Assembly (NCBI GenBank): GCA_029884165.1
Contig: JAOUIH010000007.1
Coordinates: 1-64,000, forward strand
From: Gammaproteobacteria bacterium
Lineage (GTDB): Bacteria > Pseudomonadota > Gammaproteobacteria > Steroidobacterales > Woeseiaceae
Length of the DNA: 64,000 nucleotides
Direction: 5' to 3'
Shown here: piece by piece, positions 1 to 64,000 of the stretch
Layout of the letters: each line of letters opens with the position of its first letter
How positions within the stretch are numbered: position 1 is the stretch's first letter
Position numbers and translations under genes: made by a program
Notes under the pieces: generated by a model
Told to the model about the DNA's origin: nothing
Seen by the model: only the letters and a program-made list of their open reading frames with translations
Databases searched by the model: none

Positions 1-384
1 AGCATTGTGACCGACCAGGATCGCTCGCGTGCAGCCGCTGTCGCGGATGGCTGCCCGCACGTCCCGAAAGATTCTCTGCAGCGCGTCCCGCTCGTCGATG
101 GCCGGCCGCAAGGGATGGTTCGGGTCGATGCCATTTACCGCCAGTGACGCAGGATCGAGGTTGGCACCTTCGAAGGGTTTGACGTGATAGCGGTGCGTGT
201 CGGTGCGGCGCAGCTTGCCGTCCGGGCCGGTCTCGACGATAACGGCCGCGATCTCGAGCAGCGCGTCCGTCTGCGCGTTGAAACCGCCGGTCTCGACGTC
301 GACGACCACCGGCAGAAAACCGCGAAAGCGCCTCGCCATCGGGCAGGGCGCTCGAGCCACCGACCTGTTCGCCTGATCGGTCAC
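1..384 (-). CDS. rnt: Ribonuclease T, C-terminal part cut off by window edge
   Basis: DEDD-family 3'-5' exoribonuclease that trims tRNA CCA ends and other stable RNA 3' ends. The visible 128 codons match the N-terminal half of RNase T: an [17 protein letters not shown] segment carries the ExoI Asp and Glu metal ligands, followed by [10 protein letters not shown], an EGANL motif, NGIDPNHP and a final VGHNA. The rest, including the catalytic His, lies outside the window. The GTG at 384 overlaps the TGA of the upstream aminopeptidase gene (GTGA), which suggests translational coupling. An in-frame ATG at 339, just before the RFRGF motif, is an alternative start, and neither has a strong Shine-Dalgarno sequence. 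Confidence 0.9.
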
Positions 385-1925
385 TTGCCGTCAGGCTGGC
401 GCCGTGCCTGCCCGGCTTCCGCGATGATATCCCGGTCGAGAACCAGGTGCGCGCTGAGCCTGACACCGAAGCCGGTGACTTCGGTGGCGATATGCGCCAG
501 CCCGCCTTTGCGCATTGCTGCACTCAGGTCGATGTGTACCCAGGGCACATCCTTGTCGACGAATTCGTTCAGGAAGGTCGCCGCCAGGATGTGATCGCCA
601 CCACCGTTCGGGGTGCACTGCTTGATGTCCGCAACCTCGCTCTTCAGGTCCTCGAGGAATTCCTTGCCGAGAGGGAATGGCCAGACGCGTTCGCCGCATT
701 CGCGGCCGCCCTTCTTCAGGAGCGGGTGCAGGTCGGGACGGTTTGTGAAGACCCCGCTCATCCTTGTTGTCACAGCGCTGACGCAGGCCCCGGTCAACGT
801 GGCGTAATCGATGATCAGGCCCGGCTTTTCGCGACCGGCCAGGACCAGCGTGTCCGCCAGCGCCATGCGACCCTCGGCGTCGGTGTGTATCGCCTGTATC
901 GTCTTGCCGTTCAGCGCCGTGACGACGTCCTGTGACTTGTAGGCCGTCGCGCTGGTCCGGTTCTCGGTGATCGCGAGCCAGCAATCGACTGCGACCGGAG
1001 CAGCCAGCCTCGTCAACGTCAGCAGCGTACCGACGGCAACGGCGCTGCCGCCCATGTCGATGTGCATGTCGAGCATGGACTGAAAGGGTTTCAGGTTAGT
1101 GCCGCCGGTGTCGAAGATAATGCCCTTACCGACCAGGCAGAGTGCAGGGGACGCCGACGATGCCTTGGGCCGGTAGCGCAATCGCACGATCGATGCGCTG
1201 TCGTCGGCATTGCCCTGTGCGACCGCGAGGAAAGCGCCGGCGCCCATTTTTGCGAGCTCGCCGACGCCGTATTTCCGGTATTGCCAGCCATACTGCTTCG
1301 CGAGATCACGCAGCAGCTTTGCGTATGCGGCGGCGTCCAGTTTGTTCGGCGGCAGAGCGGTCAGCCATCGGGCAAGATTGTTGCCCTCGGCTTCGGCGAC
1401 GACGCGGTCCAGGTCCAGCCGCGCGTCGAGGCCGATTACCTTCAGAGACGCGATGACCGGCGGGGAGGCCTTCTCCTTGAACTCTGGCAGGCCGAAACCC
1501 GCGGCAAGGGCCGCCGCCACCGTGTCACGTACGATCGCTGCCTGGCGGTCGTCGTCAAAGCCGCAGACCCAGATGCCGACCGTGCCGGCCTTCTCGGTCA
1601 GCGTTGCCGCGATCATCTTGCGGGCAAAGCCGAGACGCTCGAACGCCTCCGCGTTCTTGTCGAGCGTGCCCACGTGCACCGCGGTGCGCCGCTTGTTGTT
1701 GACGCGACTGGAAATCGCAGGCACCCTGCCCGGCGCCCGCCGCTTGTAGAGCGTTTTCAGGCCTTGTCCCTCCGGCAACCGGGACCAGACGGACGGCGCC
1801 GGCTTGTCGGGCATTACGATCAGCAGCTGGTCGACGGCGGCGATGCTGCGGGCGTCCGGAGTGCCGACAACCTGGGTCAGTTTTATTTTGTTACTTATGA
1901 ACTTATCTGCCAGCGGGCCTGACAT
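381..1925 (-). CDS. M17 family leucyl aminopeptidase (divergent paralogue)
   Basis: Cytosolic two-metal aminopeptidase of family M17, 514 aa. The C-terminal catalytic domain is complete: [11 protein letters not shown] provides the metal-binding Lys and Asp, NLKP the catalytic Lys, HIDMGG a metal Asp, and HTDAEGRM the Asp/Glu pair and the Arg. The usual NTDAEGRL is changed to HTDAEGRM, and the N-terminal domain is unlike the canonical PepA encoded at 50090-51586 in the same window. This is therefore a second M17 paralogue, with substrate preference unknown. It is the upstream gene of a pair with rnt (GTGA overlap) and is transcribed divergently from aceE. Confidence 0.9.
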
Positions 1926-1932
1926 CTCAGCA

Positions 1933-1962
1933 TTAACCTTTATGCCCGGCTTGGGCCATAAT
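1933..1962 (+). promoter_or_regulatory. Possible sigma-70 promoter of the aceE operon
   Basis: TTAACC (1933-1938) and CATAAT (1957-1962) are separated by 18 bp, matching 4/6 and 5/6 of the sigma-70 hexamers. They lie about 140 bp before the chosen aceE start in the divergent spacer. Assignment rests on pattern and position only. I saw no clear PdhR-type operator in the leader. Confidence 0.35.
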
Positions 1963-2099
1963 ACAGCGCTTGCGCAATGTGCGGCCGGACACCGTCGAAT
2001 ACGCCGTCCAGCGGGTGCGGTGATCCTAGCAGGACACCCTGCCTAATTCACGCCGCAAAAATTCCGTTCAACCGTCGAAAGCAGGATTGTGGATATTTT

Positions 2100-4763
2100 A
2101 TGAGCAGTTTCAGCCGATTTGACGACCTGGACCCGACCGAGACCAGCGAGTGGCTGGAGTCCATCGATTCCGTGCTGAAAGTGCATGGCCCCGACCGGGC
2201 CCATTTCCTGTTGAACCGGATGATCGATTTCGCCCGGCGCTCCGGCGCCTACCTGCCGTATAGCCCGAACACCGCTTACCTGAACACGATTCCCGTCGGC
2301 ATGCAGCCGGAATACCCGGGCGACCGCGCCGTCGAAAAGCGCATCGAGGCCTACCTCCGCTGGAATGCGATGGCGATGGTCGTGCAGGCCAACCGCAAGA
2401 GCACCGAGTACGGCGGCCACATTTCGAGTTACGCGTCGTCGGCGACTCTCTACGAGGTCGGCTTCAATCATTTCTGGCGGGCCGCGACGGACAAGCAGGG
2501 CGGCGACATGGTGTTCGTGCAGGGACACTCGGCGCCAGGCATCTATGCCAGGGCTTACCTGGAGGGACGCCTGACCGAGGAGCAATTGGGCCGCTTTCGC
2601 CAGGAGGTCGGAGGCGGCGGGCTGTCGTCGTATCCGCATCCCTGGCTGATGCCCGAGTTCTGGCAGTTCCCCACCGTCTCAATGGGTCTCGGGCCGATGA
2701 TGGCGATCTACCAGGCTCGCTTCATGCGTTACCTCGAGCACCGCGAGATCGTGGCGCCGAGCGACAGGAAAATCTGGTGTTTCCTGGGCGACGGCGAGAC
2801 GGACGAGCCGGAGTCGATGGGCGCGATTACGATGCCGGTCCGCGAGGGGCTCGACAACCTGATCTTCGTCATCAACTGCAACCTGCAACGGCTGGACGGC
2901 CCGGTTCGAGGCAACGGCAAGATCATCCAGGAACTCGAAGCGGCCTTCGGCGGCGCCGGCTGGAACGTCATCAAGGTCGTCTGGGGTTCGCGCTGGGACC
3001 CGCTGCTCGCGAAAGACCACACGGGCCGGCTGCGGCGCGTGATGGAGGAGTGCGTCGACGGCGAGTACCAGAACTTCAAGGCCAAGGGCGGAGCCTATGT
3101 TCGCGAGAATTTCTTCGGCCGCTACCCCGAGACCCTGGAAATGGTCGCGAACATGTCGGACGACGAGGTCTGGCGTTTGAACCGTGGCGGTCACGATGCG
3201 GTCAAGGTTTTTTCGGCATACCAGCAGGCGGTCAGTCACACTGGCCGGCCGACCGTCATCCTTGCAAAGACCGTCAAGGGTTACGGCATGGGCCAGGCAG
3301 GCGAAGGCCAGAACATCGCGCATCAGCAGAAGAAGCTGGACATAGACGCGGTGCGGCAGTTTCGCGACCGGTTCAATATCCCCGTCGCGGACAAGGATCT
3401 CGATCGCGTGCCGTTCTACATGCCGGACCGCGACAGCGCCGAACTCGAGTACCTGCACGAGCGGCGCAAGGCGCTCGGCGGCTATCTGCCGCAGCGCAGG
3501 CCCAAAGCGAAGCCGCTGGATGCACCCCCGCTCGATGCGTTCAAGAGCCAGCTCGAGGGTTCCGGCGACCGCGAGATCTCCACGACGATGGCGTTCATCC
3601 GGCTGCTGACGGCGCTGGTCCGGGACAAGAACATCGGCAAGCATGTCGTGCCTATCGTGCCTGACGAAGCGCGGACCTTCGGTATGGAAGGAATGTTCCG
3701 CCAGATCGGCATCTATTCCTCGGTCGGCCAGCTGTATACGCCCCAGGACGCCGACCAGCTCATGTACTACCGTGAAGACAAGAAGGGCCAGATCCTCGAA
3801 GAGGGCATCAACGAGGCAGGTGCGTTCTGCTCCTGGCTGGCCGCGGGCACGTCGTACAGCAACCATGCGACGCCGATGATCCCGTTCTACATTTACTATT
3901 CGATGTTCGGTTTCCAGCGTATCGGCGACTTCGTGTGGGCTGGCGGGGACCTGCAGGCACGCGGCTTCCTGCTCGGCGGCACGGCCGGGCGCACCACGCT
4001 GGCGGGCGAAGGGCTGCAGCACCAGGACGGCCATAGCCTCGTGCTGGCATCGACTTTCCCGAATTGCGTGGCTTATGACCCGACCTACGCGTATGAGCTC
4101 GCGGTCATCATCCGGGAGGGCCTGCGCAGGATGCTGCAGGAACAGGAAAACGTTTTCTATTACATCACCTGCATGAACGAGAATTACACGCACCCGGCGA
4201 TGCCCGCGGGCGTCGAGGACGGCATCGTGCGGGGCATGTACCTGCTGCAAAAGGGCGGCCCGGGCAAGATCCGGCCCCAGCTGATGGGCTCCGGGACCAT
4301 CCTGCGCGAGGTGATCGGTGCCGCCGAATTGCTGTTCAAGGATTTCGGCGTGCCGTCGGACGTCTGGTCGGTCACGAGCTTCAACGAGCTCCGCCGGGAT
4401 GCGCTGGAGGTCGAGCGCTGGAACCAGCTGCATCCAGCGGACGAGCCGCGGAAGTGTTACGTGGAGACCGCATTCGCCAAGCGCAAGGGCCCGTTCGTCG
4501 CGGCGACCGACTACATGAAGATCGTCCCGGACCAGATCCAGCGCTGGGTGCCCGGCCGATTCGTCTCGCTGGGCACCGATGGCTTCGGCCGCAGCGATGC
4601 ACGTGCCGCGTTGCGCGACCATTTCGAGGTGGATCGACGCCATATAGTCGTCGCGACGCTGAACGCGCTGGCGGATGAAGGCGCGCTCGATCGCACGACG
4701 GTCGGGCAGGCGATCAAGAAGTATGGCATCGATCCGGCCAAGCCAGATCCTGTGAAGCTGTAA
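2100..4763 (+). CDS. aceE: Pyruvate dehydrogenase E1 component, homodimeric type
   Basis: Thiamine-diphosphate enzyme that decarboxylates pyruvate and reductively acetylates the lipoyl groups of E2. The start was set at the ATG at 2100 (MSSFSRFDDLDP), giving 887 aa, the same length as the E. coli enzyme. A longer in-frame extension begins at 1977 but carries sequence unlike the family. The ThDP motif is visible as GDGETDEPES followed by NCNLQRLDGP. The gene is first of the PDH operon, followed after 23 bp by aceF. Confidence 0.97.
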   Translation: MSSFSRFDDLDPTETSEWLESIDSVLKVHGPDRAHFLLNRMIDFARRSGAYLPYSPNTAYLNTIPVGMQPEYPGDRAVEKRIEAYLRWNAMAMVVQANRKSTEYGGHISSYASSATLYEVGFNHFWRAATDKQGGDMVFVQGHSAPGIYARAYLEGRLTEEQLGRFRQEVGGGGLSSYPHPWLMPEFWQFPTVSMGLGPMMAIYQARFMRYLEHREIVAPSDRKIWCFLGDGETDEPESMGAITMPVREGLDNLIFVINCNLQRLDGPVRGNGKIIQELEAAFGGAGWNVIKVVWGSRWDPLLAKDHTGRLRRVMEECVDGEYQNFKAKGGAYVRENFFGRYPETLEMVANMSDDEVWRLNRGGHDAVKVFSAYQQAVSHTGRPTVILAKTVKGYGMGQAGEGQNIAHQQKKLDIDAVRQFRDRFNIPVADKDLDRVPFYMPDRDSAELEYLHERRKALGGYLPQRRPKAKPLDAPPLDAFKSQLEGSGDREISTTMAFIRLLTALVRDKNIGKHVVPIVPDEARTFGMEGMFRQIGIYSSVGQLYTPQDADQLMYYREDKKGQILEEGINEAGAFCSWLAAGTSYSNHATPMIPFYIYYSMFGFQRIGDFVWAGGDLQARGFLLGGTAGRTTLAGEGLQHQDGHSLVLASTFPNCVAYDPTYAYELAVIIREGLRRMLQEQENVFYYITCMNENYTHPAMPAGVEDGIVRGMYLLQKGGPGKIRPQLMGSGTILREVIGAAELLFKDFGVPSDVWSVTSFNELRRDALEVERWNQLHPADEPRKCYVETAFAKRKGPFVAATDYMKIVPDQIQRWVPGRFVSLGTDGFGRSDARAALRDHFEVDRRHIVVATLNALADEGALDRTTVGQAIKKYGIDPAKPDPVKL

Positions 4764-4786
4764 GCTAGCGGCGACGGAGCAGACAG

Positions 4787-6406
4787 GTGGCGGAGCAAAT
4801 CGAAATAAGGGTGCCGGACCTCGGTGACTTCGAAGATGTCGAGGTCATCGAGATACTCGTCACGGCCGGGGACGTGGTCAAGCCCGAGGACGGACTGATC
4901 ACGCTCGAGACCGACAAGGCATCCATGGACGTGCCGTCACCGTCGGCCGGGCGCATCGTCTCGCTCGGCGTCAAGGTCGGCGACCGCGTTTCCGCCGGAG
5001 ATGTCATCGGCTCCCTGGAAGTCGACGTGGCCGCCGTCGCCGCGGACAGAGCCGCGCCGCCCGTGCCGGCCGCGGAGTCACCGTCGGGGCCGGCGACCGC
5101 CCGGTCCGCCAGGAAGACGGTCGCAGTGCCGGACATCGGCGATTTCAGCGATGTCGACGTCATTGACGTACACGTATCGGCAGGCGACAGGATCTCGCTG
5201 GACGACCCGATCGTGACGATCGAGACGGACAAGGCGGCGATGGAAGTGCCGAGCACGGTGCAGGGAACCGTCGTCGAGCTGCTGGTCAGGGCTGGCGACA
5301 AGGTATCGGAAGGCTCGCCGCTCATCGTCGTCGATGCCGTCGCCGGTGCAGCGCCCGCGGCCAGGACCGGCGCCGCGCCGCCGCCGTCAAAACCTGCCGC
5401 GGCAGCCGCAGCACCCGCGCCGGCGCCCGTGCGGCAGACACCGCCGTCTGCGCCGCGCAAGACTGCAGCCCTGCCGCCGATCAACGAGGCCGGCTTCTCC
5501 CGCGCTCACGCGAGTCCGTCGGTGCGCAGGCTGGCTCGCGAACTCGGCGTCGACCTTGCGCAGGTCAACGGCTCTGGACCGAAGAACCGGATCCTGCACG
5601 ACGACGTCAAGGCGTTCGTGAAGGCGATCCTGTCGGGCGGCGGTCCGCAGGCGGCCCCGGCCTTGCCGCAGGTGCCTGCGGTCGACTTCGAGAAGTTCGG
5701 CGCGGTCGAGAGCGTTCCGCTGACCCGCATCCAGAAGATATCCGGCCCGCGCCTGCAGGCGAGCTGGATAAATCTCCCGCACGTTACCCAGCATGACCTT
5801 GCGGACATCACGGAACTCGAAGCAGAGCGGCAGAAACTAAAAGCCAAATCGGCCGACAAGGGCGTCAAGCTGACGCCGCTTGCCTTCATCCTGAAAGCCT
5901 GCGTCGCTGCACTGAAGGAGCACCCGAAGGTTAACGCCTCTCTGTCGAATGATGGACAGTCGCTAGTCTACAAGAAGTATGTGCATCTCGGTTTCGCGGC
6001 GGACACGCCACAGGGTCTCGTCGTGCCTGTGATTCGCGATGCCGACAAGAAAGACGTCTTCGAACTCGCGCGTGAATTGGCCGACCTGTCATCGGCGGCG
6101 CGCGACGGCAAACTGAAAGTCGACCAGATGCAGGGCGCAAGCTTTACCGTGTCGAGCCTGGGAGGCATTGGCGGGACCGCGTTCACGCCGATCGTCAACG
6201 CTCCGGAAGTGGGCATCCTCGGCGTATCGCGTTCGTCGATGCAGCCTGTCTGGAACGGCTCTGCGTTCGAACCGCGCCTGATGCTGCCGCTGTCGTTCTC
6301 CTACGATCACCGCGTCATCGACGGAGCGTATGCGGTCCGCTTCACCACGTTCCTGAGCCAGGCTCTCGCCGACGTGGGCGCGCTGCTGGCGGACGCCGGG
6401 AATTAG
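4787..6406 (+). CDS. aceF: Pyruvate dehydrogenase E2, dihydrolipoyl acetyltransferase
   Basis: Core acetyltransferase of the PDH complex, 539 aa, transferring acetyl from lipoamide to CoA. Two lipoyl domains are visible, with lipoylated lysines at about K44 (ETDKASMDVP) and K149 (ETDKAAMEVP). An Ala/Pro-rich linker follows, then a peripheral-subunit-binding domain (ASPSVRRLARELGVD) near residues 240-280. The catalytic domain ends with SYDHRVIDGA, giving His508 and Asp512. E. coli AceF has three lipoyl domains; here there are two, and another sits on the E3 protein next door. The GTG start follows a GGAG at a suitable distance. Only 2 bp separate it from lpdA. Confidence 0.97.
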   Translation: MAEQIEIRVPDLGDFEDVEVIEILVTAGDVVKPEDGLITLETDKASMDVPSPSAGRIVSLGVKVGDRVSAGDVIGSLEVDVAAVAADRAAPPVPAAESPSGPATARSARKTVAVPDIGDFSDVDVIDVHVSAGDRISLDDPIVTIETDKAAMEVPSTVQGTVVELLVRAGDKVSEGSPLIVVDAVAGAAPAARTGAAPPPSKPAAAAAAPAPAPVRQTPPSAPRKTAALPPINEAGFSRAHASPSVRRLARELGVDLAQVNGSGPKNRILHDDVKAFVKAILSGGGPQAAPALPQVPAVDFEKFGAVESVPLTRIQKISGPRLQASWINLPHVTQHDLADITELEAERQKLKAKSADKGVKLTPLAFILKACVAALKEHPKVNASLSNDGQSLVYKKYVHLGFAADTPQGLVVPVIRDADKKDVFELARELADLSSAARDGKLKVDQMQGASFTVSSLGGIGGTAFTPIVNAPEVGILGVSRSSMQPVWNGSAFEPRLMLPLSFSYDHRVIDGAYAVRFTTFLSQALADVGALLADAGN

Positions 6407-6408
6407 CC

Positions 6409-8187
6409 GTGGCCGGGACGATCGAACTGCGAGTGCCCGAACTCGGCGATTTCGAGCAGGTGGAAGTCATCGAGGTGCTGGTCAAACCAGGCGACCAGGT
6501 CGCCGTCGATGACCCGCTGATTACGCTGGAAACGGACAAAGCATCGATGGACGTGCCGGCCACCTGCAACGGCACGGTCGTGGAGGTGCACTTGTCGGTC
6601 GGTGCGCGCGTGTCGGCAGGCGATCTCGTACTGACTCTCGACCCGGCGGCCGCAGAGGGGGAGACGGACGGGGACGACGAATTCGGCACCACGATCGTCA
6701 TGGCGCCCGAGGAGCAGGCGGCCGTGGTCGCGGCGGCCGCAAAGTCGGCTGCGGAATCTCGTGCCCCGGCCGGCGACGCAACTCACACAACGGATCTGGT
6801 CGTCATCGGCGCCGGGCCCGGCGGTTATACCGCGGCGTTTCGGGCCGCGGACCTCGGCTTGAAGGTGATGCTGGTGGAACGCTGGCCGGTACTGGGCGGC
6901 GTGTGCCTGAATGTCGGCTGCATACCGTCGAAGGCGCTGCTGCATGCCGCCAGGGTCATCGAAGATGCAGCGGCGATGGCGGAGCACGGCGTCAGCTTCG
7001 GGGAACCGACGATCGACGCGACAAAGCTCCGCGATTGGAAGAACAAGGTCGTCGGGCGTCTGACCGGCGGACTGGCGCAGCTTGCGAAGCAGCGCAAGGT
7101 CACCGTCGTGCAAGGTGTCGCGAAGTTCGAATCGGCAAACCGACTGGTGCTGGACGGTGGTGACACGATCGACTTCGCGAAGTGCATCATCGCGGCAGGT
7201 TCCGAGAGCATGCGTCTGCCGGGAATTCCCGAGGACCCGCGTATCGTCGATTCGACGGGAGCGCTGGAGCTGGAGTCCCTGCCCGAGCGAATGCTGGTCG
7301 TCGGTGGCGGCATCATCGGGCTCGAGATGGCCTGCGTTTACAGCGCCCTGGGCACTCGCGTCAGCGTCGTCGAGCTGACAGATCAGCTGATGCCGGGCAC
7401 GGACCCGGACCTCGTGCGGCCATTCCAGAAGGTCATCGCCGCGAAATACGAGGCCATAATGCTCGGCACGAGGGTCGCCGAGATGCAGGCGACGAAGCAA
7501 GGAATCGAGGTGTTGTTCGAAGGCAAGCAGGCGCCGGAGCCACAGCTGTACGATCGTGTGCTCGTGGCCGTGGGCCGCCGCGCTAACGGCGACAGGCTCG
7601 ATGTCGAGAAGGCCGGAGTCCGCGTGGACCAGCGCGGCATCATCGCGGTCAACAAGCAGATGCAGACCAACGTGCCGCACATATTTGCGATCGGGGACCT
7701 GGCCGGTGGGCCTATGCTCGCCCACAAGGCTACGCACGAGGCCAAGGTCGCGGCCGAGGTGGCGGCCGGAGAGAAGAGCGCCTTCGACGCGCGGACGATT
7801 CCCTCGGTTGCCTACACGGACCCGGAGGTCGCCTGGGTCGGGCTGACGGAAACCGAGGCGAAGCGGCAGGGCATCGGCTACGAGAAGGCCCAGTTTCCGT
7901 GGGCCGCCAGCGGCCGGGCGCTGTCACTGGGGCGGGACGAGGGCTTCACAAAACTGCTGTTCGACAAGGACAGCGGCCGCGTACTCGGAGGCGGGATCGT
8001 CGGTCCCTCGGCGGGCGATCTCATTGCTGAGATCGGGCTGGCTGTCGAGATGGGCGCAGATGCCGCGGATATCAGCCTGACGGTCCATCCGCATCCGACG
8101 CTTTCCGAAACTGTCGCGTTTGCCGCGGAGGCGTTCGAGGGCACGCTGACCGATCTCTACATACCGAAGAAGCGCAAGCGGCATTGA
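6409..8187 (+). CDS. lpdA: Dihydrolipoyl dehydrogenase E3 with N-terminal lipoyl domain
   Basis: FAD flavoprotein reoxidising dihydrolipoamide with NAD+. At 592 aa it is about 115 residues longer than ordinary E3 because of an N-terminal lipoyl domain (ETDKASMDVP, Lys44) and a linker. The FAD motif GAGPGGYTAAFRAADLG is followed by the redox disulfide GGVCLNVGCIP (Cys166/Cys171), the NAD motif VGGGIIGLE and the C-terminal HPHPTLSE with the catalytic His near 562. The GTG start lies 2 bp after the aceF stop. Lipoyl-E3 fusions are known in several proteobacteria. Confidence 0.96.
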   Translation: MAGTIELRVPELGDFEQVEVIEVLVKPGDQVAVDDPLITLETDKASMDVPATCNGTVVEVHLSVGARVSAGDLVLTLDPAAAEGETDGDDEFGTTIVMAPEEQAAVVAAAAKSAAESRAPAGDATHTTDLVVIGAGPGGYTAAFRAADLGLKVMLVERWPVLGGVCLNVGCIPSKALLHAARVIEDAAAMAEHGVSFGEPTIDATKLRDWKNKVVGRLTGGLAQLAKQRKVTVVQGVAKFESANRLVLDGGDTIDFAKCIIAAGSESMRLPGIPEDPRIVDSTGALELESLPERMLVVGGGIIGLEMACVYSALGTRVSVVELTDQLMPGTDPDLVRPFQKVIAAKYEAIMLGTRVAEMQATKQGIEVLFEGKQAPEPQLYDRVLVAVGRRANGDRLDVEKAGVRVDQRGIIAVNKQMQTNVPHIFAIGDLAGGPMLAHKATHEAKVAAEVAAGEKSAFDARTIPSVAYTDPEVAWVGLTETEAKRQGIGYEKAQFPWAASGRALSLGRDEGFTKLLFDKDSGRVLGGGIVGPSAGDLIAEIGLAVEMGADAADISLTVHPHPTLSETVAFAAEAFEGTLTDLYIPKKRKRH

Positions 8188-9548
8188 GGGACGGGCCACC
8201 CGAATCGGCAGGCCGGGCAGCGCTGCTCAAGTTTCTAATCCCGTCCCTGATCGGTGGTTTCACTTTCCTGGTACCCGTACGAGACGAGGGCGTCATCACC
8301 ATTCCGATGGCGATAGCGTCGAACTCCCTGGGCGAATTGCTGAAGGATTACCTCCCCGCGATCGTACTGGCGATCGTAACGATGTCGGCCGCGCTATCGT
8401 TGTGGTTCTCGACTCGCCGTGCCGCCGAGGCGGCTGGAGGCGGCCGCCTGCGGCAGATATTCACCGTGAACCGCGCCTGGCTGACCGTCCGGGTGGCCGG
8501 TTTCGCGGTTGCGTCGATGATATTTTTCCAGGTCGGGCCGGAGGCCGTGTGGTCGGACGCAACCGGCAGGGTCGTGATGTACGACCTCGCAACCGTGCTC
8601 GTGACGATTTTCGTCGTAGCGTCGTTCCTGATGCCCTTGCTGACCGACTACGGCCTGATGGAGCTGGCGGGTACCTTGCTAAGCCGCGCATTTCGGGTTG
8701 CGTTCCGACTGCCCGGCCGATCCTGCATCGACGCGCTGGCGTCGTGGATGGCAGCGGCGCCCGTCGGCGTGCTGCTGACTTCGCAACAGTTCGAGCGTGG
8801 CAATTACTCGGGTCGTGAGGCCGCGGTCATCGCGACTAACTTCTCGGTCGTATCGGTACCTTTTTGCGTGATAGTCGCCGAGTTCGTCGGGCTGGCGCAC
8901 CTGTTCGTGCAGTATTACCTGACGGTCGTGATCGCCGGCCTGGTCGCTGCAGTCATTACGCCGCGCATCCCGCCCTTGTCGCGGATACCCGATACCTATT
9001 CGGAAGCGGGCAAGCAGCTCGAGGAAGACCTTTATCCGCCACAGGGGCTCTTGCGGGCCGGTGTCGATGCGGCGCTCAGGAAAAGCGCCGGGGCGCCCGG
9101 CTTCAGAAACCTTTTGAGCACGGCAGTGCACAATCTTTTCGATATCTGGTTCGGGCTGATGCCGGCGCTGATCGCGATCGGCACGCTGGGCCTCGTGGTC
9201 GCCGAGTACACGCCGATCTTCCGGTGGCTGTCCTACCCGTTCATCCCCTTGCTGCAGCTGATGCAACTGCCGGAGGCCGCGGCGGCCGCGCCGGCGCTGC
9301 TGGTCGGCTTCGCCGACATGTTCCTGCCCGCGGTGCTGGCCAAGAACCTCGCCAGCGAGCTGACGCGCTTCGTGGTCATCACCGTGTCGATTACGCAGCT
9401 GATCTACATGACGGAGGTTGGCGTGCTGATCCTGAAAACCAGAATCCCGCTGAGCTTCCTGAACCTGGTACAGGTATTCCTGATTCGAACGCTGATCACG
9501 CTGCCGATCGCGGCGGCATTCGGGCACCTGTTCGTCGGCGGAGCGTAA
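8184..9548 (+). CDS. YjiH-type membrane protein with nucleoside-recognition (Gate) domains
   Basis: Polytopic inner-membrane protein, 454 aa, with many hydrophobic segments (for example near residues 12-35, 55-75, 105-125, 135-155, 330-350 and 425-445). The segment PGRSCIDALASWMAAAPVGV and the later VGFADMFLPAVLAKN resemble the paired Gate domains of YjiH/nucleoside-recognition proteins. The transported substrate is not known and cannot be read from the sequence. The proposed TTG start overlaps the lpdA stop (TTGA), suggesting coupling to the PDH operon. No functional link to PDH is evident. A later start is possible. Confidence 0.75.
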   Translation: MRDGPPESAGRAALLKFLIPSLIGGFTFLVPVRDEGVITIPMAIASNSLGELLKDYLPAIVLAIVTMSAALSLWFSTRRAAEAAGGGRLRQIFTVNRAWLTVRVAGFAVASMIFFQVGPEAVWSDATGRVVMYDLATVLVTIFVVASFLMPLLTDYGLMELAGTLLSRAFRVAFRLPGRSCIDALASWMAAAPVGVLLTSQQFERGNYSGREAAVIATNFSVVSVPFCVIVAEFVGLAHLFVQYYLTVVIAGLVAAVITPRIPPLSRIPDTYSEAGKQLEEDLYPPQGLLRAGVDAALRKSAGAPGFRNLLSTAVHNLFDIWFGLMPALIAIGTLGLVVAEYTPIFRWLSYPFIPLLQLMQLPEAAAAAPALLVGFADMFLPAVLAKNLASELTRFVVITVSITQLIYMTEVGVLILKTRIPLSFLNLVQVFLIRTLITLPIAAAFGHLFVGGA

Positions 9549-9569
9549 TCGCTTGCCGGCTTCCCGCGA

Positions 9570-10709
9570 TCAGCCGAAGTTCGAATAGATCCGCTGGAAT
9601 TCCGTGACCATGCGCTCGGTTTCCTCGGGCTCGGGGTTCCGCGTGTAGTCGCCCAGCTTGAAGGTGCCGCCGAGCAGCACCACGTCGGTGCGCGGAAACA
9701 TGTAAAGCATGCCCTTGCCGCCGCCGAAGGACATGAAGTCGACTGCCGGGTCGGGCGGCAGGAATACGAGCTGGCCCTTCGCGGGCGTCAGCTCCTCATC
9801 GCCGAAGAGTTCGGCCGCGCCCAGCCCGGTGCAGTTCAAAACGACCGGTTCCGCCAGCGCCAGCACCTCGTCCAGTTTTCCAAAACTCCGGATGACGTAC
9901 TTGCCTCCCGCAATGTGGAAATCCTGCGTCAGGCGTCGCAGCAGGATCGCCGGCTCGACGCGCATCGTCACAAGGCGCTGCACGTAGCGTGTCGGGAATG
10001 GATGCTCGCCGGGACCTAGGTAGGAATAGTACGGGAACAGGTCCGCCAGCAGCTCCTCTTCCTGGTCCGGAGCGAACGGCTCGTCGCTCATACTGTATAC
10101 CTCCATCCACGTCACCCCGTAGTCGGGGCCGGTGAGGTTGGTATAGGCATGATGCGCGACGCGCGAGGCCCATTCGAATTGCGACATGAACGCCGGCGAG
10201 ACGACGGAACGGTCGAACACGCTGAACGGCGACCACTCCCCGGCGGCGACGTTGGATGTCGTGTGTCGCGCGATGTCCCGCGTGTAGATCGTCACCTGCC
10301 AGCCGGCATCCTGCAGCAGCCTGGCGCTCGTGAGCCCCATGACGCCGCTGCCGAGTACGGCGGCCTGGCCTGGAGGCTTGCCGGCAAGCTCGCGAACGGC
10401 CAGCGCCGAGGATCCCCAGGACAGGCTTATGCCGCCGCCACCGTGCCCGTAGTTGTGCACGATGTGCTTGCCGTCGAGGTGCTCGCTCTTCACGACGAAA
10501 CCGGACGGACGATAGGGCCGGTGGCCTACCACCGACCTGATCACGTGGTTCATTGAAATGCGGGGCGCGGCGAAGGGCTGCCGGGAATAGGGCCTGGAAT
10601 AAGCCGGTCCGCGAGTCGTCATCGGCGCGCAGGCCGAAACCGTAGCGACAAGTGCTCCGGCACCAAGAGTCCTGAGCAGCTCGCGCCGCCTGCCGTCTAC
10701 TGCAAGCAT
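9570..10709 (-). CDS. D-amino-acid-oxidase-like FAD oxidoreductase, probable Tat-exported lipoprotein
   Basis: FAD-dependent oxidoreductase of the DAO family, 379 aa. The N-terminus has twin arginines (RRELLRTLGAG), a hydrophobic stretch and a lipobox-like VSAC, so export by Tat and lipidation are likely. The dinucleotide-binding motif VLGSGVMGLTSARLL lies near residues 118-132, followed by NVAAGEWSPF and a C-terminal GGTFKLGDYTRNPEP typical of D-amino-acid oxidases. The natural substrate is unknown. A GGGGGA lies just before the ATG at 10709. It is 105 bp downstream of the DoxX gene and may be the last gene of that operon. Confidence 0.8.
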   Translation of the reverse strand: MLAVDGRRRELLRTLGAGALVATVSACAPMTTRGPAYSRPYSRQPFAAPRISMNHVIRSVVGHRPYRPSGFVVKSEHLDGKHIVHNYGHGGGGISLSWGSSALAVRELAGKPPGQAAVLGSGVMGLTSARLLQDAGWQVTIYTRDIARHTTSNVAAGEWSPFSVFDRSVVSPAFMSQFEWASRVAHHAYTNLTGPDYGVTWMEVYSMSDEPFAPDQEEELLADLFPYYSYLGPGEHPFPTRYVQRLVTMRVEPAILLRRLTQDFHIAGGKYVIRSFGKLDEVLALAEPVVLNCTGLGAAELFGDEELTPAKGQLVFLPPDPAVDFMSFGGGKGMLYMFPRTDVVLLGGTFKLGDYTRNPEPEETERMVTEFQRIYSNFG

Positions 10710-10814
10710 GGCATTCCCCCGTTGGTATTATTCGGGTGCAGCCTAAGGGGCCGGCACCCGAAACACAACGGCCGGCAGGTCCGCAAGTTTCGCTTGGCGG
10801 CTTCCGTTCCATCG

Positions 10815-11405
10815 TCAGCGCGCGAGACGACGGGCGACCAGGTGGTCGAGGCCCAGCTTGCCGCTACCGGTGAAGAACAGGGCGAGGAGCATCACGAAGT
10901 ACGTAATCGCCCACTCGATGCCGTTGTTCGAAACCACGAAGTTGCCGGTCTCGGTCAGCCAGTCGTAGTTGCCGTGCTCGCGCAGTATGCTCTTGGCACG
11001 GTCGAGGCGCTGCATCGCAGCTTCGACATCCGCACCCGCCCATGGGCTCATCGGGTCCGCCACCGCCTGCCAGCCGTTGGCCCAGTGCACTTTGAATGCG
11101 GCGACCAGCATGGTGATCATCAGCGGAACGGCAAACCAGCGGACGCCGAGGCCGACCAGCAGCGCGACGGCTCCGAGCACCTCGGCGCCGACCGCGAGCC
11201 ACGCCATCAGCGCGGGGAAGGGCAGGCCCAGTCCCCAGTCCGGATTGCCGAACCACGCGATCACGTTGTCCATGCCGTCGAGCTTGTTGGTGCCGGCGAC
11301 CCAGAACACGGGTACCAGGTAGAGGCGCAGGGCCAGCGGCCCGAGAAAGTCCACCGCGCGGCTTCGGTCCAGCAGGGACTGGGCGCGGAAAAGGATCTCC
11401 GTCAT
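10815..11405 (-). CDS. DoxX family membrane protein
   Basis: Small inner-membrane protein of about 196 aa with four hydrophobic segments. It carries the DoxX signature LRLYLVPVFWVAGTNKL and GAEVLGAVALLVGLG. The start was set at the ATG at 11405, preceded by GGAG at 9 nt; an upstream in-frame ATG has no such site. DoxX proteins occur beside MNIO (DUF692) and DUF2063 genes in bufferin-type copper-binding peptide clusters, and the same order is seen here. No cysteine is visible. The exact role of DoxX in these clusters is not settled. Confidence 0.85.
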   Translation of the reverse strand: MTEILFRAQSLLDRSRAVDFLGPLALRLYLVPVFWVAGTNKLDGMDNVIAWFGNPDWGLGLPFPALMAWLAVGAEVLGAVALLVGLGVRWFAVPLMITMLVAAFKVHWANGWQAVADPMSPWAGADVEAAMQRLDRAKSILREHGNYDWLTETGNFVVSNNGIEWAITYFVMLLALFFTGSGKLGLDHLVARRLAR

Positions 11406-11459
11406 TCGATCGTCTCCGTTCTTGAAAGCGGCGTGCCGGGCCGGCACGCGCGTCGCTGC

Positions 11460-12230
11460 TCAGGAAGACCGGGCGACGCCGACGATTATTTCAGCAGCAC
11501 GCAGGTCCTGCATGGCCGCGAGGGCGTGCGCGATCAGGGCGGTCGGGTCGGCGTAGCCGATCTCATCCGCGAGCGAGACGATGAGCTGCTCGCCCGTCTG
11601 CGAGTCATTTTCGCCGATGCGCTCGAGCAGGCGGGCCGTCACGGGGTTCAGCTCGGTGAAACCGAGGTCGTCGTCGCTCTTCCGGTACACGACGAGGAAT
11701 GTAGGCGTTTCCGGCGCATCGGCAGGCAGGAAGTCCTCCGCGATGCGGTGGACCGGGTAGCGGTAGCTGCAGAGCCACGCGAGTCGGGACATGACGGGGA
11801 TACCGGCCAGCAGGTCGCCGTCCGGGTCGACGTCGAGTTCTTCGTTTGATTCTTGCGAGACCGACAGGGCCAGTTCGGCCCACTCGTAGTGAGCCAGTTC
11901 GGCCAGGAACGGAAAGTCCTCGTCCGAGGCATCGTATTCGTATTGCAGAAAATCGACGAATTCGGCCGGGATCTCGAGGAAGTAGGGCGTCTCCGACCGG
12001 TGAGCCGCCATGAAGCGCCGGATCAGCCGGCGCCAGCTGTCGCGGCCGTGTATTTTCTTCAGGACCGGAAAGGTGCTGCCGAGCAGGCTCAGCAGGTTGT
12101 TGTAAAAGAGCTCGCGGTAGATGGCCATGCGCCGGTCTTCGATGCCGGCGGGCGGCGGGTTGGCGTCCGGGTCGCGGATATGCGCCGCGAACTCGTACTG
12201 TCGGCGCTGGAAAGCCGGTCGCTCAGCCAC
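11460..12230 (-). CDS. DUF2063 / BufC-type MNIO partner protein
   Basis: Partner protein of the MNIO enzyme, about 256 aa. In bufferin-type RiPP systems a DUF2063-containing protein (BufC) is thought to bind the precursor and present it to the MNIO enzyme. The N-terminal part (RRQYEFAAHIRDP, then YRELFYNNL) matches the DUF2063 start. The later half (VSRLAWLCSYRYPVHRI-like segment, then LVVYRK and LNPVTARLLERI) matches the usual C-terminal region. The GTG at 12230 was chosen because it restores the family's N-terminus, has GGGGAAG upstream and overlaps the MNIO stop by 8 bp. Confidence 0.85.
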   Translation of the reverse strand: MAERPAFQRRQYEFAAHIRDPDANPPPAGIEDRRMAIYRELFYNNLLSLLGSTFPVLKKIHGRDSWRRLIRRFMAAHRSETPYFLEIPAEFVDFLQYEYDASDEDFPFLAELAHYEWAELALSVSQESNEELDVDPDGDLLAGIPVMSRLAWLCSYRYPVHRIAEDFLPADAPETPTFLVVYRKSDDDLGFTELNPVTARLLERIGENDSQTGEQLIVSLADEIGYADPTALIAHALAAMQDLRAAEIIVGVARSS

Positions 12231-13089
12231 CGGCTGCTTCCCCGACCCGGCCGTCCGCCGGTGCAGACGCCTGCAAATCGCGGACCCGGCGGACCTCGCC
12301 CAGGAGCTCGTCGAGCGGCGGGAAATTGAAATCCCGCTCGAGCAGCGTGGGAACGGGTCCGAAGTGCCGGTAGGCGGCGCCGAGCAGGTCCCATACCGCG
12401 TCGCTGATGGCGGAGCCATGCGTGTCGATGCGCAGGTCCTCGGCCTCGACGTAGTGACCGGCGACGTGGAAATAACGGATGCGCTCGGACGGCATGGCCA
12501 GCATGAAGTCCAGCGGATCGTAACGGTGGTTGATGCCGTTGACCACGATGTTGTTGATGTCGAGCAGCAGGTCGCAGTCGGCCTCCTCGAGCACGGCCTG
12601 TGTGAATTCTGTCTCGCTCATCGAGGTATCGGCCGGCGCGTAATAGGAGACGTTTTCCACGGCGATTCTCTGCTCCAGGATTTCCTGTGCCCGGCGGATC
12701 CGTCCGGCGACCCAGTGGACGGCTTCCTCGGTGAACGGGATCGGCATCAGGTCGTAGAGCTGCCCGTCGTCGCCGCAGTAACTCAGGTGCTCGGAGTAGA
12801 ACCGTATGCCGTGCTCGCGCATGAACGACTTGATGTCCCGCAGCAGCGCCTCGTTCAGCGGAGCGGGTCCGCCGATCGACAGCGACAGGCCGTGGATCAG
12901 GAACGGGTAACGCTCGGTGAAGAAGCGGAACTTCCTGCCGAGCTTGCCGCCTACCCGAATCCAGTTCTCGGGCGCGACCTCCATGAAGTCGACCTCGGCC
13001 GGGGGAGCGGCCATGAGGCGGTCGATCAGTCCACGGCGCAGGCCCAGGCCGGCGCCGGCGACAGGGTAGCGTGCAGCGGTATCTGGCAT
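12223..13089 (-). CDS. MNIO family (DUF692) multinuclear iron enzyme, BufB-like
   Basis: TIM-barrel multinuclear non-heme iron oxidative enzyme, 288 aa. MNIOs modify cysteines in ribosomally made peptides, for example into oxazolone/thioamide or thiooxazole groups that bind copper. Ligand-rich motifs appear in order: EVAPENW, HGLSLSIGG, SEHLSY, ENVSYY, LLLDINNIVVN, HVAGH, DTHGSAI and LLERDFNFPP. These supply the His/Glu/Asp/Asn set expected for the iron centre. It overlaps the DUF2063 gene. The precursor gene (DUF2282 or other Cys-rich exported peptide) usually found just upstream is absent: the 61 bp before it lead directly to the cysteine-free DUF1841 protein. Confidence 0.9.
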   Translation of the reverse strand: MPDTAARYPVAGAGLGLRRGLIDRLMAAPPAEVDFMEVAPENWIRVGGKLGRKFRFFTERYPFLIHGLSLSIGGPAPLNEALLRDIKSFMREHGIRFYSEHLSYCGDDGQLYDLMPIPFTEEAVHWVAGRIRRAQEILEQRIAVENVSYYAPADTSMSETEFTQAVLEEADCDLLLDINNIVVNGINHRYDPLDFMLAMPSERIRYFHVAGHYVEAEDLRIDTHGSAISDAVWDLLGAAYRHFGPVPTLLERDFNFPPLDELLGEVRRVRDLQASAPADGRVGEAAGG

Positions 13090-13150
13090 GGGGCCGGCGG
13101 TGCTCCGTTACGGTACTGGGCTCAATTAGACCACGCCGGGAGCCGGATTA

Positions 13151-13585
13151 TTACCGGCCCCGGCCCGCCAGCTTCTGCAGGCGGTCGAGGTACAGGCGCT
13201 CGTCGGGCATGGCATTGCGGGCCTGGGCCTCCCACAGGGCTTCGGCCAGGACCTCGGCCACCCGGTGCTCGGTCTCGTGCGGATCGCCGATCCGCGCGAG
13301 CAGCGTCGCGTGTAACGCGCGGATGCCCACCGGGCGGTCGGTGCTCACCTGCTCTCGAACTGCCAGGTGTAAGCCCATGTGAAGAAAAGGGTTTGTCCTG
13401 CCTTCGTCGGGCGAGAATTCGGCGGCCTCGTCGCCCGCTTCGATGAACGAGTGGTACTCCGGGTGCTGTTCGACGACGGCGGCGATCTGTGCCTCGAGCG
13501 GGCCGAGGAGTTCGCGGCGACGGTGCCTGAGCCAGGCATCCCGGTACATGCGCCGCAACTCGGCGCGGTCCTGGCCGAAGATCAT
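13151..13585 (-). CDS. DUF1841 family protein
   Basis: Cytosolic protein of 144 aa and unknown function. It shows the family's MIFGQDRAELRRMYRDAW start and a conserved central NPFLHMGLHLAVREQ segment. The sequence is acidic in the middle and has no cysteine, signal peptide or membrane segment. Its ATG overlaps the TGA of nth (ATGA), so it belongs to the rnf-nth transcription unit. It lies 61 bp upstream of the MNIO gene. Confidence 0.88.
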   Translation of the reverse strand: MIFGQDRAELRRMYRDAWLRHRRRELLGPLEAQIAAVVEQHPEYHSFIEAGDEAAEFSPDEGRTNPFLHMGLHLAVREQVSTDRPVGIRALHATLLARIGDPHETEHRVAEVLAEALWEAQARNAMPDERLYLDRLQKLAGRGR

Positions 13586-14223
13586 TTCGCCGCCGGCGTC
13601 TTGTCGCGAAACTCGCACAGGTCGGCGATGACGCAGTCCGGGCAGGCCGGTTTCCGGGCCTTGCAGACATAGCGGCCGTGCAGGATCAGCCAGTGGTGCG
13701 CGTCCTTTCGGAATTCCTCCGGCGTCAGCCGCGTCAGTCGCTTCTCGACTTCGAGCGGGGTCTTTCCCTGCGCGAGCCCCGTGCGGTTGGCGACCCGGAA
13801 GATGTGCGTGTCGACGGCGATCGTCGGCTCGCCGAAAGCCGTATTCAGGATCACGTTGGCGGTCTTGCGGCCCACGCCCGGCAGCGCCTCGAGAGCCTCC
13901 CGGGTCCGCGGGACTTTGCCGTCGTGGTCGTCCACCAGGATGCGGCAGGTCTTCATGATGTTCGCCGCCTTGTTGTTGTAGAGCCCTATGGTCCGGATGT
14001 AGCGCTTCAGCCCGGCGAGGCCCAGGTCGAGTATGGCCTGCGGCGTATTGGCTGCGGGGAACAATTTCGCGGTGGCCTTGTTGACGCCTGTGTCGGTTGC
14101 CTGCGCCGACAGGACAACGGCGACCAGCAATTCGAACGGCGTCGAGTAATCGAGTTCGGTCGTCGGATGCGGATTCTGGCGGCGCAGGCGCGCATAGATC
14201 TCGGCACGTTTCGCGGCGTTCAC
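13582..14223 (-). CDS. nth: Endonuclease III (DNA glycosylase/AP lyase)
   Basis: Base-excision-repair enzyme removing oxidised pyrimidines, 213 aa. The helix-hairpin-helix LPGVGRKTANVIL contains the catalytic Lys, and VDTHIFRVANR contains the catalytic Asp. The C-terminal CKARKPACPDCVIADLC gives the Cys-x6-Cys-x2-Cys-x5-Cys ligands of the [4Fe-4S] cluster. The ATG overlaps the rnfE stop (ATGA). The rnf-nth order is conserved in many gammaproteobacteria. Confidence 0.97.
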   Translation of the reverse strand: MNAAKRAEIYARLRRQNPHPTTELDYSTPFELLVAVVLSAQATDTGVNKATAKLFPAANTPQAILDLGLAGLKRYIRTIGLYNNKAANIMKTCRILVDDHDGKVPRTREALEALPGVGRKTANVILNTAFGEPTIAVDTHIFRVANRTGLAQGKTPLEVEKRLTRLTPEEFRKDAHHWLILHGRYVCKARKPACPDCVIADLCEFRDKTPAAK

Positions 14224-14915
14224 GCGCCGTCCTCACGGGAACGGGGCCGCTCGCTGTGGCGCAGATCGGCCTGGTCCGACCGCCGGCGCCTGAGGTCGAG
14301 GTAATTCTTCGCGGCGACGGCCAGCGCGAGGCTCAGGAAGGCCCCGGGAGGCAGGATGGCGAGCAGGAATCCGCCGTCCGCCAGCACGATGCCCGGCATC
14401 GGCTCGCCGCCGAGCAGCATGTCGAGCCGGGCAAACAGCGTTCCCTGGCCGACGAATTCGCGGAACAGGCCGACCGCGCAAAGCAGGGCGGCGAAGCCGG
14501 CACCCATCGCGACGCCATCGGCCAGGCTTGCGGCAACGGGGTTTCGCGACGCGAACACCTCGGCGCGGGCGACGATCGTACAGTTCGTGACGATCAGTGG
14601 AATGAAGATGCCGAGCGACCGGTCGAGATCGGGAAACCAGGCCTTGAACAGCAGCTCGATACAGGTGACGAGGCTCGCGATGATCAACACGTACATCGGG
14701 ATCCGTATCTCCCTGCGAATCCAGCGGCGGGTCGCCGAGATCAGCGTATTCGACAGCGCCATCACCGCGAGCGTCGCGATCCCGAGGCCGAGGCCGTTGA
14801 CGAAACTCGTCGTAACCGCGAGCAGCGGGCACAGACCCAGCAGCTGGACCAGCCCGGGATTGTCGTCCCACAGGCCGGTGCGCAGCGTCTGCAGGATGCC
14901 GTTGTCAGCGCTCAT
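14220..14915 (-). CDS. rnfE: Rnf electron transport complex subunit RnfE (RsxE)
   Basis: Integral membrane subunit of the Rnf/Rsx complex, 231 aa with about six membrane segments. Recognisable parts are the N-terminal NPGLVQLLGLCPLLAVTTS and the central GIFIPLIVTNCTIVARAE, the latter with the conserved Cys of the RnfA/RnfE iron-sulphur site. It is homologous to RnfA at 18667-19248. The start overlaps the end of rnfG by 11 bp and its stop overlaps nth. Confidence 0.95.
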   Translation of the reverse strand: MSADNGILQTLRTGLWDDNPGLVQLLGLCPLLAVTTSFVNGLGLGIATLAVMALSNTLISATRRWIRREIRIPMYVLIIASLVTCIELLFKAWFPDLDRSLGIFIPLIVTNCTIVARAEVFASRNPVAASLADGVAMGAGFAALLCAVGLFREFVGQGTLFARLDMLLGGEPMPGIVLADGGFLLAILPPGAFLSLALAVAAKNYLDLRRRRSDQADLRHSERPRSREDGA

Positions 14916-15573
14916 TATCGTTCGTCGTTCCGGTTACGGGCGGGGCGAACACCGCTTCGCGGTGGACCTCGAAGTATACCAAGGTCGCCTTGATCGCCTT
15001 GACCACGGCACGCGGCGTGATCGACGCGCCGGTCAGCTGGTCGAACTGCCCGCCATCGCGGCGAATCGCCCATTCGTCCCGCGGCGGAGATTCGAGGGAG
15101 GCGCCGTCGAACTGGTCGATCCAGTCGGACCTGGTCGAATCGATCGCGTCGCCGAGGCCCGGCGTCTCGCGGTGCTGGAGCACTCGAACGCGGGTCAGGT
15201 GGCCGCGGAAGTCGATTCCGATCAGGAGTCTGATCGGCCCGGAGTAACCATCCATGGCCGTGACGACGAACAGTGCCGCGACCGGCCCGTCGTCCGAGAA
15301 CACGCGGTATACCGTTACCGGCTCCCTGCCGGGCAGCGCGTGCGGTGTATCGATGACGATCGTGGATTCCGACAGCTTGCCGGTATAGGGGATCCCGGCG
15401 ATGACCGGCTGCAGGCTGCGTTCGAGATACTTCTGCTCGTTCGCGGCGATCAGCGGTGCGGCATACCGATTCGTGTAGGCGACCAGAGCCGTGCATACTG
15501 CGGCGAGTACGGCGAGGATCAGTCCACTGGCCCATATCGGGCGGCTCGTGGCCGGGTCGTGGTAATCCTTCAT
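14905..15573 (-). CDS. rnfG: Rnf complex subunit RnfG with covalent FMN
   Basis: Membrane-anchored, periplasmic flavoprotein subunit of Rnf, 222 aa. One N-terminal membrane helix (ASGLILAVLAAVCTALVAY) is followed by the FMN-binding domain. The motif LTGASIT near the C-terminus supplies the Thr that carries FMN through a phosphoester bond. The start ATG at 15573 overlaps the rnfD stop (ATGA); an apparent upstream extension in the same frame reads antisense-free rnfD sequence and was discarded. Confidence 0.93.
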   Translation of the reverse strand: MKDYHDPATSRPIWASGLILAVLAAVCTALVAYTNRYAAPLIAANEQKYLERSLQPVIAGIPYTGKLSESTIVIDTPHALPGREPVTVYRVFSDDGPVAALFVVTAMDGYSGPIRLLIGIDFRGHLTRVRVLQHRETPGLGDAIDSTRSDWIDQFDGASLESPPRDEWAIRRDGGQFDQLTGASITPRAVVKAIKATLVYFEVHREAVFAPPVTGTTNDNER

Positions 15574-16625
15574 CGGGTCTCCCTGCGCTTGCGGGGATGC
15601 CCGACGATGGGCGGCTTCGTCAGGTAGTCGATGGCCGGGACGGCCATGTTCATCAGCAGCACGGCGAATGCCACGCCGTCGGCGTAGCTGCCCCAGCGCC
15701 GGATTGCATAAATCAGGAAGCCGATGCCCAGGCCGTAAATCAGGCGACCCCGGTTGCTGGTCGCAGCCGAAACCGGGTCCGTGGCGATGAAAAACGCGCA
15801 CAGGATCGTGCCGCCGCTGAACAGGTGGAAGCCCGGGCTCGCATGCGTTGCCGAGTCGAAGAAATACATGACGCCGGCCGGGATCAGCAGGCCCGCGAGC
15901 ACGCCGAAAGGAATCTGCCAGCGGACGATCTTGCGCAGCACCAGCCAGGCACCGCCTATCGCGGTGAAATTGCCGATCCACTCCCAGCCGCGCCCTCCGA
16001 AGTCGCCGAGCAGGGGATAGGACCGGAGTTCGTCGAAGGTCCGCAGGTTGCGGAGGCCTGACTGGATCGCATCGAGCGGCGTCGCCCGGCTGATCGCGTC
16101 AAATGCCAGGTAGTCGGGCAATGCGCCGGTCAGCGTGTACCGCGCCGTTTCGTAGAAAGTCAGGTAATGGTAGTCGATGTCGCCCATTCGCGGCGCGGTC
16201 CACAGGTTCATGTGCAGCGGAAAGGCAATCAGCACGACGACATAGCCGGCCATGGCCGGGTTGAAGATGTTGAAGCCCAGGCCGCCGTACAGGTGCTTGG
16301 CGACGACGATGGCGAATAAGGCCGCGGTAGCGGTGACCCACCACGGCGTCAGTGCCGGCAACGCGAATGCGAGCAGCGCGGCCGTGACCATCGCGCTGTA
16401 GTCCGACAGGGCCGCCTCGACGGACCGGCCCCGCAGACTCTGCATCGCGGCCTCGCCGGCGGCACAGAATGCGGCCGCGATGAGCAGGTTCAGGATGAAG
16501 CCCGGACCGAAATACCAGACGTAGGCGAGCCCCGCCGGTATCAGTGCGTACAGGACCTCCCGCATCATGTCGGGCACGCTGCCCGAGGGCGTGACGAAGG
16601 GCGCGTCGCGTCGCTCGAATTCCAT
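15570..16625 (-). CDS. rnfD: Rnf complex subunit RnfD with covalent FMN
   Basis: Polytopic subunit of Rnf, 351 aa with about nine or ten membrane segments. It contains AKHLYGGLGFNIFNPAMAGY and the FMN-linking SRATPLDA with the modified Thr. The C-terminal part has SGGTILCAFFIATDPV and RRWGSYADGVAFAVLLMN, both well conserved in RnfD/NqrB. Spacing to the rnfC stop is 2 bp, and its own stop overlaps the rnfG start. Confidence 0.95.
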   Translation of the reverse strand: MEFERRDAPFVTPSGSVPDMMREVLYALIPAGLAYVWYFGPGFILNLLIAAAFCAAGEAAMQSLRGRSVEAALSDYSAMVTAALLAFALPALTPWWVTATAALFAIVVAKHLYGGLGFNIFNPAMAGYVVVLIAFPLHMNLWTAPRMGDIDYHYLTFYETARYTLTGALPDYLAFDAISRATPLDAIQSGLRNLRTFDELRSYPLLGDFGGRGWEWIGNFTAIGGAWLVLRKIVRWQIPFGVLAGLLIPAGVMYFFDSATHASPGFHLFSGGTILCAFFIATDPVSAATSNRGRLIYGLGIGFLIYAIRRWGSYADGVAFAVLLMNMAVPAIDYLTKPPIVGHPRKRRETR

Positions 16626-16627
16626 GG

Positions 16628-18166
16628 CTAGCTGTCCTCGTCCTTGTCACTTTCGCCCCTGTGGCGCGCCCGGTCGAGAATTTCGGCGATCGCATCCGGA
16701 CCTGCATTGCGTGCCGCATCCTTGCGGGCCGCCAGCTCGCTGTCGCGTTTGTCACGCTCGTCCTGCAGTCGCTGGTTCCGGTGTTCGAAGCGCTCCCGCG
16801 CCCGACGGGCGCGAGCCTTCTCGTCCGCCAGTTCCCGCATCCGGGCTTTAGCCCGGCGAAAGTCCGCGGTGAGCGGTATATGGCTCGGGCAGACGAGGTC
16901 GCAGCAGCCGCACTCGATGCAGTCCGTCAGGCCGAATTCGCGCAGCTTGCGCTCGTTGTCCGCGCGGGCATGCCAGTAGATCTGCTGGGGCAGGAGCTGG
17001 ACCGGGCATACCTCGGCGCACTCGCCGCAGCGTATGCACGGCCGCTCGTCGCCGACCGCCGGAAGCTCGGACAACACGAGCACGCAGTTGGTCGCCTTCA
17101 CGACCGGGACGAGGTCGGTCGTCACCGACTTGCCGGTCATCGGGCCTCCGATCACCAGCTGCTGCGCCCGCTCCGTATAGCCGCCGGCGAGCGCGACGAT
17201 CTCTGCTACGGTCGTGCCGAGCCGGACCAGGACGTTCAGCGGGCTGGCGACGCCATCGCCGGTCACCGTAGTCACACGCGAAATCAGCGGCTCGCCACGG
17301 GCGATCCAGTTTTGCACGGCCGCCGCGGTGCCGACGTTCTGGACGACGCAGCCGACGTCCGACGGCAATCCGCCGCTGGGAACCTCTCGATTGGTCACCA
17401 GCTGGACCAGTTGGTCCTCGCCGCCCGACGGGTAAATCGTGGGCACCTGCTTCAGCGTGACGCGGGGGTCCTGGATATCCCCGAGCGCGTGGGCCAGGGC
17501 GGCTATGGCGGCCGGCTTGTCGCTCTCCACGACCACCAGGCACTTCGGCAGTTCGAGCGCATGCATCAGGACTTGCGCACCACCGACGACATCGGCGGCA
17601 TACTCGCGCATCAGCATGTCGTCACAGCTGATGTACGGCTCGCACTCGACGCCGTTCAGGATCAGGTACTCGAGCGGCAGCGTTGCCGCCTGCATCAGCT
17701 TCTGGGCGGTCGGGAACACGGCTCCACCCAGTCCCACGATGCCGCCCTGCAGGATCTTCTGCCGCAGCGATACCGGGTCGAGTTCGCGATAATCGACGAG
17801 GATCTCCGTCGTGTCGATCGCCTGGTCCAGCCCGTCGCACTCGATGACGATACACGGCGCCGTCTGGCCGTGACGCCGGGCGACCGGCCAGGGCTCGACG
17901 GCCGCAACGCGTCCGGACGAAGACGCGTGCACGGGCGCTCCGAGCGAACCGTGGGTATCGGCGACCAGCTGACCCCTTAGGACGCGCTCCCCGATGCCGA
18001 CGACCGGCTCGGCCGCTTGTCCAACGTGCTGCACCAGCGGCAGCACGAGCTGCGCAGGTACTGGCGCGATGAGTATCGGTCGAGACGTCGAGGCCTGCTT
18101 CTCGGCCGGCAGGCGCAGGCCGCCATGCAGTTTGCCGAGGTCGTATGTCGGGGCGCCCTCGCTCAT
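16628..18166 (-). CDS. rnfC: Rnf complex subunit RnfC
   Basis: Peripheral iron-sulphur/flavin subunit that receives electrons from NADH, 512 aa. The N-terminus (KLHGGLRLPAEKQ) is the usual RnfC start, followed by a Gly-rich GGIVGLGGAVFPTAQKL nucleotide-binding loop. Two [4Fe-4S] sites are visible, CIRCGECAEVCP and CIECGCCDLVCP. The last ~75 residues form a highly charged Arg/Glu tail. The start ATG at 18166 overlaps the rnfB stop (ATGA). An N-terminal extension of the frame reads rnfB sequence and was excluded. Confidence 0.95.
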   Translation of the reverse strand: MSEGAPTYDLGKLHGGLRLPAEKQASTSRPILIAPVPAQLVLPLVQHVGQAAEPVVGIGERVLRGQLVADTHGSLGAPVHASSSGRVAAVEPWPVARRHGQTAPCIVIECDGLDQAIDTTEILVDYRELDPVSLRQKILQGGIVGLGGAVFPTAQKLMQAATLPLEYLILNGVECEPYISCDDMLMREYAADVVGGAQVLMHALELPKCLVVVESDKPAAIAALAHALGDIQDPRVTLKQVPTIYPSGGEDQLVQLVTNREVPSGGLPSDVGCVVQNVGTAAAVQNWIARGEPLISRVTTVTGDGVASPLNVLVRLGTTVAEIVALAGGYTERAQQLVIGGPMTGKSVTTDLVPVVKATNCVLVLSELPAVGDERPCIRCGECAEVCPVQLLPQQIYWHARADNERKLREFGLTDCIECGCCDLVCPSHIPLTADFRRAKARMRELADEKARARRARERFEHRNQRLQDERDKRDSELAARKDAARNAGPDAIAEILDRARHRGESDKDEDS

Positions 18167-18657
18167 GCCCTTGTTACCATGTCTATGCAGTCTACCGGGC
18201 AAGCCGGCAGGCACAGCTCGCAACCCGTGCACTCGGACGAGATCACCGTGTGCATGCAGCGTTGCGCGCCGACGATGGCGTCGACCGGGCAGATGTCGCG
18301 GCAATGCAGGCAGCCAATGCACAAGGCTTCATCGATGATCGCGACGCTGTGGCTCATGGTCGTGCTTCCGGGCACGGCCAGCGGCCGCGGCTCGCGGCCC
18401 AGCAATTCCGCCAGTCTCCGGATGGTGTCGTAACCGCCGGGCGGGCAGCGATCGATCTCGGCGCTACCGGCCACGATCGCATTTGCGTAGGGCCGGCAAC
18501 CGGCGAAGCCACACTGGCCGCACTGGGTCTGTGGCAGCAAGTCATTCACCCTGTCGGCGACGGCGTCGTCGTTTTCGGGCAGTCGCGACCGCGCCCAGGC
18601 CAGCAGGAGGCCCGCAGCCAGCGAGATCGAAGCGATTGTCACTACCGCCGTCCACAT
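18163..18657 (-). CDS. rnfB: Rnf complex subunit RnfB, ferredoxin-like
   Basis: Membrane-anchored iron-sulphur subunit, 164 aa, slightly shorter than the usual ~190. One N-terminal helix (VVTIASISLAAGLLLAW) is followed by the CGQCGFAGC...CPPGG [4Fe-4S] site. A two-cluster ferredoxin domain follows, CIGCLHCRDICP and CTGCELCLPACP. It passes electrons between ferredoxin and the membrane subunits. The start is 9 bp after rnfA and its stop overlaps rnfC. Confidence 0.94.
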   Translation of the reverse strand: MWTAVVTIASISLAAGLLLAWARSRLPENDDAVADRVNDLLPQTQCGQCGFAGCRPYANAIVAGSAEIDRCPPGGYDTIRRLAELLGREPRPLAVPGSTTMSHSVAIIDEALCIGCLHCRDICPVDAIVGAQRCMHTVISSECTGCELCLPACPVDCIDMVTRA

Positions 18658-18666
18658 CGGCCAGCG

Positions 18667-19248
18667 TCAGGGTCGCGCCATTCCGGAGAAGCCCATGAAC
18701 GCCAGCGACATCATTCCGGCAGTGATGAGCGCGATCGCGGTGCCCCGGAACGGCAGCGGAACGTCGGCGGCGTCCAGGCGTTCCCGGACAGCACCGAACA
18801 CGGTAAGCACCAGCGCGAAACCGGCCGCGGCGCCGAAGCCGAAAATCACCGATTCGACAAAGCCGCTTGCCTGTTGCACGTTGAGCAGCGCTACTCCGAG
18901 TACGGCGCAGTTGGTGGCAATCAGCGGGATGAAAATCCCCAGCACCTGGTCGAGGAGCGGGCTCAGACGCCGGACCATCAGCTCCGTCAATTGCACACTC
19001 GCCGCAATGACCAGGATGAACGCGATGGTGCGAAGGTAGCCGAGGTCCAGGGGCACGAGCACATACTGGTGCAGCAGGTAGCCGGCGGCGGACGACAGCG
19101 TCAGAACGAAAGCCGTCGCGAGCGACATGCCTAGCGCCGCTTCGACGTTGCGCGATACGCCCATGAAGGGGCAAAGGCCCAGGAACCGAACCAGCACGAA
19201 GTTGTTGACGAGAACGGTGCCAACGAGGATCAGGATTATGTCGGTCAC
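18667..19248 (-). CDS. rnfA: Rnf complex subunit RnfA (RsxA)
   Basis: First gene of the rnf operon, 193 aa with six membrane segments. It begins [20 protein letters not shown] and has [19 protein letters not shown], each with a conserved Cys of the membrane [2Fe-2S] site shared with RnfE. The predicted start is a GTG at 19248. The operon continues rnfB-rnfC-rnfD-rnfG-rnfE-nth-DUF1841, nearly all by overlap. It is 82 bp downstream of metG. Confidence 0.95.
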
Positions 19249-19330
19249 GTGGGACAGCCAGTGCGGATAGCGGGGTTCGCAGCCATACGGCCGCTATTGT
19301 AAGTCTTTGACTCGGCGGCGTCGCCCTTGC

Positions 19331-21337
19331 CTACTTGACCCTCATCCCGGGAACCGCCCCGCTGTCGGCGGACAGCAGGAAGATCTCCGAACCGCCGGGT
19401 CCGGCCGCGAGGACCATGCCCTCGGAGACACCGAAACGCATTTTGCGCGGTGCCAGGTTGGCCACGGCCACCACGAGGCGGCCGACGAGGTCCTCGGGCC
19501 TGTAGGCTGCCTTGATGCCGGCAAACACCTGGCGCTTTTCCTCGCCGAGGTCGAGCGTCAGTCGCAACAGCTTGTCCGCACCCTCGACGCCCTCGGCAGC
19601 GACTATCCGGGCTATGCGCAGGTCGACCTTGACGAAATCGTCGATGCTGATCGTCTCGGGCGCCGGCGTGGCGGCAGCCTGTTGCGTGGATTCCCTTGAT
19701 GCTTCGACCATTTCTTCGACCTTGGTTGATTCGACCCGCGTCAGCAGGGCTTCGTATGGATTGATACCGGTACCGAGCAGCGGCATGGTGGCCTGGTCCC
19801 AGGTCCAGCCCTGTTCCCCGAACAGTCGCTCTGCGTCTGCGGCGACCGTCGGCAGCACGGGCGACAGGTAGATCATCAGTGTACGGAACAGGTTCAGGCC
19901 CTGGGTGCATACGGCCTGCACGCCATCGGCCAGCGCATCATCTTTCGCCATCTGCCAGGGCTTCTTGTCGTCGATGTAGCGATTCGCCTGTTCAGCCAGC
20001 GCCATGATGCTGCGTATCGCCTTGCCGAATTCCCTCTGCTCATACAACTCCGCGATTGCAGTCGACGCGTCGGCGAATTCCTCGAACAAAGCCGGGTCAT
20101 CGAGTTCGGCAGACAGTCGCCCGTCGAAACGTTTGCTGATGAAACCCGCGCAGCGGCTCGGTATGTTGACGAGTTTGCCGACCAGGTCCGAGTTGACCTT
20201 GGCTGCGAAGTCCTCGAGGCTCAGGTCGATGTCGTCCATCGCCGGGCTGAGTTTCGAAGCGTAGTAGTAGCGCAGGTAGGACGGCTGCAGGAAATCGAGG
20301 TAGGTGCGCGCATTGATGAACGTGCCACGCGCCTTGGACATCTTCTTGCCGTTAATCGTAAGGAACCCGTGCGCGAACACGCTGGTCGGTTTGCGGAACC
20401 CGGAACCTTCCAGCACGGCGGGCCAGAACAGGGTGTGGAAGTACACTATGTCCTTGCCGATGAAGTGGTAGACCTCGGCCTCGCTGCCTTCGCGCCAGTA
20501 CTCTTCGAAGTCGAGGTCCTCGCGCGAATTGCACAGGTGCAGGAAACTCGCAAGGTAACCGACCGGCGCGTCGAGCCACACGTAGAAATACTTGTCCTCG
20601 GTGCCGGGGATGCGGAAACCGAAGTAGGGCGCATCGCGCGAGATGTCCCAGTCCTGCAGGCCGGCGCCGAACCACTCCTCCAGCTTGCTGGTGATGTTCT
20701 GGTGCAGGCCGGCAACCTTCATCCATCGCCGCAGGCGGTCTCCGAAAGCGCTTAGCCGGAAGAAATAATGCTCGGACTCGCGCCAGACCGGCGTGCTTCC
20801 GGACAGCACGGAAGTCGGGTTGACGAGGTCCCGCGGCGTATACGTGGCGCCACATACCTCGCAAGCGTCGCCGTACTGGTCCTCGCTCTTGCAGCGCGGG
20901 CAGGTGCCGCGCACAAAGCGATCGGGCAGGAACATGCCCTCTCGCTCGTCGTAGGCCTGCTCGATCGTCTTCGTGTATACGTGATCGGCATCGCGTAGCG
21001 CCTTGTACATGCGTTGCACGAGTTGTTCGTTTTCTGGCGAGTGCGTCGTGTGAAAGTTGTCGAAATCCACGCCGAATTCGCGCAGGTCCTGTTCCTGTTC
21101 GGCGGCCACTCGGGTCACCAGGTCCTCCGGCGGTATGCCCTCCTGGCGCGCCTTTATCATGATCGGCGTGCCGTGTGCATCCGCCGCGCAGACGTAGATG
21201 CAGTCGTGGCCGCGCAGCTTCTGGAAGCGCACCCAGATATCGGACTGGATGTACTCGACGAGATGCCCCATGTGGATCCTGCCGTTGGCGTAGGGCAGGG
21301 CGCTGGAGACCAGGATTTTGCGGGCGGGCTTGCTCAT
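19331..21337 (-). CDS. metG: Methionyl-tRNA synthetase
   Basis: Class I aminoacyl-tRNA synthetase charging tRNA-Met, 668 aa. The HIGH-type motif is HMGHLVEY near residue 22, the KMSKS motif is KMSKARG, and the zinc knuckle is [18 protein letters not shown]. The C-terminal ~110 residues form the EMAP/Trbp111-like tRNA-binding and dimerisation domain ([20 protein letters not shown]). The start ATG is at 21337. In many gammaproteobacteria metG is next to apbC; here a pilT-like/kinase block lies between them. Confidence 0.97.
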
Positions 21338-21472
21338 CGTCGGCTTGTTTCGGCTGCGGAACTGGGGTCGGAACGGAGCTGCGCCCGGCGGTCACGGCCG
21401 CCCGGCGAAACGGTCCGGGATTATGCCACGACCGGGCGCCGAGGTGCGGGCCAGCGCCGCAAGGGACGCGGT

Positions 21473-22570
21473 CTACTCGAAATAGGGGTCCGGTTCGACG
21501 GTATCCCGGACGGACTTGAATTTCGCCTTGTTGTTGGCCTGCAGATAGGCTTCGTCACCGGAAATCTGGCCGCTTTCGACCAGCTTCATGAGCGCGCTGT
21601 CCATGGTGATCATGCCGACCGAGCCGCCGCTCTGCATGGCGGTTTCGAGCTGGTCCAGCTTGCCCTGTCGAACCAGGTTGGCGACGGCCGAGGTATTTAT
21701 CAGGATCTCCAGGGCCGCGACCCGGCCGGGCTTGTCCTTGACCGGCAGCAGCTGCTGCGAAATCACCCCACGCAGCGACGTCGAAAGCATGGTGCGTATA
21801 TGGCTCTGCTTGTCGGCCGGGAAGGAATTGACGATGCGGTCGACGGTCTGGGCGGCGCCGTTCGTGTGCAGCGTGCCCATGACAAGGATGCCCATCTCGG
21901 CCGCGGTCACCGCGATGCTGATGGTCTCGAGGTCACGCAATTCGCCGACCAGGATCACGTCCGGATCTTCGCGCAGGGCCGAGTGCAGGGCGTCCGCGAA
22001 GCTTGCGCTGTGCACACCGACCTCGCGTTGTGAAATCAGGCAGCCCTGCCGCTTGTGCACGAACTCGATCGGGTCCTCGATCGTAAGTATGTGCCCCTTC
22101 AGGCGCTTGTTGATCGCGTCGATCATTGCAGCGAGCGTAGTGGACTTGCCGGAACCCGTCTTGCCGGTGACGAGGATCATGCCGGAAGTCTGCTTGCACA
22201 AGTTGTGAACTACCTCGGGCATGTTCAGTTCGTCGAGCGTGAGCGCTTTCGACGGGATCGCACGGAATACCGCCCCAATGCCGTTCAGGTGCCGCATGAC
22301 ATTGACGCGAAATCTCGACACTCCCGGAATCTCGTAGGCAAAGTCAGCGGCGTCTTTCTTTTCGAAATCGCGCTGCGTCGTGCCGCCCATGATCTCGTAC
22401 ATGCAATCCCGCACTTCGTCAATTGTCAGGACTTCATCCTGCAGCAAGGTTAGCGACCCATGCACGCGAACCCGGGGCGGGTCGCCGGATATGAAATGCA
22501 GGTCGGATCCGCGCTTGTCCAGCGCGGTCTTCAGGTAGGAATCGATGCGGTTGACGTGGCCCTCTGTCAT
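21473..22570 (-). CDS. PilT/PilU-type AAA+ ATPase (first of pair)
   Basis: Type IV pilus retraction-type hexameric ATPase, 365 aa. The N-terminal PAS-like domain has SDLHFISGDPPRVRVHG. The Walker A is GKTGSGKST, the Asp box TIEDPIEFVH, the Walker B ILVGELRDLETI and the His box MGTLHTNGA. The AIRNLIRE-like motif is present as SAVANLVRQGKLDQLE. ELRD replaces the more common EMRD. It is the last gene of a three-gene run with the second ATPase (8 bp gap) and the HEAT-kinase. It resembles PilU or an extra PilT; the sequence alone does not decide. Confidence 0.88.
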   Translation of the reverse strand: MTEGHVNRIDSYLKTALDKRGSDLHFISGDPPRVRVHGSLTLLQDEVLTIDEVRDCMYEIMGGTTQRDFEKKDAADFAYEIPGVSRFRVNVMRHLNGIGAVFRAIPSKALTLDELNMPEVVHNLCKQTSGMILVTGKTGSGKSTTLAAMIDAINKRLKGHILTIEDPIEFVHKRQGCLISQREVGVHSASFADALHSALREDPDVILVGELRDLETISIAVTAAEMGILVMGTLHTNGAAQTVDRIVNSFPADKQSHIRTMLSTSLRGVISQQLLPVKDKPGRVAALEILINTSAVANLVRQGKLDQLETAMQSGGSVGMITMDSALMKLVESGQISGDEAYLQANNKAKFKSVRDTVEPDPYFE

Positions 22571-22578
22571 CGACGTCC

Positions 22579-23670
22579 TCAGTCGTCCGCACCCAGTGCG
22601 GGCAATATCGCCGAGTCGGTCGCGTAACGATGGAACTTGCGCTTGTCGGCCGCGTATCGAATCGCGTCGTCGGGGTCGATCTCCTTCTTTTCCAGGGCAT
22701 CGAGCAGGGCCTGGTCCAGCAGCTGCATGCCGATATTCCGGCCGGTCTGCAGCTGCGCCGGAATCTGGTGAGTCTGGTCCGTCATGATCAGCTTCGAGAT
22801 CGCGCGGTTGTTGACCAGGATTTCGACGACCGCCTTGCGGCCGCGGCCGTCCGGCGTCTTGACCAGCACCTGTGTCACGACGGCCTTCAGGCTTTGCGCG
22901 AGGAAGCTCTTGGTCTGTTCCCGCAATTCGCCAGGCAGCGCGTCGATGATTCGATCGATTGTCTTGACCGCGCCGGTCGTGTGCAGCGTGCCGAGCACCA
23001 GGTGGCCGGTCTCCGCCGCGGTCATGGCCATCGAGATCGTCTCCGCGTCGCGCAGCTCACCGACGAGGATGACGTCCGGATCTTCGCGCATGGCCGAGCG
23101 CACCCCGTCGGCAAACGTTCGCAGGTGGGTCCCGAGCTCGCGCTGGATGACCTGTGATTTCTTGCTCGGGTGCACGAATTCGATCGGGTCTTCGAGACTG
23201 ATGATATTCAGCGCCCGGGAGTTGTTCAGGTAGTCGATCATCGCGGCGAGCGTCGTCGACTTTCCGGTGCCGGTCGAGCCGGTCACGAGAACCATACCCT
23301 GGTGGAAGTCGCAGAAGTCCTGCAGCACGGGCGGCAGGTTCAGCTTTTCGAGGGTGGGCACGGCATTCGGGATATAGCGGAACACGGCGCCAACACCGGT
23401 GTCCTTACGGAACATATTGACCCGGAAACGGCCGCCGTCCTCGCTTACGTAGGAGAAGTCCAGGTCCTTGCCCGAGTGAAACCGCTCGCGCTGGGCGTCG
23501 CTTAGGATCTCCGTGACATAGCCCTCGAGCTCGGTATCTGTCAGGTCACGGAACTTGATCGGCAACAAATCGCCGTGCATCCGCAGCATCGGCGGAACGC
23601 CGACGGAAAGGTGGACGTCGGAGCAGCCCTGGGCGAGCCCGAGCTTCAGAAATGCATCAATGCGCGGCAT
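22579..23670 (-). CDS. PilT/PilU-type AAA+ ATPase (second of pair)
   Basis: Second retraction-type ATPase, 363 aa. It shows SDVHLSVGVPPMLRMHGDL, Walker A GSTGTGKST, Asp box SLEDPIEFVHP, Walker B ILVGELRDAETI and His box LGTLHTTGA. The arginine-rich helix reads AISKLIMTDQTHQIPAQLQTG. It is clearly related to, but not the same as, the neighbouring ATPase. A PilT-PilU pair is the known pattern in pili that retract, with PilU acting through PilT. The usual yggS/proC context of pilT is absent. The gap to the upstream kinase gene is 90 bp. Confidence 0.88.
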   Translation of the reverse strand: MPRIDAFLKLGLAQGCSDVHLSVGVPPMLRMHGDLLPIKFRDLTDTELEGYVTEILSDAQRERFHSGKDLDFSYVSEDGGRFRVNMFRKDTGVGAVFRYIPNAVPTLEKLNLPPVLQDFCDFHQGMVLVTGSTGTGKSTTLAAMIDYLNNSRALNIISLEDPIEFVHPSKKSQVIQRELGTHLRTFADGVRSAMREDPDVILVGELRDAETISMAMTAAETGHLVLGTLHTTGAVKTIDRIIDALPGELREQTKSFLAQSLKAVVTQVLVKTPDGRGRKAVVEILVNNRAISKLIMTDQTHQIPAQLQTGRNIGMQLLDQALLDALEKKEIDPDDAIRYAADKRKFHRYATDSAILPALGADD

Positions 23671-23760
23671 TGGAGTGGAATATTGCCTTGAACTTCATGT
23701 AGATACTGCGGCTATCGTAGGCGGATTCCCCGCGCGCCGCCAGTGCGCCGCAGCACATTT

Positions 23761-26184
23761 TCATAAATTGATCGCGTTGAGGGCGTCGATAAGTTCGTTC
23801 ATGGTGCTGTAGCGCTTGCTCTTGTCGACCGCCATGGCCTTGCCGATGATTGCGGCCAGCTCGTCCGGCACGTTCGGATTGACCTCCTGGCAGGTCTTGG
23901 CCTTGCCCTGGACGTGCTGGTACATCACCGACATGTGGTCGCCCCGGCTGTACGGCGGGATGCCGGTGACCATCTCGTACATGATGACGCCGACACTGTA
24001 GATGTCGGCCTTTTCGTCCACTTTCTTGCCGAGGATCTGTTCCGGTGCCATGTACTTGGGCGAGCCGATGACGTAACCCGTTTTCGTCAGCTGGGTATCG
24101 CCGCTTTTCGCCGCCGCCGCCACGCCGAAGTCCACGATTTTCAGCAGACCCTCATTGTTGACCAGGATATTGGCGGGCTTCAGGTCGCGATGGATGACGC
24201 CGGCCTGGTGTGCCACCGCCATGCCGGTCGCGATGTCCACAGAGAACCGGAGCGCCTTCTTGAAATCCATGGGCTCGCTGTCCGGGATCTCGCCCGAGAG
24301 CGTATGCGACGGGAAGTACTCCATCGAAATCGCGTAGCAGCCCTGCAGGTACAGGAAGTCGTAAATCCGGATGACATTGCGGTGCGTGATCTTGCGCGAG
24401 TAACGCAGCTCGTGCACGAAGCGCTTCATCATCTCCTCGTCCGAGGACACGTTCGGATTCAGGAACTTCAGGATCAGTCGCTCCTCGACGACCTGGTCCT
24501 CCATCAGCAACACGGTACCGAAAGCGCCCTTGCCGATCTTCTCGATGTACTTGTAGCGGCCATCTACAATGTCACCGGGCTCCAGCTTGGAGATATCCAG
24601 CACGGGCGGCGGCTCCGGCACCGGTGCGGCGGGGCTGGCCGGCACCTCCTGCTTCGTCGATGCAATGATGCTCTCCAGCGCCTCGTTGTCGATGAGCAGC
24701 GTACGCGTGTGCTCAGCCAGCTTCTCCGCGCGCCGGTTTTCTTCCATGACCGATGCGGCGAACTTGGCGTCGAGCTCCTTCAGTGCCTTGTCCGCGATAT
24801 TGACGACCGTCGGGTCGTCTGCCTGCTTGATCTTTCTCAGCACCGTGCGGATGGTCTGCGCATGCTGCTCGTCGGCGAGGTGTGAAATGGCCTTGATGGC
24901 TTCGAGCTGGACGTCGCGCTCGGGCCGGCTCAGCATCGGGACAAGCTTGTCGATGATCGTATGGTCGCCGAGCTTGGCGAGCGCACGAACGACGACGGTA
25001 TCCGTCTTGGCGTTCTGGCCGAGCATCTTGACCAGCTTCGGCACAGCCTTCTTGCTGCCGATCTGCGCCAGCGCATCGACGGCACGCTCGCGAACCCACC
25101 AGTCCGAGTCGTCGGTCGCCTTGATCAGCTGGTCTACCGCCTGTTCGTCCTTGGTCGCATTCAGGATCTCGATGGCGGTGCGCCGGATGTCTTCGTCCTT
25201 GTCGTTAATGAGGGCGAGCACCGATCGCACGACCTTCGGGCCGCCGATGTCGGCGAGCGCGTCGCCGGCACGGGCCCTAACCCACCAGTCGTCGTCCTTG
25301 ATCGCCTCCAGCAGATCCTTCACCGAATCGACTGTGCCGATCTCGTTCAGGACCTCTACGGCCGCCCGGCGAGTGTATTCGGATTCGTCCTTCAGGGCCG
25401 CGACCAGATGTTTCGTGGTTTCGGGGTGGTTGATCTTTATGATCACGTCCACTGCCTTGCTCTGCACTTCGAGATCCGGGTCGTGCAGCAGCCGGGTCAG
25501 TTTCTCGATGTTGACCGGGCCCTTCCGGGTCGACAAAGCGACCAGCGCGGCGCCCCGGACGAGCTTGCTGGTATCCGCCAGCTGGTTTTCGAGTACCTGG
25601 TTGATCTCGGCCCGATCGAACTTCGACAGCAGCCGGATCAGGTGCATCTTGACGACCGGGTCCTTGCCGCCCATCCGGTTGATCAGGTCAGGAATCAGGT
25701 CCTCGGTGACCACCTCCTCGATGATGGCGAACAGCTGCGCCTTTTCCTTCGGCTCGAGCTCGTAGGCGCGTCGCATCAGTTCGTGCACGTTGAGGCTCTG
25801 CTTGTGCACCTTCAGGACCTCGATCAGGGCGGGCTTGGAGACCTCCGGGTTGTCGAGGAACTCGAGCAGGTTGTTGGCGTTGTAATTGTGGCTGCTCGAC
25901 AGCGCCCAGGCCGTGCCGGACACGACCCGCTCGTTCCCGTCGGCGAGACCCTCCTGGTACAACTTCAGCGTCCTGTCGCTGACCTGGCTGGCCAGGATGT
26001 CGACGAACAGCATCGTGTGGGTCTTGTCGCTCATGGCGAGCGCGTCGATCACGCGCGGTATCGTCTTCGGGCCCAGGTTCTTCAGGCGTTCGACCAGGCG
26101 CTCGGCGTTTCTCGAACTCACGTCCGACTCGCTGGCCAGCTGGCCAATAAGCTGATCGGCGCGGAATCCGCCCAGGAGGCTCAT
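23761..26184 (-). CDS. HEAT-repeat Ser/Thr protein kinase
   Basis: Large signalling protein, 807 aa. Residues from about 10 to 500 are tandem HEAT/PBS-lyase-like repeats; two have the near-identical DDDWWVRARA and DDSDWWVRERA helices, and several end DALAQIG or DALADIGG. After a Pro-rich linker near 520-535 a Hanks-type kinase domain fills about 545-807: glycine loop GKGAFG (551-556), Lys573, HRDLKPANIL with catalytic Asp667, DFGVAA and an APEQ motif. All key residues are present, so it should be active. There is no membrane segment. The ATG at 26184 follows GGGAG by 8 nt. It leads the two PilT-type ATPases. Substrate unknown. Confidence 0.85.
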   Translation of the reverse strand: MSLLGGFRADQLIGQLASESDVSSRNAERLVERLKNLGPKTIPRVIDALAMSDKTHTMLFVDILASQVSDRTLKLYQEGLADGNERVVSGTAWALSSSHNYNANNLLEFLDNPEVSKPALIEVLKVHKQSLNVHELMRRAYELEPKEKAQLFAIIEEVVTEDLIPDLINRMGGKDPVVKMHLIRLLSKFDRAEINQVLENQLADTSKLVRGAALVALSTRKGPVNIEKLTRLLHDPDLEVQSKAVDVIIKINHPETTKHLVAALKDESEYTRRAAVEVLNEIGTVDSVKDLLEAIKDDDWWVRARAGDALADIGGPKVVRSVLALINDKDEDIRRTAIEILNATKDEQAVDQLIKATDDSDWWVRERAVDALAQIGSKKAVPKLVKMLGQNAKTDTVVVRALAKLGDHTIIDKLVPMLSRPERDVQLEAIKAISHLADEQHAQTIRTVLRKIKQADDPTVVNIADKALKELDAKFAASVMEENRRAEKLAEHTRTLLIDNEALESIIASTKQEVPASPAAPVPEPPPVLDISKLEPGDIVDGRYKYIEKIGKGAFGTVLLMEDQVVEERLILKFLNPNVSSDEEMMKRFVHELRYSRKITHRNVIRIYDFLYLQGCYAISMEYFPSHTLSGEIPDSEPMDFKKALRFSVDIATGMAVAHQAGVIHRDLKPANILVNNEGLLKIVDFGVAAAAKSGDTQLTKTGYVIGSPKYMAPEQILGKKVDEKADIYSVGVIMYEMVTGIPPYSRGDHMSVMYQHVQGKAKTCQEVNPNVPDELAAIIGKAMAVDKSKRYSTMNELIDALNAINL

Positions 26185-26544
26185 GAATCGCGCTCCCGGC
26201 GGTGGGTACGGCGGGTGCGCGGGAGCGAGGGACCGCCGTTCGCGTGCATCCCTGCCTTGCCCCCGAAAACCGCTGCTACCCGTCTGTTCGTCAAAATCAA
26301 CCCGCTCTCGACCCGGCGGACGCCGGGCCATCGATCCGCGGCGACTGTCTCGCTTTGGTATCCGTACCGACCCGGTCCGATTATGCCACACGCCCTTGCT
26401 GGCCAGCCGGGACCCGGGGCGCCCCCGGCTGCCGATTCCCGCCGGCGCAGCACTTGCGCTCACCAGTCCGCTACAATGTGCGCCGGCTGGCCCCGGACGG
26501 CCCGCCATGTCCGGGAAATTTTACCTAATGCCACAGGCCGAAGT
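26185..26544 (+). other. Divergent intergenic region between the kinase gene and apbC
   Basis: About 360 bp with no credible gene. TACAAT at 26472-26477 could be a -10 box for apbC, though no good -35 accompanies it. A CATAAT on the minus strand near 26382-26390 could serve the kinase gene. GC-rich inverted segments are present near 26405-26450 but no T-run. A frame that crosses this region into apbC is open but unlike any family and was not used. Confidence 0.5.
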
Positions 26545-27639
26545 GTGACACCGTCAGCAAATTCTCAACTCAAACAGGCCCTTGAGGCCCTGGTCCTGCC
26601 CGACATCGGGCACAGGCTGGGCGAGGTGGCCCGGGTCCGCCGGGCGGAACAGGCGGGCCCTGAGGTCGAGGTCGACATCGAGCTGGGTTACCCGGCCGAC
26701 TCGCAGCTCGCTGCCTATGCGGAGCTCGTCGCCGCGGCTGCCCGCGCCGCCGCGGGCGGCGCCGAACCCCGGGTCACGATCGAATGCCGGGTCACGTCGC
26801 ATGGCGTGCAGCGCAACTTGAAGCCGCTGGCCAACGTGCGCAACATCGTTGCGGTGGCCTCGGGCAAGGGCGGCGTCGGCAAGTCGACGACGGCCGCCAA
26901 CCTGGCGCTGGCTCTGCACGCCGAGGGCGGCCGCGTGGGGGTCCTCGATGCAGACATCTACGGTCCGTCGCAGCCGCTGATGTTCGGGCTGACGGGCCAG
27001 CGGCCATCCAGTGCGGACGGCAAGACCATGGACCCGCTGACTGCCTACGGGGTCCAGGTCATGTCTATCGGGTTTCTCATCGATGCGGACCAGCCGATGG
27101 TCTGGCGCGGCCCGATGGTCACGTCGGCCCTGATCCAGCTCCTGCAGCAGACCCGCTGGGACGACCTCGATTACCTGGTCGTCGACATGCCGCCCGGCAC
27201 CGGCGACATCCAGTTGACCCTGTCCCAGCAGGTGCCGGTCAGCGGCGCCGTCATTGTCACGACGCCGCAGGACATTGCGCTGCTCGATGCCCGCAAGGGT
27301 CTGCAGATGTTTCGCAAGGTCGGCGTGCCGGTGCTGGGAATCGTCGAAAACATGAGCACGCACATCTGCAGCAACTGCGGGCACGAAGAGCCGATCTTCG
27401 GTACCGGTGGCGGCAGCCGCATGGCGTCGGAATACGGGGTCGAGTTGCTCGGGCAGCTGCCCTTGGACGTCGGCATCCGGGAGCAGACCGACAGCGGCCG
27501 ACCCACCGTCATTGCAGCGCCCGACAGTCCGCAAGCCGGCATTTATCGACGCACGGCCCGGCGCATGGCGGCACGCCTCGCCAGCCAGGGTAAGGATTAC
27601 AGCCACCGCTTCCCGAAAATCGTCGTCGAGGAGAGTTGA
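26545..27639 (+). CDS. apbC: Iron-sulphur cluster carrier ApbC/Mrp-type P-loop ATPase
   Basis: Cytosolic ATPase that carries and delivers Fe-S clusters, about 364 aa. An N-terminal MIP18/DUF59-like domain ([14 protein letters not shown]) precedes the deviant Walker [11 protein letters not shown]. Switch motifs [10 protein letters not shown] and [10 protein letters not shown] follow, then the cluster-binding CxxC in [14 protein letters not shown]. The GTG at 26545 gives the family's usual N-terminus but has only a weak Shine-Dalgarno sequence; the reading frame is open far upstream. Its stop overlaps the dcd start, forming a two-gene unit. Confidence 0.92.
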
Positions 27640-28205
27640 TGAGCATCAAGTCCGACCGCTGGATCCGGGAGATGGCGGAGCGGCATCGTATGATCGAGCC
27701 GTTCGAGCCGTACCAGGTGCGTCAGGCGAACGGCGAGAAGATAGTCTCCTACGGCACCTCGAGCTATGGTTACGACGTCCGCTGCTCGAACGAATTCAAG
27801 GTCTTCACGAATATCGAGTCGGCTATCGTCGACCCGAAACGTTTCGACGAGTCGAGCTTCGTCAACAAGACCGGCGACGTCTGCGTCATCCCGCCGAATT
27901 CCTTCGCGCTCGCGCGGACCGTCGAATACTTTCGCATACCACGCAACGTGCTGACTATTTGCCTGGGCAAGTCGACCTACGCCCGCTGCGGGATCATTGT
28001 GAACGTCACGCCGCTCGAGCCCGAGTGGGAGGGTCATGTGACGCTCGAGTTCTCCAATACGACCCCGCTGCCGGCAAAAATCTACGCCAACGAAGGCGTG
28101 GCCCAGATGCTGTTCTTCGAGTCCGACGAGGAGTGCGAGACCTCGTATCGCGACCGGGGGGGCAAGTACCAGGGCCAGACCGGCGTCACCCTGCCGAAGA
28201 CCTGA
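27639..28205 (+). CDS. dcd: dCTP deaminase
   Basis: Homotrimeric enzyme converting dCTP to dUTP for thymidylate synthesis, 188 aa. Visible signatures are [12 protein letters not shown] near residue 30, [14 protein letters not shown], and [23 protein letters not shown] with the catalytic Glu in the last part. The C-terminus is [13 protein letters not shown]. The ATG overlaps the apbC stop (TGATG), with AGGAG upstream. Confidence 0.97.
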
Positions 28206-28212
28206 GCGGGCG

Positions 28213-28869
28213 TCAGCCGCCGTACTGGTACGGCTCCGAGAGTTCGCGACCGTCGAGCACGGCCTTGCCGTCGCACAGCACCAGGCGGCCGGCCGCGAGC
28301 CAGCCTGCCGCCAGCGGGTAAATGCGGTGCTCGACCTCCAGCACGCGTGCAGCCAGGCTGTCCGCGTCGTCGTCCGGCCGCACCGGCACCCGTCCCTGGA
28401 TGATGCGGGGACCGCCGTCCAGCTCCTCGGTAACGAAATGCACGGTGCTGCCGTGCCAGCGGTCGCCCGCTTCCAGCGCCCGTCGATGCGTATCCAGCCC
28501 CGGGTAGAGCGGCAGCAGGGACGGGTGGATATTGAGGAGTCGACCCTGGTAGCGGCGCACGAACCGGGCCGTCAGGATACGCATGAAGCCGGCGAGGATA
28601 ACGATATCCGGGGCGTATGCGTCGATCCCCTCGGCGAGCGCCGCGTCGAACGCGTCCCGGCTGTCGAAGTCCTTGTGCGGGATGCAGACCGTCTCGATAC
28701 CGGCCTGCGAGGCCCGAGTCAGTCCGTAGGCATCCGCACGGTTGCTGATGACCACGGCGATGTCGAGATCCAGTGTCCCGCCCCGCACGGCGTCGATGAA
28801 GGCCTGGAGGTTAGTGCCGCCCCCGGAGATGAGGATCGCGGCCCGGCATCTGGCGGATGCCCCGGTCAA
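28213..28869 (-). CDS. purN: Phosphoribosylglycinamide formyltransferase
   Basis: Purine-pathway enzyme transferring a formyl group from 10-formyl-THF to GAR, 218 aa. The phosphate loop is [14 protein letters not shown], and the folate/catalytic region reads ILAGFMRIL, then [20 protein letters not shown] and [15 protein letters not shown], containing the Asn, His and Asp of the active site. The predicted TTG start at 28869 overlaps the purM stop (TTGA), as expected for a purM-purN operon. Confidence 0.95.
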
Positions 28870-29884
28870 ACGTACCTGACCTCGCCCGCGCCGCTGACCA
28901 CGCTGCCGATTTCCCAGGCCGTTTCACCGGCTTTCTTGAGCGCCTTCAGCGCCGCTGCGGCGTCGTCGGGAGCGACCGCAAGGATCATGCCGACGCCGCA
29001 GTTGAACGTGCGACGCATCTCCGCCGCCGTGACCCGGCCCGTCACTGCCAGCCAATCGAACGCAGCGCCCTGCCTCCAGCTGTTGATGCGGATCTCGGCA
29101 TGCAGTTCGCCGTGCAGGATGCGGGGCAGGTTTTCCGTGATGCCACCGCCGGTGATGTGGGCTATACCCTTTACCGTCACGACTTTCATCAGCTCGAGGA
29201 TCGAGCTGACATAGATGCGCGTTGGGGCGAGCAGGATTTGTTCCGCCGGCACGCCATCGATGTTCGGATTCTCGGAGACCTCGATGATCTTGCGGATGAG
29301 CGAGTAGCCATTTGAATGCGGTCCGCTGGACGCGATGCCAATCAGCCTGTCGCCGGCGGCAATGCCACTGCCGTCGACGAGCCGGCTCTTTTCCGCAATA
29401 CCCACGCAGAAACCGGCAAGATCGTATTCACCGGCCGGGTACATGTCCGGCATTTCTGCGGTTTCGCCGCCGATCAGCGCGGCACCCGCCTGCCGGCAGC
29501 CTGCGGCGATGCCCCCGATGACGGTTGCCGCGACGTCTACGTCGAGCTTGCCGCAGGCGAAGTAGTCCAGGAAATACAGCGGTTCCGCTCCCTGGGCCAG
29601 GACGTCATTGGCGCACATGGCGACCAGGTCGATGCCGATGGTGTCATGCTTGCCGAGACGCTGTGCCAGCAGCAGCTTGGTGCCGACCCCGTCCGTTCCA
29701 GATACCAGTACCGGTTCGCGGAACCGGTCGATCGGTACCTCGAACAGTCCGCCGAACCCGCCCAGCCCGGCGAGCACTTCCTTGCGCATCGTGCGCGCGA
29801 CCATCGGCTTGATGCGTTCGACGAGGGCGTCACCGGCATCGATATCGACACCGGCATCCCGGAGGTGAGGGACTTGCTTGTCAT
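28866..29884 (-). CDS. purM: Phosphoribosylaminoimidazole synthetase, 5' end frameshifted
   Basis: AIR synthetase of purine biosynthesis. From [18 protein letters not shown] onward the protein is complete and normal ([12 protein letters not shown], then [32 protein letters not shown] and GLRKIIEV-like parts). No ATG or GTG exists in this frame near the expected start. The ATG at 29884 in the neighbouring frame reads MTSKSLTS, matching the family's usual Met-x-x-K-x-SLTYRDAGVD start if one base is added near 29861-29863 (ACC-T[A]C-CGG). The span 28866-29884 is 1019 nt, one short of a multiple of three. Other options are an in-frame TTG at 29966 or a sequencing error. Confidence 0.85.
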
Positions 29885-30041
29885 CTTGGACTTTTGCTGC
29901 TGGATTTGCCGCCCCTTGCCGACCGACAATGCCCTGGGCGGGCCTCGGCCAAACAGGGCGTGGCAATTGCCGTGAGGGCGATATAATAGTGGCAATTTCC
30001 GCAAACCACCATCGGCTCATCTTTCCCGACAGGCAAACCGG

Positions 30042-31214
30042 ATGCTCCAATTGCCAGATCTTCCTCGCCTGATTACCGCGCTGCTCGCGCTCCTCGCCTT
30101 CGGGCTGCTCGGCGCCGGTTCCGTCCCGTCGTTCGCGATCGAGGTCGAGAACCTGTACACGGTGCAGGTGCCGCTAGACCGGTCGGATCCGGATGCGCGA
30201 GAAACGGCCTACGCGCGGGCGCTCGCCGAGGTTCTGAGTCGCATCACGGGGTCGGAGGGTGCCTCGAGCTCCGACGGACTGCTGGCGCTGTTTCCGAATC
30301 CCGCGCGTTACGTCATGCAGTTTCGGGCCGGCGAAGACGATAGCCTGGTCATTACGCTCGACGGGCCCGCGATCGAAAAGCTCTTGAGACAGGCCGGTCA
30401 CCCTGTCTGGGGCAGCGACCGGCCGCTGACGCTGGTCTGGCTGGCCGTGGACTGGGGCATGGGGGACCGGGAGATCATCGGGGCGGACAGCCAGCGCGCC
30501 GTTCCGGGCGCGAGCCGCTCGATCGACCGGAATCGCCTGCTGCGCGAACGCGTGCAGGCCGCGGCGGCGCGCCGCGGGATTCCGTTAATTTTCCCGCTGC
30601 TGGACACCGAGGATCTCGGGCGCGTCAGTTTCTCGGACGTCTGGGGAGGCTTCGACCAGGCATTACTGGAGGCGTCACAGCGTTATGGCACGAGCTCGGT
30701 GCTGGTGGGGCGCGTGCGCCCGAGCGAACCGTACCGGGACCGCTGGATGTACTACTTCGGGGGGCAGCAGCGCGAATGGACGGGCGGTCCGGAAACCGCG
30801 GTCAACCTGCTGGCCGATTCGCTCGCCGAGCAATTTGCCTATGCCGGGAATGCGCCGGTCGAAACCGTCCTCCTGACGGTTTCCGGCGTCGATTCGGTGG
30901 ATGCATTCGGAAATGTCCAGCGGTACCTCGACAAGCAAGCCGCCATCCAGGGGTACCGGATCGAGGCCGTGGCCGGCCAGGAGCTGCGGTTCGAGGTCCA
31001 GGTCCAGGGTGGCAGTGACCGGCTCGCCGCGGCGCTGGAGTTCAGCGGCCTGCTGGAACGAAGTGACTGGCTGGACGCCCGCAACCTGTACGAGGCACCC
31101 GCTGCGCGCCGTGGCCTCGAGTACGTCTACAGGCCGTACGCCGCGGTACCGGCTCCATCGGCCGACCAGGAACAGCCGGCCGAAAGCGCGGTCGCACCGC
31201 CCGAACTCGACTAG
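30042..31214 (+). CDS. DUF2066 domain-containing exported protein
   Basis: Protein of 390 aa and unknown function, widespread in gammaproteobacteria upstream of a CDP-alcohol phosphatidyltransferase, a PerM protein and hda, as here. A signal peptide or anchor is visible ([20 protein letters not shown]). Family features are [35 protein letters not shown] and [12 protein letters not shown]. The C-terminal ~30 residues are Pro/Ala/Glu-rich. A TATAAT at 29982-29987 may be its -10 box, with no clear -35. Confidence 0.88.
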
Positions 31215-31222
31215 CGTCGCTG

Positions 31223-31774
31223 ATGCCGCTGTACTGGTTACCGAACGCTATTTCGCTCTTCCGGATCGCGCTGGTTGCGCCGATCCTGTTCCTGATCGTG
31301 AACGGGGAACACGCGCTGGCGCTCGCCCTGTTCATGCTGGCCGGATTCTCGGACGGCGTTGACGGCTATCTCGCCAAGCGATTCGACTGGCACACCCGTC
31401 TCGGCGCGATGCTGGATCCCGTCGCCGACAAGCTGCTCATGGCAGGAACCTACGTTACGCTCGCGGCGACGTCCCTGATTCCCGGCTGGCTGGCGGCGGC
31501 TGTCGTGTGCCGCGACGTCGTGATCGTGGGCGGTGCCACGGCCTACAATTTCCTGATCAGACCGGTGCCGGGCGAACCGACGAAAATAAGCAAGGTGAAC
31601 ACGGTCCTCGAACTGTTGTTCGTAGTATTCGTGCTCAGCCGTGCGGGTTTCGAGTGGCCCGACCCGATCAGCCTGACGCTGCTCGGCGCGGCCGTGTTCG
31701 TTACGGTGGTCATCAGCGGACTGGACTATGTCCTGTCGTGGTCGAAGAGGGCGAGACATGACGCCGGAACCTGA
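31223..31774 (+). CDS. CDP-alcohol phosphatidyltransferase family protein
   Basis: Integral membrane enzyme of phospholipid synthesis, 183 aa with about five membrane segments. The signature runs from SDGVDGYLAKRFDWHTRLG to MLDPVADK, matching D-x2-DG-x2-A-x-R-x8/9-G-x3-D-x3-D, with all four metal-binding Asp present. By size and neighbours it could be phosphatidylglycerophosphate synthase-like, but the alcohol acceptor cannot be read. Its end overlaps the next gene by 17 bp. Confidence 0.88.
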   Translation: MPLYWLPNAISLFRIALVAPILFLIVNGEHALALALFMLAGFSDGVDGYLAKRFDWHTRLGAMLDPVADKLLMAGTYVTLAATSLIPGWLAAAVVCRDVVIVGGATAYNFLIRPVPGEPTKISKVNTVLELLFVVFVLSRAGFEWPDPISLTLLGAAVFVTVVISGLDYVLSWSKRARHDAGT

Positions 31775-32864
31775 GGCTGCTGTCGCTGCACGGTCGGACC
31801 GGCGGCTGAACTGGCTGATCGCGGTTGCGCTGGTCGGGTGGCTGCTTTACCAGCTGGCACCGATCCTGACGCCTTTCGTGGCAGCAGGCCTGCTCGCCTA
31901 CCTCGGCGACCCGCTGGCCGACCGCTTGCAGAAGCTGCGTCTGCCGCGGTCGCTTGCGGTCGTAACGGTCTTCGTATTGACGTTCCTTGCGCTGGCGCTC
32001 CTGGTACTGCTGGTCGTGCCGCTCATTCGCAAGCAGGTAGGCGCCTTCATCGACGTCCTGCCCGGGATCCTGGCTGCCGCGGAGCAGGTGTGGCTGCCGA
32101 GAATCACCTCCCTCCTGGGGGTCGAGCCAGGCGAGGACGTCGGGCTGGCCGCTTTCATCTCGCGCTACAGCGAAATGGCGGGGAGCTGGGCGAGTTCGAT
32201 CCTGACGACCGTCTCCCGTTCCGGTGGCGTACTCGCGGCAGCCGTCATAAGCCTGTTCCTGATACCTATCCTGACCTTCTACATGTTGCGCGACTGGGAC
32301 ATGATCCTGAAGCGCGTCGGTGCGCTCGTGCCTTCCAGGCATCGGGAAACGGTCTTTACCCTGGCTCGGGAAACCGACCAGATGCTCGGGGCGTTCCTGC
32401 GGGGCCAGCTCCTCGTCATGCTGGGCCTTGCAATCATCTACTCTGCCGGGCTGAGCCTGGTCGGCCTGGAATTTGCGCTCGCGATCGGCGTGGTCGCGGG
32501 CCTCGTCAGTTTCGTGCCGTATCTCGGATTTGTCATCGGTATGGGGCTGGCTGGCCTGACGGTCGTGATGGAGCCGTATCCCCTGCTGCGCCTCGTGGGC
32601 GTCGTGCTGACGTTTACGGCAGGGCAGGTGATCGAAGGCTCGTTTCTCACACCGAAGCTGGTCGGCGACCGGATCGGGCTGCACCCGGTGATCGTGATTT
32701 TCGCCGTAGCTGCCGGCGGGCAGCTGTTCGGCTTCTTCGGGATATTGCTCGCGCTGCCGGCCGCGGCAGTGCTGTCCGTCCTGGTGCGCTTTGCCTATAC
32801 CAGTTACCTGGCGGAGAACCCGGAGGCCAGGGCCATCGTCGCCCAGGGGGACGAGGCGCAATGA
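31758..32864 (+). CDS. AI-2E/PerM family transporter
   Basis: Polytopic inner-membrane protein of the AI-2 exporter/PerM family, 368 aa with about eight membrane segments. Conserved pieces are LAYLGDPLADRLQKL, the FYMLRDWDMILKRV segment, GLVSFVPYLGF, and GQVIEGSFLTPKLVGDRIGLHPV. The ATG at 31758 was chosen; an earlier in-frame start lies deeper in the preceding gene. The stop overlaps the hda start. The substrate is not known. Confidence 0.88.
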   Translation: MTPEPEAAVAARSDRRLNWLIAVALVGWLLYQLAPILTPFVAAGLLAYLGDPLADRLQKLRLPRSLAVVTVFVLTFLALALLVLLVVPLIRKQVGAFIDVLPGILAAAEQVWLPRITSLLGVEPGEDVGLAAFISRYSEMAGSWASSILTTVSRSGGVLAAAVISLFLIPILTFYMLRDWDMILKRVGALVPSRHRETVFTLARETDQMLGAFLRGQLLVMLGLAIIYSAGLSLVGLEFALAIGVVAGLVSFVPYLGFVIGMGLAGLTVVMEPYPLLRLVGVVLTFTAGQVIEGSFLTPKLVGDRIGLHPVIVIFAVAAGGQLFGFFGILLALPAAAVLSVLVRFAYTSYLAENPEARAIVAQGDEAQ

Positions 32865-33553
32865 GCCAGCTGGCGCTGCCGCTGAAGCTCCAGGACCACG
32901 CCGTGTTCGAAAGCTTCTGGCCGGCCGGTAACGACGCCCTGGTTGCCTACCTGCGCGAACTGGTCGCCGGCGGGACCGCGGCCGGCTGTTGGCTCTGGGG
33001 ACAAGCGTCGACCGGCAAGACGCACCTGCTGCAGGCCGTGTGCGCGAGGCTCGGCAGCGCTTCGATCTATCTGCCCTTGCGCGAGCTGGTGGACACGAGC
33101 CCGGAGCTGCTCGAGGGTCTCGCCAGCCGTGCGTGCATCTGCGTCGACGACATTGATGCCGCGGCAGGGCGTCCTGGATGGGAGATCGGCTTGTTCCGGC
33201 TCTGGAACGCGGCAGTCGAAGCCGGGTCCATGCTGGTCGTCGCCGCCGTTGCACCGCCGCGGGAGTGCGGATTCGAGCTGCCGGACCTGCTGAGCCGACT
33301 CGGGCATCTGCCCGCATTCCACCTGCTGCCACTCGGCGAAGACGAGCGGCCCAGGGCCCTGCAGCTCCGGGCCAGCCACCGCGGGCTCGAGCTTCCCGAC
33401 GAGACCGCCCGGTACCTGTTGAAACGCAGTCGCCGGGACATGACGAGCCTCTACGAATTGCTGGACAGGCTGGACTCGGAGGCGCTGAAGGCGCAGCGTC
33501 GACTGACGATTCCGTTCGTGCGCGACGTCATAGGTGCCCACGCGGGCTGCTGA
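32861..33553 (+). CDS. hda: DnaA regulatory inactivator Hda
   Basis: DnaA-related AAA+ protein that, with the DNA-loaded beta clamp, stimulates ATP hydrolysis by DnaA and so prevents re-initiation. It has 230 aa. The N-terminal clamp-binding hexapeptide is clear (QLALPL, residues 3-8). The P-loop is GQASTGKTHLLQA and Walker B is CVDDIDA. The C-terminal part has LKRSRRDMTSLYELLDRLD, typical of the Hda/DnaA lid. The start ATG overlaps the perM stop (ATGA). Confidence 0.94.
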   Translation: MSQLALPLKLQDHAVFESFWPAGNDALVAYLRELVAGGTAAGCWLWGQASTGKTHLLQAVCARLGSASIYLPLRELVDTSPELLEGLASRACICVDDIDAAAGRPGWEIGLFRLWNAAVEAGSMLVVAAVAPPRECGFELPDLLSRLGHLPAFHLLPLGEDERPRALQLRASHRGLELPDETARYLLKRSRRDMTSLYELLDRLDSEALKAQRRLTIPFVRDVIGAHAGC

Positions 33554-33671
33554 AGGGGGCAGTCGGGGCCCACTTGCGCGGCAGCGAAAGCCGCACCACC
33601 CGGATCCGGGCAGGCGTCTCTGTGCCTGCTCCACGGGCAGGACGCCCCGATCTGCTGACGGCGGCCAGTCG

Positions 33672-34274
33672 TCAGGCAGGAGGCTGGGCGAGCTGCAGGG
33701 CAACTTCGGCCACACGCCGCCCGAGCGCACGGGCGATCGTGATCTCCTCGGCGCTCAGCCCGTCGGGCTTGCGCTTGAAGGTGACGTGGCTCGCGCCGTA
33801 AGGGCCGCCTCCCGACCGGGTCGATTCGACCTCGGGCACGGTGAACGGTACGCCGACGAGGAGCATTCCATGATGCAGCAGCGGCAGCGCCATCGTTAAC
33901 AGCGTCGACTCCTGTCCGCCGTGCAACGTTGACGTCGACGTGAATACGCCGGCCGGCCGGCCGCTCAGGGTGCCGGCGAGCCACTCGCTGCCGGTCGAGT
34001 CGATGAAATACTTCAGCGCTGCGGCCATATTGCCGAACCGGGTGGGGCTGCCGAGTACCAGGCCGGCGCATTCCGCGAGGTCATCGCGCGTCGCATACGG
34101 CGGGCCCGATTCCGGTACCTCGGCCTCGGTTGCCTCGGTCACGGCGGATACGGCCGGCACGGTGCGTAGTCTCGCATTTGCACCGCGCACCGAATCCACA
34201 CCAACGCAGACTTCGCGAGCGAGCGCGGCCGTCGCACCGTAGCGAGAGTAGTAAAGGACGAGAATGTCGCGCAT
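33672..34274 (-). CDS. WrbA-like flavodoxin-fold NAD(P)H:quinone oxidoreductase
   Basis: Cytosolic FMN protein, 200 aa, likely reducing quinones by two electrons. The FMN phosphate loop is YYSRYGATAALAR near residues 8-20. It shows GSPTRFGNMAAALKYFIDSTG and FTSTSTLHGGQESTLLTM, both characteristic of WrbA. The start ATG shares one base with the stop of the ArsC-like gene upstream (TGATG), so the two are cotranscribed. It converges with hda. Confidence 0.9.
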   Translation of the reverse strand: MRDILVLYYSRYGATAALAREVCVGVDSVRGANARLRTVPAVSAVTEATEAEVPESGPPYATRDDLAECAGLVLGSPTRFGNMAAALKYFIDSTGSEWLAGTLSGRPAGVFTSTSTLHGGQESTLLTMALPLLHHGMLLVGVPFTVPEVESTRSGGGPYGASHVTFKRKPDGLSAEEITIARALGRRVAEVALQLAQPPA

Positions 34275-34630
34275 CAGGGCATCAGTCCCAGCACCGACTC
34301 GGGCGGTCTGCCCACGACAGCCGCCGGTCGCTCGTCGTCCACGACGATCGGTCGTTGCAGGACCCGGGGATGCCGGGTCAGCCAGCTGGCGACGGCGGCA
34401 GCGTCGTCCAGTTCCGGCAGGTCCGCTGCCTCCCTGAATTCTTCTTCGCTGCTCCGCAGCAGGTCCCGGACCGGGCAGGCGAGCAGGCCGGCCAGTTCGA
34501 GTATGCGCTCGGCCGACGGGGGAGCCTCCAGGTACAGGACGATGGTGGGCTCTATGCCCCTTGCCCGGATCAGTTCGAGCGTCTTGCGGGACTTCGAGCA
34601 CTTCGGATTGTGGTAGATGGTCAGGGACAT
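34274..34630 (-). CDS. ArsC-family (YfgD-like) arsenate reductase-type protein
   Basis: Small thioredoxin-fold protein, 118 aa. The catalytic Cys lies in NPKCSKSRKTLELI, and the C-terminal arginine motif reads LQRPIVVDDERPAAVVGRPPE. The family includes glutaredoxin-dependent arsenate reductases and the E. coli YfgD protein, which also lies next to hda. No ars genes are nearby, so arsenic detoxification is not supported by context. The ATG at 34630 was preferred over an upstream one for its fit to the family's start. Confidence 0.88.
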   Translation of the reverse strand: MSLTIYHNPKCSKSRKTLELIRARGIEPTIVLYLEAPPSAERILELAGLLACPVRDLLRSSEEEFREAADLPELDDAAAVASWLTRHPRVLQRPIVVDDERPAAVVGRPPESVLGLMP

Positions 34631-34748
34631 CGGGTTCACCGGAATCTGCATTCGTTACCGAGCGCCCAACTCTAGCAGCCGCCGGCGTGCCAGTCAGGGA
34701 ATAGCGGCTTGCTTGACGGCATGCAGCGGCGCCTGCTAGTTTTTTCCG

Positions 34749-35090
34749 GTGCGCACGAAATCAAGCCAGCTTTGGCGGAGTACTTATAGGCGAATTTGGC
34801 AGCTTACGGTCGCATTTGCCCTGTTCGCCGTCGTCGGAGCCTGCCAGACGGCGCCTCCCGTACAGGAAATGAGCGATGCCCGACAGGCAATTGCCGTCGC
34901 GCGCAACGCTGGCGCCGAAGAGCACGCAGCGGCGGAACTCGGTGAGGCCGAGAAGCACCTCGAGCAGGCCGAAAACCATCTGGCGCTGCGCGCTTACGGC
35001 ATGGCACGCCGGGATGCCATGCAGGCAAAGAGCAAGGCGCTGGAAGCGCTGGCACTCTCCGAGCATCCCGACCTCAACCGCCCGCGCTGA
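34749..35090 (+). CDS. Small DUF4398-like lipoprotein
   Basis: Predicted lipoprotein of 113 aa. A basic start and a hydrophobic stretch (LTVAFALFAVVGAC) end in a VGAC lipobox. The mature part is an Ala/Glu-rich helix hairpin (DARQAIAVARNAGAEEHAAAELGEAEKHLEQA), the pattern of DUF4398 proteins. The GTG start is the only reasonable one. Function unknown. It lies just before an acylphosphatase gene. Confidence 0.75.
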   Translation: MRTKSSQLWRSTYRRIWQLTVAFALFAVVGACQTAPPVQEMSDARQAIAVARNAGAEEHAAAELGEAEKHLEQAENHLALRAYGMARRDAMQAKSKALEALALSEHPDLNRPR

Positions 35091-35113
35091 CCGCCGGGCC
35101 CCGTTCCGATCCC

Positions 35114-35425
35114 ATGAGCACCGGCGGCCGGCCGCGATCGGGTGACGCCCGGGCTCCCGGTACCTGCCGCCGGTACAGGGTTACCGGCCGTGTCCAGGGA
35201 GTCTTTTTTCGCGCCAGCACCCGCGACGAGGCGCGTCGGCTCGGCTTGACGGGTTATGCGGTCAATATGCCCGACGGCAGCGTCGACGTCCTGGCCTGCG
35301 GGTCCAGCAACAGCCTGGACGCGCTCGAGGCCTGGTTGCAGCACGGTCCGCCGCATGCTCGGGTCGACAGCGTCCGGCGTGAGGATTGCGCGTTCGAACC
35401 GTTGCCGTCCTTTACCACGGGATGA
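35114..35425 (+). CDS. acyP: Acylphosphatase
   Basis: Small enzyme hydrolysing carboxyl-phosphate bonds, 103 aa with a ~20-residue N-terminal extension. The signature VTGRVQGVFFRASTRDEA holds the catalytic Arg, and GYAVNMPDGSVDV holds the catalytic Asn. The C-terminal part has the usual DALEAWLQHGPPHARVDSV. It converges with the lytic transglycosylase gene, with 3 bp between the stops. Confidence 0.93.
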   Translation: MSTGGRPRSGDARAPGTCRRYRVTGRVQGVFFRASTRDEARRLGLTGYAVNMPDGSVDVLACGSSNSLDALEAWLQHGPPHARVDSVRREDCAFEPLPSFTTG

Positions 35426-35428
35426 GAG

Positions 35429-35995
35429 TCAGGCCCGGAACCACTTGAGGCGCAGCTTGTCGAGCACCTTGTCGGCATATTTGCGGCTGCCTCTGCTGCC
35501 GTTGTAACGACTCAGCGCCTTGACGAGGTCGTTGTCCTCCATGTCCATGTAATAGCGAAGTATCGTGCAGCCCATGCGCAGGTTGGTGTGGACATGTAAC
35601 AGGTTGTCCTTCGGCCTGCCGATTTCGTTCAGCCAGAAGGGCATCACCTGCATAAGGCCTCGAGCGTCCGCGTACGAAATTGCGTAGCGATCGAAATTGC
35701 TCTCTACGTCTATGACGGCGAGCACGAGCTCAGGGGCAAGGTTGACCCGGGTAGCCTCGTAATGCACCTGGCGCAAAATGTCGACGCGCTCTGCGGGATC
35801 CGGCACCTGCCGGGCCAGGCGCGCAGACATGTCGGTTAGCCAAACCTCGGCCGCGTAATGATCCTCGAAGCTGTCCGTTTCATTAGCCGCCGCGCGCAGA
35901 AGTTCCCGGAGCGCCGGATCAGGGCTGTCGTCCGCCGCGGCGACCGTCCGGAGTGCGAGCAGGCAGAGCAGGGTGAGAGTGCGGACTGATTTCAT
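35429..35995 (-). CDS. Lytic transglycosylase (SLT domain) protein
   Basis: Periplasmic murein-cleaving enzyme, about 188 aa. The start at 35995 gives a good signal peptide (MKSVRTLTLLCLLALRTVAA). The SLT domain has the catalytic Glu in VIDVESNFDRYAIS, then GLMQVMPFW and, near the end, ALSRYNGSRGSRKYADKV. It may act alone or in envelope remodelling. The ATG at 36028 is an alternative without a typical signal sequence. Confidence 0.9.
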   Translation of the reverse strand: MKSVRTLTLLCLLALRTVAAADDSPDPALRELLRAAANETDSFEDHYAAEVWLTDMSARLARQVPDPAERVDILRQVHYEATRVNLAPELVLAVIDVESNFDRYAISYADARGLMQVMPFWLNEIGRPKDNLLHVHTNLRMGCTILRYYMDMEDNDLVKALSRYNGSRGSRKYADKVLDKLRLKWFRA

Positions 35996-36033
35996 GCGTG
36001 GAGATTCGATTGCTCGAATGTACCGCATGATAT

Positions 36034-37731
36034 TCAGGCCCCGCGCAGCAGATCGAGAGCCGCTTCACGTTTCAGCATCTGCGATTCGGCGTCACGGCGA
36101 TGACGATACTCGAGTTCGCCCGATTCGAGGCCTCTTTCGCCGACGACCAGGCGGTGAGGAATGCCGATGAGTTCGGCATCCGCAAATTTGACGCCAGGGC
36201 GCGCGTCGCGGTCGTCGAACAGTACTTCCAGGCCCATGGCACGCAATTCCTCGTACAACTTCTCCGCCGCCTCACGGACCGCATTGGAACGATGCATGTT
36301 GATGGGAACGAGGATTACATCGAACGGGGTCATCGGGTCCGGCCAGATGATCCCCCGATCGTCGTGATTCTGCTCGATCGCGGCGCCGACGATGCGCGTG
36401 ACGCCTATGCCGTAGCAGCCCATCGCCATTACGGTCTCGTTGCCTTCCTGGTCGAGAACTGTCGCTCCCATGGCCTGGCTGTACTTGGTGCCGAGCTGGA
36501 AGATGTGCCCGACCTCTATTCCGCGCGCAATCTTCAGCGTGCCTTTGCCGCCGGGCACTCTGTCACCCTCGACGACATTGCGAATATCCACCGTCTCGGG
36601 TTCCTCCATGTCACGCCCGAAGTTGACCCCGGTCATATGCATGTCCGCCTCGTTGGCGCCGCAGACGAAATCGCTCATGGGTTTCGTCGCGTGATCGTAA
36701 AAAACAGGGATCTCGAGGCCAATCGGGCCGGCGTATCCGGACGGGCTGCCGGTCGCCTCGCGGATCGTCTTCGGGTCGGCCATACGCAGCGGGGAAAATA
36801 CCCCCGGCAGCCTGGCGGCCTTGATGGCGTTCAGTTCGTGGTCGCCTCTCAATACCAGCGCGACGGGTTGCGTTTCTCCCTCGACGATCAGCGTCTTCAG
36901 CGTCTGCTCGGGCCTGACATCAAGGAATTCGCACAGGTCGGAAATCGTCTTCTTGCCCGGTGTCTTGACCTTCTGCATGGTTGCCGTCGCAGCCGGTCGG
37001 CTGCCCTCGGGCGGCAGCGTGATGGCGGTCTCGATGTTGGATGCGTAATGATCCTCCTCGCTGTACGCGATTGCGTCCTCGCCGGAGTCGGCGATGACGT
37101 GAAACTCCTGTGATCTGCTGCCGCCGATTTCGCCGCTGTCGGCGTCGACCACCCGGAATCGAAGGCCGAGGCGCTGGAATATGGCGGTGTAAGCGGCGTG
37201 CATCCGTTGGTAGCCCTCTTCGAGCGATGCCTGGTCCACGTGAAACGAGTAAGCGTCTTTCATGATGAATTCGCGCGCCCGCATTACGCCGAAACGCGGG
37301 CGTATCTCGTCGCGGAACTTCGTCTGCACCTGGTAGAAATTGATCGGCAGCTGGCGATAGCTCTTGAGCTCGCGGCGGGCGATATCGGTGATCACTTCCT
37401 CGTGTGTCGGCCCGAAGCAATAGTCGCGTTCGTGTCGGTCACGCATGCGCAGCAACAGGGAGCCGTACTGGTCCCAGCGCCCCGACTCCTGCCACAGTTC
37501 GGCCGGCTGGACGGCTGGCATCAGGAGTTCGAGCGCTCCGGCGCGATCCATCTCCTCGCGAACGATTCGTTCGACCTTGCGCAGCACCCGCAGGCCCAGC
37601 GGCATCCAGGTGAAGAGCCCGGAGGCAAGTCGCCGGATCAGCCCGGCTCGCAGCATGAGCTGGTGACTGACGATTTCGGCTTCCGCCGGGACTTCCTTGA
37701 GCGTGTTGAGCCCGAATTCTGAGAATCGCAT
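36034..37731 (-). CDS. proS: Prolyl-tRNA synthetase (bacterial type)
   Basis: Class II synthetase charging tRNA-Pro, 565 aa. Motif 1 is near [17 protein letters not shown], motif 2 contains [17 protein letters not shown], and motif 3 has [17 protein letters not shown]. The INS editing domain is present between motifs 2 and 3 ([15 protein letters not shown]), so this is the E. coli-like form that clears mischarged Ala. The start ATG at 37731 reads [13 protein letters not shown]; a longer open frame upstream is not family sequence. Confidence 0.97.
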
Positions 37732-37927
37732 GTGTTGGTCGACCGCGAGTAAAGGCGGGCCGTATTGTAGATGCTCTCCGGCCAAACCGCACGGCCGGCC
37801 GGACGTCCGTGAAGCGAGCGGGCTGACGTGCCGGGAGTTGTGGCCGGGACCGCCATCTTGCAAACTCGCCGCTACGATGCAGCGGCCGCGACCAGCGCCA
37901 GGCGGCGGCAAGCAGCGTCGGCGATGC

Positions 37928-38563
37928 ATGCATACGATGAGTCTCACGCACAATCTCCACATATCTCGCGAGGGCTGGCCCTTTCTGGCTGCGGCCGTTC
38001 TGCTCGCCAGTGCCAGCTGGCATTTTGCCGGCCCGGTGTTCGCGCTGCTGCCTGCCGGGCTGACGGTATGGCTTGTACAGGTATTTCACGACCCGACGCG
38101 TGCAGTGCCGGCCGTCCCTCTGGGCGTGGTGAGCCCGGTCGACGGTGAAGTTGTGACGATCGGGCCGGCTGGCTGCCGACCGCTCGTCGAGGGGGCGACG
38201 TCGATCCTGATCCGGATCAGCGCCATGGGGACCTATACCGCACGCTCCCCGGTCGAGGGCAAGGCTCTGGATATTCCCGAGGACCGGGGCCGGCCCGCGC
38301 ATGGCTACGGTCATTCGGCGCTCTGGCTGCAGACAGACGAGGGGGCGGACGTCGTCATGTATTTCGACGGATATCGGTTCGGGCTGGCGCCACGCGCGAT
38401 CCTCCGCTACGGCGACCGGGTCGGCCAGGGGCAGCGTTGTGCGTTCCTGCGGCTGACGAAGTACGTAGCGGTCGAACTCCCGCCTGATACGCGTATCGTC
38501 GCGCACGCGGGGCAGCGCGTCGTTGCCGGCCGCGACCTGCTCGCAAGACTCTCGCACGAGTGA
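37928..38563 (+). CDS. Phosphatidylserine-decarboxylase-like protein lacking the self-cleavage Gly-Ser
   Basis: Protein of about 211 aa with the layout of short PSD proenzymes: [13 protein letters not shown] with a membrane segment, a [23 protein letters not shown] region, then [15 protein letters not shown] and a C-terminal [26 protein letters not shown]. In true PSDs the C-terminal strand carries LGST or FGSR, and the Ser becomes the pyruvoyl group. Here it reads [12 protein letters not shown], so Thr-Lys (38456-38461) replaces Gly-Ser. It may be catalytically inactive or work differently. The start could be 37937. It is divergent from proS. Confidence 0.7.
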
Positions 38564-38619
38564 GCGCCGGGCTGCGCCCGGGCGGCGACTGTCTTTGCCG
38601 ACCGTGGCACTATACGCAC

Positions 38620-39306
38620 ATGCAGGATCCGACCCCCGATAGCCGACGTTTGCAGTACCTCGATGCCCTGGGCGTTGACGTCTGGCGCGAGCGCCAGCCG
38701 CCCGAGGCGACGGACGGGGCCGACGAGCCTGCGAGCGAAACGGTGCCGGCCGACTGGGACGAACTGCAGGCAACGGTCGCCGCCTGTACTCGCTGCGCAC
38801 TGCACAAGACGAGGACGCAGACGGTCTTCGGCGTGGGTAGCAAGAGCGCTGACTGGATGATCGTCGGCGAGGCTCCGGGCGCCGAGGAAGACCGTCGCGG
38901 CGAACCGTTCGTTGGCCGTGCGGGCAAGCTGCTCGACGAAATGCTTTACGCCGTGGGGCTCGATCGGCAGTCGGTTTTCATCGCGAACGTGCTGAAATGC
39001 CGTCCGCCGAATAACCGCGATCCGTCGCCGGACGAGGCTGGCCAGTGTCGGCCGTACCTGGACCGGCAGATCGCCCTCGTTGCGCCGCGTCTGATCCTGG
39101 CGGTCGGCAGGATCGCCGCCCAGCAACTCCTCGGCAGTGACGCGCCGCTGGGTCGGCTTCGGGGCAAGGTCCACGCGATCGGTGAGCCGGCCGTCCCGGT
39201 CGTGGTAACGTATCATCCGGCGTATCTGCTTCGGAGCCCGACGCAGAAAAGCAAGGCCTGGCAGGATTTGTGCCTGGCGAAAGACCTGTTCGAGCGGCAG
39301 ACATGA
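38620..39306 (+). CDS. Family 4 uracil-DNA glycosylase
   Basis: Fe-S uracil-DNA glycosylase excising U from DNA, about 228 aa. It has [17 protein letters not shown] with the first cluster cysteines, [20 protein letters not shown] (motif A), [13 protein letters not shown] with further Cys, and the HPAYLLR motif near the C-terminus. The ATG at 38620 ([18 protein letters not shown]) fits related proteins. A GTG at 38560 that overlaps the previous stop is an alternative. Its own stop overlaps rimI. Confidence 0.9.
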
Positions 39307-39782
39307 TTTCGCGGATTGAAGAAGTGCCCGTGCAGGTGCGGGATATGACGCACCACGATCTCGCGCTCGTTTCGGATATAGAACGACGCAGCTACGATTT
39401 TCCCTGGAGCCACGGGGTCTTTCGCGACTGCCTGCTCGCAGGGTACAGCTGCCTGGTTCTGGATCGCGGCGGATACGTCGTCGGCTACGGGATCCTTTCG
39501 ATCGCGGCAGGCGAGGCGCATATTCTGAACCTTTGCATCGACCCGGCGTTCCGGAGCCTCGGCTATGGCGAGCGCCTGCTGGACGACATGATCCATCGAG
39601 CGCGCGAAGCGGATGCGCAGGCCATGTTCCTCGAGGTCCGGCCGTCAAATGAGAACGCGCGCAAGCTCTACCAGAAGAAGGGATTCTTCCGGATAGCGAA
39701 GCGGCCGGCGTACTACCAGTCGAAGTCAGGGCGGGAAGACGCCGACGTTCTTTCGCTGAATCTGCGCCGCTTCGGTCGCTAG
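39303..39782 (+). CDS. rimI: Ribosomal-protein S18 alanine N-acetyltransferase
   Basis: GNAT-fold acetyltransferase acting on the N-terminal Ala of ribosomal protein S18, 159 aa. It shows ERRSYDFPWSHGVFRDCL, the acetyl-CoA loop DPAFRSLGYGERLLDDM, and EVRPSNENARKLYQKKGF. The start ATG overlaps the stop of the uracil-DNA glycosylase gene (ATGA). RimI and a family-4 glycosylase are often neighbours. Confidence 0.92.
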   Translation: MISRIEEVPVQVRDMTHHDLALVSDIERRSYDFPWSHGVFRDCLLAGYSCLVLDRGGYVVGYGILSIAAGEAHILNLCIDPAFRSLGYGERLLDDMIHRAREADAQAMFLEVRPSNENARKLYQKKGFFRIAKRPAYYQSKSGREDADVLSLNLRRFGR

Positions 39783-39848
39783 CCGACCCGGCAGAACTGG
39801 GCTACACTGCGCGGCCTTTCGGCGCCGCGGCGCCCATCGACCGATTCC

Positions 39849-41429
39849 ATGACGAATATCCGACAACAGGTTGGCAGACGGCGTACGTTCGCGATTATTT
39901 CCCATCCGGACGCCGGCAAGACGACACTCACCGAAAAGCTGCTGCTGTTCGGCGGAGCGATCCAGCTCGCCGGCACGGTGAAGGGGCGCAAGGCCAGCCG
40001 GCATGCTACCTCCGACTGGATGGCGCTCGAGCAGGAACGTGGGATTTCCGTTACGTCTTCGGTCATGCAGTTTCCCTACCGGGACTGCATCGTCAACCTT
40101 CTTGACACACCGGGCCACGAGGACTTTTCCGAGGATACGTACCGGACCCTGACGGCTGTCGACTCGGCGCTGATGGTGATCGACTGTGCGAAGGGTGTCG
40201 AGGCGCGGACGATAAAGTTGATGGACGTTTGTCGGCTGCGGGACACGCCGATCATGACTTTCATAAACAAGTTGGATCGCGACGGACGTGAACCGATCGA
40301 ATTGCTCGACGAGATCGAGTCGGTGCTGAAGATCCAGTGTTCGCCTGTTACCTGGCCAATAGGCATGGGGCGCTCGTTGAAGGGCGTTTACCACCTGCTC
40401 CAGGACCGGATCTACCTGTACCAGGCGGTGGGCCGTGAAAAGGCCTCGAAGATCGAAGCGATCGACGGCCTCGATTCGGACGGGGCCCGTGCTGCCCTCG
40501 GCGATTCTCATGCCGCCTTCAGGGAAGAGATCGAACTGGTCAAAGGGGCATGCCCGGAGTTCAGCCTCGACGAGTACCGGGCAGCGCGCCAGACGCCTGT
40601 ATTCTTCGGCTCGGCAATCTCGAATTTCGGCGTGAGGGAGCTGCTGGACGAGTTCGTCAACCACGCGCCGCCCCCGCAGCCGCGGCAGAGCGATGAGCGG
40701 ATCGTGCAACCCACCGAGGAATCGTTGACCGGGTTCATATTCAAGATCCAGGCAAACATGGACCCGGCGCACCGGGATCGCATTGCCTTCATGCGCATAT
40801 GCTCAGGCGAGTTCACCAAGGGCATGCGCGTCCTGCATATCCGCAGCGGCAAGGAGATGAAAATCGCCGATGCCATCACGTTCATGGCGGCAGACCGGCA
40901 GCATGCCGACAGCGCATATGCGGGAGACATCATCGGCCTGCACAATCACGGCACGATCAATATCGGAGACAGTTTTTCGCAGGGCGAGATCCTGCGCTTT
41001 GCAGGAATTCCGAGCTTTGCGCCGGAGCTCTTCCGGCGCGCGATCCTGAAGGATCCCCTCCGGCTCAAAGCCCTGCAAAAGGGCCTCGAGCAGCTCTGCG
41101 AAGAAGGAGCGACACAGCTGTTCCGGCCGATGCGCAATAATGACCTGATCCTCGGCGCCGTCGGGCCGCTGCAGTTCGATGTCGTGGCCCATCGGCTGCG
41201 CGATGAGTACAAGGTGGAGTGCCAGTTCGAAGCAGTGGGCGTAAGTTGCGCCCGGTGGGTCGAGGGCGACGACGAAAAGATGTTGGCCGATTTCCGCAGG
41301 AAGGCCGAGGATAATCTCGCAATCGACCACGGTGGCAGCCTGGTGTACCTGGCGCCGACCCGGGTCAATCTCAGCCTTACAGAGGAGCGCTGGCCGGATC
41401 TGCGGTTCCGTGAAACGCGCGAATTCTGA
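39849..41429 (+). CDS. prfC: Peptide chain release factor 3
   Basis: Translational GTPase that recycles RF1 and RF2, 526 aa, as in E. coli (529). G1 is [14 protein letters not shown]3 is [14 protein letters not shown] and G4 is [11 protein letters not shown]-terminal domains include [19 protein letters not shown]. The gene stands alone between rimI and an MFS transporter gene. Confidence 0.97.
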
Positions 41430-41459
41430 TGGCTCGACCCGACGGAGTATGATCCAGAC

Positions 41460-42719
41460 ATGGGATCGCAGGACTTCCTGAACAAGCGGGTAGTCGCCTG
41501 GGCGTTGTACGACTGGGGCAATTCGGCATTTGCGCTGAGCGTACTCGCCGTATTGTTTCCTCTGTTCCTGGGAAGCTACTGGAGTGCCGGCGACGAAGGC
41601 GCTGCGGTCACGTCGCGTCTCGCGTGGGCGACAGCGGGAGCCAGCTTCGTCGTGTTTCTCCTCGCGCCCGTGCTCGGCGCGATCGCGGACACCGGCGGGT
41701 ATCGCAAGCGGTTCCTTTTCATACTCGCGCTACTGGGGGCCCTGTCGACCGCTGCGCTGAGCCTGGTCGGCGAGGGCGGCTGGCCCTGGGCTCTCATTCT
41801 GTTCGCGCTCGGTTCGATCGGTTATTACAGCGCCAACGTCTTTTACGATGCTCTTATCGTCGACGTCAGTCCGCCACGCTATTACAACCTCGTCTCTGCT
41901 TTCGGATTTTCACTGGGCTATTTTGGTGGCGCATTGCTGCTTGCCATGCACGTCTGGATGCTGACGACGCCGGAAGCATTCGGCTTTGGATCGTCAATCG
42001 AGGTCATTCAGTTCGCGTTCGTGTCGGTAGGAATCTGGTGGGTCGTATTTCTGCTGCCTGTCGTCCTGACGGTTCGCGAGGGTACTGCCGCGGCGGTTCC
42101 CGGCGTCGGCAGCGTGAGGGCTGCATACCGGACGCTCGCCGGCACGTTTCGCGAAATCCGGCAGTACCGCGACGTCTTCCTGTTTTTGCTCGGCTATCTC
42201 CTGTACATAGGCGGCGTATTCACGGTCATTTTCATGGCGGTGAATTTCGGGCAACGCCTGGGCTTCTCGCAAACGGATCTCGTCAAGGCGCTGCTGATCA
42301 CCAATTTCGTCGGCTTTCCCGCGACGCTCGCCTACGGCGCGATCGGACACAAGTTGGGCCCGAAGGTGGCGATCTACGTCGGCCTGGCGGTGTATACCGG
42401 GGTTGCCTGCTGGGCCGTGTTCCTGACCGAGGTGCGCGAGTTCTACATCATGGCGATTACGATCGGCCTGGTACAGGGCGGAGTCCAGGGCATGAGTCGT
42501 TCGCTGTTCGCGGGATTGATCCCGGCGAGCCAGTCTGGCGAGTTTTTCGGTTTCTACAACATGATGACGAAGCTCGCGCACGTGCTCGGACCGGCGCTCG
42601 TCGGCATAGGCGCACTGTTCTCCGGAGATCCGAAATTCATCCTGATCACGCTGGTGCCCCTGTTCGTCCTGGGGGCGCTAATGCTGACCCGCGTACAAGA
42701 GCCAGCAATCATCGATTGA
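41460..42719 (+). CDS. MFS transporter, UMF1/Atg22-like
   Basis: Twelve-segment membrane transporter, 419 aa, with the UMF1 signature VVAWALYDWGNSAFALSV near the start, GAIADTGGYRKRFL and SIGYYSANVFYDALIVDV. The C-terminal half has GLVQGGVQGMSRSLFAGLIP. The substrate is unknown for bacterial members. It follows prfC by 30 bp and converges with the tgpA-like gene. Confidence 0.88.
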   Translation: MGSQDFLNKRVVAWALYDWGNSAFALSVLAVLFPLFLGSYWSAGDEGAAVTSRLAWATAGASFVVFLLAPVLGAIADTGGYRKRFLFILALLGALSTAALSLVGEGGWPWALILFALGSIGYYSANVFYDALIVDVSPPRYYNLVSAFGFSLGYFGGALLLAMHVWMLTTPEAFGFGSSIEVIQFAFVSVGIWWVVFLLPVVLTVREGTAAAVPGVGSVRAAYRTLAGTFREIRQYRDVFLFLLGYLLYIGGVFTVIFMAVNFGQRLGFSQTDLVKALLITNFVGFPATLAYGAIGHKLGPKVAIYVGLAVYTGVACWAVFLTEVREFYIMAITIGLVQGGVQGMSRSLFAGLIPASQSGEFFGFYNMMTKLAHVLGPALVGIGALFSGDPKFILITLVPLFVLGALMLTRVQEPAIID

Positions 42720-42743
42720 GCGAGGCCGGGGCGCGGCAAGTGC

Positions 42744-44734
42744 TCACCCGGCTCGCCGGAAACGGCGGCCGGCCCGACCTGGGAATTCGCCGACAGCTTC
42801 CCGCAGGCGGCGCAGGGAGGTCTCGTTCGACTCGCCGTAGCGAGCAGACAAGTAGCAAGAGGTCACTCGGTTCGCGGCCCGCTCGATGTCCGGATCGGCG
42901 TCCGCAAGCCTTGCGGCATAGGACAGCGGCGTTTCACCGGTCGCCGCGGCCAGGCCGGCTTTCTGCAGGAAACGCGCATACAGTATTGCTGCCGGATCCT
43001 TTCTCGGTGGCCGGTAGCGTCGCAGGAGCAGTGCGCTGATCACGGCCAGCGCCGCGGCAACCAGGCCGACCAGGGTCAGCAGCATCTTCCGCCAGTCGGG
43101 ATCCTCCATGCCCAGCCATTGCAGGAAAGACTCCTGGTTTTCCGGCCCGTAGCCAAGTATCCACTCGTTCCATTTTGCGTTCAGCGCGTCCCAGGTCAGC
43201 TGCAATTGGTGCAGCAGCTTCGACGGCGTACTCAGGCCCCATGCGATTCCGACGTCGGCAAAGCGAGCCGAGGACATGCCATCGCTGATACGTTCCGGGG
43301 CCACCGCGGCGGTCGGGTCGATCCGGCGCCATCCGCTACCCTCGAGCCAGACTTCGGTCCACGCATGCGCATCCGATTGACGCACGATCATGTAGCTGCC
43401 CATCGGGTTGATTTCCCCGCCCTGGTAGCCGATGACGACGCGCGACGGAATGCCGGCGGCGCGCGTCAGCACGGCGAACGCAGACGCATAGTGCTCGCAG
43501 AAGCCTTGCCGGGTTTCGAACAGGAACTCGTCCACGGAGTCGTTGCCGAGCGGCGGCGGCTCGAGCGTATAGAAATACTCCTCCTCGTGAAACTTGCGGA
43601 GAACCGCGTCGATGAAGGCGGCGTCGTTGCCCGTCGCGGCGCGCAGCTGCGCGCAAAGTTGACGGTGCGGGGGTTCGCGTCCCCCGGCAGCCGGAGATGG
43701 TAGTCGCGCGTGAATCGGTTGAGTTCCTGGTCCAGCCGGAATTCGGGATAGGAAACGACGCTGTATACGATGCGCTGGTCGATGGGCTGGGCACGAGCCA
43801 GCTGCTGCTGCGCCCCCATGAAGGCCTGGTCGAGCGACCATTCGTAAGCGAGTTCGAGCGCGAAAACCCAGTGCTGGCGGGTCGGTTCCATGGTGACCTG
43901 GTAGCGCACCGGCTCCCCGAAAAACTCTACCGGCCAGCGGTCCCGCGAAACGATCGATGGCTCGTTGCCCGACCAGGTTCGGCCATTGAACCGATGCAGC
44001 ACGAGGCCACGCCAGTAACGCTGGCGGGGTTCGGGGATCGCGCCGTCGAACCTGACCCGGAACGCCACGGCGTCCGATTGGGACAGGGAACTGATGTCAC
44101 CGGGGCTCATGCGGTCGGAGAGGCCGGTGACTGCACCACTGGTATCGATCGGTACGGCCCAGAACGGTGCCGCGAGCCGCGGAAAGAAGATCCACATAAA
44201 CAACATCAATGGAACTGCATAGCCGACGAGGCGGCTCGCGTCGCGGAATGCCTGCCGGGCGCTGACGCCGCGGCTGACTGACATCTGCAACCATGCCGTC
44301 ATCGTCAGCAGCAGTCCGGCGAACAGGTATGGCAGCGACCAGAGGTACTGTTCGCGAAGCAGCGACGACATCACCAGGAAGACCGAGATGAACAACAGCA
44401 CGAACTGGTCCCGCCGTTGCCGCGTCTCGAGCAGCTTCAGTGCAGCCATCACCGCGAGCAACGCCGAGCCGGGGCCGACGCCGCTGATCGTTTCGTAGGA
44501 GGCCAGGATGCCGAGAAAGCATGCAAGTGCCAGCAGGACACGAAACCACGCTGGCGGAAGGTGCCAGCGCTGGCGCTCGATAAGCCACCGCCCGCCCGCA
44601 CAGGCCAGGTAGGTTACGGTTACCCACAGCGGCAGGTATGGCGCGTGCGGGGCGACCGCGAAGGTCAGGGCGGCCAGCGTCCATGGCAGGCTGGCCAGCA
44701 ACGAGCCGTCTGTGCCCGAATTCTTCCTATGCAT
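42744..44734 (-). pseudogene. TgpA-like DUF3488/transglutaminase membrane protein, split by a frameshift
   Basis: Large inner-membrane protein expected at about 660 aa. The N-terminal half (44734 to about 43661) has DUF3488 membrane segments and a periplasmic part ending RLPGDANPRTVN. The C-terminal half is in the next frame (about 43660 to 42744) and begins CAQLRAATGNDAAFID. Its transglutaminase domain has the catalytic Cys in RQGFCEHYASAF, the His in QSDAHAWTEVW and the Asp in WRRIDPTAAV, then one membrane segment and DUF4129-like residues. Adding one base near 43660 (GTC-[C]AA) would restore TVQLCAQLR. It overlaps the DUF58 gene by 8 bp. Confidence 0.8.
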
Positions 44735-45737
44735 GCGTCCCGCCTGCGGACCCGCCGAATAGAGCCAGGGCTTTCAGGCAGCGATGGCGGTGAGTTTCTC
44801 CGTGTGCCGGAGGAAACTCGACGCCGGCGATTCGCAGGCCGTAGTCGACCTGGCTGCGATCGGCGTCGAGTATCCAGCGCGTAAGGATCGATAATCGGGT
44901 CTCGACGTCGTCGTCGGGCACTTTGTCGAAGTCGAGCCACTGGCTGCTGATGTCCGCGCCGGAAAACTGCTTCGACAGGAGTTCTCCGCTGCGCGCATAG
45001 GCCTTCCATGCAACATGCCGCGGGGGGTCACCGTCATGGAACCGGCGCAGGCCTGCGAAATCTTCTTCGCCACGGGCATCATGTTGCCGGTGGCCGCGAG
45101 CGGTCCGCGACGGCGGCGGCGGGGGGGCGCTGGCGGCTGCGGCCGGGTAGACGAGGCCGCGCAGGTCCATGTGCAACCAGGCCCAGGACCGGAACAGTTC
45201 GAAAGGGAACAGGGTTCTGATGCCGAACCGGTCCAGCTGCACATAACCGCGATTTCTGGTTTCGACCTCGAGCCGGAAGATTCTGCTTTCTCCCGGGCCG
45301 AGATCTTCGATCGAACTGGCGACCGGCCCGGCATAGAGCTGGAGATGATGCCGCTGGCTGCGCGAGCGATTTGTGACCGCGATACGGAAACCCGCCACCT
45401 GGCCTGCGTGTACGGGATCGACGCCCGCAAAATTGATCTGCAGCCCGACCAGGTTGCGCTGGCACTGATGCATGGCGACGAAGCCGAGGCCCGTCAGCAG
45501 GAAAGTCAGCACGAATGAGAGGTTGTTGTTGTAGTTCATCGAGCCGAGCAGCATCGCGAAGGTCATCAGCGCGAAGATCAGTCCGACGCCCGTCGGCAGG
45601 ATATAGATTCGGCCGGGCCGAAGTTCCGTGACCGGCTGGTCAGTCCCCTGTCGGCTGCGGGCCCAGCGTGCCGCGCGTTCGTAGACCCGCGCCCGCCAGG
45701 GCCGCGTGCTACGGAATGGCCACGGAATCGAGAACAT
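44727..45737 (-). CDS. DUF58 domain-containing membrane protein
   Basis: Protein of 336 aa, middle gene of a MoxR-DUF58-TgpA set. Two membrane segments (GLIFALMTFAMLLGSMNYNNNLSFVLTFLLTGLGFVA region) precede a beta-rich part and the DUF58 motif GEEDFAGLRRFHDGDPPRHVAWKAYARSG. A Pro-rich stretch (APPPPPS) lies just before the DUF58 motif. In MoxR systems DUF58 proteins are often VWA-like partners of the ATPase. It starts within the MoxR coding end (29-bp overlap). Confidence 0.88.
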   Translation of the reverse strand: MFSIPWPFRSTRPWRARVYERAARWARSRQGTDQPVTELRPGRIYILPTGVGLIFALMTFAMLLGSMNYNNNLSFVLTFLLTGLGFVAMHQCQRNLVGLQINFAGVDPVHAGQVAGFRIAVTNRSRSQRHHLQLYAGPVASSIEDLGPGESRIFRLEVETRNRGYVQLDRFGIRTLFPFELFRSWAWLHMDLRGLVYPAAAASAPPPPPSRTARGHRQHDARGEEDFAGLRRFHDGDPPRHVAWKAYARSGELLSKQFSGADISSQWLDFDKVPDDDVETRLSILTRWILDADRSQVDYGLRIAGVEFPPAHGETHRHRCLKALALFGGSAGGTHA

Positions 45738-46674
45738 GGCGGCACAGGTCGCCGGCCTTGCGGTGGGCCGAACCGCTCGACGGCTTCAGGCGATGCCCTG
45801 CCACCGCAGCGAATACGGCCTGGACGTCGTCGGGAAAGACGCCGGCGTGATTACGGACGAAAGCCTGCGCCCGGGCGGCTGCCGCAACGGCGAGCGCGCC
45901 ACGTGGCGAAAGGCCGATTTCGATATCCGGTGACTCTCGGGTGTACCGGACGAGGGCCTGGATGTAATCGATCAGCGGTTCACTGACATGGATGCGCGCG
46001 GCCGCCGCCTGCAGCTCGATCAGCTGTTCCGGCCCAAGGACGGGCTGCAGCTCGGCAAGCAGCTGGCGTCGGTCCGTGCCCGTGATCAGCGCGCGCTCTT
46101 CGGCTTCGTTCGGGTATCCCAGCTCGAGTCGCATCAGGAAACGGTCGAGCTGCGATTCGGGCAGCGGGAATGTGCCTATCTGGTCCGACGGGTTCTGCGT
46201 GGCAACGACGAAGAACGGCGCCGGGAGCGCGTGGGTGTGGCCGTCGACGGATACCTGTTGTTCCTCCATCGCCTCGAGCAATGCGCTTTGCGCCTTCGGG
46301 GTAGCCCGATTTACCTCGTCTGCAAGGACCAGCTGCGAGAAAATTGGTCCGGGCTGAAACTGGAAGCGTCCGGTGTCGCGCTGGAAAATCGAGACGCCGA
46401 TAATGTCGGCAGGAAGCAGGTCGCTCGTGAACTGGATTCGCTGGTAGCTCAAGCCGAGGACACGGGCCAGGGCCTGCGCGAGCGTGGTTTTGCCGAGTCC
46501 CGGCAGGTCTTCGATGAGAAGGTGGCCGCGTGCCAGCAGGCAGGCGAGCGCCAGCGCAATTTCGTCGTCCTTGCCGAGGATGATCGTGCCCAGGGCGGCT
46601 CGGGCACGGTCCAGTGCCGCACGCAGGCGTGTCGAATCCGTCGGCAGGTGTTCCAGCGTGTTTCCGCGCTGCAT
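45709..46674 (-). CDS. MoxR-family AAA+ ATPase
   Basis: AAA+ chaperone-like ATPase, 321 aa. Walker A is EDLPGLGKTTLAQAL, Walker B is LVLADEVNRATPKAQSALLEAM, and sensor 1 is VVATQNPSDQIGTFPLPESQLDRF. A C-terminal GLSPRGALAVAAAARAQAF is typical of MoxR. MoxR proteins help metal insertion or assembly of partner complexes; here the partners would be the DUF58 and transglutaminase genes that follow. Confidence 0.93.
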   Translation of the reverse strand: MQRGNTLEHLPTDSTRLRAALDRARAALGTIILGKDDEIALALACLLARGHLLIEDLPGLGKTTLAQALARVLGLSYQRIQFTSDLLPADIIGVSIFQRDTGRFQFQPGPIFSQLVLADEVNRATPKAQSALLEAMEEQQVSVDGHTHALPAPFFVVATQNPSDQIGTFPLPESQLDRFLMRLELGYPNEAEERALITGTDRRQLLAELQPVLGPEQLIELQAAAARIHVSEPLIDYIQALVRYTRESPDIEIGLSPRGALAVAAAARAQAFVRNHAGVFPDDVQAVFAAVAGHRLKPSSGSAHRKAGDLCRHVLDSVAIP

Positions 46675-46780
46675 GAAACTCTCCTGAAGTCCCGGCTCCC
46701 GTTCCTATAGTCGCGGATAGCCTGTCTCTTTGCACCCGGTCCACGACAGATTGTGACCGAGTCCTCAGATTGCCGGAGTT

Positions 46781-49540
46781 TCAGGCGAGCCGCTCGAGTT
46801 TTTCCAGCTGTTCCCCGAGCTGAGCGATCTGCCGTTCGAATTCCGTTACCCGGTCGCGCTCCTGTTGGACAACCTCCGGCGGCGCATTGTTCACGAAGCG
46901 CGGGTTCTCGAGCTTGCCCAGGCAGCGTCCCAGGTCAGCGCGCGCCCGTTCTTCCAGCTTGCGCAATCGCTGGCGTTCCGCGTCGACATCGATCAGCCCC
47001 TTCATCGGCACGAGCAGGCGCATCTCGCCGAGCAGGGCCGTGGCAGCGGCGGGCGCCGATTCGCCGGCTTCCAGGACACGGATCGAATCGACCCGACAGA
47101 CTCGCTGCAGGATGTAGGCATACTCCTCGGCACGGCGCCGATCATCGTCGCCCGCATTCTGCAGGATGACCGCCAGTTGCTTGCCTGGAGAAATATCCAT
47201 TTCGCCCCGGATCTGCCTGATCCCCAGGATGAATTGCATGAGCCATTGCAGCTCTCTTTCGGCCGGCTCGTTGCGTGCGTCGGCGGAGGGCATCGGGAAC
47301 GACTGCAGCATTATCGTGGCGCCCTCGCGACCCGCACGCCTGCCAACGTCCTGCCATATCTCTTCGGTGATGAACGGCATGAGAGGATGCAACGTACGCA
47401 GCAGGCCTTCGAGCACTTCGACAAGCGTCCGCCTCGCGGCGCGCTTCTGTGCGGCGGTCGAATGCTCGGACTGCAGTACCGGCTTCGACAGTTCGAGGTA
47501 CCAGTCGCAGAATTCGTGCCAGGTAAAGTCGTAGATTGCCTGGGCGGCAAGATCCAGGCGGTAGTTGCCGAAATGCTCGTGCGTTGCCCGTACGGCACGG
47601 TCGAATCTCGACCGGATCCAGAGGTCGGCCGCGCTCGGTGAATCCGGCCCCTCGTCCAGCGCCTCGGTGTTCATCAGCACGTAGCGCGAAGCGTTCCACA
47701 GCTTGTTGCAGAAATTCTTGTTGCCTTCGACGCGCCCCAGGTCGAAACGAATATCGCGACCCGTCGTCGCCAGCGCCGCGAACGTGAAGCGCAGCGCGTC
47801 CGCGCCGTATTCGGCGATACCGTCGGGGAACTGCTTCCGGGTGGCTGCCTCGATGCGTGGCCGCAGGTGCTCCTGCATCAGGCCGGTCGTCCGCTTCTTC
47901 AGCAGCGTGTCGAGATCGACGCCCTGGATGAGGTCCAGTGGATCGAGTACGTTTCCCTTCGACTTCGACATCTTCTGGCCATCATGATCGCGGATCAGCC
48001 CGTGTATGTAGATCTCGTGGAACGGCACGTCTTCCATGAACTTGAGGCCCATCATGATCATCCGGGCGACCCAGAAGAAGATGATGTCGAACCCGGTCAC
48101 GAGGACCTGGCCGGGGTAAAAAGTACGCAGGTCTTCACTATCCTCTGGCCAGCCCTGCGTGCTGAACGGCCACAGCGCGGACGAGAACCAGGTATCGAGC
48201 ACGTCTTCGTCCTGGCGGAGCGTGACGTCCTCTCCGAGTTCGTGACGTTTACGGGCTTCCGCCTCGGTTCGGCCGACGAATATGTTGCCGTCTGCGTCGT
48301 ACCAGGCCGGAATCCGGTGGCCCCACCAGAGTTGGCGGCTTATGCACCAGTCCTGGATGTTGTACATCCACTCGTAATAGGTCTTCGACCAGTTTTCGGG
48401 CACGAAACGGATTCGGCCGGACTCGACAGCCTCGATCGCGGGTTTGGCCAGCGGTTTGATCTTCACGTACCACTGGTCCGTGAGATAAGGCTCGACGACC
48501 GCGCCGCTGCGGTCGCCGCGCGGCACGGTCAACGCATAGTCCTCGACCCGGTCGAGGAGGCCGAGAGCATCCAGGTCGGCGACGACCCGGCGCCGGGCCT
48601 CTTCGCGGGGCAGCCCCCGGTAGGCCGGCGGAGCCGAGTCATTGATCGCGGCATCGTCGGTCAGCACGTTGTACAGCGGCAAACCGTGCCTCTGGCCGAT
48701 TTCGTAGTCGTTGAAATCGTGTGCCGGAGTAATCTTCACGCAGCCCGACCCGAATTCCGGATCTACATACTCGTCGGCTATGACAGGAATGCGGCGTTGC
48801 ACGAGTGGCAGGATGATCTCCTGCCCAACGAGATGCCTATAGCGTTCGTCCTCGGGATGTACCGCAACTGCGCTGTCGCCCAGCATGGTCTCGGGCCTGG
48901 TCGTGGCGACGACCAGGTGGCCCTCGCCGGACGCCAGCGGGTAGCGCAGGTGCCAGAGATGGCCGGCTTCGTCGCTCGGCAGCACCTCCAGGTCCGACAG
49001 TGCGGTGTGCAGGACCGGGTCCCAGTTGACGAGGCGCTTGCCCCGGTAGATCAGGCCTTCGTCATAAAGCCGCACGAATACTTCGGTAACGGCCTCGCAC
49101 AGCGCCGGTTCCATGGTGAAGCGTTCGCGGGTCCAGTCCACCGACGCACCCATGCGCCTCAGCTGCCGGCTGATCTGCCCGCCGGATTCTTCCTTCCACT
49201 TCCAGACGCGTCGCACGAATTCTTCGCGACCCAGGTCACGCCGGTTGAGCCCTTCGGCATTGAGCTGACGCTCGACGACCATTTGCGTCGCGATGCCCGC
49301 ATGGTCCGTGCCCGGCTGCCACAACGTCCTGCGTCCCATCATGCGGTGATAGCGGATCAGCGCATCCATGATCGTGTCCTGGAACGCGTGCCCCATGTGC
49401 AGCGTGCCGGTCACGTTCGGCGGCGGAATGACGATGCAATACGGGTCGCCATCTCCGCTCGGAGCGAAATACCCGTTGTCCTCCCACCGGCGGTATTGGC
49501 GTTGCTCTATGTCATGCGGTTCGTACGTTTTGTCCATCAT
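46781..49540 (-). CDS. valS: Valyl-tRNA synthetase
   Basis: Class I synthetase, 919 aa. HIGH-type motif [14 protein letters not shown] lies near residue 48, and KMSKS appears as [15 protein letters not shown]. The CP1 editing domain includes [11 protein letters not shown]. The C-terminal coiled-coil arm ([16 protein letters not shown]...) is complete. It follows holC on the same strand, as in E. coli (pepA-holC-valS). Confidence 0.97.
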
Positions 49541-49651
49541 TTCGCTGCATCGTGTCGTGCGGCCGGCCGGACCCCGGTCCGTTTTCGAATGAGAGGGGTG
49601 TTCCCCCGGCCTGTCGTGTATGGAAAGGGCGCGCCGGGAGCCGGTCAGAGT

Positions 49652-50080
49652 CTACAGTTTGTGGGTTTCGAGAATGTGCCCCAGTTCGCGGTAATGTGCG
49701 TATCGTCTCCGGCTTTCCTGCCGGCCCTGATCATCGGAGGTTACAATCTCGGCAATGCGCGGGAAAGAGCCGCTGTCTGGCGCGGCCGACGGCCCCAGGT
49801 TGATCAGCAGGTCAGAGCCGGTGCCGGCAACCGATACATCGGCAATCGTAACCGGCGCCTGTCCGCTTGCGATTCCAGGACCGACCAGTTCATGGGGGAC
49901 AAAGCTGCCATCGCGAAAGGTCCAGAGCAGGTCGTCGAGCAGCTCCGCGCTGGGCCGGTCCGCCGTGCAAATGTGCACTGTATTCCTGAGCCGGTAAGCT
50001 TTCTCCGCCAGCCGGCAGGCAAATTGCTGCCGCGCGGATTCTCCGGCCGCCTGTAATACGTAAAAGTCGACACGCGCCAT
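49652..50080 (-). CDS. holC: DNA polymerase III chi subunit
   Basis: Chi subunit of the clamp-loader assembly, contacting SSB and DnaX, 142 aa. It shows RVDFYVLQA at the start, LAEKAYRLRNTVHICTAD, LLDDLLWTFRDGSFVPHE and INLGP, all conserved in HolC. It lies 9 bp after pepA and 111 bp before valS. Confidence 0.93.
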   Translation of the reverse strand: MARVDFYVLQAAGESARQQFACRLAEKAYRLRNTVHICTADRPSAELLDDLLWTFRDGSFVPHELVGPGIASGQAPVTIADVSVAGTGSDLLINLGPSAAPDSGSFPRIAEIVTSDDQGRQESRRRYAHYRELGHILETHKL

Positions 50081-50089
50081 GCGGCAGCG

Positions 50090-51586
50090 TCAGGGCAGCG
50101 CCTTGGCCCGGCGCAGCAGGAATTCGGCGAGCATGGGTACCGGGCGACCGGTCGCTCCTTTGGCCTCGCCGGAGCGCCATGCGGTGCCGGCGATGTCGAG
50201 GTGGGCCCATTTCATGCCCTCTGCAAACTTGCCGAGGAAGCAGGCAGCGGTAACGGCTCCGCCGTCGCGCCCGCCGATGTTGGCTACATCGGCGAAGTTG
50301 CTCTTCAGCTGGTCCTCATAATCCTCCGACATCGGCATGCGCCAGCCTAGGTCGTTGGCGCCGACGCTCGAGTCGAACAGCTCCGAGCCGAGCCCTTCAT
50401 CGTTGCTCATGATAGCCGTCATGTGATGGCCGAGGGCGATCACGCAGGCCCCGGTCAGGGTTGCTACGTCGACAATGCTCGCGGGCTTGAAACGGCGCGC
50501 ATAGGTGAGCGCGTCGCAGAGAATCAAGCGGCCCTCGGCATCCGTATTGAGTATTTCGATCGTCTGGCCCGACATGCTCCGCACGATATCGCCAGGACGC
50601 GTAGCCGTTCCACTAGGCAGGTTTTCGCAGGTCGGCACTATCACGTTCACGTTGATCGGCAGCTTGAGTGTCGCAACGGCGGCCATGGTTCCGATCACGG
50701 CCGCAGCCCCGCACATGTCGAACTTCATCTCGTCCATATCCAGGCCGGGCTTGAGGGAAATGCCGCCGGAGTCGAAGGTAATGCCTTTGCCGACGAGGAC
50801 CGTGGGCGCGCCAGACTGAGCGCCCTTGTATTTCATGACAATCAATTTCGCTGGTTCAACCGTGCCGCGTGCGACCGACAGGAAGGAGTGCATGCCGAGC
50901 CGCTTGATCTCCGCCGCATTCAGAACGCGGCAGTCGAGGTTCCGATGTTTTTTCGCGAGCTGCTGCGCTGTTCGCGCGAGGTACGACGGCGTGCAGATGT
51001 TCGGCGGCATGTCGCCCAGTGTCCGGGCGAGCGCCATGCCGTTGACGATTGCGTCGGCATGTTCGCACGCGGTACCCGCCTTGCCGGCGTCGCTCCGGGT
51101 TGCCGCGGCAACGGCGATCTTCTTGAGGGGCATGACCGGCCGCTGCTTCTCGCTCTTCAGGTTGTCGAAGCGGTACAGCTTGTTGCCTATGGTCTCGAGG
51201 GCATAGCGGGTCCGGTAATAGGCGTTCGTGCCCGGGACGTCTTCGAGCGTCAGGTATACAGCGATGTCTTGCAGCTTGCTGTCGCGCAGCGCGTCCATGG
51301 CTGCCGCGACTGCCCTGCGGTAGTTGCGAACGCCGAATTCGCTTTGCTTGCCCATCCCGGCAATCAGCAGTCGCTTCGCGCGAATGCCTTCCGGGGCATG
51401 GCAGACGCTGGCGCTGCCGATCTCGCCAGACACATCGCCCTGCTTCACGAGCTGCGAAATTCGCCCCTTGCATGCCGCATCCAGCTGTTCTGCTACCGCG
51501 CCGAGCCGGCCGTCATCGAAGACGCCTACAATCAGGCAACCGGTCGCGAAGCGGGACGCCGCGCTTGTCGTCGTTACGTATTCCAT
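50090..51586 (-). CDS. pepA: Leucyl aminopeptidase PepA
   Basis: M17 aminopeptidase, 498 aa. The motifs are VGKGITFDSGGISLKP (Lys, Asp, catalytic Lys), EMKFDMCGAAAV and NTDAEGRLILCDAL with the Asp/Glu/Arg triplet. In E. coli this protein also binds DNA at carAB and cer, but that role cannot be inferred here. It leads the pepA-holC-valS unit and is divergent from lptF. A second, more diverged M17 paralogue is at 381-1925. Confidence 0.96.
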   Translation of the reverse strand: MEYVTTTSAASRFATGCLIVGVFDDGRLGAVAEQLDAACKGRISQLVKQGDVSGEIGSASVCHAPEGIRAKRLLIAGMGKQSEFGVRNYRRAVAAAMDALRDSKLQDIAVYLTLEDVPGTNAYYRTRYALETIGNKLYRFDNLKSEKQRPVMPLKKIAVAAATRSDAGKAGTACEHADAIVNGMALARTLGDMPPNICTPSYLARTAQQLAKKHRNLDCRVLNAAEIKRLGMHSFLSVARGTVEPAKLIVMKYKGAQSGAPTVLVGKGITFDSGGISLKPGLDMDEMKFDMCGAAAVIGTMAAVATLKLPINVNVIVPTCENLPSGTATRPGDIVRSMSGQTIEILNTDAEGRLILCDALTYARRFKPASIVDVATLTGACVIALGHHMTAIMSNDEGLGSELFDSSVGANDLGWRMPMSEDYEDQLKSNFADVANIGGRDGGAVTAACFLGKFAEGMKWAHLDIAGTAWRSGEAKGATGRPVPMLAEFLLRRAKALP

Positions 51587-51807
51587 GTGCAGTGTCTGCC
51601 TTATTGCCAGGGGACGCTGACGCCGCCTGGATACCCGGGTTCGCAGCCCTCCAGCGGTGCGCGCCGCTCTTGTTATTCAGATCCGCGCGCTGCGTTGTCG
51701 TGAATCGGGAGGGACTGTCCCGGGAAAATCAAAACCGGTAGTCTACCCGATAAGTCCGACCCGCGTGAATCCTGTTCCCGGGAATTTCAGCAGCTTACGG
51801 CCCCAAT

Positions 51808-52887
51808 ATGCGCATCCTGGACAGATACATACTCCGCGAAGTCGCCCAGACCTGGTTCGCGGTAACCGTGGTGCTGTTGTTCATTCTTCTTACAAACCAG
51901 TTCGCCAAGGTGCTCGGCGACGTGGCGAAGGACAGGCTGCCCAGGGATGCCGTCTTGCAGGTCATCGGCCTGACCGGCCTGCAGTACATGACCATCCTCG
52001 TGCCGATCGGGCTGTTTCTGGCCATCATGCTGGCGCTCGGCCGTCTTTACGCCGACAGCGAGCTGCCGGCGATGATGGCCTGCAGGTCCGGCCCGATGAG
52101 CATATATCGGCCCCTGCTGTGGCTGCTGCTCCCCCTCGTGGCCGGGGTCGGCTGGCTGGCCGTCGACATAGGTCCGCTCGCGCTGACCGCGATCGAGCGC
52201 ATAGGCGTCGAGGCAAGGCGGCAGGCCGATCTCGCCAGTATCGAGCCTGGCAAGTTCATCAGTAACAGTGACGCCGGTGCGGTCGTATATGCCGAGCAGG
52301 TGCTCGGCCCCGGCCGCGTCGCTAACGTATTCGTCCAGCGCAGCGGCGAAGAAGGTCGCATCGAGGTCGTCGTAGCGAAGCGGGGCGAGCAGCGGGACTC
52401 GGACGATCCGGACACGCGTTTCTTCGTTATGTACGACGGTCGCCGCTACATGGGCGTGCCCGGTACCACCCGTTTCAATGTCGTCGAGTTTGCCGAGCAC
52501 GGGCTGCCTTACCGGCTCCCGACAGCCGCCGAGCCCCGCCTGGAAGCGCGCGCGAAGCCGACCCGGGACCTGTTTTCGTCGCGTGACCCCGAGGACGTCG
52601 CCGAACTGCACTGGCGAATCGGCGTTCCCCTGGCGACGCTGGTCCTGGGAATTCTCGCCGTACCCCTGAGTCGCACGAAGCCGCGGCAGGGACGATACGG
52701 GCGCATCGCTGTCGGGCTGCTCGTGTTCATCATCTATTTCAACCTGCTGTCGGCAGGGAAGGCCTGGCTCGAGAAGGAGACGCTGCCGGCAATCGTCGGG
52801 ATCTGGTGGGTGCACGGGCTGATGCTCGCGGTCGCCCTCGGCCTGCTGGGCCTGCAGAACGGCGTGCATCGGCGCTTGTTCCGGTAG
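51808..52887 (+). CDS. lptF: LPS export permease LptF
   Basis: Inner-membrane subunit of the LptBFG transporter, 359 aa. The N-terminus MRILDRYILREVAQTWFAVT is typical, with three membrane segments before and three after a periplasmic beta-jellyroll. The C-terminal segments read GVPLATLVLGILAVPLSRTKPRQGRYG. It couples ATP hydrolysis by LptB (not in window) to LPS extraction. lptG begins 6 bp downstream. Confidence 0.95.
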   Translation: MRILDRYILREVAQTWFAVTVVLLFILLTNQFAKVLGDVAKDRLPRDAVLQVIGLTGLQYMTILVPIGLFLAIMLALGRLYADSELPAMMACRSGPMSIYRPLLWLLLPLVAGVGWLAVDIGPLALTAIERIGVEARRQADLASIEPGKFISNSDAGAVVYAEQVLGPGRVANVFVQRSGEEGRIEVVVAKRGEQRDSDDPDTRFFVMYDGRRYMGVPGTTRFNVVEFAEHGLPYRLPTAAEPRLEARAKPTRDLFSSRDPEDVAELHWRIGVPLATLVLGILAVPLSRTKPRQGRYGRIAVGLLVFIIYFNLLSAGKAWLEKETLPAIVGIWWVHGLMLAVALGLLGLQNGVHRRLFR

Positions 52888-52893
52888 GCTGCG

Positions 52894-53958
52894 ATGGGAC
52901 TGCTGACTCGCTACCTGATGCGCACGATCCTCGCCAGTACGGCGCTGGTGTTGCTCGTGCTGCTCGCGCTCGCCATCCTGTTCGAATTCATCGGCCAGCT
53001 CGACGACGTGCAGGCCGGCTTCGGTATCCCGCAGGCGCTGATGTATGCGGCATTGCGCCTGCCTCAGCTCGCCTTCGAGATGTTGCCCATAGCAGCGCTG
53101 ATCGGCTCGCTGCTCGGGCTCGGCGGACTCGCAACCAGCAGCGAACTGGTCGTCATGCGTTCCGCCGGGGTATCGATCGCGAGGCTGGCGGGAATGGTCG
53201 CGCTGAGCGGCGTCGTGCTGCTCGTGCTGGCCGTCATGGTCGGAGAATTCATCGGTCCGCCGCTCGACTTCTTCGCGCGAAACATGCGCGACGAGGCGCG
53301 ATTCGACCAGGAGGGGGTGGATTTCGGTAACCCGGCCTGGATCAAGGACGGCCCGGTGGTGTTGCACCTGGAGCGGGTCAATTCCGAGTTCGAATTCGGC
53401 GGTGTCTACCTGTTCCGCTTCAACGAGGACAATACGCTGCGTTCGATTGCGCGAGCCGAAAATTCAGGTATCGACGACAACGACCAGTGGATCCTCGAGA
53501 ATTTTCGCGAAACGCGGTTCGAGGACGATGGCGTGCAAGTCGTATCCGCAGAGTTGATGGTCGAGTCGTTCGGCGTGGACAGCGACCTGCTGGGCATCAC
53601 GCTCGTAAAGCCCATCAGCCTGTCGGCGCGAGGGCTGATAAGCTACATACGCTACCTGCAAAGCAACGGGCTGGCGTCGGAGCGTTACGAAATGGAGTTG
53701 TGGTCGAGAATCGCAACCACGACGACGGTCGTGCTGATGCCGGTACTCGCGCTGGCTTTCGTTTTCGGCTCGCTGCGGTCCTCCGGTGCCGGCAGCCGAC
53801 TGATGATCGGTGTGCTCATCGGTCTCGGCTACTATCTCGCCTCGGAAATGCTGTCCAGCTCCGGCCAGGTGTTCAATCTCAACCCGGCCATCGTCACCTG
53901 GATACCGAGCCTCGCGCTGCTGCTGGTAACGCTGTTCGCGCTCAGCAGAGTGCGCTAG
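52894..53958 (+). CDS. lptG: LPS export permease LptG
   Basis: Partner of LptF, 354 aa, starting MGLLTRYLMRTILASTALVL. The segment LPQLAFEMLPIAALIGSLLGLGGLA and ELVVMRSAGVSIARLAG are typical of the family, with a jellyroll and three C-terminal helices. Its TAG stop shares the CTAG tetranucleotide with the stop of the convergent RDD gene. Confidence 0.95.
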   Translation: MGLLTRYLMRTILASTALVLLVLLALAILFEFIGQLDDVQAGFGIPQALMYAALRLPQLAFEMLPIAALIGSLLGLGGLATSSELVVMRSAGVSIARLAGMVALSGVVLLVLAVMVGEFIGPPLDFFARNMRDEARFDQEGVDFGNPAWIKDGPVVLHLERVNSEFEFGGVYLFRFNEDNTLRSIARAENSGIDDNDQWILENFRETRFEDDGVQVVSAELMVESFGVDSDLLGITLVKPISLSARGLISYIRYLQSNGLASERYEMELWSRIATTTTVVLMPVLALAFVFGSLRSSGAGSRLMIGVLIGLGYYLASEMLSSSGQVFNLNPAIVTWIPSLALLLVTLFALSRVR

Positions 53959-54386
53959 GACGCAGCCTGTCGCGGGTAGTAGCGAAGCCGGGTTCCGGAC
54001 AGGCGGTCGTGCCAGCTGAGCCCGTCCCTGTCGACGAGCTGCCACCAGAAACCCATGCCCAGCGCGACCCCGGAGAGCATCGCGGCGAAAAACCGCATTC
54101 CGCACTGGCTTACCGACGGACGGGCGCCATCCGCGGTCTCTATGCGGAGGCCCCAGGACTGCATGCCGAGCGTCCTGCCATGCCAGGCCCAGAAGCCGAC
54201 GAAAAAGACGAACGCTATGATCAGCAGTGTCAGCTGGTAACCACTGTTGCCCGGAGACACCGGCTCGCCGCCGCGCAAGGCGACGAATGGCAGCGTGCCC
54301 AGAAACATCAGGGCGAGCACCAGCAGGCCGTCATACAGCATCGCCCCCAGGCGTCTCAACAGGCTGGCATTCTGCATCGTTGTCAC
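53955..54386 (-). CDS. RDD family membrane protein
   Basis: Small polytopic protein, 143 aa, with two or three membrane segments. RDD features are the N-terminal LLRRLGAMLYDGLLV and FWAWHGRTLGMQSWGLRIET, plus the C-terminal RDGLSWHDRLSGTRL. Function unknown in most members. It is downstream of and 41 bp from the transporter gene at 54428-55750. Confidence 0.88.
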   Translation of the reverse strand: MTTMQNASLLRRLGAMLYDGLLVLALMFLGTLPFVALRGGEPVSPGNSGYQLTLLIIAFVFFVGFWAWHGRTLGMQSWGLRIETADGARPSVSQCGMRFFAAMLSGVALGMGFWWQLVDRDGLSWHDRLSGTRLRYYPRQAAS

Positions 54387-54427
54387 TCTCTCCCGGTCCG
54401 GCGCGGCGCACCGGCGGGCACCGGATT

Positions 54428-55750
54428 TCAGGTTGCGCCGCCATTCGCCTGGGCTACATCGCGCTGATCATACTGTCGGCCGATCCACAACGACAGCCAG
54501 ACCCAGATGGCAGCCAGTGGCACGCAGATGATGGCTATGCCGCTCAACCCGATGCCTGCCAGTGCCCGAATGATCCAGGTTCCGGCCAGGTCTGCGCCGC
54601 GATACACCGCGGTGTCGATGAAATTCTTGGCCTTGTATCGGGCTTCCGGTGAGACGACCGTGTAGAGCATGTCGTTGGTGGGTTTCGATAACCCGAAGCC
54701 AATCGAGCGACGCAGGACCTGCAGTGCGGCGAGTACGGCGAAGACCGGGTGCAGCGCCAATAGCGCGAAGCCGATGATCGAAACCGTCGGCAAGACGGCC
54801 AGGGTAACGCCCAGGCCCAGCCGGTGGACCGAGTAGCGAACGACGAGCAGCTGGCCAATGAACGACAATGCGTTGGTGATGGCGTCGAGCATCGCGAAGA
54901 CCTGCGTCTGCCGGTCCGTATCGGCGAAAGTCTCGCTGACGACCTGGGCCATGTACATGTAAAGCGCGACGCCGAGAAAGTTGGATAGCAACAGGCCGAG
55001 TGCTATCGCCCCGATATACGAGTTCGTCATCATGAGCCTGACGCCGGCCAGCGCGCTGCCGCCGATCGGCTTGTTGCTTTCGACTGCATCGCGCTGCGCG
55101 CCCGATTCGTGCGTGACGGTCCAGTCGCGTAGCCGGTACACGCAGTAAACGGCAACCCCGAGCAATGCCGCGGACAGGGGCAGCAGGTTTTCGAAACCGA
55201 GCGGCACGACGACCAGGCTCGTAACGATGGGGCCGAGCAGTGCCCCGGTGCTGCCACCGGCCGAGATGAATCCGAACAGCCGCCTGCTTTGCTCCTTGGT
55301 ATAGATGTCCGCCATGAAGCTCCAGAACACGGAGACGACGAAGAGATTGAAGACGCTGATCCAGACAAAAAACGACCGGGCGATCCAGACCTGGTCCAGT
55401 CCTCGGGACTGCGCAAAAGTAAACGCCGCGTAGAACGCAAGTATATTGAGCAGGAAGAAGTAATAGACCCATGGCAGAAAGGTCTTGCGCGGGAAGCGGG
55501 AAGCGACCCAGCCGAAAACCGGCGTTGCCAGCAGCATGACGGTAAACGTGCCGGTAAAGAGCCACGGGATGTTATGGACACCGCTGACGATCGCCATGGC
55601 CTCACGGACCGAGCGAAGCATGTAATAGGCGGCGAGCAGGCAGAAGAAATACAGGAACGACCAGCCGACGGCGGCGTACTCTTCACGGCGTACGCCGAGG
55701 ACTTTTTGCACCAGCAGGCCCGGTGGTCGGCTGGAAATATGCTCTGTCAT
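54428..55750 (-). CDS. NTP/NDP exchange transporter family (MFS-like) protein
   Basis: Membrane transporter, about 440 aa with ten to twelve membrane segments. The pattern SFLYFFCLLAAYYMLRSVREAMA and VFWSFMADIYTKEQSRRLFGFISAGGSTGALLGP is typical of the ATP/ADP translocase-like (Npt) family, which is best known from intracellular bacteria and plastids but also occurs in free-living proteobacteria. The ATG at 55750 (MTEHISSRPPG) was chosen. Whether it carries nucleotides here is unknown. Confidence 0.75.
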   Translation of the reverse strand: MTEHISSRPPGLLVQKVLGVRREEYAAVGWSFLYFFCLLAAYYMLRSVREAMAIVSGVHNIPWLFTGTFTVMLLATPVFGWVASRFPRKTFLPWVYYFFLLNILAFYAAFTFAQSRGLDQVWIARSFFVWISVFNLFVVSVFWSFMADIYTKEQSRRLFGFISAGGSTGALLGPIVTSLVVVPLGFENLLPLSAALLGVAVYCVYRLRDWTVTHESGAQRDAVESNKPIGGSALAGVRLMMTNSYIGAIALGLLLSNFLGVALYMYMAQVVSETFADTDRQTQVFAMLDAITNALSFIGQLLVVRYSVHRLGLGVTLAVLPTVSIIGFALLALHPVFAVLAALQVLRRSIGFGLSKPTNDMLYTVVSPEARYKAKNFIDTAVYRGADLAGTWIIRALAGIGLSGIAIICVPLAAIWVWLSLWIGRQYDQRDVAQANGGAT

Positions 55751-55891
55751 CGACCGTCCGATAGTTGAGTTACTGGCGGCGGGGGCCAGCCGACCGGCTC
55801 TTGAGTTACTATCCATGAGTCCCGATAAACGCGCAAGCTCGCCGGCGCCCGGTCAGCTGCGTTCGGGTCCTTCATCTGACAGGGGGTAATC

Positions 55892-56281
55892 GTGGAAGCT
55901 CTAGCAATCGTGACGATCCTTGCTGTGATGCAAACGTTTCTGTTTGCATTCCAGGTCGGCCAGGCCCGGGTGAAACATGGCGTCAAGGCACCAGCGATCA
56001 TGGGTCATGCCGAGTTCGAACGAAGTTTCCGCGTGCACCAGAATACGCTGGAGCAGCTTGTGCTGTTCATCCCATCGCTCTGGATTTTCGGTCACTACGT
56101 TAATGCGCTGGTCGGGGCGACAATCGGTCTTCTGTTCCTAATTGGCCGCTTCGTATATCGCAGCGCATACCTCAAGGACCCCGCATCACGGTCCGCCGGT
56201 TTCATGATCGGCGCCGTTGCGACGATCGCGCTGATGATCGGCGGGCTCGTCGGCGCCGTGTTGGCGATGATCCAGTCCTGA
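55892..56281 (+). CDS. MAPEG family membrane protein
   Basis: Four-helix membrane protein related to microsomal glutathione transferases, 129 aa. The signature ERSFRVHQNTLEQL lies near residue 43, with VGQARVKHGVKAP before it and the C-terminal RSAGFMIGAVATIALMI helix. The GTG start is preceded by AGGGGG at 6 nt. It is divergent from the transporter gene. Confidence 0.88.
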   Translation: MEALAIVTILAVMQTFLFAFQVGQARVKHGVKAPAIMGHAEFERSFRVHQNTLEQLVLFIPSLWIFGHYVNALVGATIGLLFLIGRFVYRSAYLKDPASRSAGFMIGAVATIALMIGGLVGAVLAMIQS

Positions 56282-56289
56282 CGCGTCCC

Positions 56290-56325
56290 GCCCTCGAATC
56301 CGCGCGAAACGGCGAGTTCGAGGGC
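56290..56325 (+). terminator. Hairpin just after the MAPEG gene
   Basis: A 9-bp perfect inverted repeat (GCCCTCGAA / TTCGAGGGC) encloses an 18-nt loop and begins 9 bp after the MAPEG stop. No T-run follows, so it may be a transcript-stabilising hairpin or a weak terminator rather than an intrinsic terminator. Confidence 0.35.
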
Positions 56326-56508
56326 TTGGGATTCGCCTCCCTTTTCGGGGCCGCTGCTTTCCTGTCCGAGCCGGGCAGCGACTTGGGCCTGACGGGCTGC
56401 TCCGCGCAGGAGTCTCCGTTGACGACGTCCGGTTCCCGCGCCTGCCTTGTGTACGGCCCCGCAAGGGGCGAAACTCGCATTCGGAATAGCCGGAACCGGA
56501 GCACAACC

Positions 56509-57726
56509 ATGAAACCTGCCTTCCGTAGCCTTGCCGCATCACTTGCAGTTCTGCTTGCGACGAACGCGGACGCGGAATCCATCGCGCTCGTCAATGCGAA
56601 CCTGTTCAACGGTGTCGACCCGGCGATCCGCGAAAACGTAACGGTGCTGGTTCGGGATGGGCGCATTGAGCGCATCGGCGATGCGACTACGCCGGTACCA
56701 GAGGATTACCGGGCGATCGATTGCGAAGGGAACTACCTGATGCCCGGACTGTTCGATGTCCATACGCACATCGATACGCTGGATCGGGCGCGCCGGGCGC
56801 TCGAGTCGGGGGTTACGACGGTACGCACGGCAAGCGGAACCGCTTTCCAGGACGTCGGCCTCAGGGAACTGGTGCGTGCAGGCAAGCTTGCGGGGCCGGA
56901 CGTCATTGCGGCCGGGCTGTACGTCACGCCCGACCTCGGCGATGCGATACTCGCGGACCCTCGCCTGGTCGGTCTTGCCGATGGTGTCGATTCCGACGCC
57001 GACCTGCGATTGCTGGTCAACGTCAACGTGGATCGGGGTGCCGACGTGATCAAGACGCGCGGAACGCAACGAGCCGGTCTGCCTGACACGGATCCCAGGT
57101 AGCAGGTCTACACGGAACGGCAGCTCAAGGTCATCGTGGATGAGGCGGCACGGCGGGGCGTCGCGGTCATGGTGCACGCGCACGGCGACGAAGGGGCGCG
57201 TGCCGCTGTCCTTGCCGGTGCGCGCAGCATCGAGCACGGCACCTACCTCAGCGAGGAGACGATCGGTCTCATGCAGGAGCGTGGCACGTATTTCGTCCCG
57301 ACTTACGTGACGATGGATGAGATGAACGAGGAGCAATACGACTACGTGCTGCGGCTGCGCGGCAAGTACATGGTTCCGCAACTCGAGAAAGCTATCCGGA
57401 TGGCACACGAGGCCGGCGTGAGGATCGCTACCGGTGCCGACAACTACTATGACCCGGATTCGATCAACAGGATATCGATAGAGGTCGAGCAGTTCGTGCG
57501 CATGGGCATGAGCAATTTCGAGGCGTTGCGGTCGGCCACCGTCGTCGCAGCCGAATTGCTGCAGGTGGACGACAGGACCGGTCGCCTGGTCGAGGGCTAC
57601 GAGGCGGACATGCTTCTCGTGCCGGCCAATCCGCTGGAGGAGATCACGGCATTGCAGGACGGGCTACTGGTGATCAGCAACGGCATCGTGGCGGTCAAGC
57701 GGATACCCTTCGCCGTGACGGACTGA
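56509..57726 (+). pseudogene. Exported amidohydrolase-family protein interrupted by an in-frame TAG
   Basis: Metal-dependent amidohydrolase expected at about 405 aa. The signal peptide is visible (MKPAFRSLAASLAVLLATNADA), then DVHTHID (metal His pair), VIKTRGTQ with a likely carboxylated Lys, HAHGDEGARAAV, SIEHGTYL and ATGADNYY with the last metal Asp. The stop TAG at 57100-57102 lies between DTDPR and QVYTERQLKVIVDEA in the same frame; a CAG here would give a smooth family sequence. The first fragment (197 residues) lacks half of the metal site. TAG is the normal stop of other genes here. Confidence 0.82.
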
Positions 57727-57827
57727 CGGGATGCGCATTGCCCGGGTCTGCTTATAGCCGGTCATTCTGCGCGAGGGGCGGACGAGGACGTATAATGTGC
57801 AGCCTGACTGAACACCGGGGTAAGTCG

Positions 57828-58319
57828 ATGCAACGCCTGTTCCTGCTTTTCGTACTGATACTGCCAGCCACGTCGTCTCTCGCGGACGATCCGGCGTCGG
57901 CAGACGGGGCCGCCGAGACGCACGTCGTCATGTACAAGAGCCCGACCTGTGGCTGCTGTGAAAAATGGGCGGACCACCTTCGGGCACACGGTTTCACGGT
58001 GGACAGCCGCCCAACCGACCTGATGGAAAGCATCAAGGACGAGCGGGGCGTGCCGGTGAATCTTCGCTCCTGCCACACCGCCGAGGTCGCCGGCTACGTA
58101 GTGGAGGGCCACGTACCGGCGGACGACATACTACGATTGCTGAGGGAGCGGCCCGATAACCTGCGCGTGCTGACGGTGCCGGGCATGCCGCTGGGTTCGC
58201 CGGGCATGGAGCATCCCCGGCCGCAGGACTTCATCACGATCGCCGTGCAGGATGACGGCAAGGCGGCCATATACGCCGAACACGCAGCCGGCGAGGACTT
58301 TTCGCCCGCCGACCGGTAG
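57828..58319 (+). CDS. DUF411 family exported metal-binding protein
   Basis: Periplasmic protein, about 163 aa, signal peptide MQRLFLLFVLILPATSSLA. The mature domain has MYKSPTCGCCEKWADHL, NLRSCHTAEV and GMPLGSPGME, the cysteine/methionine pattern of DUF411 proteins tied to copper and other metals. The ATG at 57828 follows GGGGTAAG. A TATAAT at 57791-57796 could be its -10 box, with a poor -35. Confidence 0.88.
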   Translation: MQRLFLLFVLILPATSSLADDPASADGAAETHVVMYKSPTCGCCEKWADHLRAHGFTVDSRPTDLMESIKDERGVPVNLRSCHTAEVAGYVVEGHVPADDILRLLRERPDNLRVLTVPGMPLGSPGMEHPRPQDFITIAVQDDGKAAIYAEHAAGEDFSPADR

Positions 58320-58398
58320 CCGGGCGGGACAGGGCACTCCGTACCGGATGGATTCGCCGCTGCGCGGCTCACCCCTCTGGTGCGCGCGTTGCGCGTCC

Positions 58399-58418
58399 AA
58401 ACCGGCTGACGCCGGTTT
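58399..58418 (+). repeat. Perfect 8-bp inverted repeat
   Basis: AAACCGGC, loop TGAC, GCCGGTTT. It lies in a GC-rich spacer with further small palindromes such as CCGCTGCGCGG near 58359. The compact hairpin without a T-run looks like a dispersed intergenic palindromic element, but only this copy is available. Confidence 0.4.
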
Positions 58419-58461
58419 GTCGAACGACGGTCCGACTCCTTGCCAGGGAATGCAAACAAAC

Positions 58462-58490
58462 AAAAAAGGCCCGTTGCACGGGCCCTTTTT
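58462..58490 (+). terminator. Strong rho-independent terminator, probably bidirectional
   Basis: An A-run (58462-58467), a 7-bp GC-rich stem (GGCCCGT, loop TGC, ACGGGCC, 68-84) and a T-run (58486-58490). It can end transcription of the DUF411 gene. The A-run makes it work in the opposite direction as well, which shields the DUF411 unit from any antisense reading. Confidence 0.85.
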
Positions 58491-58498
58491 GTTCGTAT

Positions 58499-58548
58499 GG
58501 CACTCCAATCATAGCTCGGAAGTGTCTACCAGACCGGGGGCACTCCAA
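58499..58548 (+). repeat. 10-bp direct repeat, possible IS-end remnant
   Basis: GGCACTCCAA occurs at 58499-58508 and 58539-58548. The 30 bp between read GTGTCTACCAGACCGG at 58523-58538. The right part (GTGTCTACC...GGGGGCACTCC) resembles the terminal sequence of IS3-like elements, though no transposase remnant is visible. This is a pattern-based suggestion. Confidence 0.3.
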
Positions 58549-58706
58549 CTCAATATTAAAGGTCTCCGGCAATTCCGGGGCGATTCACTGTATGGCAAGT
58601 ATGTGGGAGGCTATTCGGCAAATGTATACTGCCAGCTTAACTTTGTGACCCGGTTTAGCAGACCGCGTACAGAGTTTCCCATACTCATTCAATCGGGGCA
58701 TTGATA

Positions 58707-60062
58707 ATGTTTAGCAAACTGATTGCCGGATGCATGATTTTAGCTCTCGCCGCATCGGGAAAAGCGGGCGAGGCGGAGGACCCGGTGATGCCCGATGTGC
58801 TGGACCTGCGTGAACAGGGGCGCGTTCGGGATGCTTGGCTCGCGAAACGCCTGGATACGGTGGTTCCGAAACTCATGCAGCGCGAAGGCATCGATCTATG
58901 GCTTCTTGTTGCCCGAGAATACAATGAGGATCCCGTCGTCGAAACCATGTTGCCGGCTACCTGGCTGGCGGCACGTCGGCGAACAGTGTTGGTTTTCCAT
59001 GATCCCGGCGGTGGGGCAGCAATCGACAAGTTGTCGGTGAGCCGATACTCGCCGGGGCCTTGGTTCGATGCAGCGTGGAATCCGGAGGAGCAGGACGACC
59101 AATGGCGGCGCGTAGCCGAAATCATCGCCGAGCGCGATCCGGAGCGCATTGCAATCAATCGGTCAGACCGTTTCCCGCTGGCCGACGGCCTGACCGCCTC
59201 GGAGGAAGACGCGCTGGTAGCCACCATTGGTGAGAAATACGCGGCGCGGCTGGTGTCGGGGGAAAATCTCTCGCTTGGTTGGCTGGAGACCCGTATCCCT
59301 GAAGAGATGGCCGTGTACCCGATCATCGTCCGTATGGCTCATGCGATTATTGCCCAGGGTTTCTCCGAGCGCGTCATAACTCCAGGAATCACCACTACCG
59401 GCGATGTCGAATGGTGGTACCGGGAACGGATCCGTGTGGCCGGGCTCGAGACCTGGTTTCATCCCAGCGTGTCAGTAGAGCGCGCCGGAGAATCGGAACA
59501 GTCTATGGTCACGCAGTTCGCTGGCGAATCGCCAAGCCCGGTCATCGAGCCGGGTGATCTCCTGCACGTCGATTTCGGTATCACGTATCTCGGTCTGAAT
59601 ACGGACACGCAGCACCACGCGTATGTCCTCAAGCCGGGCGAGACCGATGCGCCCGCAGGATTGAAAGCCGGCATATCGGCCGGGAATCACTTGCAAGAGA
59701 TCCTGATGTCGAACTTCCGCGTCGGTATCACCGGCAACGAGCTCCTGGCGGAGTCACGCGACGAGGCCATCGCGGCGGGCCTCGAGCCCACGATCTATAG
59801 CCATGCCATCGGTTTCCACGGCCACGGCGCCGGGCCCTGGATCGGAATGTGGGACGACCAGTACGCTGACCCGCCGATGGGCGACTATCCAATCCATCCG
59901 AACACGGCCTGGTCCATAGAATTGAACGTCCGGGTGGCCGTCGCAGAATGGGGGGGGAAGGTGGTGCGGTTCAAGTCTGAGGAAGATGCTTATTTTGATG
60001 GCACGACGATCCGCTTTCTTGATGGCCGCCAAGAGCGCCTGCACCTGATACCGCGACAGTAA
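58707..60062 (+). CDS. Exported M24 family metallopeptidase
   Basis: Pita-bread-fold metallopeptidase related to Xaa-Pro peptidases, about 451 aa. The signal peptide is MFSKLIAGCMILALAASGKA. Metal ligands: HVDFGITYLGLNTDTQHH (two Asp), HAIGFHGHG (His), SIELNVRV (Glu) and a C-terminal Glu in FKSEEDAYFDGTTIRFLDG. The long N-terminal creatinase-like domain is present. GGGG lies 9 nt before the ATG; an in-frame TTG at 58701 is an alternative. Divergence from core genes in base use suggests an accessory gene. Confidence 0.85.
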   Translation: MFSKLIAGCMILALAASGKAGEAEDPVMPDVLDLREQGRVRDAWLAKRLDTVVPKLMQREGIDLWLLVAREYNEDPVVETMLPATWLAARRRTVLVFHDPGGGAAIDKLSVSRYSPGPWFDAAWNPEEQDDQWRRVAEIIAERDPERIAINRSDRFPLADGLTASEEDALVATIGEKYAARLVSGENLSLGWLETRIPEEMAVYPIIVRMAHAIIAQGFSERVITPGITTTGDVEWWYRERIRVAGLETWFHPSVSVERAGESEQSMVTQFAGESPSPVIEPGDLLHVDFGITYLGLNTDTQHHAYVLKPGETDAPAGLKAGISAGNHLQEILMSNFRVGITGNELLAESRDEAIAAGLEPTIYSHAIGFHGHGAGPWIGMWDDQYADPPMGDYPIHPNTAWSIELNVRVAVAEWGGKVVRFKSEEDAYFDGTTIRFLDGRQERLHLIPRQ

Positions 60063-60164
60063 GCAGCCCTTCCATCAAGCCGAAGTCGGTAAATCCGCGG
60101 TCACTGGCCTTTACTTCGGTCCGGTCGACGAGCCTCGTCGCCTCGCAGGCTTGGTGCGATTCGG

Positions 60165-61625
60165 CTAGCCGTCGACGATCGCCTCAGCTTCGATCTCTAC
60201 GAGATAGCCCTCGCCAACCAGGTCGGCGCGCACCAGTGTATTGGCCGGCCGAGTGCGCGCGAAGCGCGCGCCGTGGGCGCGCGATACGGCTTCCCAGTCG
60301 TCCTGTTCCTGGATGAAGACGCGAGTTCGGACTACCTCGTCCAAGCGGCCGCCCAGTGACTGCAATGCTCCCTCGATCTTGTCGATCGCGAAGTGCGTTT
60401 GGGCGACCGGGTCGCCGCCGCCGATCAAGCGCGTGCCGTGGGTCGCGGTAGTACCGGAGACCAGGATGCGATTCCCTTTACGCACGGCGCGGGCGAACCC
60501 GGCGATGTCCTCCCAGACAGTGCCGGAAAGTGCTACCGTGCGCCCGTCTGCGCCAGTATCCGACCGATAGGGCGGCGGCATCGCATCGAGGTGGTGGCTC
60601 AGGTCGCCGGATGCGGTGAGGAAGGGCGGCTTACGGTATTCGTCACCGCAGTCGCCGGGAATCGGTGTCAATGCGCCAAGTGCCGCACGGATCGTCTCTC
60701 TGGCTTCGTCGTCCAGCGAAAAGTCCAGCAGCTGCAGGGTGTCTTCGATGTGTTCGCTCTCACCCAAGCGGGCACCGATGATCACGGCACCAACAGCTGG
60801 CCGCTCCAGAATGCAATGGCTGGCGACATTGGCCATGGATACGCCCAGCCGCTGAGCGGTGTAGTGCAGGACGGTGAGCAGTCGCTGGAATGCATCCCAG
60901 CCGCCAGCCTGGTCGATGTAGCGCTTGTATTTCATCTGCGACCAGGTGGTGAGTGCGTCCGAGCGAGGCTCGGGATGATCCAACCAGCGTTCGGTTAGCA
61001 AGCCGCCGGCCAAGGTGCCGAAGGCCAGTAGCTTGACTCCTGCGGCATTGCAAAGCTGTGTCATTTCATCGGCTGCCCGCTGGTCAAGGAGCGAGTAGCA
61101 GACCTGGTTGGAGACTACATTGATGCCGGACGCCAATACGATGCGCAAGTGTGCCGTGTCGAAATTTGTGAGGCCCAGGTGCCGGATCAGTCTCTGCTGC
61201 TGCAACTCCTGCAGAAAGAACAGGTCGTCGATATAGGATGGGTCCGCGTAGTTCCAGGCGTGGTACTGCAGCAGATCTAACTGCTCCGTCCTCAAGCGCT
61301 CGAGGGCACGTTCCACCGCCACACGAACAGTACCGCGCGACGAAACTCCCGGCGTTGGCACCCACTTCGTGAGCATCTGCACACTTTGGTCGCCGGCGTA
61401 GCGATCCGCAAAGATTCCGGCGATCAGTTCGGCTGAGCCGTAATGGTCGGCCATGTCGAACGTGGTCAGGCCGGCCTCCGTGTAGGCTTTCATGCTGAGT
61501 GCGGCGCGATCGAGATCCAACGGTTTCCCATCCCGTTCCAAGTCTGCGACCTGCCAGAGCCCGGTGACGATTCGGGAAATGCAAAGATCGGGGGCGAGTT
61601 TCGTACGTGCGAAAGGTTGATTCAT
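60165..61625 (-). CDS. Aldo/keto reductase fused to a RidA-like domain
   Basis: Two-domain protein, 486 aa. Residues ~1-320 form an aldo/keto reductase with the full tetrad: Asp and Tyr in FDMADHYGSAE, Lys in MLTKWVP, His in LLQYHAWNY. Residues ~360-486 form a RidA/YjgF-like domain (ILVSGTTATHG, FAIDKIEGALQSLGG, VVRTRVFIQEQ, YLVEIEAEAIV). In active RidA an Arg sits in the PARS motif; here it reads PANTLVRA, so the key Arg is missing and classical imine hydrolysis is doubtful. The start at 61625 was chosen; upstream frame is not family sequence. Confidence 0.85.
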   Translation of the reverse strand: MNQPFARTKLAPDLCISRIVTGLWQVADLERDGKPLDLDRAALSMKAYTEAGLTTFDMADHYGSAELIAGIFADRYAGDQSVQMLTKWVPTPGVSSRGTVRVAVERALERLRTEQLDLLQYHAWNYADPSYIDDLFFLQELQQQRLIRHLGLTNFDTAHLRIVLASGINVVSNQVCYSLLDQRAADEMTQLCNAAGVKLLAFGTLAGGLLTERWLDHPEPRSDALTTWSQMKYKRYIDQAGGWDAFQRLLTVLHYTAQRLGVSMANVASHCILERPAVGAVIIGARLGESEHIEDTLQLLDFSLDDEARETIRAALGALTPIPGDCGDEYRKPPFLTASGDLSHHLDAMPPPYRSDTGADGRTVALSGTVWEDIAGFARAVRKGNRILVSGTTATHGTRLIGGGDPVAQTHFAIDKIEGALQSLGGRLDEVVRTRVFIQEQDDWEAVSRAHGARFARTRPANTLVRADLVGEGYLVEIEAEAIVDG

Positions 61626-61717
61626 GGAACCAGCTGCTCTTACGCGTCGATCGCGAGATATCGCACAATATGAACGACCGAGGCGCACAGAACAATGCCT
61701 GACGCAACGCCGCGGCA

Positions 61718-61745
61718 TTGGGCGGGCGCCGCTCCTATATATAAA
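61718..61745 (+). promoter_or_regulatory. Possible sigma-70 promoter of the S9 peptidase gene
   Basis: TTGGGC (61718-61723) and TATAAA (61740-61745), 16 bp apart. The hexamers match 3/6 and 5/6. The site sits 73 bp before the S9 ATG in the divergent spacer with the aldo/keto reductase gene. Pattern only. Confidence 0.35.
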
Positions 61746-61817
61746 CGGGTCTGCGGCTGACAGGACTTAGGCACCCGAAGGTCCTCACCAGCCCGGAGCC
61801 ACGGAGACGTACGAACG

Positions 61818-64000
61818 ATGACACCACAAGGCATATCGCACGGCGCTGCCGGCGTATCGTGGCTTGCCTGGCTGGCGATAGCGCTGCTGATCGCACCACG
61901 GCTCGAAGCGGCGGAATTGCTGCCGTTGACTCTGGATCGAATATTCGCGACGCCGGCACTGGCCGGCACGCCGCCGTCGGCGCCGGCCTGGTCGCCGGAT
62001 GGTGGTTACCTCGCCTTTACCTGGAATGACGCCGGCTTGTCAGTGCGCTCGCTGTGGGTAGCCTCCCGCAACGGCGACGGCCTGCGCCGGCTAGGGCCGG
62101 GTGCCCCGACCGCCATTTCTTTGCGGGACTTCGCCTGGCTTCCGGATAGCACAGGGCTGCTTGCCCTGCAGGGCAATGAGCTGCGCTTGTTGAAGCTTGG
62201 TGACGGGCACGAGGCGCTACTGGCCGAAATCGGCCCCGGGGCTTCTGAACTGTCGGTGTCTCCGGACGGGAGATTCGCGGCCTATTTACAGGACGGAAAC
62301 CTGTGGCTTTTCGACCTCAGGGAGAACAAAAAAGCGGTGCCTGTCACGGAGGTCGGTCTCCCTGGTCTCTCACAGCCGCCGCTGGGCCGCTATAGCAGGC
62401 CTGAACGGGAGATTGGATCCGGCATTTGGGGCGGCCCAACTTATGCATGGTCGCCGAACGGGCAGACAGTTGCCGTGCACTACGTGGATCGCCGTGAATT
62501 GCGCAAGGTGCCGTTCCCCAACTACCTCGCCCCAGAGACAAGCCCGAACGAGGTGCGCCGCAGTTATCCCGGAGATCCCAACGAGTACCGAACCGTCGGG
62601 CTGCTGGACATCGCGAGCCGCGAACTCCGATTCCTAAACCTCACTGATCCGACCGGTAACCAGGTAGTAAATTTCGCTTGGTCGCCTGACGGCGTGCTGC
62701 TACTCGATATAGCCTCCGACTCGGCAGTGGATCGGTGGCTATACACAGTCGAGCCGGGCAGTGACCTGCTGCGACAAATCTGGCACAGCCGCCGGTCCAG
62801 CCGCGTTTACACGACATCCGGTGCCGCTTGGCACCCGGACGGTCGGCAGGTCGTGTTCCTGAGCGACCTCGGGGATCGATACGGGATATATGTGCTCGAT
62901 CCGTCGGCCGCCGCACCGGCGCCGCGGCTCATTACCGATCCAGCCTATGATGTGCTGGGGCCACCAATTGTCGTCGCCATTGCCGGTAGTATCTTCTACA
63001 CCGGCAACGGCGAAGGGCCTTACGAGCGTCACGTCTATCACGTGAGCGATGGTGGTAAGCCGGTCCGGGTCACGGCGCTGCCCGGGGAGCACGATGCCTA
63101 CCCGTCGCCTGACGGCAATCGGGTCGCGGTGATCTACAGCAGCGATTCGGCGCCGCCGGAACTCTATGTCGTTTCTGCGTCGAACGGAACTATGCGTCGC
63201 GTGACGACCTCGACCGGTACCGACTTCGACCGGTTCGACTGGGTCCGGGCGCGATACGTGTCGTTTCCCAGCACTATCGACAATTATACGCTGCACGGGC
63301 GTATCTTCGAACCCGTCGATCTTGATCAGAATCGTCACTACCCGGTGCTCTTCGGTCCGGTCTACTCAAACACGGCGCGCAATCGCTGGGCCGGCGTCTA
63401 CGGAATGGTGCAGCAGCTGCTGGTGCAAAAGGGCTACATCGTCATCCAGGTTGACGTGCGTGGCAGCACCGGCTACGGGCGCGCGTTTCGAGAAGAATTC
63501 CTCGTCGATTTTGCAGGTGACGATATCGAAGATCTGGCGAGCGCGGTCGATTACCTGCGGACACTGCCCTACGTCGACCCCGATCGCATCGGCATCTGGG
63601 GCAGTAGCTATGGCGGTACTCTGGCCGTTTACTCGCTGCTCAAGAAGCCCGGGCTATTCCGCGCTGGCGTAGCCGCGGCGGCGGCGGTCGATCCGCACTT
63701 CTTCGGGCCGGATGACGTCGCGATCGTACGCCGGCCGAGCAGCCATCCGGAGATATTCGAACGTGCTGCCCGCCGATACGCCGCGAGACTCGAAGATCAC
63801 CTGCTCATTATCCACGGCATGCAGGACCAGGTGGTGCCGTTCAAGACCACGGTGGTACTGGCTGAAGAGTTGATTCGGCAAGGCAAGGACTTCGATTTTG
63901 CCTTCGCACCGGGTGCCACGCACGCCTGGAGCCGCGAGCCTCACTACCAGCGTTACTTGTTCGGCAAGCTTTTGCAGCACTTCGATCGTTACCTGGCACC
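61818..64000 (+). CDS. Exported S9 family (dipeptidyl-peptidase IV-like) serine peptidase, 3' end cut off
   Basis: Secreted prolyl-oligopeptidase-type peptidase; 727 codons are visible and the end is outside the window. A signal peptide (WLAWLAIALLIAPRLEAAE) is followed by a beta-propeller with WSPDG and SPDGR blades (DPP4 N-terminal region). The alpha/beta-hydrolase has VDVRGSTGYGRAF, the nucleophile in GIWGSSYGGTL, Asp in IIHGMQDQVVPF and His in PGATHAWSR. All three catalytic residues are therefore present. The ATG at 61818 follows GGAG. It is divergent from the aldo/keto reductase. Confidence 0.9.
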   Translation, partial: MTPQGISHGAAGVSWLAWLAIALLIAPRLEAAELLPLTLDRIFATPALAGTPPSAPAWSPDGGYLAFTWNDAGLSVRSLWVASRNGDGLRRLGPGAPTAISLRDFAWLPDSTGLLALQGNELRLLKLGDGHEALLAEIGPGASELSVSPDGRFAAYLQDGNLWLFDLRENKKAVPVTEVGLPGLSQPPLGRYSRPEREIGSGIWGGPTYAWSPNGQTVAVHYVDRRELRKVPFPNYLAPETSPNEVRRSYPGDPNEYRTVGLLDIASRELRFLNLTDPTGNQVVNFAWSPDGVLLLDIASDSAVDRWLYTVEPGSDLLRQIWHSRRSSRVYTTSGAAWHPDGRQVVFLSDLGDRYGIYVLDPSAAAPAPRLITDPAYDVLGPPIVVAIAGSIFYTGNGEGPYERHVYHVSDGGKPVRVTALPGEHDAYPSPDGNRVAVIYSSDSAPPELYVVSASNGTMRRVTTSTGTDFDRFDWVRARYVSFPSTIDNYTLHGRIFEPVDLDQNRHYPVLFGPVYSNTARNRWAGVYGMVQQLLVQKGYIVIQVDVRGSTGYGRAFREEFLVDFAGDDIEDLASAVDYLRTLPYVDPDRIGIWGSSYGGTLAVYSLLKKPGLFRAGVAAAAAVDPHFFGPDDVAIVRRPSSHPEIFERAARRYAARLEDHLLIIHGMQDQVVPFKTTVVLAEELIRQGKDFDFAFAPGATHAWSREPHYQRYLFGKLLQHFDRYLA

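Follow-up and report, generated by a model that had tools for sequence, protein, structure and literature searches.

The HEAT-repeat Ser/Thr protein kinase (HK) and the two PilT-family ATPases (ATP1 and ATP2) that we describe here almost certainly constitute one functional module, as judged by their co-inheritance across the Gammaproteobacteria. This module probably works on type IVa pili, and the reading towards which we lean is that HK, docked on the two ATPases, governs the dynamics of these pili through phosphorylation; the module itself and its association with pili are well supported, and the docking, the substrate and the direction of control are what we infer. Retraction of type IV pili is usually described as being under the control of chemosensory systems and c-di-GMP, and a kinase and two extra pilus motors inherited as a package point to an undescribed phosphorylation switch for these pili. 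If this is true, this widespread module with its eukaryote-like kinase would add a layer of phosphorylation to pilus control, the extra PilT paralogues present in many genomes would be explained, and surface sensing via pili would become testable by simple gene removals.

The kinase-ATPase locus

The window, i.e., the whole stretch of 64,000 nucleotides that was analyzed (positions 1 to 64,000 of contig JAOUIH010000007.1), contains the three genes on one strand, with 90 bp between HK and ATP1 and 8 bp between ATP1 and ATP2. The features of this locus are:

23761 to 26184, minus strand, stop included: HK, a HEAT-repeat Ser/Thr protein kinase of 807 aa
24763 to 26181, minus strand: HEAT solenoid of HK, residues 2-474, with 30 predicted helices (~15 repeats), from the AlphaFold2 model and Pfam HEAT_2
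25075 to 25380, minus strand: invariant concave patch of HK, residues 269-370, in the inner helices of repeats 9-12, a putative docking surface
23764 to 24564, minus strand: PknB-like kinase domain of HK, residues 541-807, with Lys, HRD, DFG and APE intact and a TxT in the activation loop
22579 to 23670, minus strand: ATP1, a PilT-family ATPase of 363 aa in a clade of its own
21473 to 22570, minus strand: ATP2, a PilT-family ATPase of 365 aa in a clade of its own

The HK frame is open in the 5′ direction as far as 26508, with the ATG at 26184 being the start in relatives, and the protein matches the Pfam families HEAT_2 (E 1.2e-55) and Pkinase (residues 544-795, E 7.1e-52). These matches, the coordinates and the TIGR01420 scores given below confirmed the initial annotation of this DNA, which had described a protein of 807 aa that combines HEAT repeats with a kinase domain, followed at these spacings by two PilT-family ATPases. 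No FHA or PP2C gene is present beside HK at the window locus, and a separate kinase-PP2C-FHA cassette is encoded on contig C41 of the same genome.

Kinase and ATPases are inherited together

The same arrangement is found, as far as the contigs extend, in 80 named relatives, mostly metagenome genomes of the Woeseiaceae and Chromatiales, an observation that alone could reflect synteny, since apbC, metG and rnf are conserved there too. A survey of kinase-ATPase co-occurrence had been set beforehand as the test that could refute the proposed link between these genes, and the link passed it strongly. Using a sample of 369 genomes of the class Gammaproteobacteria, and calling HK at E <= 1e-60 and ATP1 orthologues at E <= 1e-112, we observe HK in 51 genomes and ATP1 in 45, all 45 of which are HK-positive; the ATP1 cut-off was set after we had seen the gap in identity between orthologues (57% and up) and paralogues (50% and below). 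None of the 318 HK-negative genomes in this sample contains an ATP1 orthologue. The ATP1-positive genomes are spread over 24 families, and 42 of the 45 have HK and ATP1 adjacent, in the order HK-ATP1-ATP2. The corresponding Fisher test (p = 1e-51) is indicative only, because the genomes share ancestry and the p-value overstates their independence. In two families (f126 and f129), some genomes are positive and others negative, and the negative ones lack HK and ATP1 alike; in two further genomes (G163 and G366) HK lies on a different contig from ATP1-ATP2, with no ATPase beside it and with all three genes present. Co-occurrence and adjacency across families rule out chance neighbours. Our search of a 299-genome sample of the phylum found no HK outside the class, with only the kinase domain being matched.

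Six HK-positive genomes have no ATP1 call. Three are members of one family (f156), which encode distant HEAT-kinases with 26-32% identity over longer matches. A gene split by a contig end, with an ATP1 fragment visible, is present in G300, and G312 is an incomplete genome cut at a contig end; both of these, together with G186, are explained as apparent exceptions by contig breaks or incomplete assemblies. The sixth, G285, was ruled out as a case of a HEAT protein without kinase or ATPases, its gene being interrupted by a 100-N scaffold gap. Two candidates for ATP2 without HK were also rejected, with that of G123 falling in the canonical PilT clade of our tree and G238 belonging to the same genus, outside the sequences of the tree.

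These findings bear on the reading that the genes are kept together by synteny or hitchhiking and share no function. Conservation of an apbC / HK-ATP1-ATP2-metG-rnf block throughout the window's own order would fit it, but apbC, metG and rnf do not flank the trio outside this order, so that the linkage is not one of regional synteny. The flanks vary in other families while the trio persists, presence and absence coincide over the 24 families, and the genes are retained together even when physically split. We consider this reading highly improbable and mostly refuted already.

ATP1 and ATP2 form two further PilT-family clades

Both ATPases pass the cut-off of 319.1 bits of TIGR01420, the NCBIfam model for PilT and PilU, with 421.4 bits for ATP1 and 452.3 bits for ATP2. 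The description of the pair as two distinct PilT/PilU-type ATPases is upheld to this extent, but, as our tree demonstrated, the PilT and PilU of this genome are other proteins. A search for another pilT-pilU pair beside yggS and proC, suggested with the initial annotation, located a canonical locus on contig C23 of the same genome, in which pilT and two pilU-like genes run divergently from proC and yggS (gene names assigned by synteny and sequence), and this rules out ATP1 and ATP2 as the only PilT/PilU proteins encoded. In the tree, which holds 115 sequences, ATP1, ATP2, canonical PilT and canonical PilU form four clean clades (SH-aLRT 100/96/100/100). Both module ATPases are placed outside the PilT clade and outside the PilU clade, and neither is encoded at the yggS/proC locus. 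On this phylogeny, ATP1 and ATP2 are neither PilT nor PilU orthologues and represent two further clades.

The Walker A Lys and the Walker B Glu are invariant in the 31 ATP1 and 31 ATP2 sequences compared. The first His of the His box is kept in all ATP1, PilT and PilU sequences compared, whereas in ATP2 it is replaced by Ile (residue 228 in the window) in 30 of 31 sequences and by Val in one. The AIRNLIRE motif is not conserved in ATP1 and is partly kept in ATP2, and the C-terminal tail of ATP1 is conserved as F-Q-R-F-V-T-D. Compared with the PilT/PilU retraction ATPases (TIGR01420; Vibrio cholerae, PMC6762196, PMC6821130), ATP1 and ATP2 are therefore alike in subfamily score, in Walker A and B and in being side-by-side paralogues, and they differ in their separation from the co-resident PilT and PilU, in these two motifs and in having a kinase gene upstream.

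Association of the module with type IVa pili

Within the window's family, ATP1 is present in 46 of 61 genomes, including 33 of the 37 of good quality. Nine genomes of this family (1.3-2.0 Mb) are without the module, and none of them contains a PilT-family gene above the cut-off. Among the HK-positive genomes of the class sample, 43 of 51 contain PilB above the cut-off. One genome without ATP1 (G699; assembly 91% complete) keeps three canonical PilT-family genes, and most genomes of the class are without the module, which shows the module to be dispensable for pili. Judged by gene content, the module accompanies type IVa pili, which do not require it.

A different machine could instead be the target, with ATP1 and ATP2 driving a separate apparatus, either a type IV-like filament or a secretion system, that HK controls. 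That neither ATPase is a PilT or PilU orthologue would suit this, as would the absence of recognisable pilin, platform and secretin genes from the module neighbourhoods that we compared. However, both ATPases are above the PilT/PilU subfamily cut-off, reduced genomes have lost the module and the PilT family together, and no second filament locus was found beside the module in these neighbourhoods. We consider a different machine quite improbable.

HK carries an invariant HEAT patch

An AlphaFold2 model of HK (mean pLDDT 79.9, pTM 0.49) has a continuous 30-helix solenoid in residues 2-474, a low-confidence linker and the kinase domain, with the mean pLDDT per 10-residue block of the solenoid being ~80-93 over most of its length; the arrangement of the domains is not fixed by this model, because of its pTM. 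The closest solved fold to the kinase part is PknB (fold search, Z ~26), and a fold search with the whole model returned kinases almost exclusively and barely probed the HEAT part. HK has the catalytic Lys, HRD, DFG and APE and the kinase fold of a Hanks-type Ser/Thr kinase, and these catalytic motifs are retained, with small variants, in every full-length HK orthologue compared (~two dozen families). From these features, HK is predicted to be a cytosolic PknB-like kinase with intact catalytic motifs at the end of a HEAT solenoid.

HEAT repeats 9-12, and more precisely their inner helices, are the most conserved part of HK, ahead of the kinase domain. This patch contains 22 charged, polar or aromatic residues, at positions selected for conservation, that are identical across all HK orthologues compared, within the motifs EYxRRAAVEVLN, DDDWWVRxRAxDAL, DxRRxAxEILN and DWWVRERAxDAL; the term concave is based on standard HEAT geometry, in which the B helices lie inside, and not on a measurement of the surface. 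Orthologues from genomes without the small f5 protein, FHA or PP2C genes described below have the same patch, so that, of the module's partners, ATP1 and ATP2 alone are shared by all. In the distant HEAT-kinases of f156, where ATP1 and ATP2 are absent, the patch is gone and the kinase motifs are still there. This pattern would fit a docking surface for the ATPases, with the caveat that the HEAT part of f156 has diverged overall and represents one lineage, which weakens the argument. The HEAT-kinase fusion as such is not tied to the presence of these ATPases, since the f156 proteins do without them.

Additional signalling genes in other families

Comparison of loci from ~two dozen families demonstrated a larger module. 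A small protein of ~160 aa (f5) is encoded directly upstream of HK in 36 of the 369 genomes, all HK-positive; 11 of 12 members have weak matches to Pfam DUF6812, and no solved relative of this protein was found. Its presence here only in HK-positive genomes supplies a context for the DUF6812-like family. Downstream of ATP2, 16 HK-positive genomes encode an FHA protein (f6; E <= 1e-90, in a search that covered HK-positive genomes only), which has an FHA domain and an invariant EPTMF motif, and whose closest relatives of solved structure are GarA (E 2e-15); we take the EPTMF motif to resemble the phosphosite region of GarA. A PP2C phosphatase gene is located upstream at the module in nine genomes, FHA-GAF-HD-GYP proteins and cyclase-FHA proteins are encoded at the module in four genomes each, and a GGDEF-EAL gene is present in one neighbourhood (L165). 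None of the f5, FHA and PP2C genes is found at the module locus in the window's own order, and FHA and PP2C genes are likewise missing in many module genomes. By their domain content, f6, PP2C, FHA-GAF-HD-GYP and cyclase-FHA are components of phosphothreonine signalling that connect it to c-di-GMP and cAMP. That FHA and PP2C genes neighbour the module in other families lends indirect support to phosphothreonine signalling.

A proposed mechanism and the direction of signalling

We propose that ATP1 and ATP2 would serve as an additional, specialised pair of PilT-type motors, and that the concave HEAT patch of HK would dock on a hexamer of ATP1 and/or ATP2. HK would then phosphorylate Ser/Thr residues on the ATPases and, where it is encoded, on the neighbouring FHA protein; where present, FHA would read this phosphorylation and PP2C would reverse and so erase it. 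The outcome, we infer, would be phosphorylation-controlled switching of type IVa pilus retraction. Since the locus in the window's own order has no DUF6812-like, FHA or PP2C gene, HK may act there directly on the ATPases or may borrow the PP2C/FHA pair of contig C41. Docking of HEAT repeats on the hexameric ATPases had been suggested from the initial annotation, and it gains indirect support from the invariant patch and its loss in f156; we regard the case for the patch docking the ATPases as evenly balanced. That the ATPases or the FHA protein of the module are HK substrates has an even chance of being right, and where the FHA protein is encoded it is as likely a substrate as the ATPases or a pilus protein.

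In the main alternative, signals would flow in reverse, with ATP1 and ATP2 sensing pilus state (load, ATP turnover or assembly) and signalling via the HEAT arm to HK, the output of which would be surface contact passed to FHA proteins and then to second messengers. The class III cyclase-FHA, FHA-GAF-HD-GYP and GGDEF-EAL neighbours in other families would provide such outputs, the loss in ATP2 of an otherwise invariant His would suit a regulatory over a purely motor role, and a full canonical pilT-pilU set is already present in the genome. However, these output genes occur in few families and are absent at the window locus, and the invariant Walker A Lys and Walker B Glu suggest that both ATPases are probably ATP-hydrolysing motors. 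We consider reversed flow unlikely. Only tentatively may this be an undescribed sensor-motor unit of ~24 gammaproteobacterial families, in which a HEAT-docked Ser/Thr kinase and its dedicated PilT-type ATPases would turn pilus mechanics into phosphothreonine signals that are read by FHA proteins and relayed to c-di-GMP and cAMP enzymes. Across 13 genomes, the module proteins covary more strongly with one another (r 0.67-0.84) than they do with canonical PilT (r 0.51-0.61), which would fit inheritance as a unit and does not separate control of the ATPases by HK from the reversed flow.

Comparison with known systems

Our search of the literature, a search in which subscription papers are mostly uncovered, identified no account of a layout of HEAT-kinase and PilT ATPases, no PilT-kinase-FHA locus and no relevant link between HEAT repeats and PilT, and this agrees with the earlier statement that no established pathway has this layout. 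By the tests made, the module belongs to none of the three systems that follow. The archaellum network of Sulfolobus (ArnC/ArnD; PMC5300886) is alike in having a motility filament, related to type IV pili, under the influence of Ser/Thr kinases; it differs in being archaeal, in that ArnC and ArnD phosphorylate the repressor ArnB, and in that no HEAT kinase or ATPase operon is reported. The PknB/PknG-GarA/OdhI switch of Actinobacteria (PMC8546545) is similar in that the HK kinase fold is near PknB and f6 is near GarA, and in that PknG selects its substrates by means of a helical-repeat (TPR) scaffold; the target there is metabolic, the HEAT part is N-terminal to the kinase here whereas the TPR part is C-terminal there, and the window locus has no FHA gene. 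In the way it would work, the module resembles the type VI secretion pathway of threonine phosphorylation (kinase PpkA, phosphatase PppA and Fha1; PMC5995506). It differs from that pathway in having two PilT-type ATPases as the machine, HEAT repeats in the kinase, and no FHA or PP2C gene at the window locus; some relatives of the module likewise place a kinase, a phosphatase and an FHA protein beside their presumed target machine.

PilT-family ATPases of the genome and the canonical locus

In the genome from which the window derives, we find five PilT-family ATPases, including ATP1 and ATP2, the two that follow the HEAT-repeat kinase HK. Its canonical locus beside yggS/proC, on contig C23 (L009, approximately 8046-11383), contains pilT followed by two pilU-like genes, whose products are 385 and 352 aa in length. 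Several relatives also have a third PilT-family gene at their canonical loci (e.g., L170, L171, L172, L173, L175, L183 and L184).

Phospho-signalling genes and distant HEAT-kinases

Downstream of ATP2, a tandem pair of FHA genes is present at L136 (5132-6832), and G197 likewise has two. In two families, ATP2 is separated from the cyclase-FHA gene by a gene encoding a retropepsin-like aspartic protease (L140, 11884-12618; L137, 6003-6692). A further phospho-signalling cassette is located on contig C41 of the window's own genome (L011, 118-3789), where genes for a kinase of 732 aa with a sensor-like N-terminal part, a PP2C phosphatase and an FHA protein are consecutive.

The distant HEAT-kinases of family f156 are adjoined by a clpB-like gene and not by PilT-type ATPases (L151, 8168-10582; L152, 8058-10508; L154, 1-1992), and a second relative, with different neighbours, is present in G265 (L153) and G361 (L155).

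Other genes in the window

The remaining genes noted are:
1977-9548, plus strand, pyruvate dehydrogenase component-like genes
12223-13089, minus strand, a DUF692/MNIO-type-like gene, judged by eye only

An aceF-like gene also adjoins HK in G366 (L158), and in G163 (L157) one is located close to ATP1-ATP2; this probably reflects synteny. By eye, the DUF692/MNIO-type-like gene and its neighbours (10815-13089, minus strand) could form a small peptide-modification cluster.
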